33,143 bases of DNA, taken from contig SHZZ01000041.1 in NCBI GenBank assembly GCA_009692005.1, positions 1-33,143 on the forward strand, given 5' to 3'. Origin of the DNA: Gemmataceae bacterium (GTDB lineage Bacteria > Planctomycetota > Planctomycetia > Gemmatales > Gemmataceae). The position numbers and the translations under genes are program-made. Below are positions 1-33,143 of this stretch, one piece after another (within the stretch, counting starts at the first letter, position 1; each line of letters begins with the position of its first letter). The notes beneath the pieces were generated by a model. It was given only the letters and a program-made list of their open reading frames with translations. It did no database searches and was not told the DNA's origin.

Positions 1-1
1 A

Positions 2-74
<73 letters not shown>

Positions 75-196
75 GGTGAGCGAACTATTTTTCTATCACC
101 CTCAGGGCACCTGGCAAGGGCGCAACCCTTCCAGATAACCTTCCCGGCTTTCCTCTTTTATCGGTTCCAAGACCCAAGGCTCTTTAAGCTAACCAC

Positions 197-2002
197 TCAG
201 TCAGCCCCGCCCGTGGTCCTCCCCAGCGCCACATCGAATTCGCTCAGCAAAGGCACCAGCATGGCCGCCAGGGTAAAGCCAAATGCCCCGCCCAGCACCA
301 GGAAGGATAACAACGGATCAGCCGTTTCTTGCGATCCGGGCTTGGCCACCAGCACATTGGCAATGCCATAAAACACGCTCAAGGGGCAAAGCCAGCTTGC
401 CAGGGTGAGGGCTGGCGACGGCCTTTCGCCATTCAACACCCACCACAAGCCGCCAATTCCCGCAGCCAGGAAGAAAACAAAACTCGCCCATTGATATTCA
501 AACCGGCCATTGATAAGGATCAAAGAAATCGTGATCAAGGTTCCCGCAGTGAGAAAGAAAATGGTGCCCAAGGTGTTGATAACCGCCAGGCGGGAATTTT
601 GATTTCTCAGCGCCACATGCACTCCCAGCACCATGGCAAAACCTTGCAACAACAGGAGCCCGGCGGCCACGCAAAGGAAAGAAGTCAGATTCATGGAGGC
701 GGAGAGTTGAAGCTGATTGGCCGGCGGCGTGGCCAGGGCCCCAAACCAGGCGTAGACCCCGGCAAGCAACAGCGGAGGAATCAAGTATTCCTTGGTGTTC
801 CACACAATTCCGCCCAATTTGCCGAAGATGAATTCCTGCGGCGACAAGTCAGTCACCAGAAGAAGGTCCAAGGCTCCGGTGTCTCTTTCGGAAGTGATGG
901 AAGTGGCGGCCTGGGCCGCAACTAAAAGTAGACTGAGCACGCTAACCGGAAGCAGTCCGTAAGCGGCGAAAAAAGGGACGCGCTCTTCCAGGTTGAACAA
1001 TGGCTTTAGGGCGGCAAAACAAATCAGCGCTAACACCACAGCGTAGGCCAGTTTGATAAGCAAGGGTTTGCGGCCGTAAGCGCGAGTGAAAATTTCCCGC
1101 CAGAGGATAGGGTTTCCTCGGACATTTCTGGCCTGGCCCGGAGCGGCGTGAGCGACAGCGCGATCGAGTTCCACCACGGTCGATTCCTGCGGCGTTTCCC
1201 GTTGCATGATCGGTTCCCCGCTCGGGTTCCATACACGCAGCTTGAACATGCCCCAGCCGTTTAACCCGCCCGCGATCAGCACCATGATCAGGCCAAAGAC
1301 ATAGGCAGGAGCCATTCCCGCCGCGGTGGAAGCCAGAGGGTCAAGGACGGAATCGAGGGCCAAAAACGGGTCGAGCCGCTCCTGGCAGAATCTCGCCGTG
1401 GCGGGGTCCAGTCCCGGAATAAAACCGATGGCCCTGACCAGGGTCAGGTGCAAGACTAAAACCAGAACCGTGAGCGCCAGTGATTGAAAAGTTTTTTCCC
1501 GCCACAAGGCGATGAGCCCGCCAAGCGACCCGGCCACCAGGGCGGTGGCGGTCAACACCACCAGGGCCTGAATGACCTGGAATGGCGCCACGCCTCCGAG
1601 CAATAGGAGTGAGGCCAACACGGGCGCGGCGCCGGCCAGAAGGAAAACAATGGGCAGGAGACTGCCGAGCATTTTCCCCACCACGATTTCACGGTCGCGC
1701 AGATCGGTGATCAGCAGCAGGATGAAGGTTCTGCGGTCTTTTTCCAATGAGACGGCGCTGGCGGCTGAAAGGGCCGAGAAAAACAGGAGGAAGGTCAATT
1801 GCACAACACAAAGGATCTGGAAGAGGAGAGGCCCCAGGCGCGCAGTTTCTCCCAGCGTTGCTTGCCGTTGCCACATACCCGTAGAAAGCCAAGTGGTAAC
1901 GGCGATCACCCAGAGAACCCCCAGGTAGGCCGCTCGCGTCGGGAAGTGCCTCGGCCGCCGGGGCAGAATCATCCACTCACGATTGAATATTGGTCCCAGC
2001 AC
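197..2002 (-). CDS. ABC-2 type transporter permease, internally duplicated
   Basis: This 601-residue integral membrane protein has about 12 hydrophobic segments and looks like two ABC-2 permease units in one chain. The repeat is visible at residues 87-115 and 371-399: both begin with an acidic/Arg patch (EKDRRTF, SERDTGA), continue with LLITDL or LLVTDL, and end with GKMLGSL or GKLGGI. A second short repeat is NREW at residue 7 and LWREIF at residue 300. The start is GTG at 2002, with GGAGG nine bases upstream. It follows pgi by 35 bases on the same strand and could be co-transcribed. No ABC ATPase gene adjoins it, so its partner must be encoded elsewhere, and the substrate cannot be told from sequence. 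Proteins of this kind usually work in the inner membrane as the membrane half of an exporter or of a gliding-type/Nos-type ABC system; that comparison is inference. Confidence 0.85.
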   Translation of the reverse strand: MLGPIFNREWMILPRRPRHFPTRAAYLGVLWVIAVTTWLSTGMWQRQATLGETARLGPLLFQILCVVQLTFLLFFSALSAASAVSLEKDRRTFILLLITDLRDREIVVGKMLGSLLPIVFLLAGAAPVLASLLLLGGVAPFQVIQALVVLTATALVAGSLGGLIALWREKTFQSLALTVLVLVLHLTLVRAIGFIPGLDPATARFCQERLDPFLALDSVLDPLASTAAGMAPAYVFGLIMVLIAGGLNGWGMFKLRVWNPSGEPIMQRETPQESTVVELDRAVAHAAPGQARNVRGNPILWREIFTRAYGRKPLLIKLAYAVVLALICFAALKPLFNLEERVPFFAAYGLLPVSVLSLLLVAAQAATSITSERDTGALDLLLVTDLSPQEFIFGKLGGIVWNTKEYLIPPLLLAGVYAWFGALATPPANQLQLSASMNLTSFLCVAAGLLLLQGFAMVLGVHVALRNQNSRLAVINTLGTIFFLTAGTLITISLILINGRFEYQWASFVFFLAAGIGGLWWVLNGERPSPALTLASWLCPLSVFYGIANVLVAKPGSQETADPLLSFLVLGGAFGFTLAAMLVPLLSEFDVALGRTTGGAD

Positions 2003-2037
2003 GAATCTTTTCCTCCGCCCTCTTGGCGAGCGCTTGC

Positions 2038-4000
<1,963 letters not shown>

Positions 4001-5167
4001 ATGAAGGAATGGGTCTTTATAAGCTGGTTGGTTTTGTCCCAGGGGGCAGTCCCCTCCGGCGCTGGAACCCCCTATTCAGCCCGCATTACGATTGCAGATG
4101 CCGAGACCCGTTCCGGCCCAAGCTTCGACGCCAAACTTTACCTGACCAACCGCCTTCGAACCGGGGACACCGTGGTGGTTGAGCAAGAGCGCCCGGATGG
4201 CTGGTTGGCCATTCGCCCGCCGGAAGGGTCTTTCTCTTGGGTCAACGCGAAAAACTTGCAAAGGATTTCGCCGAACCAACCCAACTACTTGGTGCAAGTC
4301 GGGGAGGGAGCCCAGGCCCCGGTTTTCATGGGCAGTTCCCTGGTGAATTCCAAACCGACCGCGGAAAGCGTGAAGTTGAGCCGGGGCACGCAGGTGCGAG
4401 CCATCGGTTCCCCGCAAGTCGATGGCAAAGATTCTTGGATTCCCATCGTGCCCCCGGTTGGGGAGGTTCGCTACATTCGCTGCGAAACGATTGGAAAGCA
4501 AGCCGTTGCCATTAATGTGGCGGGAACTCCGCCCGCGACTGTACCCGGCCCGTTGGCCACCGCGGCAGGGTCAACCGCTGTTACACCGACCCAAGGGGAT
4601 TGCGACCCTCTAACCCGTTGGAACCAGGCGGTTCAAATGGAACAATCTGGGAATCTCCAGGAGGCGGTTCGCCTCTATTCCAAAGTCGGCCAGGATTTTT
4701 CTTACAGGCAGCCGGCCATGGCTACGCAAGCTTATTCTCGCGCTACATGGATGCAGGAATGCCAAAGGCAAGGCGTGAAAAACACCTGGCAGGTTTGCCC
4801 GCCAGCTCAACCGCGGATTGTCAGCCCAGCCACGCCGGTTTCAATTAATCCTGCCAGCCCTGTGCCAGTGCAGTTGGCAACTCAGGCCAATCCCGTGCCC
4901 GTCCCGGCTTCGGTTGGCAACGGTCAGCCCTGCCTACCCGGTGGAGCTAGACCATCGATCCTGAGAAGGTCCGGCAGGTCGATTGACCGGAACCCAGCTT
5001 ATTACCTGGAATCTCCCCAAGGGAAGCCGCTGATTTATGTCATGCCGGCGCCAGGGCAAAGCCTTGAATATTTTGTGAACCAGCGAGTGGAAGTGAATGG
5101 CCCAACTGCTTACCGTGGGGACCTGCGGGCCTATGTTTTAACTGCCTGGCAGATTCAACCGCGTTAA
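4001..5167 (+). CDS. exported SH3-like domain protein
   Basis: The protein has 388 residues. Residues 1-22 form a hydrophobic leader that looks like a signal peptide ending near GAGTPYS. Residues 27-88 form a bacterial SH3-like module: the pattern of ETRSGPS, a TGDTV turn, a GWLAIRPP strand and a SWVNAKNL end is typical. Residues 94-165 form a second, looser copy ending in VRYIRCE. A Pro/Val/Ala-rich linker at about 170-310 is interrupted by a short helical stretch (residues 203-250) resembling one TPR-like hairpin. The last 75 residues form a compact beta-rich domain ending in LTAWQIQ, probably a third SH3/OB-like fold. Such proteins are usually periplasmic or cell-envelope binding proteins. 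No enzyme motif is visible. It stands alone, divergent from pgi and convergent with the glycosyltransferase gene, one base after its own stop. Confidence 0.75.
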   Translation: MKEWVFISWLVLSQGAVPSGAGTPYSARITIADAETRSGPSFDAKLYLTNRLRTGDTVVVEQERPDGWLAIRPPEGSFSWVNAKNLQRISPNQPNYLVQVGEGAQAPVFMGSSLVNSKPTAESVKLSRGTQVRAIGSPQVDGKDSWIPIVPPVGEVRYIRCETIGKQAVAINVAGTPPATVPGPLATAAGSTAVTPTQGDCDPLTRWNQAVQMEQSGNLQEAVRLYSKVGQDFSYRQPAMATQAYSRATWMQECQRQGVKNTWQVCPPAQPRIVSPATPVSINPASPVPVQLATQANPVPVPASVGNGQPCLPGGARPSILRRSGRSIDRNPAYYLESPQGKPLIYVMPAPGQSLEYFVNQRVEVNGPTAYRGDLRAYVLTAWQIQPR

Positions 5168-5168
5168 A

Positions 5169-6380
5169 TCACCCCGCCAGCCTTTGATGGGAATAACCCA
5201 GGGATTTGTCCTGGTTTTGTCCCAAGGCAATTTGAAACGCACTAAAAGTTTTTTTGGCGCAAGCTACCCAAGTGAATCGCGCCGCGTTTTCCCGCACACC
5301 TTTTACTAATTGCGCGCGCCAGTCGTCATCCAGCGCCATGCGGTTCATGGCCTCGGTCCAGCCAGCTTGATCATCCAAATCGACAAGGCATGCCTTGCCT
5401 CCGGCAATTTCAATGTTCACGCCAATGCGCGAGGCGATCACCGGCCCGCCGCAGGCCATCATTTCCACAGTGGGGAAGCCAAACCCTTCGTAATGAGTGG
5501 GGAATAGGAGGGCGCGGGCGCCATTGTAAACGGCAGGAATTTTGTCATCTGGAATGTAGCCGGAAAGAACAACACCCTGATGCCGGGCTGTCTTTTCGAA
5601 AAACCGCGACTCTTCCTGGGCGTTCCAGCCCCAGCCGCCGACCAGTAAGAGCGGGTACTGATCGCGGATTTTCGCCGGCAACTGGCAATAGGCTTTCATC
5701 AAGAATAGGAGGTTTTTTCTAGGTTCCACGGTGCCGATATGCAGGAAATATCTTGGTGGTAGCTTCATTTCCCGCAAGAGGGCGCGGGTCACTGGCATGG
5801 GCAATGGTTTCAACCCTTGGCGAATGCCGTTGTAGGTGACCGTGATTTTCTCGCTGGGAATGCCCAGGACTTCCACCATTTCCTTTTTCACGGATTCCGA
5901 ACCCGTGAGGAAGTGTTTGCAGGTCTTCACGGCACGGGTGAAACGCTTTTCGAATTCTCTTACCCGGTCGGCGGGATGCCAGGAGGGGTTCTTGAATACC
6001 CCCAAATCGTGAATGGTAGCCACCGTTGGCAAACCGGTTTCAAGGGGAAGGAAGTTGGGTTCAAAATACAGGTCGTGCCCCTTGTCAGAGGCGCGGCGAG
6101 AAAAAGCAAAGGAGTACGCCTGGCGAAGGCTTTGCCGGGCCAGAGATTTTCCCCAAGAGAAGACTTTACGCACCAGAGTTGAACTCCCATCGGAGGCGCT
6201 TTTTTGGCGATTTGAATTCCACAGGAAGGCCAGTCGGTTGAAGGTTTTTTGCCAATCGGCTGGGGGAAAGAGGTCGAGTTCAAGGCCCATTAGTTCAAGA
6301 TTGCGGCAAACTTCGGCGGTGTAATGGCCGATGCCGCTCCGCTGCTTTAAGGCGGGAAGATAGTTGACCAGGATTCTCAT
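5169..6380 (-). CDS. glycosyltransferase family 4 (GT-B fold)
   Basis: This 403-residue cytosolic or membrane-associated sugar transferase probably uses a nucleotide-sugar donor to extend a cell-surface polysaccharide or glycolipid. The N-terminal half opens with MRILVNYLP and the acceptor-side glycine pair SGIGHY. The C-terminal donor domain starts near PRYFLHIGTVEPRKN and contains the retaining-GT4 signature EGFGFPTVEMMACG followed by GGPVIAS. I chose the ATG at 6380. A TTG start at 6398 would add six residues (MGLCQN) but has no better ribosome site. The exact donor and acceptor cannot be inferred. Its neighbours are not polysaccharide genes; a second GT4 gene lies at 24375. Confidence 0.88.
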   Translation of the reverse strand: MRILVNYLPALKQRSGIGHYTAEVCRNLELMGLELDLFPPADWQKTFNRLAFLWNSNRQKSASDGSSTLVRKVFSWGKSLARQSLRQAYSFAFSRRASDKGHDLYFEPNFLPLETGLPTVATIHDLGVFKNPSWHPADRVREFEKRFTRAVKTCKHFLTGSESVKKEMVEVLGIPSEKITVTYNGIRQGLKPLPMPVTRALLREMKLPPRYFLHIGTVEPRKNLLFLMKAYCQLPAKIRDQYPLLLVGGWGWNAQEESRFFEKTARHQGVVLSGYIPDDKIPAVYNGARALLFPTHYEGFGFPTVEMMACGGPVIASRIGVNIEIAGGKACLVDLDDQAGWTEAMNRMALDDDWRAQLVKGVRENAARFTWVACAKKTFSAFQIALGQNQDKSLGYSHQRLAG

Positions 6381-6531
6381 ATTTTGGCATAACCCCAACT
6401 GTTATTTCCATTTGGCTTTTACCCCGCCAGCCGCGTTTCAGGCAAGTTCAATTCCCCTTTCCCTCATAAGGGTAACCAATGTATAAGATGAATATGCTTG
6501 GCATTTTTTTCTCTTATTAAGGATTTTTCTC

Positions 6532-7482
6532 ATGCACACGGTTTTTCCACTGGAAAAGAAAAGGAAACCTGACGGGTTTACCTTGATCGAACTTCTTGTT
6601 GTTATCGCCATCATTGCCATTTTGATCGGCCTGCTACTGCCCGCAGTGCAGAAAGTGCGCGAGGCCGCCAGCCGAATGAGTTGCGCCAACCATCTCAAGC
6701 AACTCAGCCTCGCTGTCATGAATTATGAATCCACTTACCAATGCTTCCCCAACAGCAGGCGCGATGCCGACTATACCTGGTTTTGCCAAATTCTTGATTT
6801 TGTTGAACAGGGGGCTTTTCGCACCACCTGGAATTTCAACACTGATTTCTACGGACAAACTCAGCAAGTCCGCACACAAACCGTGAAAATCTTTTTCTGC
6901 CCTTCCCGCAGGGCGGCCGCAACTCAGGACATGAACAATGGCGACCAGCGTGATGGCTCGGCAGGCAACAGCACACGCTTCCCAGGCGCTCTGGCAGACT
7001 ATGCTTGCAACCTGGGCAACACCGGCGGGGATTACTGGTGGGATGGGCCCACGCAAAATCAAACCACTATCAATGTCGCCACCAATGGCGTCTTTTGCCT
7101 GGCCAATAACTGGAGTACTGGCGGCTCGGGATACCGCAAAGGCTTCCGCCTGGCTGATATTTCAGATGGCCAGAGCAACACCTTCATGATTGGCGAGAAA
7201 CATGTTCCCGTCGGGAGGGAAGGCGATTTTAACTACCGCGACGGCGCCGCCTACAATGGCGATAAGGGGTCCTCGATGTTCGGCGCTTCCGCCACCAACC
7301 TTCCCGCCCGCGGACCCACCGACACCCGCACCGGTTGCTTCGGCAGTTCCCACTCCGGGGTTGTTCAGTTTGCCCTGTGTGATGGGTCTGTTCGTGCCAT
7401 CAACAATTCCATCCAAGGGGCGGCTTATGGCTACCTGGCCAATCGCTTGGATGGAAATGTAATCGACGGCAGTTCTTACTAA
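6532..7482 (+). CDS. DUF1559 family protein with prepilin N-terminal cleavage/methylation motif
   Basis: A 316-residue member of the large planctomycete family of pseudopilin-like proteins. A short basic leader (KKRKPDG) is followed by the type II/IV prepilin signature GFTLIELLVVIAIIAILIG, with cleavage expected after Gly and Glu5 of the mature protein present. The conserved continuation LLPAVQKVREAASRM then leads into the DUF1559 body. The typical C-terminal element is present as FALCDGSVRAIN near residue 283. The ATG at 6532 is preceded by AAGGA at good spacing. The protein is probably exported and inserted by a type II secretion-like system. The function of DUF1559 proteins is not established; planctomycete genomes carry many copies. 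It is monocistronic, with its own terminator. Confidence 0.95.
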   Translation: MHTVFPLEKKRKPDGFTLIELLVVIAIIAILIGLLLPAVQKVREAASRMSCANHLKQLSLAVMNYESTYQCFPNSRRDADYTWFCQILDFVEQGAFRTTWNFNTDFYGQTQQVRTQTVKIFFCPSRRAAATQDMNNGDQRDGSAGNSTRFPGALADYACNLGNTGGDYWWDGPTQNQTTINVATNGVFCLANNWSTGGSGYRKGFRLADISDGQSNTFMIGEKHVPVGREGDFNYRDGAAYNGDKGSSMFGASATNLPARGPTDTRTGCFGSSHSGVVQFALCDGSVRAINNSIQGAAYGYLANRLDGNVIDGSSY

Positions 7483-7504
7483 AGTCAGGTGTTCATTCTC
7501 AAGG

Positions 7505-7533
7505 CCCCGGGCATCCCCCGGGGTTTTTCTTTT
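7505..7533 (+). terminator. rho-independent terminator after the DUF1559 gene
   Basis: A perfect GC-rich stem (CCCCGGG at 7505-7511, CCCGGGG at 7517-7523) closes a five-base loop and is followed directly by a run of T residues interrupted by one C. It lies 22 bases after the stop codon of the DUF1559 gene. Confidence 0.9.
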
Positions 7534-7602
7534 ACCTGGCCAATCCGGGATTGTGCCCTTTTTGCCCAAGGGGGAGAATAAACTAGTCAGGATTGCACAA
7601 TT

Positions 7603-8373
7603 ATGATTTCCAAAAAAGAAATTGTTGGCGATTGGCTGCCGCGCTATACCGGTCGGCCGTTGGAGCAGTTCGGCAAATACATCCTTTTGACCAACTTCCA
7701 CAACTATGTGGAGATGTTCGCGCAAAAGTTCGGGGTGGAAGTTTTGGGCAAGGATCGGCCCATGCAATCCGCCACCGCTAACAACATCACGATTTTGAAT
7801 TTTGGCATGGGCAGCGCCATGGCCGCCACCATCATGGACTTGCTTTCGGCCATTCCGCCCAAGGCAGTATTGTTTCTAGGGAAGTGCGGTGGATTCAAGA
7901 AAACCAAGGTGGGCGACTTTCTCCTGCCCATCGCCGCCATTCGCGGTGAGGGAACCAGTAATGATTACTTGCCGGCGGAAATTCCCGCACTCCCTTCCTT
8001 CCGTTTGCAAAAAGCTGTGTCGGCCACCATCGTCAGGCATAATCTCGATTACTGGACTGGCACCGTTTACACCACCAACCGCAGGGTTTGGGAACACGAT
8101 GAAAAATTCAAGGAGTACCTGAGGGAAACCCGCGTCTGGGGCATCGACATGGAAACCGCCACGATTTTCGTGGTCGGCTTCGTCAACCATATTCCCAAGG
8201 GCGCGTTGCTAATGGTATCCGACAACCCCATGACCCCCGAAGGGGTGAAGACCACTTCTTCCGATAAAATGGTTACGGAAATGTTCACGCGAACGCACCT
8301 GGAAATAGGCATTCATTCGCTGGAGGAACTACGCGATTCCGGTGAATCGGTAAAACATTTGCGATTTGAGTAA
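7603..8373 (+). CDS. amn: AMP nucleosidase, short form (PNP/UDP phosphorylase superfamily)
   Basis: Predicted to hydrolyse AMP to adenine and ribose 5-phosphate in purine salvage. At 256 residues it contains only the phosphorylase-like catalytic domain. It lacks the N-terminal regulatory domain of the roughly 480-residue enterobacterial Amn, as do the short forms of Bacteroidetes and Planctomycetes. Visible family motifs are FGMGSAMAA near residue 69, the phosphate/ribose-site stretch FLGKCGGF near 97, the ribose-binding GIDMETATIF near 180, and MVSDNPMTPEGV near 206 with the expected acid/base Asp. The ATG at 7603 has a weak AGGA ten bases upstream. It stands alone after a terminator. Family membership is firm; the exact substrate (AMP versus a related nucleoside or nucleotide) rests on similarity to the short AMP nucleosidase group. 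Confidence 0.85.
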   Translation: MISKKEIVGDWLPRYTGRPLEQFGKYILLTNFHNYVEMFAQKFGVEVLGKDRPMQSATANNITILNFGMGSAMAATIMDLLSAIPPKAVLFLGKCGGFKKTKVGDFLLPIAAIRGEGTSNDYLPAEIPALPSFRLQKAVSATIVRHNLDYWTGTVYTTNRRVWEHDEKFKEYLRETRVWGIDMETATIFVVGFVNHIPKGALLMVSDNPMTPEGVKTTSSDKMVTEMFTRTHLEIGIHSLEELRDSGESVKHLRFE

Positions 8374-8459
8374 TACCAATAAGCGCAGGGGGATGGCGCC
8401 GCGCAAATCAAAAGCCCGTCTAGAACGGTTTCCAACTCAAAATGGGCCAGTGAGTAAAA

Positions 8460-8864
8460 CTAAAGGCCTTTTCCTTTATCCTGCTTATCCTCGAACCCCG
8501 GTCGATCGGGAATTCCTTTTTTGTCCTTGCCCTTACCTTTCTCCTTTTCGCCTTCCTTGCCATCTGGCGGGCCCTTGCCTTTGAATTCCTGCACTTTTTT
8601 AATTTGATCCTTGTTGAGAATTTTCATCAGCCGGGTTTTGACTTCCTTTTCCAAAACCTGGATTTGTTGCATCTGCTTATCGGTTAGGTCCAGAATTTCC
8701 ATCAATGGTGGGGGAATCACTTTCCCGAGTTCAAACCGCGGGCCCATGCCTTTCTTGTCAAAGCCTTTGTCTTTTTTGTCTTTGTCATCTGGCCCTTGGG
8801 ACCAGGCAAAACCCAAAACCCCCGCGACAAGCAAGGACACCACGCCAACCAGAATTCGCCTCAT
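8460..8864 (-). CDS. small exported Lys/Gly-rich protein with Spy-like LTxxQ helix
   Basis: A 134-residue protein. Residues 1-23 are a good Sec signal peptide (basic start, hydrophobic core, cleavage near AWSQG). A central helical region at about 55-95 contains LDLTDKQMQQIQ and a paired helix ending in LNKDQIKKVQEF. This two-helix LTxxQ arrangement recalls the Spy/CpxP family of periplasmic chaperone-like or metal-stress proteins. It is flanked on both sides by low-complexity segments built from Lys, Gly, Asp and Glu. TAGGAG lies six bases upstream of the ATG. It appears monocistronic. A Spy-like role is inference from the motif only; similar small proteins are common and uncharacterised in planctomycetes. 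Confidence 0.75.
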   Translation of the reverse strand: MRRILVGVVSLLVAGVLGFAWSQGPDDKDKKDKGFDKKGMGPRFELGKVIPPPLMEILDLTDKQMQQIQVLEKEVKTRLMKILNKDQIKKVQEFKGKGPPDGKEGEKEKGKGKDKKGIPDRPGFEDKQDKGKGL

Positions 8865-8953
8865 GGACCACTCCTATAAAAGACATGTAGAGCTTTAGGA
8901 TGATAAGCAATAGAGTCTTTGTCTGCAAATAAAAAACGCGCCAGATCGGTGGT

Positions 8954-10222
8954 TTACACCAGGCCTTTCAAGGTCCCGGTGCCTGTGCCAAACTTGTCCA
9001 CCCCCAGCCCAAGGCGTTGTAGCATGCTGATATAGAGGTTGGATAAGGGCGGGGGTTTTTTTGGGTCGAAGGCCAGATGTGATCCGTGTTTGAAACCGCC
9101 ACCGGCCAGGATGACAGGCAAATTGGCGGTGGAATGGTTGCTGGCATTGCCCAGATTGCTGCTGAAAAACACAGCCGTTCGGTCGAGCAGTGTCTCGTCT
9201 TCCTCGCGGGTCTCTTTTAACTTGGCCAAAAAGCGCGCCAGGCTTTTCATTTTTTCCAACTCGACGGCGCGCAACTGCGCGATCTTGGTCGGGTCTTGCC
9301 CATGGTGCGAAAGATCGTGGTGACCCAGCGACACCTGGGGAATCGGGGGCACCAGGCTCGTGCCCAGCAGCAGCAGCGTAAACAGGCGCGTGGAATCGGT
9401 TTGCAGAGCCAGGTGAACCAGGTCCAACATCAGGTTCGCCTTTCCCACCATGTCGGCGGGGTTGCGATTTTCAACGGGGGGTTGGGCGTTCACTTTGGGT
9501 TTCGGCTTATTGGTCCATTCGCGGGAACGCGCCAGGCGCAATTCCAATTCCCTCACGCTGGTGAAGTACTCTTCCAGTTTTTCGCCATCGTCCCGTCCGA
9601 GGCTGGAGTGAATGCCCTTGGCTTGCGATTGAACCAAATCAAGAATGCTGCGCCCTTCCTCCAGCCTGCGAGTTTGCGCCGCCACATCATCGGGCTTTCC
9701 TTCGAGAAATAGCCTGGCGAAAACGGTGGAAGGAAAGGGATCCGAAGGAACAATAGCGCCGCTTTTGGTCCAGGAAAGGCTGAAGCCTTCGCAAGAAAGG
9801 GCCAGGGAAGGAAAGCGGGTTTCTCCGCCGATATGCTCGGCGGCCAACTGGTCGAGAGAAATGCTGTTGCGAAATCCCGCCCGGCGTTCAGGATGCGGGG
9901 CCGCAGTAAGGAAGCTAAAGATGGAATCGTGGCTCGAACCCACTTCCGGGTGGGACAACCCCGAGATGATCGTAAAATCCTGGCGGAAATCCTTGAGGAC
10001 ATCCAAGTAAGGGGTGGAAGGATAATCTTTTCCATCCTTGGTGGGAAACAGATTGGGCGCGTGCAAGCCGAGCGGCGCGCAGAGGCAAACCATTCTGCGC
10101 GGCTTGCTGGTTTTTTCCTTCGCCCCATGAGCATCAAAAAGGGGAAGCGCCAGGGAAACCCCCGCGGCGCGGAGGAACAGCCGCCGGTCGAGTTTGCTCC
10201 CCTTTTCCATAACACTTTTCAT
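8954..10222 (-). CDS. DUF1552 family exported protein
   Basis: This 422-residue protein begins with a Tat-like signal (DRRLFLRAAGVSLALPLF, residues 12-29), so export in folded form is likely. The body matches the planctomycete DUF1552 family in its MVCLCAPLGLHAPNLFP start, the TIISGLSHPEVGSSHDS segment and the FFSSNLGNASNHS stretch. The family resembles DUF1501 and alkaline-phosphatase-like folds in layout, but no enzymatic activity is known. The ATG at 10222 is preceded by GGAGG five bases upstream. It lies 20 bases downstream of the DUF1592 gene on the same strand, the standard pairing in planctomycetes, so the two are very probably co-transcribed and act together outside the cytoplasm. Confidence 0.92.
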   Translation of the reverse strand: MKSVMEKGSKLDRRLFLRAAGVSLALPLFDAHGAKEKTSKPRRMVCLCAPLGLHAPNLFPTKDGKDYPSTPYLDVLKDFRQDFTIISGLSHPEVGSSHDSIFSFLTAAPHPERRAGFRNSISLDQLAAEHIGGETRFPSLALSCEGFSLSWTKSGAIVPSDPFPSTVFARLFLEGKPDDVAAQTRRLEEGRSILDLVQSQAKGIHSSLGRDDGEKLEEYFTSVRELELRLARSREWTNKPKPKVNAQPPVENRNPADMVGKANLMLDLVHLALQTDSTRLFTLLLLGTSLVPPIPQVSLGHHDLSHHGQDPTKIAQLRAVELEKMKSLARFLAKLKETREEDETLLDRTAVFFSSNLGNASNHSTANLPVILAGGGFKHGSHLAFDPKKPPPLSNLYISMLQRLGLGVDKFGTGTGTLKGLV

Positions 10223-10242
10223 GCGCCCCTCCCAATCCGGGT

Positions 10243-12657
10243 TTAGTTTTTCCTGAACAACTCGCTATTCACCACTTCCCTTATCAGGGATTGGAAGCCA
10301 AATTTTTGCTCCCGGTTCTTTTCCACGATGGCATTCAAGGACCCCTGATCTGACGGAGAAGAGGTGGCGCCTGTGGCGTAGGTGAGCAGTCTGGCCGCCA
10401 TGCCCCGGACGATTTGGTCTTTTTCCAGCAGCAGCAGTTTTTTAAAGTCCTCGATGTTGTGAAACTTTTGCCCTTTAAAAACATCGCCCGCATCTACCGG
10501 CGGGCCTTGTAGATAATGCATCCGCCTGCCTTCTAGCATCACGGGTTTGCCTTTGCCCGAAGCCCTGTAATATTCGCGCCAGCCGCCAATGGCATCGAAA
10601 TTCTCCAGGGCAAAACCGGGCGGGTCGATTTTCACATGGCAAGCGGCGCACGATTCTTCCTGACGATGCCGGGCCAATTGGTCACGAATGGTGGTGGCGC
10701 CACGAATGTCGGGTTCAATGGCCGATACACCCTCGGGAGGGGGTGGAGGGGGGGTTCCCAAAATTCGGTCGAGCACCCAGGCGCCTCGAAGTACAGGCGA
10801 AGTGTAAGTGCCGTTGGCCGTCACCTTGAGTACGCTGGCCATGGTCAACACCCCGCCGCGGTGCGAACCAGGGGGCAGTGTGGTTTTTTTCATTTCCCAC
10901 CCATCCACCCCTGCGATGCCATAGTGGCGGGCCAGCCGCCCATTTAAAAAAGTAAAGTCGGCATCAATAAAGGTCAGCAGGCTCAAATCTTTTTGCAAAA
11001 CCTCCATGAAAAACCGGTGGGTTTCCTCCAGCATGGAAGCCTTCAACATCTCGTCGTATTCCGGGTAAAAGATGTGGCTGGGCGCCGTGGCGTCGATTTC
11101 CCTCAAGCCCAGCCATTGTCCCATGAAGTTTTTACAGAAGGCGTCGGCCTTGGAATTCTTGAGCATGCGGTTGACTTGCTGGGCGAGTTGACCCGGTTGT
11201 TGCAGCTTCTCCTGCTCGGCCAGGTGAAGCAATTCCTCATCCGGCATGGAACTCCAAAGGAAGTAAGAAAGCCTGGTGGCCAGGGAGAAATCATCCAACG
11301 GACCGGGTTTTTCCCTCAGGAACAAAAAATCGGGACTTACCAGGATGGCCTTGAACCCGGCTCGCAGGGCCTGCTCAAAGGAAGCTCCCTCATCCCGCTT
11401 CAACCTGGCTAGTTGTTCAAAGGGTTGGATTTCTTTCTCCGCTACATTTCTCCTGAAAGCCTTGCGGGCAAAATTCCTTAAGAGCCTGGCGGTGTCGGCG
11501 GCCGGGTTTGGGGAAATCACTTCCACGCGGCCGCGGTTACCGGGGGCGGGAACCGTGGCCTGGGCCAGATCGCCCATGAGTTGTCCATGGCTGGCGGGGG
11601 GCCAGGTTTCATGCAAAGGCCCTTCAACATCGATCCATTGCACTGCCAGGCCCGGGCCAGTGTATTCTTCCGCCCCGGTTTTGCTTACTGCCTGGGCGCT
11701 GGCCAGCCCGTAGGGCAACAGCCGAATCGTATTGCGCGGTTCGAAGTAATCGGTGAACTCCACCACTCTGGACTGGCCGGGCAGGGCATCGAAGTAGCCG
11801 ACCAAGTGTTGCTTGCCGGTCATCAGCATGAGCCCGGCATCCACTCTGAAGGTCACCGGTTTCTCGCTCTGAAACGCCGAAGTGGAAATGCGGAAACGGT
11901 AATTTCCCCGGTCGGGTGGATAAAATGGGGTCAGGCTGACGGCCTGCCAGGCGGAGGATGCGAAGCAGACCACTTCCTCCGCGGATTTGCGAAAAACTTT
12001 CTCGGTGGTGACTTTCACCTGATGGGTTTCCAAAAGGGAGTAGCGTTTTTTGACAAGGGGCGGCCGTGGCCCGTTGGCGATGGCCAAGGCCAAGGCCTTG
12101 TCCGCCGCCTCAAGATACCTTTCCATCAGGAAAGAGGAGGTGTGCAAAGCCTCACCCACATTGTCGAATCCCCCGGCCGAGGCATCAGGGGGTAAAAGGT
12201 CTTGCAGGTCGAGTTCGATTCCCAATAAATCGCGCAAAGTGTTCTGGTATTCGATGCGGTTCAGACGTCGCAGGACGGTCCGCCCCTGTTTGCTGTCCCG
12301 CCTTGAGGTTTGCTGATCAATCCAGGCAATCATGCCAGCGGAATCGGTCCAACGAGGTTTCCCCTTGGGCGGCATCGTTCCCGCATGCAGATGCTCCCTG
12401 ACCTTTTTCCAAATTGCCTGGTTCTTGGCATGGGAGAAGTCGTTTGTCAGGTTGGCCAGGTGAAAACCGCCTTTGGGTTTCTCGATTCCATGGCATTGGC
12501 CACAGGTTTTTTTCATGGAGGAAATGAAGGGATTGGCTGTATTGGCAAGCGGAATAACAGGCTGTTCAGCCTGGGCGAAAAGAATAAATCCGCAAGTTAG
12601 CGCCAGGGCGGGAACCAATCGCCGAAGGAGAAGGGAAGTGATGGCAGGGTAATTCAT
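10243..12657 (-). CDS. multi-domain planctomycete cytochrome-like protein (DUF1587/1595/1592/1588/1585)
   Basis: An 804-residue exported protein with a hydrophobic leader at residues 10-31. Cys52-Gly-Gln-Cys55-His56 is a c-type haem attachment motif inside a PSCyt1-like module with KPKGGFHL after it. DUF1587 follows at about 127-190 (LNRIEYQNTLRDLLGI), then a carbohydrate-binding-like beta region (200-350), DUF1595 at about 388-430 and DUF1592 at 430-590. DUF1588 at about 600-700 contains a second CxxCH, Cys670-Ala-Ala-Cys673-His674, and DUF1585 is at 735-804. Electron transfer or haem binding is likely from the two motifs. The substrate is unknown, although these genes have been suggested to act in extracellular polymer oxidation or degradation. 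It heads a two-gene unit with DUF1552. The order and length match full-length family members, and no truncation is seen. Confidence 0.93.
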   Translation of the reverse strand: MNYPAITSLLLRRLVPALALTCGFILFAQAEQPVIPLANTANPFISSMKKTCGQCHGIEKPKGGFHLANLTNDFSHAKNQAIWKKVREHLHAGTMPPKGKPRWTDSAGMIAWIDQQTSRRDSKQGRTVLRRLNRIEYQNTLRDLLGIELDLQDLLPPDASAGGFDNVGEALHTSSFLMERYLEAADKALALAIANGPRPPLVKKRYSLLETHQVKVTTEKVFRKSAEEVVCFASSAWQAVSLTPFYPPDRGNYRFRISTSAFQSEKPVTFRVDAGLMLMTGKQHLVGYFDALPGQSRVVEFTDYFEPRNTIRLLPYGLASAQAVSKTGAEEYTGPGLAVQWIDVEGPLHETWPPASHGQLMGDLAQATVPAPGNRGRVEVISPNPAADTARLLRNFARKAFRRNVAEKEIQPFEQLARLKRDEGASFEQALRAGFKAILVSPDFLFLREKPGPLDDFSLATRLSYFLWSSMPDEELLHLAEQEKLQQPGQLAQQVNRMLKNSKADAFCKNFMGQWLGLREIDATAPSHIFYPEYDEMLKASMLEETHRFFMEVLQKDLSLLTFIDADFTFLNGRLARHYGIAGVDGWEMKKTTLPPGSHRGGVLTMASVLKVTANGTYTSPVLRGAWVLDRILGTPPPPPPEGVSAIEPDIRGATTIRDQLARHRQEESCAACHVKIDPPGFALENFDAIGGWREYYRASGKGKPVMLEGRRMHYLQGPPVDAGDVFKGQKFHNIEDFKKLLLLEKDQIVRGMAARLLTYATGATSSPSDQGSLNAIVEKNREQKFGFQSLIREVVNSELFRKN

Positions 12658-12742
12658 GGGTATCTCAGGAACCGTCCAGGTAGGATGAACTTATTCTACC
12701 TGAACAATTCCAAGAAATACGGTGCGGCGCTGGGAAAGCCGA

Positions 12743-14887
12743 TTATTTTCCCAGCCAGTTGGCGGCTTCGACGGCTTTTTTAGCGTTCGGCCCAGAGAAG
12801 AATGTCAGGGGGCCCTTGGCGTAAATATCCCTGGCCAGGGGGGAAGGCTCCTTCTCGCCTGCCACCCACAAGGGATGCGGTGCGTTGAGGGCCATCAACC
12901 CCGGTAGATCGAGGTACTTGCTGCCACCGGGGAGGAACGACGGGTCGCGGTAATCGAGTAAATTACCAAAGCGAAAGCTGTTGGTGTCAACGGCGGCGCG
13001 ATCAATCGCCTCGCCGGCCAATGCCCGGGCCGCCAGGGCAACAGGGCCCATCCGCCCCAAGGCGGCTACGCCCACCGAGGATGGCGCGGGATGGTCGCCG
13101 ACTTTGGCCGTCCGCAAGAACCTGGTAATAGAAAGTACATCGTGGGTTCGCTGGGCAAATAGCGCGGAGTTGTAGCCATAGGTGTAGCCGGCAAATTCAC
13201 GAGGATTGGCCACCACACGGTTTTTCTCACCCTGCTTGGCGCCTTCGCCCTGGAAAAACAAGTCTGCGCCAACCACTGTCGTGCCTGCATTCACCATGCC
13301 CAGCACCTCGACCTTTACCGAGCCATCGGGGTTGAACAAGCCCGCCTTACCCGCGTCATCCAGCCAAACCACCGCCTTGCCCTTCCAATCCTTGGGGTGC
13401 AGCCAGGTCACCTGCACCGCCTCGCCATGGGTCTTGTTTTCCAGCATCCCGGTCATCTCGACATACTTGCCCTGGTCTTTTTTGTCCTTGAGGTCCCATT
13501 CAACTTCGCCGGCGTTGGCGTAGCCTCGCCCGATCAGCACTTCAACTGCCGGGCGCAGAACCTTATTCAATCCTGCGGGGGTTGAGGCGGACGCGAGCAA
13601 TTGTTTATCCGCGTCTTCGGTCAGCCATTTTAGCAATTGCTTTTCACACTCGGGACCAGTGACTTTGGGCGCGGGATGGTCAGCGTCCCAAACCGTGAGT
13701 TGCTCCTTGCCAAGGGGTTCAAAGTCGTTTTCAACCACGGGGGATTTTAACCCGAGGTGAAAATGCTGGTTAACCCAGGTGTAAAAAGCGCTGCGGGCAA
13801 CGGCATTGTAGTTGTGTTGAAAATGCTCGCCACGGTGCAGCATGACCTGGTTGGCCTTGCCCAAGGTGCCATAAAGCGCCTTCAATTCGGGAAAGCCCTT
13901 GGTCGCCATCTCTTTGGTCCAATCGTTGGCGGTGGTCATTCCTTGCGGTTTAGGGGCGAAGAGCCCGGCAAATTCAATGTTGCCTGTGTTCACCCGCAGC
14001 AAGCAAGCATTTTCACAAGTGCAGCCCCCCTGCATGGCGGTGCTGACCATGACTGCGGGAAAGGAAAGTTTCATGCGGGGGTCGATGGCCGCGAGAAGCA
14101 TGGTCTGTGTGCCGCCGCCGCTGGCGCCGGTGATGGCTGTTCGTTCCGGATCGACCTCGGGCAAGCTGAGAAGAAAATCGAGCGAGCGCACGCCGTTCAA
14201 AGTCTGCAGCCCCAGGATGCTTTGCAGGTGACTCTCGGCTTGGGGGCTATAGAGACCCCAGTTTTTCACGGTGTTCATTTCTGGCCGCTGTTTGCCAAAG
14301 GTGTGTACAATTTCGCGCGGGATCTGCAGCGAGTCGGAATCGCTCAGCATGTCCCACTGCCAAACCACACAGCCCATGCGGGCCAGTTGCACGCACATCG
14401 ATTGAAAAATACTGCTGCCGCCTTTTTCAAAGCGTTCAGCGCCAATGGCGATTTCTTTCCTCACGCTGTCAGGGCTGGCGTCGCTCAGGCGGGCGTCGCG
14501 CCAATGCCCATGGGCGAATAGCACTCCCGGAACTTTTCCTTTGATGTTTTTTGGCCGGTACAGATTGCCGGTGACAAAGAAACCAGGCACGCTTTCAAAA
14601 TAAACTTTCTCAACTGTGTATTCGCCCCGATCGTTCTTGCCATGGATGACGGCGTTCAAAGGCGTCTTGGTGGGCATTGGCCACAACCCCTGTGACACCA
14701 GGATCTGCCTCCTGACATAATCAGCTCGCTTATCCCAGGAAGCCTTATCCTTGGGTGGAGTAAAGGGGAAGTAGCCGTTCAAATCCTTTGGGGGCGCCAG
14801 CCTTTTGTCCTGGAGGTCCGCCGCCGTTAGTAAAAGAGGAAACACCAGTAAAGAGGTGACAAAGCCCGGAAGAAGTAGCTTTTTCAT
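12743..14887 (-). CDS. exported alpha/beta hydrolase, acetyl-xylan-esterase-like, with degenerate second hydrolase domain
   Basis: A 714-residue protein with a Sec signal at residues 1-22 (ending LLTAADL). The first hydrolase domain at about 90-380 has an oxyanion-side HGHWRD (126-131), the nucleophile elbow GASGGG with Ser256, and a likely catalytic His in HRGEHFQHNY (His355 or His358). It also has a cysteine cluster, CTCENAC (289-295), typical of planctomycete members. The second half (about 490-714) has the spacing of another alpha/beta hydrolase, but its elbow reads ALGRMG, with no Ser in the GxSxG position, so it is probably inactive and structural. The family is close to carbohydrate esterase 7 and dienelactone hydrolases; deacetylation of plant or algal polysaccharides outside the cytoplasm is plausible but not proven. 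It appears to be its own transcription unit, 85 bases upstream of the DUF1592 gene on the same strand. Confidence 0.8.
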   Translation of the reverse strand: MKKLLLPGFVTSLLVFPLLLTAADLQDKRLAPPKDLNGYFPFTPPKDKASWDKRADYVRRQILVSQGLWPMPTKTPLNAVIHGKNDRGEYTVEKVYFESVPGFFVTGNLYRPKNIKGKVPGVLFAHGHWRDARLSDASPDSVRKEIAIGAERFEKGGSSIFQSMCVQLARMGCVVWQWDMLSDSDSLQIPREIVHTFGKQRPEMNTVKNWGLYSPQAESHLQSILGLQTLNGVRSLDFLLSLPEVDPERTAITGASGGGTQTMLLAAIDPRMKLSFPAVMVSTAMQGGCTCENACLLRVNTGNIEFAGLFAPKPQGMTTANDWTKEMATKGFPELKALYGTLGKANQVMLHRGEHFQHNYNAVARSAFYTWVNQHFHLGLKSPVVENDFEPLGKEQLTVWDADHPAPKVTGPECEKQLLKWLTEDADKQLLASASTPAGLNKVLRPAVEVLIGRGYANAGEVEWDLKDKKDQGKYVEMTGMLENKTHGEAVQVTWLHPKDWKGKAVVWLDDAGKAGLFNPDGSVKVEVLGMVNAGTTVVGADLFFQGEGAKQGEKNRVVANPREFAGYTYGYNSALFAQRTHDVLSITRFLRTAKVGDHPAPSSVGVAALGRMGPVALAARALAGEAIDRAAVDTNSFRFGNLLDYRDPSFLPGGSKYLDLPGLMALNAPHPLWVAGEKEPSPLARDIYAKGPLTFFSGPNAKKAVEAANWLGK

Positions 14888-15018
14888 GGTTGGTCTTCTC
14901 GTAAAGGGTAAATCACGCCATGGCAGGTAGAACGCTAAGGAGGATAAGTGAAATCAGGGGTCATTGCCAGAAAAACTTTTGGCAAGGTTTATGGGAGAAT
15001 GCCCCATTAATTGCCAGG

Positions 15019-15195
15019 TCACCACTCTTTCTTGGCCGGCGGGGGAAAATCAAATAGTGCGGCGGGGAATTCACAGGGGCTTTTCATTTCCAGGGAATTT
15101 ACCGATTGGGTTTTTTCCTCCGCTCTGCAGGGATTGGTAATCCCAATCAAAAAGGAAACCACAATTGCACCTGTCAAGATTCGCAGCCCTGTCAT
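15019..15195 (-). CDS. very small exported protein, unknown
   Basis: A 58-residue reading frame whose first 26 residues look like a signal peptide (TGLRILTGAIVVSFLIG, then a site near NPCRAEE). They are followed by about 30 residues rich in Ser, Pro and charged residues ending in PPPAKKEW. The ATG at 15195 has GAGGGG six bases upstream, which is why I accept it despite its size. A longer in-frame reading from 15351 overlaps the methyltransferase gene and is not credible. It follows the TylF-type gene by 28 bases on the same strand, so co-transcription is likely. I recognise no family. The Cys before the cleavage region does not fit a standard lipobox. Confidence 0.5.
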   Translation of the reverse strand: MTGLRILTGAIVVSFLIGITNPCRAEEKTQSVNSLEMKSPCEFPAALFDFPPPAKKEW

Positions 15196-15223
15196 CGGTT
15201 TCCCCTCGTTGAGCCTTGCTCGA

Positions 15224-15964
15224 TCATTTTTTCCAAAACACGCCAGTCCAGTCGATGGGTTGGATTTCACCTGTGATGCCATTCCTTGACCTGTAATCTG
15301 TGACCGCCTGGCGGCAGGCGGGAATGTCGTTGTAATCATCAATGATGACAAACCCGCCCGGTGAGACCTTGGGGTAAAGATTCACCAGAGCATCCATGGT
15401 CGATTCATAAAGATCGCCATCGAGGCGCAATACGGCCAGTTTTTCTACCGGGGCCGAGGGTAGAGTGTCACGGAACCAGCCTTTCAAGAATCGCACCTGG
15501 CCGTCGAGTAGATTGTACTTGCGGAAATTCTCCTCGACTTCCTCAAGGGAAACGGCGAGTTCCTTGAACTGGTTGAAAGTCAGGTGGGCATCGTGGGGAT
15601 ATTGAGCCGCATTGGGTGGAGGCAGGCCGGCAAAGGAATCGGCGGCCCACACAAGGCGGTCGGTTACGCCATGGGCTTGTAAAATTGCCCGCATCAGGAT
15701 GACGGCTCCGCCGCGCCAAACGCCTGTCTCCATCAAATCTCCGCTCACGCCGCGGGCCAAGGCGTCCTCCACACAAAATTGGACATTGTCGAGACGTTTT
15801 ATCCCCACCATGGTGTGTGCCACCGAGGGCCAGTCGCGTCCCTCGTCGCGAACCTTGGCATCGTAGGGCAGACTGCGCCCGTGCAACATGTTCAAGTCGC
15901 CGTAGATCAGGTTCGTCAGGCAGGCTTTCATCAGGCCAAGGTACAAGTCCTTGCAGGAAGTCAT
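15224..15964 (-). CDS. TylF/macrocin-type O-methyltransferase
   Basis: A 246-residue S-adenosylmethionine-dependent methyltransferase of the TylF (macrocin O-methyltransferase) family, which methylates sugar hydroxyls in macrolides and, in other bacteria, in cell-surface glycans. The family N-terminus (DLYLGLMKACLTNLIYGD) is clear. The SAM-binding loop is ETGVWRGGA at 79-87, the acidic metal-site stretch is RLDGDLYESTMDAL, and IIDDYND follows with the expected metal-binding Asp pair. I set the start at the ATG at 15964, with GGAG seven bases upstream. The longer frame from 16120 runs through tRNA-Arg and begins with residues that are the usual antisense translation of a tRNA T-arm. No macrolide pathway lies nearby, so a role in glycan or exopolysaccharide methylation is more likely. 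Confidence 0.87.
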   Translation of the reverse strand: MTSCKDLYLGLMKACLTNLIYGDLNMLHGRSLPYDAKVRDEGRDWPSVAHTMVGIKRLDNVQFCVEDALARGVSGDLMETGVWRGGAVILMRAILQAHGVTDRLVWAADSFAGLPPPNAAQYPHDAHLTFNQFKELAVSLEEVEENFRKYNLLDGQVRFLKGWFRDTLPSAPVEKLAVLRLDGDLYESTMDALVNLYPKVSPGGFVIIDDYNDIPACRQAVTDYRSRNGITGEIQPIDWTGVFWKK

Positions 15965-16089
15965 GAAGAATCTCCAGGAACCGGCCCAAGGTTTAAAGAA
16001 AAAGAAAAAGGGAAAGGAGTATGCTGGGGAGTGTACCTTACTGTACCCCAATTTGGTACACTCGCCCGCTCTGGCAGCCATAACTTCAA

Positions 16090-16162
16090 CACCCCTGGCA
16101 GGGATCGAACCTGCGACCAACGGTTTAGAAAACCGTTGCTCTATCCACTGAGCTACAGGGGC
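16090..16162 (-). tRNA. tRNA-Arg (anticodon UCU)
   Basis: A 73-nt cloverleaf on the minus strand. The acceptor stem is GCCCCTG with CAGGGGT (one G-U pair at the end), the D-arm contains AGCTCAGTGGATAGAGC, the anticodon stem is ACGGT/ACCGT around loop TTTCTAA, giving TCT, and the T-loop is TTCGATC. The discriminator base is G and CCA is not encoded. It lies 125 bases upstream of the methyltransferase start on the same strand. Confidence 0.96.
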
Positions 16163-16356
16163 CTGATTTTTTTCATTCTAAATGGAAAGGAGGAAAAAAT
16201 CACCCCTGCACCAAAGACGAAGGTTGAAAAAGCAGCGCCAACGAAGCATACTGCTAACTCTAAGGGGGGTGGGTGGCGATTCCACTACACCCTTATAATG
16301 AAAAAGTGGTCCCAGGCAGTCTTCCCGTCCGCATATCTTTTGGGAAAGGAATTTGC

Positions 16357-18153
16357 ATGGCGCTGACAAAAGAGCAACTCGAAGAGCAAAAAAAAGACGC
16401 GGTGGAATTACTGTTCTCCGGGCCGCAAACTCTTGGTTTTGCCAAGGCCATGTTTTTTGGCCACTTTCGCCATGAACTTCTCTTTCCTTATCCCCGGTTA
16501 AGCCCCGAGGAAGGGTACCATGTCGAAAAAGCTATTACGGATTTGAGGGAATTCGCCGCCACAAAGATGGACCCCGTCGCCATCGACCGTGAGGCGGAAA
16601 TCCCTCTCGATGTCGTGGTTGGGCTGGGAAATTTAGGAATCCTTGGCATGACCGCGCCCGCTTCGTTCGGCGGCCGCGACTTTTCTCAACTTGCCTACAC
16701 CAAGGTCATGGAAGCCATTGGCGGAATCTGCTCGTCAACGGCGGTTTTCGTCAATGCCCACCACAGTATCGGCATCCGGGCTTTGCTCCTCTTCGGCACG
16801 CCTGAACAACAGAAGCGCTGGCTGGGGCCGCTCTGCCATGGCTCACAAATTGCAGCCTTTGCCCTGACTGAACCTGAAGCTGGTTCCGACGCGGCCAATG
16901 TTCAAACCACCGCCGTTCCTTCCCCCGATGGCGCGGGCTACATCCTTAACGGGGAAAAAAGGTGGATCACCAATGGCGGCATTGCCCAGGTGCTGACTGT
17001 AATCGCTCGCACCCCCGGTTCAGGTGGCAACCGAAAAAAAGAAATTACTGCTTTTCTTGTCACTCCAGATATGCCGGGCTTTGAGGTGGTGGAAAAGCGG
17101 ATGGCCAAGACGGGAATCCGCGGCACGGCGACGGGGCGCCTGAAGTTCACCAATATGTTTGTCCCCAAGGAAAACCTTCTAGGAAAAGTGGGCAAGGGCT
17201 TGAAAATCGCCCTGACTGTTCTCGATTTTGGCAGAACCACTTTTGGCGCCAGTTGCACAGGCGCAGCCAAAGTCTGTGTCGAGGCCGCCTGCAAACACGC
17301 TCTTTCCAGAGTGCAATTTCAGCAACCGATCGCCGAGTTTGAACTGGTGCAAAAGAAAATTGCCTTCATGGCCGCCCATGCTTTTGCCATGGAAGCCGTC
17401 ACTTCAAACTGCGCCTCGCTCATCGACCGCAATTTCGACGATTACATGCTGGAAACCGCCATGTTGAAAGTTTGGTCGACTGAAGCGCTTTGGAAAATCG
17501 TCAACGACACTATTCAGATCCTGGGCGGCAAAGCTTATTTCCTCGACCAACCTTACGAGCGCATGATGCGGGACGCACGCATCAACATGATTGGCGAAGG
17601 GGCCAATGATGTGCTGCGGGGTTTCATTGCTGTCGTGGGTTTAAAGCCCTTGGGGGATTACTTTTTGAAATTACAGGACGCGGCCTGGCACCCGTGGCGT
17701 GGTTTGCCTTCCCTGTGCGGATTTGCCTGGAACCAGGTGAAACGCCGTTTGACCGTTCCTGAGGTGCCCGTGGCCAGCGCCGTTTTGAAGCCTTGGGCCA
17801 CCAGCTTGGGAAAACGCGTGCGGCAGTTTGCCCTGGCAGTGCAAAGGCAAATCTTCCGACTGCGCGAAGCCATTATTACCAGGGAACTGATTCACGAACG
17901 CATTGCTGACGCCGCTTGCGAACTTTACGCTTCTTCCTGTGTGTTGGCCCGGCTCGATGCCTTGCTCCAGTCTTCAGACGCAAACACGCCGGAAGGGAAA
18001 AAGGATTTCCTCACGGGGGAGTATTACTTGCGATTTAGCGACAACCGTATTGGATCCATCCTGGCGGATATGGATGGGAAACTCGACTCAGCAACCTTGG
18101 CGGCGGCGGAAAACACTCTGAGTATTTACCGTAACGGCAGCCAAACTTCATAG
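16357..18153 (+). CDS. acyl-CoA dehydrogenase, long VLCAD/ACAD9-like form
   Basis: A 598-residue FAD enzyme that introduces the alpha-beta double bond into acyl-CoA in fatty-acid beta-oxidation. The FAD-binding signature FALTEPEAGSDAANVQTTAV is at 168-187 and the second one, RWITNGG, at 202-208. The probable catalytic base is Glu414 in MIGEGANDVLRGF, the position used in very-long-chain enzymes. About 170 further residues after the core (430-598) form a helical extension as in VLCAD and ACAD9, which in those proteins mediates membrane or partner contact. The ATG at 16357 has AAGGA at proper spacing; an upstream frame to 16273 has no support. No electron-transfer flavoprotein or other beta-oxidation gene is adjacent. 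Chain-length preference is inferred from architecture only. Confidence 0.92.
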   Translation: MALTKEQLEEQKKDAVELLFSGPQTLGFAKAMFFGHFRHELLFPYPRLSPEEGYHVEKAITDLREFAATKMDPVAIDREAEIPLDVVVGLGNLGILGMTAPASFGGRDFSQLAYTKVMEAIGGICSSTAVFVNAHHSIGIRALLLFGTPEQQKRWLGPLCHGSQIAAFALTEPEAGSDAANVQTTAVPSPDGAGYILNGEKRWITNGGIAQVLTVIARTPGSGGNRKKEITAFLVTPDMPGFEVVEKRMAKTGIRGTATGRLKFTNMFVPKENLLGKVGKGLKIALTVLDFGRTTFGASCTGAAKVCVEAACKHALSRVQFQQPIAEFELVQKKIAFMAAHAFAMEAVTSNCASLIDRNFDDYMLETAMLKVWSTEALWKIVNDTIQILGGKAYFLDQPYERMMRDARINMIGEGANDVLRGFIAVVGLKPLGDYFLKLQDAAWHPWRGLPSLCGFAWNQVKRRLTVPEVPVASAVLKPWATSLGKRVRQFALAVQRQIFRLREAIITRELIHERIADAACELYASSCVLARLDALLQSSDANTPEGKKDFLTGEYYLRFSDNRIGSILADMDGKLDSATLAAAENTLSIYRNGSQTS

Positions 18154-18186
18154 CCCCAAGGGCCGAGCGTGAGCCAGAGGATTTGT

Positions 18187-19419
18187 TTACCGGCGTTTAA
18201 GCGCCACGAATACCAATAACACCAGCCAAATACCAACGCCCTGCCCGGCCAGGACCCAGCGCATGGGCACCCTGTCGGCGAGCGGCCCGGCGAGAAAGTT
18301 CCCCAACGGCACCGCACCGCAGAGCAGCATCGACCAAATGCCCAGTACAAACCCGCGATGGGCATCGGCGGCGCCAAGCTGCATCATTCCCTGGCTGGTG
18401 GCGAAAAAAAAGATCATGCCAGCGCCAAAGAAAAGGGCTCCGGGAATGGCCTGGGAAAAGGAGCCACACAGCGACAGCCAGATCAGGCTGAATCCTGCCA
18501 ATAGCATTCCAAGCGCTTGCGCCCTGGCCCGCGGGGCCTTGTTCCCCAGCCAGGCCAGGGATAACGCGGCCAACAACGCGCCACCACCCACGCAACTCAG
18601 CAAAGTTCCATAGGCCTCTTTTCCCAAGGTGAAACTTTTTTCCACATAGGCGGGAAAGAGAGATAGCAACGGCCAGCCCAACAGCGCCATGAATCCCGCC
18701 ACCCACAACACCCGGACGAGGTCGGGGCGGGAGAACAGGAATCGCCAGCCGTCTTTCCAGGAATTGGCGGAAACGCCTGCCGGGGGAATAACGGGCGGGT
18801 CGAGCTTCATGGCCAAAAGCGCCAAGAGGAAAAAAGGAAAAGTGGCGGCATTGAACAGGAAACAGGCTTCGGGTCCCCAATGGTGAAGCAGCAAGGCGCC
18901 AATGGCCGGACCAGCCAAGCGGGCCAGGTTGAATTGCAAGGAGTTCAAGGCCACGGCGTTGAATAAATCCTCCTTCCCTACCAGTTCCACCAGGAAGGAT
19001 AACCGCGCCGGAAGGTCGATGGCGTTGATGATTCCCCATACCGCGGCCAGGGCAATGAGAAATCCCGGGGAAGCAAAGCCGGCGCTGGCTCCCCAGAAAA
19101 GTATCATCGATTGCACCAGAAACAGCGACTGCGTGACAAGAATCAGCGGCCTGCGGGGGAAGCGGTCGGCAAGAGATCCTCCCCAGGGGCCAAGGAAAAA
19201 ACCGGGCAGAACCTGCATGGCGGCAATCAGCGCCGGCCAGATCGATTGCTGCCCTTCCTGGTAACTCAGCCACATCATGGCCGTGGTTTGCGACCAGGAA
19301 CCGGTTAGCGACAGCAATTGAGAGAAAAAGTAATAACGATAGTTGGTGTGGTTTAAGGCGGAGAAACGGCCGCGCCGGGATTTATCGCCTGGGGGGGCAT
19401 TTGCGGCAGACGGGTTCAT
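18187..19419 (-). CDS. MFS transporter (DHA3/EntS-like exporter)
   Basis: A 410-residue inner-membrane protein with about 12 transmembrane helices. The MFS loop signature GGSLADRFPRRPLIL follows helix 2, and the N-terminal cytoplasmic part contains FSALNHTNYRYYFFSQLLS, typical of the MFS_3 group that includes the enterobactin exporter EntS and macrolide efflux proteins. Its ATG overlaps the TGA of the XRE-type regulator gene by four bases (ATGA), which indicates translational coupling. It is the last gene of the carbonic anhydrase-regulator-exporter operon and converges with the acyl-CoA dehydrogenase gene. The substrate is unknown. The short basic N-terminus (residues 1-20) is hydrophilic. 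Confidence 0.88.
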   Translation of the reverse strand: MNPSAANAPPGDKSRRGRFSALNHTNYRYYFFSQLLSLTGSWSQTTAMMWLSYQEGQQSIWPALIAAMQVLPGFFLGPWGGSLADRFPRRPLILVTQSLFLVQSMILFWGASAGFASPGFLIALAAVWGIINAIDLPARLSFLVELVGKEDLFNAVALNSLQFNLARLAGPAIGALLLHHWGPEACFLFNAATFPFFLLALLAMKLDPPVIPPAGVSANSWKDGWRFLFSRPDLVRVLWVAGFMALLGWPLLSLFPAYVEKSFTLGKEAYGTLLSCVGGGALLAALSLAWLGNKAPRARAQALGMLLAGFSLIWLSLCGSFSQAIPGALFFGAGMIFFFATSQGMMQLGAADAHRGFVLGIWSMLLCGAVPLGNFLAGPLADRVPMRWVLAGQGVGIWLVLLVFVALKRR

Positions 19420-19976
19420 GGCTTGTCCCGGACCCCTTGCGAATGCTGAAACATCAAGTCAACCAGTTGTTCCAACAGGTCAAAATGTCGGGTGCGCGCC
19501 AGGACTTGGATTTTCTCCATCAGGCGGAAGCGCCTTTCCAACCGATTGATGAATCCCTCCAACGCTGGAGCGGTAAAGTTGCCGGCTTTTTGGAAAGCCA
19601 AGAGTTCGCGGATTTCCGTCGGGGGCAACGCCGCCGCCCGCTCTGGGTGCCTTTCAATCCACGCCTTCAATTCCGGGTGGCTGGCATTTTCTCTTAGCGA
19701 AGACAGTCTTCGCCCGGCTTCTTCCGTGGCCTCGGTGCGGACCTGGCACAGCAGCGCATCCACCGGCGCGGTTGTCAACTCATGAACGGAATATCCCAGC
19801 GCCCGGGCGCAGGATTCCACCGTGCCATTGCGGAGTTTCAACAAAGGGTCCTGCAGGATTCGCCTCACGGTATGGCGGTTGAGCCTGGCCAGGCGGGCGA
19901 ACTCTTCCTGGTTCCAACCGCGCTCCCGGACCAGGAGCGAGATTTTTTCCCTCAGGCCTGCCGTGCCGCTTGTCAT
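19416..19976 (-). CDS. XRE-family helix-turn-helix regulator
   Basis: A 186-residue protein. Residues 8-60 form an XRE/Cro-type DNA-binding domain (REKISLLVRERGWNQEEFA, recognition helix near LNRHTVRRILQDP, then LRNGTVESCARALGYSVHEL). The remaining 120 residues are helical, with a run of Arg and Glu-rich amphipathic segments and no ligand-binding family that I recognise. The start overlaps the stop of the carbonic anhydrase gene (ATGA), and its own stop overlaps the MFS start in the same way. This position suggests it controls its own operon, but no operator is evident. The exact target is unknown. Confidence 0.8.
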   Translation of the reverse strand: MTSGTAGLREKISLLVRERGWNQEEFARLARLNRHTVRRILQDPLLKLRNGTVESCARALGYSVHELTTAPVDALLCQVRTEATEEAGRRLSSLRENASHPELKAWIERHPERAAALPPTEIRELLAFQKAGNFTAPALEGFINRLERRFRLMEKIQVLARTRHFDLLEQLVDLMFQHSQGVRDKP

Positions 19977-20533
19977 GGTTTATTCGCCAAACTTTCAGGA
20001 AAAGCGCCAGCCCACGGAGCGGGCAACCGCAGGAACCGCCACTCCGCAGGGCCGGGAAAACGCCCCAGGGAATAGTCTTCGGCCAATTCCAAGTAGCGCA
20101 GGTTGATCTCGCGCGTTCTTTTCACTTCCTCATCGGTAACTTGCCGAACGATTCTCCCGGGCACACCCGCCACCAAGGACCTCGCCGGGATGACCGCTCT
20201 TTCCTTGATCACGGTTCCGGCCGCGATTAAGGATTCTTCCCCGATTTCCGACCCGCCCAGCAAAATAGCGCCCATGCCAACCAGAGTGCCTTGGCCCACT
20301 TTTCTTCCATGCAAAATGGCCCGATGCCCAGCCACCACGCCGTCGCCTATTTCTTGATCTTGCCCCTGATCGCAGTGCACCACACAAGCATCCTGCAGGT
20401 TGACCCTTTTTCCCAGGTGGATGCCCGCGACATCGCCACGCAAAACGCAGTGAAACCAGATGTTGACTCCCTCTTGCAGTTCCACCCGGCCGGTGATCAC
20501 GGCATTGGCGGCCAGGTAAAGCGTTTTTTTCAC
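19973..20533 (-). CDS. gamma-class carbonic anhydrase family protein (left-handed beta-helix)
   Basis: A 186-residue cytosolic protein of the gamma-CA/YrdA/CaiE-type group. Hexapeptide-repeat turns run through residues 5-140 (for example GVNIWFHCVLRGD, IGDGVVAGH, IGEESLIAAG). The three zinc-ligand histidines are in place at His53 (VVHCD), His70 and His75 (GHRAILHG), with the spacing seen in active family members. The C-terminus is a helical tail ending in SLANKP. The start is GTG at 20533 behind AGGGG. Its TGA overlaps the regulator ATG, so it heads a three-gene operon. Bicarbonate/CO2 interconversion is the family activity, but many homologues have only weak or unknown activity, so the true substrate is uncertain. 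Confidence 0.88.
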   Translation of the reverse strand: MKKTLYLAANAVITGRVELQEGVNIWFHCVLRGDVAGIHLGKRVNLQDACVVHCDQGQDQEIGDGVVAGHRAILHGRKVGQGTLVGMGAILLGGSEIGEESLIAAGTVIKERAVIPARSLVAGVPGRIVRQVTDEEVKRTREINLRYLELAEDYSLGRFPGPAEWRFLRLPAPWAGAFPESLANKP

Positions 20534-20738
20534 CAGGTACCCCTAACCGTGCCTGCGGCAAAAATACTGACTCGAATGGCCTTAAGGTAAGGCTATTCTT
20601 TTCCAGGAACAAGAGTTACCTCGGACCGAGAAAAATAAAATTGGGATATGCTTGTGAAAAAAAACTGACAGGCTTGTCTAATCCTTGGGTGCGGAAAGAA
20701 CAGCCGCAGAGGGTGCTTTGAAAAATGAAAAAAACGCC

Positions 20739-21179
20739 TTAGGCGCCATTTTCGTATGCTTTGATGATTTTCTTGAAACGCGGGTCGTGGCGAATGGAAT
20801 CAAGGTCTTTGTCTTCCCGCATATAGTGAAAATCGGAATAGCCGAGGTCAATAGCCAGGCGCAGGGTTTTCAGGGAAAGTTCCGTGCGGCTAAGCAAGGC
20901 GTAACTGCAGGCCAGGTTGTAATGCGCCAGAGCATCAGAGGGTCGAAGCCGCACCAGGCGCTTGTCGATGGCCATGCCCTCGGCGTACTTGCCTTTCAAG
21001 GTGAGCAGGTTTCCCAAGACGCGAAGCACATCGACATACTGTGGGTTGAGTTCGATGATTTTCTGGAAAAAATCGACTTCGAAATCGGCCTGGGCTTGCT
21101 GGTTGCCCAATCCTTCTCGGGGAATTTTACTTCCTGTTTGTTGGATCGGTTCGTTGTGTTTTTTATCGTGATGCCCCAT
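20739..21179 (-). CDS. TPR repeat protein
   Basis: A 146-residue, probably cytosolic protein. The first 30 residues are polar and His/Lys-rich. Residues 33-115 hold two to three tetratricopeptide repeats (FQKIIELNPQYVDVLRVLG, then RLVRLRPSDALAHYNLAC and SLKTLRLAIDLGY). The end MREDKDLDSIRHDPRF is the usual last repeat of planctomycete TPR proteins. GGGAG lies eight bases before the ATG. TPR proteins mediate protein-protein contacts, and the partner is not evident. The gene stands between the carbonic anhydrase operon and the acidic-protein gene, with separate gaps of about 200 bases on either side. Confidence 0.85.
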   Translation of the reverse strand: MGHHDKKHNEPIQQTGSKIPREGLGNQQAQADFEVDFFQKIIELNPQYVDVLRVLGNLLTLKGKYAEGMAIDKRLVRLRPSDALAHYNLACSYALLSRTELSLKTLRLAIDLGYSDFHYMREDKDLDSIRHDPRFKKIIKAYENGA

Positions 21180-21298
21180 GGCAAAAACTCCCGCAGAAAG
21201 GCTATCCGAGTCCGGGATAGGCCGTAGTGGCTTTTCAATGGATCCGGTTTTCAGGACTCCTGAATTATAACGGGGGTGCTAAAGCTTGCCAAGGCATC

Positions 21299-21332
21299 AA
21301 AAAAAAAAAGAACCGGGCCGCAACCCGGTTCT
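21299..21332 (-). terminator. strong rho-independent terminator after the acidic-protein gene
   Basis: Read on the minus strand, a perfect 9-bp stem (21324-21332 with 21309-21317, AGAACCGGG/CCCGGTTCT) closes a six-base loop and is followed by ten or more T residues. It lies 28 bases beyond the stop codon of the poly-acidic protein gene, which supports that gene being real and expressed. Confidence 0.93.
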
Positions 21333-21359
21333 GGAATATTTTCCTGGAGGAAGGCGGCG

Positions 21360-21689
21360 TTATTCGGGTTGATCTGTACCCTTTTCTTTTTCCTCTTTTT
21401 CCTCTTTTTCTTCCTTTTCATCTTTCTCCTCGTCTTCGTCGAGATCCTCGTCGAGATCGTCGAAGTCCTCGTCGTCGAAGTCCTCGTCGTCAAAATCGTC
21501 ATCATCATCGAGGTCGTCATCGTCGAGGTCGTCATCGTCGTCATCGTCATCATCGTCGTCGTCAAAATCGTCATCCTCGTCCCTGCAGAGTGGGGAGTAA
21601 GGCGGGGGGAAATCCCCTGGAAAAATACTCAAAGGGAAGGCCTCTATTTGGGGTTCCCAACCTGGAATATCGATCAATTGTTGAATCAT
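21360..21689 (-). CDS. extremely Asp/Glu-rich protein of unknown function
   Basis: A 109-residue protein with a normal N-terminal segment of about 35 residues (hydrophobic and proline-rich: IPGWEPQIEAFPL, DFPPPYSPLC). About 70 residues made almost only of Asp, Glu, Phe, Leu and Lys follow: a poly-Asp run, then loose DDFDDEDF-type repeats, then a Glu/Lys tail (EEKEEKEEKEK). I chose the ATG at 21689 because AGAGGA lies seven bases upstream; a start at 21734 would add 15 residues. The strong terminator 28 bases after the stop argues for a real gene. The acidic tail might bind calcium, polycations or basic proteins, but no named family is recognised. The codon pattern is a near-microsatellite of GAC/GAT/GAG, so the tail could vary in length between strains. 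Confidence 0.6.
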   Translation of the reverse strand: MIQQLIDIPGWEPQIEAFPLSIFPGDFPPPYSPLCRDEDDDFDDDDDDDDDDDDLDDDDLDDDDDFDDEDFDDEDFDDLDEDLDEDEEKDEKEEKEEKEEKEKGTDQPE

Positions 21690-21919
21690 CGGACCATCCT
21701 CTAGTTGCCGCGGAGCTTGTTGGCATCCGCCCATGCCCTACCCAAATCACCACCGAAATCGCACTGACTCCCCAACCTGGATCCTCAACACCGAAAGTAT
21801 GATCAAGTACTTTCAGTTATTCAAGGCAAGTTGGTGTGAAAGTCACGGCTAGGAATTAGTAGTAAACTCTAGTGGCCTTGTCAAGCCAAGGAGTCTGTGC
21901 CTAATGCAAGGGACCTCCA

Positions 21920-22423
21920 TCATTGAGAATTTTGGTTTTTCGGCCCGGGATTTTCAATACCAAGTGCTTTCTTTTTTTCCAAAATAAACCCAAGGTGGTG
22001 GCGCACATGCCGAATGGCCCCTTCCAGCAATTTTTCCAGGCTTACCTCCCCCCTTTCCGTGTGATTTCCCTTGCGGGCCAGGGCTGTTTCCCCGGCGTGG
22101 TTCAAAATCCGGCCCATTTGTGCCCGGGTGATTTCCAGCAGCGCCAACTCCTCTTGAAGATCTCGTTCCTGATAGGCCAGAGATTTTAAAAACAGGTTTT
22201 CATCGGCGCCGGTGAGAACCGGGTTTTCCAGGGCAATTACCCGTTTCATTCGGTCAGCCATGATGGGATCGAAGTCGGTTAAATGGCAGACGACTTCCAG
22301 AGTGCTCATTTTGCCAGCAATGGGGCGGGCCAAAACCTGATCCTTGTTCATGCCGCTGACGGCGGCTCGCAGTTCCCCTGGCCCGGCCAGATAATCCTTC
22401 AGCAATTCCTTGAAGCGGGACAT
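21920..22423 (-). CDS. DinB-like four-helix protein (DinB_2 superfamily)
   Basis: A 167-residue protein with the length and helical pattern of the DinB/YfiT superfamily. The metal-site histidines are expected in VCHLTDFD (near residue 47) and in the late HVRHHLGF (near residue 139), together with the family start FKELLKDYLAGPGELRAAVSGM. Members bind a divalent metal, and many are thiol-S-transferases or have unknown roles; this sequence does not allow a finer call. TGGAGG lies seven bases upstream of the ATG. It follows lptB by 72 bases on the same strand and may be co-transcribed. Confidence 0.82.
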   Translation of the reverse strand: MSRFKELLKDYLAGPGELRAAVSGMNKDQVLARPIAGKMSTLEVVCHLTDFDPIMADRMKRVIALENPVLTGADENLFLKSLAYQERDLQEELALLEITRAQMGRILNHAGETALARKGNHTERGEVSLEKLLEGAIRHVRHHLGFILEKKKALGIENPGPKNQNSQ

Positions 22424-22495
22424 GGAAGATCCTCCAGGAAAAAGGTGATTCGCCTGAAGAGATTTATTATCGCCTGGGAAGGAGAATGCAAGGGA

Positions 22496-23617
22496 TTAAC
22501 CAGCCAGGCGCGCCAGTGTTTCGCGGAGGCTGGAGATTTGCGCCCGGCGCTGGGCTTCCGGAGCAAAAGGATCGAATTGCACTGGGCTTCCGGAAATTTT
22601 CTCCATCAAATGATGAACTTTTTTGCGCAGGTCGGGATCGCGCCTTTCCAGGGCATCCAAAAGGAAAGGAAAGGCCGCCAGGCCGTGCCGTTGCAACTCC
22701 TCGGCTGCCCGGGAAGACCCGGTAGTGAACTGGCCGAGCAGGTCAAGGATTTTCTCCCGCTCCAGCAAGCGCTGCACTTCGGGGATTTGGCGACGGGAGG
22801 CCACAGCAGGCGGCCGCAGAGGATGTAAAGGCGGCATTTCCAGCGTTGCGGGCACGGGAAAACCTATCCCTGCGCTGGAAAAACTGTTGCCCAAATATTC
22901 CTGAATCGCCACCGGGTCGCGGATGATTTCTTGTGGCGACCCATGCGTGCGGACCTTGCCACCCTTGATCAGGTAACTGCGGTCCGTGATGGTGAGGATT
23001 TCCCTGACGCGGTGGTCAGTCACCAGAATGCCGATACCCTGATCGCGCAGGCCGCGAACAATTTGCTGAATGTCCTCGATAGTTTGCGGATCGATGCCGG
23101 TGAAGGGTTCGTCGAGGAGAATCAAGAGGGGGTCGCAGGCGAGGCAGCGGGCAATTTCCAGTCGGCGTTTTTCCCCGCCGGACAACCGGGAGGCGTTATT
23201 TTTTCTCAGGTGAGAAAGGCCGAACTTGGCGAGAACTTTGTCAGTGCGGTCAATGCACTCGGACCGGGTGAGCTTCCTTCCCAGAACGCGATGCTTGGGC
23301 ATGATTTCCAACACGGCCAGGATGTTCTGTTCAACGGTGAGATTGCGGAAGACGCTGGTTTCCTGGGCCAGGTAACCCATGCCAAGGCGGGCGCGACCGT
23401 ACATGGGAAGGTGGGTGACATCCTTGCCGGCGAAAATGACCCTGCCGCCATAAGGCGCCACCTGGCCGGTAGTCATGCGGAAACTGGTGGTTTTGCCGGC
23501 CCCGTTGGGCCCCAGCAACCCCACGACTTCGCCGACATCCACCTGGAAACTCACCCCATCGACAACCTTGCGGCTGCCATAATATTTGATTAACCCGCGG
23601 ACCTCGAGGATGGCCAT
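22496..23617 (-). CDS. lptB: LptB-type ATPase with an additional C-terminal helical domain
   Basis: Inner-membrane-associated ATPase of the lipopolysaccharide export machine (LptB2FG), which drives lipid extraction toward the outer membrane. Residues 1-240 are a canonical LptB domain: Walker A GPNGAGKTT at 36-44, signature LSGGEKRR at 145-152, Walker B LLILLDEP with Glu170, and H-loop His202. The LptB-typical GLGYLAQE-like stretch (GMGYLAQETSVFRNLT) follows the Q-loop. The usual protein ends near residue 240. Here about 130 more residues follow: a Pro-rich linker (250-270), then helical pairs (RLLEREKILDLLGQF, LAAFPFLLDALERRDPDLRKKVHHLM) that resemble one or two HEAT-like repeats. AAGGAG precedes the ATG by five bases. 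LptF and LptG are not in the window. The ATPase call is secure; the role of the extension is unknown. Confidence 0.93.
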   Translation of the reverse strand: MAILEVRGLIKYYGSRKVVDGVSFQVDVGEVVGLLGPNGAGKTTSFRMTTGQVAPYGGRVIFAGKDVTHLPMYGRARLGMGYLAQETSVFRNLTVEQNILAVLEIMPKHRVLGRKLTRSECIDRTDKVLAKFGLSHLRKNNASRLSGGEKRRLEIARCLACDPLLILLDEPFTGIDPQTIEDIQQIVRGLRDQGIGILVTDHRVREILTITDRSYLIKGGKVRTHGSPQEIIRDPVAIQEYLGNSFSSAGIGFPVPATLEMPPLHPLRPPAVASRRQIPEVQRLLEREKILDLLGQFTTGSSRAAEELQRHGLAAFPFLLDALERRDPDLRKKVHHLMEKISGSPVQFDPFAPEAQRRAQISSLRETLARLAG

Positions 23618-23820
23618 CCCAGCTCCTTTTCCGCCGACAACTTCACACCGTGTCGATAGGATTTACAATGGGCCAGGGAAAATACGCAAGACCAGTCCTG
23701 GCGGTTGCCTGGCAACCGGGTAAGACAGGAAAATTGGGATTTTAAGGAAATAGGAATTGGCCTTGGGGTTGACCTGGCCAGGCAACTCTCTCGGCTTTTC
23801 ACCTTGGAAAGGATGAACTC

Positions 23821-24357
23821 GTGACGGTCCACCCCGCATCGCATGGCCCACCTCGATTGATGATTTCCGAGGAAGAAATTCAAAGCCGCGTGGAGGAAAT
23901 GGGTCGGCAGATTGCCGCCGATTTCAATGGCCAGCCGATTACTGTAGTGGGGGTTCTCACCGGCTGCCTGGTCTTTGTCGCCGACCTGATCCGGCAGATG
24001 GATTTCCCGGTCCGCCTTTGCTTTGTCCGCGCCAGTAGTTACCGCGGCACCACCACCGTGCCTGGGAATTTAACCATCGATTCCTCTTTCCTACCCGATG
24101 TGGAAGGGCGAGACATCTTATTGGTCGATGATATTCTGGATTCCGGCCAAACCTTGAAAGGGTTGATGGAGCACCTGAGAGAAAAAGGCTGCGCCTCTAT
24201 TCGCACAGCAGTACTGCTGAGGAAGAAGGGCAAGCAGCAATATGCCATCGAGCCGGACTACCGCGGGTTCGACATCCCCGACACTTTCGTGGTGGGCTAT
24301 GGGTTGGACTTTAACGACGAATATCGGAATTATCCCTACCTGGGGATCCTGGAGTAG
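23821..24357 (+). CDS. hpt: hypoxanthine phosphoribosyltransferase
   Basis: Cytosolic purine-salvage enzyme that joins hypoxanthine or guanine with PRPP to give IMP or GMP. The protein is 178 residues from GTG at 23821, with AAAGGA seven bases upstream; an internal ATG at 23860 is the alternative. Motifs in family order are the diphosphate-loop VGVLTGCLVF near residue 43, VRASSYRGTT near 70, the PRPP-binding ILLVDDILDSGQTL near 98, and the base-binding end with FVVGYGLDFNDEYRNYPY. It is transcribed away from lptB and is followed 17 bases later by a glycosyltransferase gene, so it probably heads the hpt-glycosyltransferase-glgC operon. The short AMP nucleosidase at 7603 acts in the same salvage network. 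Confidence 0.95.
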   Translation: MTVHPASHGPPRLMISEEEIQSRVEEMGRQIAADFNGQPITVVGVLTGCLVFVADLIRQMDFPVRLCFVRASSYRGTTTVPGNLTIDSSFLPDVEGRDILLVDDILDSGQTLKGLMEHLREKGCASIRTAVLLRKKGKQQYAIEPDYRGFDIPDTFVVGYGLDFNDEYRNYPYLGILE

Positions 24358-24374
24358 GAAGGAGAGGGAATTCC

Positions 24375-25421
24375 TTGGGTGAAATCGCGCTCCTGATCGA
24401 CTCCATGGAATTTAGCGGCCCGGCCAGGCAAGCGCTTTCTCTTGCCCTGGAGTTCACCTCGCAAGGGCGGAAAATCGCGCTTTGCTCCTTGGGGAAATCT
24501 ACTCCTTGGCTGAACAAGGCTGAGGAGGCCGGCGCGGTTGTGGAAGCGCTGAATTGGCAAGGCGTCTTGGATCTGGCGCCGCTATTTCGCTTGCGGCAGT
24601 GGCTGAAAAAACGCCCCGCCCGGGTTATCGCCTTTGGGGCGAGTTCCCTTAATGCCATGGCCCTGGTTGCCCCGAAACTTCTTGGCAGAACTTTGGCTTT
24701 CCTTCACCCGCGGATGCTCAAGCGCCCTTCCTGGTTTTTTAAAAAGACCCTGGCCAGAGTGGAAAAAGCCCTCTGCCCAACCCTGCAAATGCGGGAATTC
24801 CTGTCGGCCAACGGGCTCGGAGAAAAAGCCATTCACTTGGCCCCGGGGATCTCTCCCTTATTGCACCCGGTTTTGCCCAAGCAGGAGAAACCTCCTTACC
24901 TATACCTCGGTGGCCCTTTTCATCAATTCCCAGGAAATCGCGATACCGTCTGGGCCATGGACATTTTGTATTTGGTCCGGCCGGAATTGCGGTTACTGGC
25001 CATTGGGGAGGGAAAGGCCTTGCCCGAGATCCAGGAATTCCAGCAAGCCTTGAATAGCCCCGGAGCGGTGCAATTCCCCGGAGCATGCCGGGCGGTGGAA
25101 CCGTTGCTCGACGGGGCGGAAATGGTCCTCGTGCCCAATCACTCCCCGGGCGGCATTTATTCCGTTTTGGAAGGCATGCTGGCGGGGAAAACCGTTCTGG
25201 CCTCGCGGGTGCCCGGCATGGAGGAAATCCTGCGTCACGGGGAAACCGGCATACTCATCGAACCAGGAGAACCGGCGCTGTGGGCCAGGGAAATCCACTC
25301 TTTACTCGATGACGCGGATAAACGGCAGCGGGTCGGCGACAACGCCCGCCTGGCGGCCGGCCATTATTTTTCCGCAAAAAGGAATGCATCTTCCCTCTTG
25401 GCCCTTTACGATAGGGGCTGA
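24375..25421 (+). CDS. glycosyltransferase family 4 protein
   Basis: A 348-residue GT-B glycosyltransferase. The N-terminus carries the first Rossmann strand and a short acceptor loop (IALLIDSMEFSGPARQALSLA). The donor domain contains PPYLYLGGPF, then VLVPNHSPGGIYSVLEGMLAGKTVLAS, the retaining-GT4 E-x7-E type motif region, with GMEEILRHGETGILIEPG following. The start is probably TTG at 24375, six bases after GGAGAGGG; no ATG is in good position upstream. It lies 17 bases after hpt and 26 bases before glgC, on the same strand. The neighbouring glgC suggests, but does not prove, a link to glucan or ADP-glucose metabolism; a cell-surface glycan role is equally possible. The closest family is uncertain. 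Confidence 0.8.
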   Translation: MGEIALLIDSMEFSGPARQALSLALEFTSQGRKIALCSLGKSTPWLNKAEEAGAVVEALNWQGVLDLAPLFRLRQWLKKRPARVIAFGASSLNAMALVAPKLLGRTLAFLHPRMLKRPSWFFKKTLARVEKALCPTLQMREFLSANGLGEKAIHLAPGISPLLHPVLPKQEKPPYLYLGGPFHQFPGNRDTVWAMDILYLVRPELRLLAIGEGKALPEIQEFQQALNSPGAVQFPGACRAVEPLLDGAEMVLVPNHSPGGIYSVLEGMLAGKTVLASRVPGMEEILRHGETGILIEPGEPALWAREIHSLLDDADKRQRVGDNARLAAGHYFSAKRNASSLLALYDRG

Positions 25422-25447
25422 TTCGACCCCAGTGCGGAAGAAGGCCC

Positions 25448-26713
25448 ATGAAGCAAGTCTTAACCTTGATCCTTGCCGGCGGCAAAGGGACGCGGTTGGA
25501 ACCCCTGACCCGTGACCGGGCCAAGCCCGCGGTTCCATTCGGCGGGCTTTACCGCATCATTGACTTTCCCCTTTCTAACTGCCTCAACAGCAACTTGCGC
25601 AAAGTACTGGTGCTGACCCAGTACAAGGCCCGCAGCCTCGACCGGCATTTGCAGCACGGCTGGAGTTTTCTCAGCAGCCAGCTCGACGAGTATGTGGAAA
25701 TCCTGCCCCCGCAGCAGCGCATCGACGAAAACTGGTACAAGGGCACCGCCGACGCCATTTATCAAAATATCTATGTCATTGAAAAAGCCGACCCAAAGTA
25801 TGTTCTCATCCTGGCTGGCGACCACATTTACAAAATGGATTACAGCGACATGCTGCGCTCGCACCAGGAACGGGGCGCCGACCTGACCATCGGCTGCATC
25901 CAGGTGCCTTCGCGTGAAGCCGATCAGTTTGGAATCATGGGAGTGGACAACGGCGGGCGCGTCACCAGCTTTGTGGAAAAACCCCAGCACCCGCTGGAAA
26001 TCCCCGAGCAGCCTGGAATGGCCTTGGCCTCCATGGGCATTTATGTTTTCACTGCCTCAGCCATGTATGAACTCCTTTTCGATGATGCTGCCAAGGCAGA
26101 CAGCAATCACGATTTTGGCAAAAACATTATTCCCAAAATTGTCAATTCTCACAAAGTGTACGCGCACCGTTTCCTGGACAAGAACCGCAAGGCCATGCCC
26201 TACTGGCGGGATGTCGGCACTCTCGATGCCTATTATCAGGCAAACATGGATCTGGTTGGCATCGATCCGGTGCTAAATCTATATGATCGCGAATGGCCCA
26301 TTCGCACGAATCAGCAGCAGTTTCCGCCCCCCAAGTTTGTTTTTAACGACCAGGGGCACCGCGGCGATGTCCGCCGAGGCGAAGCGCTCGACAGCCTCGT
26401 CTGTCAGGGTTCCATCATCAGCGGCGGCAGCGTCACACGCAGCATTCTTTCACCCTGCGTTCGCGTCAACAGCTTTGCCACGGTTGAGGACAGCATTTTG
26501 TTTGAAGGGGTGAATGTTGGGCGCCATTGCAGGATTCGCAAAGCCATCATCGACAAAAATGTCGATATTCCGCCCGGCACGCGCATCGGCTTCGATATTC
26601 ACGAGGACCGGGCTCGGGGATTCTCCATCACGGAGAATGGCGTGGTAGTGATTCCCAAGGCGGAGATTCCCGAAAGTTTCACTTCCAAGCAAGTGCGCAA
26701 CCACCTGCTGTGA
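25448..26713 (+). CDS. glgC: glucose-1-phosphate adenylyltransferase (ADP-glucose pyrophosphorylase)
   Basis: Makes ADP-glucose from glucose 1-phosphate and ATP, the committed step of bacterial glycogen synthesis. The 421-residue length is normal. The nucleotide loop LILAGGKGTRLEPLT is at residues 7-21, followed by RAKPAVPFGG and the sugar-phosphate region ENWYKGTADA. The catalytic-metal stretch AGDHIYKMDY is near 118, with the glucose-1-phosphate site FVEKP near 178. The C-terminal part is the usual left-handed beta-helix (about 310-405). At the position of the fructose-bisphosphate Lys of the E. coli enzyme (GGKFRI) this protein has GGLYRI, so its allosteric control may differ. AAGAAGG precedes the ATG. 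The gene belongs to the hpt-glycosyltransferase-glgC-DUF6174 unit; glgA and glgB are not in the window. Confidence 0.96.
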   Translation: MKQVLTLILAGGKGTRLEPLTRDRAKPAVPFGGLYRIIDFPLSNCLNSNLRKVLVLTQYKARSLDRHLQHGWSFLSSQLDEYVEILPPQQRIDENWYKGTADAIYQNIYVIEKADPKYVLILAGDHIYKMDYSDMLRSHQERGADLTIGCIQVPSREADQFGIMGVDNGGRVTSFVEKPQHPLEIPEQPGMALASMGIYVFTASAMYELLFDDAAKADSNHDFGKNIIPKIVNSHKVYAHRFLDKNRKAMPYWRDVGTLDAYYQANMDLVGIDPVLNLYDREWPIRTNQQQFPPPKFVFNDQGHRGDVRRGEALDSLVCQGSIISGGSVTRSILSPCVRVNSFATVEDSILFEGVNVGRHCRIRKAIIDKNVDIPPGTRIGFDIHEDRARGFSITENGVVVIPKAEIPESFTSKQVRNHLL

Positions 26714-27171
26714 CACGGCCGCAACGCTCCTTCTGGTTCTTTTTCTTGCTCGGCTTCCTTGGCCTGGCCGCGGTTTCCATCCCCTGGTTTTACAATACCA
26801 GTCTGCGCCTGAACCCCGAGGCTATCCAAAAAGCCCGGGAACTATGGCTGAAAAGTGCCCATAAAAATTATGACTTGCACCTTTTGGAAACCCGCGAACC
26901 GGGCGCCATCCGCAAGGAGATCCTGGTCAAGGTGCGCGCCGACCAAGTTGAAGCGGTTGTGGAGAACGGCCAATTTCTGAATCCCCCCGAGCGGGGGAAC
27001 TATTCAGTTTCTGGCATTCTCGACCGCATGGAAAGCGAACTTCAAAGCGCCAGGGGGGCGTTTATCACGGGCGCTTTTTCCCCAACGGATGGCCACCCCA
27101 CCCGTTTTGTCAAACGCCTAGGGCCGGAGCGGCTCGAGATTCTCCTGCGCTTGCACCCTGCTGGCCCCTGA
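26710..27171 (+). CDS. membrane-anchored DUF6174-like protein
   Basis: A 153-residue protein read from GTG at 26710, which overlaps the glgC stop by four bases (GTGA), a strong sign of translational coupling. Residues 7-28 are one transmembrane segment with an RPQRS lead, so the protein is anchored with the bulk outside the cytoplasm. The soluble part (about 38-140) shows AIQKARELWLKSAHKNYDLHLLETRE, then alternating beta segments with VKVRADQVEAVVENG and SVSGILDRMESEL. This pattern matches the small DUF6174 fold of unknown function. The end ILLRLHP is short. Its overlap with glgC is probably transcriptional convenience rather than proof of a glycogen role. Confidence 0.72.
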   Translation: MTRPQRSFWFFFLLGFLGLAAVSIPWFYNTSLRLNPEAIQKARELWLKSAHKNYDLHLLETREPGAIRKEILVKVRADQVEAVVENGQFLNPPERGNYSVSGILDRMESELQSARGAFITGAFSPTDGHPTRFVKRLGPERLEILLRLHPAGP

Positions 27172-27200
27172 ACCACTAAAACTGCCACACCGTTCCGGCC

Positions 27201-27233
27201 AGGGCTTTTCTTGAAGAAGGTTCGCCCTTTATT
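27201..27233 (+). terminator. possible terminator between the glgC operon and the DUF6807 gene
   Basis: AGGGC (27201-27205) can pair with GCCCT (27224-27228), enclosing a second small stem TTCTT/AGAA, followed by TTTATTTAT. It lies just after the DUF6174-like gene and overlaps the stop of the opposing DUF6807 gene. The pairing is short, so this is tentative. Confidence 0.35.
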
Positions 27234-28104
27234 TATCAAACAGCTCCACGCGGAAGCCCAGTTGGAAGACTTCCCCCTTTGGAACACGATGGCTGCTTTC
27301 TTCGCGTTTGGTGAAAGCCTTTCTGCCAAAGGGATTGGCCACCATCAGGCCGTAATCGCGGGAGTGAAACCACGAAATGCGGAAGTTCCCGGCTTGAGGT
27401 TCGATCGACAGCCCCGCGGTTTTTCCTTCCAATTTGCCCGAGTATTCGCACCGCCCAGACTGTTTGCCCCAGGTGCCTTTTTCGTTGACTCCACCCTCTT
27501 GATTTTGAATCCTGCCCCCTTTTTTCACGCTCAGGAGGGTGTTGACCCGCACGCCCAGCCCCATTTCCTCCTGATCGCCAAAGGTGATTTCCTCCGTGGT
27601 AGAACGGAACCTTGCCGTCCAATCGAGAACATAGGTGTCCCCTTTTTTGCTTAGCTGAAACGACGAGGTCTCCTCGCACAGAACAGAGGCCCCTGGTTTC
27701 AAACCCTTCAAGTAATGGTTGGTCAATTTGAATCCCAGGCTGCCTTTTTCTGGAAATTCGTCCAGGTCGAAGCGGGTGTTAAGCACCCGGGCCTTGTTGC
27801 GCCAATAATCGAAGCCGCTCAAGTTGCCGAAGGCCAGCCACAACCCCGGGTGCATGTCGGCATGATCTACAGGGTCCGCGCCTGGCTTTGGGGGGTGGTT
27901 TCGAGTCAATTGCAAACCGTTGGGAGAATGCAGCGAGGTGAAATACGGGCGAGTAATCTCGGGATCTTTCAGGACCAGTTCCATGACCAGGTTTTTGCCA
28001 TCGAGAAAGCGGACTTTGTCTTTTTGCACTTCAGCAGTGATTTGCCCCTGGGAAGCCCCTGCGCAGGTCGCGAGAAAATAAAGAGAAAGGAGGAAACGAC
28101 GCAT
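27229..28104 (-). CDS. DUF6807 (PmoA-like) exported protein
   Basis: A 291-residue protein with a Sec signal at residues 1-20 (FLLSLYFLATCAGASQG, cleavage near GQ). The mature part matches the DUF6807 family (named after PmoA, annotated as methane-oxygenase-like by an old transfer): ITRPYFTSLHSPNGLQLTRNH near 50, the HADMHPGLWLAFGNLSGFDYWRN region near 81, and the repeated beta-sandwich end FHSRDYGLMVANPFGRKAFT near 247. It has nothing to do with particulate methane monooxygenase. The fold is a galactose-mutarotase-like beta-sandwich, so binding of a sugar or polysaccharide is plausible. It is the last gene of the DUF1549-DUF1501-WD40 cluster, 36 bases after the WD40 gene. The function is unproven. 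Confidence 0.85.
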   Translation of the reverse strand: MRRFLLSLYFLATCAGASQGQITAEVQKDKVRFLDGKNLVMELVLKDPEITRPYFTSLHSPNGLQLTRNHPPKPGADPVDHADMHPGLWLAFGNLSGFDYWRNKARVLNTRFDLDEFPEKGSLGFKLTNHYLKGLKPGASVLCEETSSFQLSKKGDTYVLDWTARFRSTTEEITFGDQEEMGLGVRVNTLLSVKKGGRIQNQEGGVNEKGTWGKQSGRCEYSGKLEGKTAGLSIEPQAGNFRISWFHSRDYGLMVANPFGRKAFTKREESSHRVPKGEVFQLGFRVELFDK

Positions 28105-28140
28105 GGGGTCTCCCTGAAAACGGAATGGATTAAGGAGAGT

Positions 28141-29223
28141 TTAGCTTTTAGGCGTGAGGTCGTAAATGCGCGCGGTGGAGCCATAGAACGGTATGGCCAG
28201 GGACTTGCCCTCAGGGTGCAAGGCCAAGTCGCGGGCATTGTCAGGGAGTTTAAGCGAGGCAAATTCGTTGGGCGCCCCGGGCTTGAAGAACCAGAGCATG
28301 CCGCCATTCCCCCCCGCGGTGGCGGCGAGAAATCCCGCCTTGTGCCAGGCCACCCCCCACATGGTGCCCTGAAATTTTTCTTTCGACTGCAAAGTTTCCT
28401 TCACTTTTAGCGTGGCCCAATCGAGAACAACTAGAATTGGATTGCCCACGCCGGCGAAAGCGTTGCTGACATTGGTGATGCCCGCCAGGACAATGCTGTT
28501 GCCATCGGGGGAAAAAGCGATGGCCCGGGCCCCGCCGATGTCAGCTCCAAAACCAGCATCGTACTTGTGAAGCGCCTTGGCCTCGCCTTCGCGAAGCATC
28601 TTTCCTGCAAGATCCCAAACCCGTGTGTTGCCCATGAGATCCACCGAGACGAGTTCCTTCCCGCTTGGGTGGAAGAGAACCTGATAGGCATGTTTTTCGT
28701 GAGCTTGCCAGCTTTTGTCTGGAGTCAAAGCAGGCAGGTTCCACAGGCAGACCTTGCCGTCGTTGCCGCACGATGCCGCCAAATTTCCCGTGGCATCAAC
28801 ATCCAACCCGCGCACCCAACCCTGGTGGGCCAGGACTTGCCTAAGTGGAATGGGATCGGGTGACTCGGCGTTCCAGGTAAAGACCTGGCCATCGTATCCG
28901 CCGCTGATCAGCAGCGGCCCCTTCGGTTGGAACGCCAAGGCGCGCACCCAAGAGGAATGCCCCGCCAAGTCGGTTTTTTTACCCGAGGCCAGTTCCCACC
29001 TTTGCAAAGTATTATCCTGGCCCGAGGTGTAAAGAAACTTGCCGCTGGGTGTAAACCGGCAAGCGAGCATCGGGGCGGAGTGCTTGAATTCCTTGGCCAT
29101 GCGCGCCTGCGCCGGGTCCAAACCAGGATACGGTGGTGGCGGAGGAGGAGCTTTTTTCGGCTCCTCTTTCTTTGGCGCATCCTTCTTTGGCAACTCTTTG
29201 CCTTTTTTCTCTTGTTGGCTCAC
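28141..29223 (-). CDS. WD40 repeat protein
   Basis: A 360-residue protein with seven or so WD40 blades from about residue 43 to the end, each with the GHSSWVRALAFQP / SGGYDGQVFTWN type of pattern (for example CRFTPSGKFLYTSGQDNTLQRW, AAS.GNDGKVCLWN). The N-terminal 37 residues are Lys/Glu/Pro-rich with a run of Pro (KAPPPPPPYPG), without a recognisable signal peptide. Starting at GTG (29223), it overlaps the stop of the DUF1501 gene by four bases, so the two are translationally coupled. A beta-propeller partner is common in this planctomycete gene cluster. It probably assembles the DUF1501 and DUF1549 products, but no partner can be named from sequence. Confidence 0.9.
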   Translation of the reverse strand: MSQQEKKGKELPKKDAPKKEEPKKAPPPPPPYPGLDPAQARMAKEFKHSAPMLACRFTPSGKFLYTSGQDNTLQRWELASGKKTDLAGHSSWVRALAFQPKGPLLISGGYDGQVFTWNAESPDPIPLRQVLAHQGWVRGLDVDATGNLAASCGNDGKVCLWNLPALTPDKSWQAHEKHAYQVLFHPSGKELVSVDLMGNTRVWDLAGKMLREGEAKALHKYDAGFGADIGGARAIAFSPDGNSIVLAGITNVSNAFAGVGNPILVVLDWATLKVKETLQSKEKFQGTMWGVAWHKAGFLAATAGGNGGMLWFFKPGAPNEFASLKLPDNARDLALHPEGKSLAIPFYGSTARIYDLTPKS

Positions 29224-30491
29224 GCCAGGATTTCCTCAATGGCGGCGCCCTTCGGGTCGGCCATTGGCATCGGCCGCTGGTCGACATAAAAGTTCCGTTT
29301 CGAATCGAACCCAAGGGCCCGCAAATAAGTGTGGAACAAGTGCCCGCCATCCACTTCGCGATCAACCACCGCGGTTCCCGTGGCGTTGGTTTTTCCCACC
29401 ACCGCGCCGGGCTTCAAACCGCAGCCACCCAAGGCCACCGACCAGGCCCGCGACCAGTGGTCCCGGCCATAATTGCGGTTGATGTTGGGCGTGCGGCCAA
29501 ATTCGCTTTTCACCATGATCAAAGTGCTTTCCAACATGCCGCGGTCGTCGAGTTCTTCCAACAGGTTGGAAAATGGCTTGTCGAATTCACTCAGTTGCTC
29601 GATGTGAAAATCAAAGTTTTCGTGGTGGGTGTCGTAGTTAGTGTGGGTGACTTTAACAAAGGTGGCGCCGCCCTCGAGCAACCTGCGGGCCAGCAGGCAA
29701 TGGCGGCCAAAATCGTGCCGTCCGTAGCGGTCGCCCACCGGCACTGCTTCGCTGTCGATGTTGAAGAGGCTTTTCTTTTCCATGAGCAGACGGGCTTGAT
29801 CGTAGGTTTGCGTGTAGGCCTCGGTCATGGCCGAGCGCCTGCGGGCCAGGAAGCGCTCGTTGGCTGCTTGTCTGAGCATATGCCTCTGCTGATCGAGGTC
29901 GTTGTTGATGCTCCCTGGGCGGTCGAGGTTGGCTGGCGCCTTGCCTTCGCCAATGCCGACCGAGCCGAAACGCGGCCCAAGGTAAGCGGCGTCGGCGGCG
30001 CTTTGCCCGCCCCCGCCAGGGACAATATTCAAATACCCAGGCAGCGGGTTGGCATCGGTGGTTAATAGCTTGCTGCAAACCGAACCGAGGTGCGGAAAGC
30101 TGTTGGCCGGTTCCTGTCTGCGGCCGGTGTGCATGATGTAGGCGCCTTTGCCGTGGTCGTCTTCCTTGGTGTTGATGCCGCGCACCAGCGCCAGCTTGTG
30201 CATCCACTTGGCGGTTTTTGGCAGCAGTTCGGAAATGTAGATTCCGGGCACTGAAGTGGGAATGGCGCGGAAGGGCCCGCCCGTCACGGTGCCGGGCTTG
30301 GGGTCCCAGGTTTCCAGCTGGCTTACCCCACCCGAAAGCCACACCACCAGCACCCGCTTTTGTTTCGAGGACAATTCCTTGGCCGCCAGGGGAGAGGTCA
30401 AGGCTGCCAGACCGGCTCCGGCCGCTCCGCCAAGAAAGGCTCGCCGGGACACCCCGTGTTCATTCGTTCCACAAGCATATTGGCATCGCAT
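29220..30491 (-). CDS. DUF1501 family exported protein
   Basis: A 423-residue protein beginning with a Tat signal (VSRRAFLGGAAGAGLAALTS, twin Arg near residues 15-16). DUF1501 fills the mature part. Landmarks are LVVWLSGGVSQLETWDPKP near 49, the PLPGYLNIVPGGGG stretch, TYDQARLLMEKKSLFNI, YGRHDFGRHCLLARRLLEGGATFVKV, and SEFGRTPNINRNYGRDHWSRAW with GGCGLKPGAVVGKTN near the end. The layout resembles alkaline-phosphatase/sulfatase folds; the enzymatic role is unproven. The ATG at 30491 has AAGGAG nine bases upstream. It is second in the operon, 17 bases after the DUF1549/1553 gene, and overlaps the WD40 gene. DUF1501 with DUF1549/1553 is a typical planctomycete pair. Confidence 0.93.
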   Translation of the reverse strand: MRCQYACGTNEHGVSRRAFLGGAAGAGLAALTSPLAAKELSSKQKRVLVVWLSGGVSQLETWDPKPGTVTGGPFRAIPTSVPGIYISELLPKTAKWMHKLALVRGINTKEDDHGKGAYIMHTGRRQEPANSFPHLGSVCSKLLTTDANPLPGYLNIVPGGGGQSAADAAYLGPRFGSVGIGEGKAPANLDRPGSINNDLDQQRHMLRQAANERFLARRRSAMTEAYTQTYDQARLLMEKKSLFNIDSEAVPVGDRYGRHDFGRHCLLARRLLEGGATFVKVTHTNYDTHHENFDFHIEQLSEFDKPFSNLLEELDDRGMLESTLIMVKSEFGRTPNINRNYGRDHWSRAWSVALGGCGLKPGAVVGKTNATGTAVVDREVDGGHLFHTYLRALGFDSKRNFYVDQRPMPMADPKGAAIEEILA

Positions 30492-30508
30492 GACTGGCCT
30501 CTCCTTGT

Positions 30509-32152
30509 TCAGGAAATAAAACGAAATTCTACGCTGGTCACCATGGCCCAAACCAGATCCCGGACCGCCCCGGCCCTGTCGCTGATTCTCGCCTTCAAAA
30601 ATTGGGACACTTCTTTCTTTTCTTCTTCCGTGGGAAAACGGGTGAGAACAGAAAGGTAAAGCTCGTCAGCGACCTGTTCAGGGGCCAAGGCCGCCAGACG
30701 GAAGGTCAAGGAGCCCGGCTGGGGTGAAAGCAACCCCTGCAGGTAGCCGTTATTTGCCAGGAACAAGGCCTGTTCCACCCGCGAATCATAAGTCGCCGCT
30801 TCACCCGGCTGGCTGGCAAAGGCCTGCATGGCCGGCTGCGCCATGGGCGCAATCTTTGCCCGCAAGCTCGACCGCAGCGCCCGCGACTCACCCTTGTTTC
30901 CTTGAGCCTGCTTTTCCGCGTCGGTTAAACCGGTGGCTTGCATCAAAGCATAGGCGAACTGTTCTGCCGACATAGGCCGGACGGCGGCAACCAAGAATTC
31001 CTCGGCTTTGAACTCGCCAGAACCCTTGGGCGCCTGGCTGGAGCGGGAGTAGGTTTTGCTCTTGGCCAAAGTCCCCAAGATTTCCTTCTGGTTGAACTTC
31101 ATCTTCACGAGTTCCTTGGTCAGGAGGTCGAGAAGTTCCGGGTGCGAAGGCGGATTGTCGGAATGATCGAGATCCAACGGGTGAACGATACCCCGGCCCA
31201 TCATGTGGTTAAACAAGCGGTTGGCAGCGTTGCGCGGGAACGGGGTGAAATCGCCATTGGCCAGCTCCCCGGCCAGTTTGGCCCGGCGGCTGTACTTCGG
31301 CACCCCGCGAACCTCTTTGGCAGGCGCCACATCGTATTCTTTCCCTTTTTCCAACTTCGGCTCGCCCAGTTCTTTTCGCGCGCCCATTTTCGGCAAGCTC
31401 GTCTTCGTCGTCTTTTTGGGGTCGAACACCGACTGGAAGCTCGCTTCGCCATCGGCTTTCTCCGCCAGGACGGCCTTTTTCGTTTTCGCATCGGTGAAGA
31501 CACTGGTGCGGTTGAAAAATGCGAATAGGCCATAGTAAAGGTCTTGTTTGTAATCCTCAACCCGCGGGTGGTCGTGGCATTGCGCGCACTGCCAATTGCT
31601 GCCGAGGAACAACCGGCTGATGTCGCGGGTGAGCAGGTGTGGTTCGGCGTCACGGTCGAGGTAAAAGCGGGAAGCGGCGCGGGTCTTGGGGTCGTTGCCA
31701 TCCGCCGTCAAAATTTCCCGCACTAACTGGTCGTAGGGTTTGTTCTCCAACATAGATTGCAAAAGAAACTGCTTCCACTCGTCATTGGTGACATGCTTGG
31801 TGGGGCGCCTTTCCATCCAGGTGAGGTCGAGAACGCCAGCGTAGTATGCGGGATGCCAGACATCCGCGAGAAGTTTATCGACCTGGGCTGCACGCTTGTT
31901 TGGGGATTTGTCAGCCTGGAATTCCCTGGCTTCTTGCGCCGTGGGAATAGTTCCATGCAGATCGAGGGTGACTCTTCTCAGGAACTCAAGGTCGGTGGAA
32001 TCGGCCGAGGCGCGGGTGGAATAGTTGGGAACCTTGCTGGCAATGGCGCTGTCGATTTTTTCCTGCAACGGTTGCCCCTGAACCGCGCCGACAAAAATGC
32101 AAACTGTCAACAGGGAAACGCCGCACCTCACGCGGTTCAGTTCCAAGGCCAT
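30509..32152 (-). CDS. DUF1549/DUF1553 cytochrome-like exported protein
   Basis: A 547-residue exported protein with a hydrophobic leader at residues 10-27. DUF1549 covers about 30-210 (DLEFLRRVTLDLHGTIPTAQEA is its hallmark) and includes a c-type haem attachment site, Cys189-Ala-Gln-Cys192-His193. A linker with Lys-rich segments follows, and DUF1553 is at about 305-547 (NAANRLFNHMMGRGIVHPLDL, then LYLSVLTRFPTEEEKKEV). The protein is shorter than the 800-1000-residue members, which carry an extra N-terminal PSCyt1 module; that module is absent here. The ATG at 32152 has AAGGA eight bases upstream. It heads the four-gene operon with DUF1501, WD40 and DUF6807 genes. Haem binding is likely; the substrate is unknown. 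Confidence 0.93.
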   Translation of the reverse strand: MALELNRVRCGVSLLTVCIFVGAVQGQPLQEKIDSAIASKVPNYSTRASADSTDLEFLRRVTLDLHGTIPTAQEAREFQADKSPNKRAAQVDKLLADVWHPAYYAGVLDLTWMERRPTKHVTNDEWKQFLLQSMLENKPYDQLVREILTADGNDPKTRAASRFYLDRDAEPHLLTRDISRLFLGSNWQCAQCHDHPRVEDYKQDLYYGLFAFFNRTSVFTDAKTKKAVLAEKADGEASFQSVFDPKKTTKTSLPKMGARKELGEPKLEKGKEYDVAPAKEVRGVPKYSRRAKLAGELANGDFTPFPRNAANRLFNHMMGRGIVHPLDLDHSDNPPSHPELLDLLTKELVKMKFNQKEILGTLAKSKTYSRSSQAPKGSGEFKAEEFLVAAVRPMSAEQFAYALMQATGLTDAEKQAQGNKGESRALRSSLRAKIAPMAQPAMQAFASQPGEAATYDSRVEQALFLANNGYLQGLLSPQPGSLTFRLAALAPEQVADELYLSVLTRFPTEEEKKEVSQFLKARISDRAGAVRDLVWAMVTSVEFRFIS

Positions 32153-32207
32153 ATATGAGGTCCTTTCCAAAACAGGCCGGCAGGGGGGCGTACAGGCAGG
32201 TATGCCT

Positions 32208-32236
32208 ATTTTGCTCACATTTTACCTTGATGTCAA
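32208..32236 (-). promoter_or_regulatory. sigma-70-like promoter of the DUF1549-DUF1501 operon
   Basis: On the minus strand a perfect -35 hexamer, TTGACA (32231-32236), is followed after exactly 17 bases by CAAAAT (32208-32213), a 4/6 match to the -10 consensus. Transcription would start about 50 bases before the ATG at 32152. It is the best-looking promoter in the window. Confidence 0.65.
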
Positions 32237-32450
32237 TTAACTTTTGCCCTCAGATCGATCCAAATGAGATTTTTATTGGATTTTCTGGGAAGAATGGCAT
32301 GTCAGCCCGGGGGGCAGGCGCCAACCTGGCAGAATACTTGGCCGACCGCTTTGTGCGCCGATCCCCGGGAAGTAGCAATAGTCCTCGTGTGGCAACCCGG
32401 ACCACCGACGCCGCCAACCCAAGTCCTGAGCGTGGCACTGGTTTAAGGGC
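32237..32450. other. non-coding stretch between divergent operon promoter and tRNA-Sec
   Basis: I see no credible gene here. Reading frames that cross it also cross the tRNA gene or lack ribosome sites. From about 32305 the sequence becomes GC-rich with several short complementary segments (for example CCCGG repeats), so a structured RNA or decayed sequence is possible, but I cannot match it to SRP, RNase P, tmRNA or 6S RNA. Confidence 0.4.
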
Positions 32451-32479
32451 TTGCCGTTCGCCTCTCCAGGGCGGAGAAT
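32451..32479 (+). promoter_or_regulatory. candidate promoter of the tRNA-Sec gene
   Basis: TTGCCG (32451-32456) and GAGAAT (32474-32479) are separated by 17 bases, and the -10 ends nine bases before the mature tRNA 5' end. Spacing is ideal and each hexamer matches the consensus at four positions, so this is a reasonable but unproven call. Confidence 0.4.
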
Positions 32480-32488
32480 TGAAGAATC

Positions 32489-32583
32489 GGGAGTGTTTGC
32501 ACGGTTGGTGCCGGCCCTGGTCTTCAAAACCAGCGGGGGGTTTGAACAAAGCTCTCAGTGGATTCGATTTCCATACACTCCCG
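32489..32583 (+). tRNA. selC: tRNA-Sec (selenocysteine, anticodon UCA)
   Basis: A 95-nt tRNA-like gene with the bacterial selenocysteine-tRNA layout. A perfect 8-bp acceptor stem (32489-32496 GGGAGTGT with 32575-32582 ACACTCCC) is followed by discriminator G. The T-arm is 5 bp (GTGGA/TCCAT, one G-U pair) with loop TTCGATT, stacked directly on the acceptor to give the 8+5 arrangement. The anticodon arm is CTGGT / CTTCAAA / ACCAG, so the anticodon is TCA, which reads UGA. A long variable arm (32534-32557) has a TTT GAAC AAA tip and a G-rich stem with one mismatch. The D-arm is present (GCAC..GTGC or an alternative with a bulged A) but its exact pairing is uncertain. CCA is not encoded. Anticodon, length and stem sizes together make other tRNAs very unlikely. 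SelA, SelB and SelD genes are not in this window. Confidence 0.88.
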
Positions 32584-32616
32584 CTTCTTCACCTCAATGA
32601 AGTCCCAGGCAGTAAA

Positions 32617-32653
32617 CAAAAAAGCGTAGATCCCATGCGGTTGCAACTGGGAT
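32617..32653 (-). terminator. possible terminator after the truncated gene
   Basis: On the minus strand ATCCCA (32648-32653) pairs with TGGGAT (32630-32635) around a loop containing GTTGCAAC, followed a few bases later by six T residues. It lies just past the stop of the gene fragment at 32664 and between that fragment and tRNA-Sec. The T-run is displaced from the stem, so efficiency is doubtful. Confidence 0.35.
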
Positions 32654-32663
32654 AAAGAACTTC

Positions 32664-32975
32664 CTATTTCTTTTTTTCTTCCTTGGGTAAGACCGTCAGG
32701 GTGAGCGGCCGGGCGGGTTGATTCACCAGTGTGTTGGCCTTGGGAGTTTTGTCGTCCTTGCTAAAAGGCACCTGGGCCTGGCCAGAAATCACTATGGAAT
32801 ACTCCCCCGGCTGGCAGTTGGCCTGCGCCTCAAGAACCACTTTGGCCTCGTTTTTGTCCGCCGCCAGCACCACATTCCCCATCTTGATGGAGTTGGGAAA
32901 CTCCAGCGCTTGCAGGGTCACCTGATTTTTGAAATCAGGCCAGTCAGATGATTGAAAGCCTAAAGGGAAGTGGTA
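32664..32975 (-). pseudogene. C-terminal remnant of a large secreted planctomycete protein
   Basis: The frame is open from 32975 (an in-frame TAG lies just before it) to the stop at 32664, about 103 codons. The recognisable part begins DWPDFKNQVTLQALEFP and continues through NVVLAADKNEAKVVLEAQA, PGEYSIVISGQAQVPF and a Lys-rich end KEEKKK. From memory this is the closing segment of long exported proteins, with repeated beta-sandwich or PPC-like domains, often linked to DUF1501/DUF1549 clusters in Gemmataceae. A GTG at 32921 could give an 85-residue product, but no ribosome site precedes it, there is no signal peptide, and homology begins upstream of it. I therefore read it as a truncated gene whose front part has been lost, beside tRNA-Sec. 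A genuine short protein is less likely. Confidence 0.65.
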
Positions 32976-32989
32976 CTAATTAAAAACTC

Positions 32990-33036
32990 AAAAGAACCCA
33001 CCCTCGGCTTACGCCGATGAGTGGGTTCTTTTTTTT
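32990..33036. terminator. strong bidirectional terminator
   Basis: A long hairpin in which AAAGAACCCA (32991-33000) pairs with TGGGTTCTTT (33022-33031) and an inner stem TCGGC/GCCGA closes a TTAC loop. It is followed by a run of nine T residues on the plus side and has A-rich sequence on the other, so it can act in both directions. It lies just upstream of the gene remnant, with no complete gene adjoining it inside the window. Confidence 0.85.
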
Positions 33037-33143
33037 AGCTATTGGGAGCTTTCAAGATAAGTGTGTCAGTTGAACCAATTACCTATACAGAAACCCGACC
33101 CTCAATTTTATAAAAATTTCCCCTTCGGGGATGCTCTTTAAAT
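33037..33143. other. AT-rich non-coding end of window
   Basis: I see no gene here. A very small hairpin, CCCC TTC GGGG (33120-33130), lies next to an AT-rich run and could be a weak terminator for a minus-strand gene beyond the window. The base composition is clearly more AT-rich than the genes to the left. Confidence 0.4.

Follow-up and report, generated by a model that had tools for sequence, protein, structure and literature searches.

A gene near one end of the 33,143-nucleotide stretch of DNA analyzed here (the window, contig C72 of its genome) is, with a probability that we put at about 0.96 from sequence comparisons, the functional selC of a Gemmataceae-like planctomycete that uses selenocysteine (Sec). 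The bacterial route to Sec, which relies on seryl-tRNA synthetase, SelA, SelD, SelB, and the bSECIS hairpin, is established biology. In this organism, seryl-tRNA synthetase would load tRNA-Sec with serine, SelA would turn the serine into selenocysteine using selenophosphate from SelD, and SelB would bring the resulting Sec-tRNA to in-frame UGA codons that precede a bSECIS hairpin. We infer that the gene is transcribed, that its product is charged, and that Sec is actually inserted.

An earlier note, made from the DNA letters, had proposed a tRNA-Sec gene with a UCA anticodon and a long variable arm at positions 32489 to 32583 and had named a covariance-model score below the tRNA-Sec threshold as grounds for rejecting it. 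ARAGORN called a tRNA-SeC with anticodon tca on the plus strand at 32489 to 32584, and Rfam cmscan matched positions 32489 to 32582 to the tRNA-Sec model RF01852 over its full length (model positions 1 to 91 of 91) with 65.3 bits (E = 2.5e-11), above the gathering score of 47; both searches therefore bear the proposal out. The acceptor stem (GGGAGTGT/ACACTCCC) forms 8 bp free of mismatches, as the note had described, and the 5-bp T-stem that it reported is also seen, with one G-U among its pairs. The parts of the gene are listed in Table 1. Like bacterial tRNA-Sec (selC; RF01852; as defined in PMC5330540), the gene combines a full-length score above gathering, 8- and 5-bp stems, a UCA anticodon, a long variable arm, the discriminator G73 at position 32583, and a 6-bp D-stem with a 4-nt D-loop, whose six pairs are 99.5% paired among 33 sequences and are accompanied by one bulge. 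The other above-cut-off RF01852 match among those listed for the genome, on contig C24, is an ordinary tRNA-Ser(UGA) according to ARAGORN, so the window gene is the sole tRNA-Sec found in the genome. The region close upstream of it yielded no promoter match.

Table 1. Parts of the tRNA-Sec gene in the window and the TGA-recoded genes other than selD elsewhere in the genome.
Feature	Position	Strand	Basis
tRNA-Sec gene (selC), 94 nt and discriminator G, without an encoded CCA	32489..32583	+	ARAGORN, RF01852, covariation
Anticodon TCA (UCA), UGA-reading	32524..32526	+	ARAGORN, sequence
Acceptor stem 5' arm, 8 bp with 32575-32582	32489..32496	+	Sequence, Rfam, alignment
Acceptor stem 3' arm	32575..32582	+	Sequence, Rfam, alignment
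D arm: 6-bp stem, bulged A 32501, 4-nt loop TGGT	32499..32515	+	Rfam, alignment
Long variable arm, 8 bp plus 5-nt loop	32536..32556	+	Alignment of relatives
T arm, 5 bp plus 7-nt loop TTCGATT	32558..32574	+	Rfam, alignment
SelW-like protein, YCSKU	Just upstream of selD		
SelW-like protein, YCTSU	C29		
PrxQ-like protein, PKAMTGGU			
ResA/TlpA-like protein, WUPPC			
Deiodinase-related protein, SYTUPPC			
SelL-related protein, UIPC			Above NCBIfam cut-off
Small thioredoxin-like protein, UIPC			

The fold is strongly conserved. We gathered 40 further tRNA-Sec genes from relatives, giving 41 with the window gene; most relatives within the family carry a tRNA-Sec that shares 80 to 96% identity with it along its length. 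Across the 33 gap-free homologues, 99.4% of the structure is paired, a value reached by none of 500 shuffles, and 19 of 32 pairs have changed on both sides somewhere in this set; the 8 acceptor and 5 T-stem pairs are 99 to 100% paired across the 33 sequences. A G directly follows the acceptor stem in 41/41 genes. In contrast to bacterial tRNA-Sec in general, the window gene and its aligned relatives share a one-nucleotide bulge in the D-stem. This nucleotide, which was absent from the earlier description of the gene, lies between D-stem pairs 2 and 3, and the bulge is kept at this place in the relatives. The flanking pairs vary (outside, from G-C to A-U and C-G; inside, among C-G, G-C, A-U, and U-A), with pairing preserved through compensatory or wobble changes, which marks the bulge as a feature of the lineage and not an error. 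At the innermost position of the D-stem, the window gene has a U-G wobble pair and the relatives have C-G. A D-stem bulge at position 13a has been described as specific to Clostridiales (PMC5330540), and the position of the bulge seen here may or may not coincide with it. The sequences flanking the gene are not conserved among relatives, save clearly in one genome (G019), which has in common with the window the PSCyt2/PSD1 gene adjoining tRNA-Sec (L063; 61% protein identity).

The genome (4.19 Mb in 99 contigs; completeness, 100; contamination, 1.41) also encodes the proteins required for Sec decoding. The earlier note had suggested a search for selA, selB, and selD, whose absence from a complete genome would have suggested a relic tRNA gene; all three are present above curated NCBIfam cut-offs, namely, selA with 554.5 bits (cut-off, 267.9), selB with 360.3 bits (cut-off, 242.25), and selD with 351 bits (cut-off, 125). 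The selA and selB genes adjoin on contig C84, approximately 65 nt apart. SelA carries the SGDKLLGGPQAG motif, and SelB consists of GTPase domains and a C-terminal winged-helix domain (PF09107), has a bacterial SelB as its best PDB match, and has its nearest relatives in Planctomycetota, Fimbriiglobus, Gemmata, and Gemmataceae records, from which we infer the name Gemmataceae-like for the family. The selD gene, on contig C47, contains one in-frame TGA (TDYASCAG-U-AGKLPPGG), at the catalytic Sec/Cys position of SelD. Because tRNA-Sec, selAB, and selD lie on separate contigs, their co-occurrence rests on binning. The 2-selenouridine synthase gene ybbB/selU (TIGR03167) had no match in the genome.

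Eight genes in the genome are recoded by TGA: selD, two SelW-like genes (CxxU), and five genes for proteins with a peroxiredoxin/thioredoxin fold (TxxU or UxxC) (Table 1). This number is a lower bound that comes from family searches and targeted stretches of the genome. In the seven genes other than selD, the TGA falls exactly at the redox-motif position, so that all eight have an in-frame UGA at a Cys/Sec position, and the motif of the PrxQ-like protein matches the PxxxTxxU motif described in PMC13188914. These genes bear out the expectation that standard gene calling would misread UGA codons as stops in this genome. As for the UGA-interrupted homologues that had been suggested, SelD proved to be one (TGA in SCAG-U-AGK), while formate dehydrogenase did not: none of the eight PF00384 (molybdopterin oxidoreductase) matches in the genome contains a TGA, indicating that this enzyme does not drive Sec use here and ruling it out as the chief selenoprotein. 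Genome scans with PF00085 (thioredoxin), PF02627 (AhpD-like), and PF13098 (Thioredoxin_2) added no further gene with a TGA, recovering only one of those described above. When the window was scanned by codon usage, five weak read-through candidates emerged, which lacked a redox motif and were taken as opposite-strand shadow frames. Among relatives, one SelW-like gene (L214, on G013:C82) contains two TGAs (YUSMU), and both of its CxxC positions may be selenocysteine. A second type of SelD that has no TGA and lies in a frame of 630 to 1440 amino acids, probably an oxidoreductase-SelD fusion, was seen in G027:C67, G022:C63, and about eight other relatives; some relatives' genomes seem to carry only this type.

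Each of the eight UGA codons is followed by a hairpin with the properties of a bSECIS. According to the model in PMC13188914, a bSECIS has a small apical loop that starts with a G, in many cases with a G or U next to it, 16 to 37 nt after the UGA. The bSECIS prediction advised in the earlier note returned, for 8/8 recoded genes, a hairpin with a GU apical loop 21 to 34 nt after the UGA and a stem score of at least 14; the hairpins fit the model with no departure from it. Of 2,894 other TGA trinucleotides, taken from the window and parts of the genome, 0.93% satisfy the same rule, a contrast that is somewhat flattered because the loop rule was set after seeing the eight genes. The alignment of SelW genes provides an independent test of the hairpin. 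Among 38 such genes from relatives and this genome, which are related and do not represent 38 independent events, five of the seven pairs have changed on both sides, and the stem beats 500/500 shuffles (in paired cells and in covariation) and every slid control. The serine codon in the loop is AGT in 37 of the 38 SelW genes, and the remaining one has GGT, which keeps the GU; AGT makes up 7.1% of serine codons in the window genes. In SelW-like and SelD genes, the apical loop reads GTT or GTC with few exceptions.

The Sec trait is distributed unevenly among relatives. When a tRNA-Sec match of more than 60 bits is counted as high scoring, 40 of 59 genomes have selA and a high-scoring tRNA-Sec, 4 fragmented genomes have selA alone, 15 have neither, and none has the tRNA alone. 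In the Gemmataceae-like family of the window, selA is present in 34/37 genomes and a high-scoring tRNA-Sec in 30/37, whereas most of the other families sampled in the class do not have the trait. The earlier view that Sec use is not a general planctomycete trait is therefore partly right: it holds for most of the other families sampled but not within the window's own family, where Sec use is near universal. Two near-complete members of this family (G010 and G012) are without selA, an above-cut-off selD, and tRNA-Sec, which points to secondary loss. The target genes follow the same division: deiodinase-like genes contain TGA in 22/34 cases in genomes with the trait versus 0/7 in those without it (Fisher P = 0.002), and SelW-like genes do so in 38/40 versus 0/2 cases. 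This close contrast within one class offers a test bed for studying how the trait is gained and lost and how Sec is exchanged for Cys. In a separate observation, two genomes of family f6 (G047 and G056) have SelA-like genes (274 and 155 bits, respectively) and no above-cut-off selD or high-scoring tRNA-Sec; these genes perhaps encode a SelA paralogue with another role.

Other readings of the window gene must be weighed against these data. It could be a relic or orphan left behind after the Sec machinery was lost, as the lack of linkage in the assembly between tRNA-Sec and either selAB or selD might suggest. We consider this very unlikely, because selA, selB, and selD are all present and open, selD is itself recoded by UGA, tRNA-Sec is almost fully paired across relatives and covaries strongly, and relatives that are without selA are also without tRNA-Sec. 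Another reading follows from the fact that tRNA-Sec is first charged by seryl-tRNA synthetase: the product could be a serine tRNA or allo-tRNA that reads UGA but puts in serine or cysteine in place of selenocysteine. Long-arm tRNAs of similar size and other identity do occur in two relatives (L068 and L069, tRNA-Cys with anticodon GCA). The full-length match to the tRNA-Sec model, the 8/5 fold with G73 and UCA, the presence of SelA and SelB, and the placement of UGAs at catalytic Cys/Sec positions ahead of bSECIS-like hairpins make this extremely improbable. The two tRNAs from relatives are worth recording in their own right: they lie at 2110 to 2202 of L068 (G042:C316) and 2453 to 2546 of L069 (G024:C12), are 93 to 94 nt long, score 55 to 56 bits with the tRNA-Sec model yet are called tRNA-Cys, and resemble reported allo-tRNAs.

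The contig might also have come from another organism in the sample. The genome is divided among many contigs, and the window is apparently an entire short one. However, the close identity of its tRNA-Sec to the genes of most same-family relatives, the PSCyt2/PSD1 neighbor held in common with G019, and the low reported contamination leave such a binning artifact hardly any probability. By every sequence test applied, the gene is almost certainly a working selC in a Sec-using member of this family.

Sec use in planctomycetes was reported in 2016 for Gemmata obscuriglobus, Isosphaera pallida, and the Porphyra planctomycetes P1 and P2 (PMC4807772). Like those systems, the genome studied here has a complete Sec-insertion gene set, and its mechanism is the standard bacterial one; it also shares with Gemmata and Isosphaera the lack of 2-selenouridine synthase. 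The main text of that paper gives selenoproteins for P1 and P2, including a Sec formate dehydrogenase in P1, whereas none was found here and the set consists instead of two SelW-like and five thioredoxin-fold selenoproteins in addition to SelD. Selenoprotein-rich bacteria have been named as Deltaproteobacteria, Clostridia, and Synergistetes (PMC5029168, PMC9312934), with planctomycetes unmentioned in the main texts of these papers and of PMC13188914 and the subject of a passing remark in PMC1794560. The breadth of Sec use in the family, the set of thiol-redox selenoproteins, and the conserved D-stem bulge of tRNA-Sec are apparently new. On balance, we lean toward the view that the family is an unrecognized selenoprotein-rich lineage (at least eight here, above the literature threshold of six) with thiol-redox selenoproteins, including Sec/Cys-switching deiodinase-related proteins, and a family-wide D-stem bulge in tRNA-Sec. 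Because UGA-containing genes are truncated or dropped by standard annotation, an entire planctomycete family probably has its redox biology misannotated.

Several other features of the window were observed. The segments 32480 to 32499 and 32572 to 32591 form an inverted repeat in which TGAAGAA/TTCTTCA lengthens the acceptor stem past two mismatched nucleotides and may form a precursor stem; as a candidate processing signal, this repeat (32480 to 32591) was set aside because it is missing in all 40 relatives. At 32990 to 33032, near the contig end, two arms of 12 bp (AAAAGAACCCAC/GTGGGTTCTTTT) make up a perfect inverted repeat that, with the T run behind it, is terminator-like. A minus-strand reading frame at approximately 32650 to 32980 seems to be cut off near this repeat or the contig end. 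Finally, the window contains two uncharacterized gene pairs of planctomycete type, one at 8954 to 12657 (DUF1552 with PSD/PSCyt domains) and one at 29220 to 32218 (DUF1501 with PSCyt2/PSD1), the latter directly beside tRNA-Sec.
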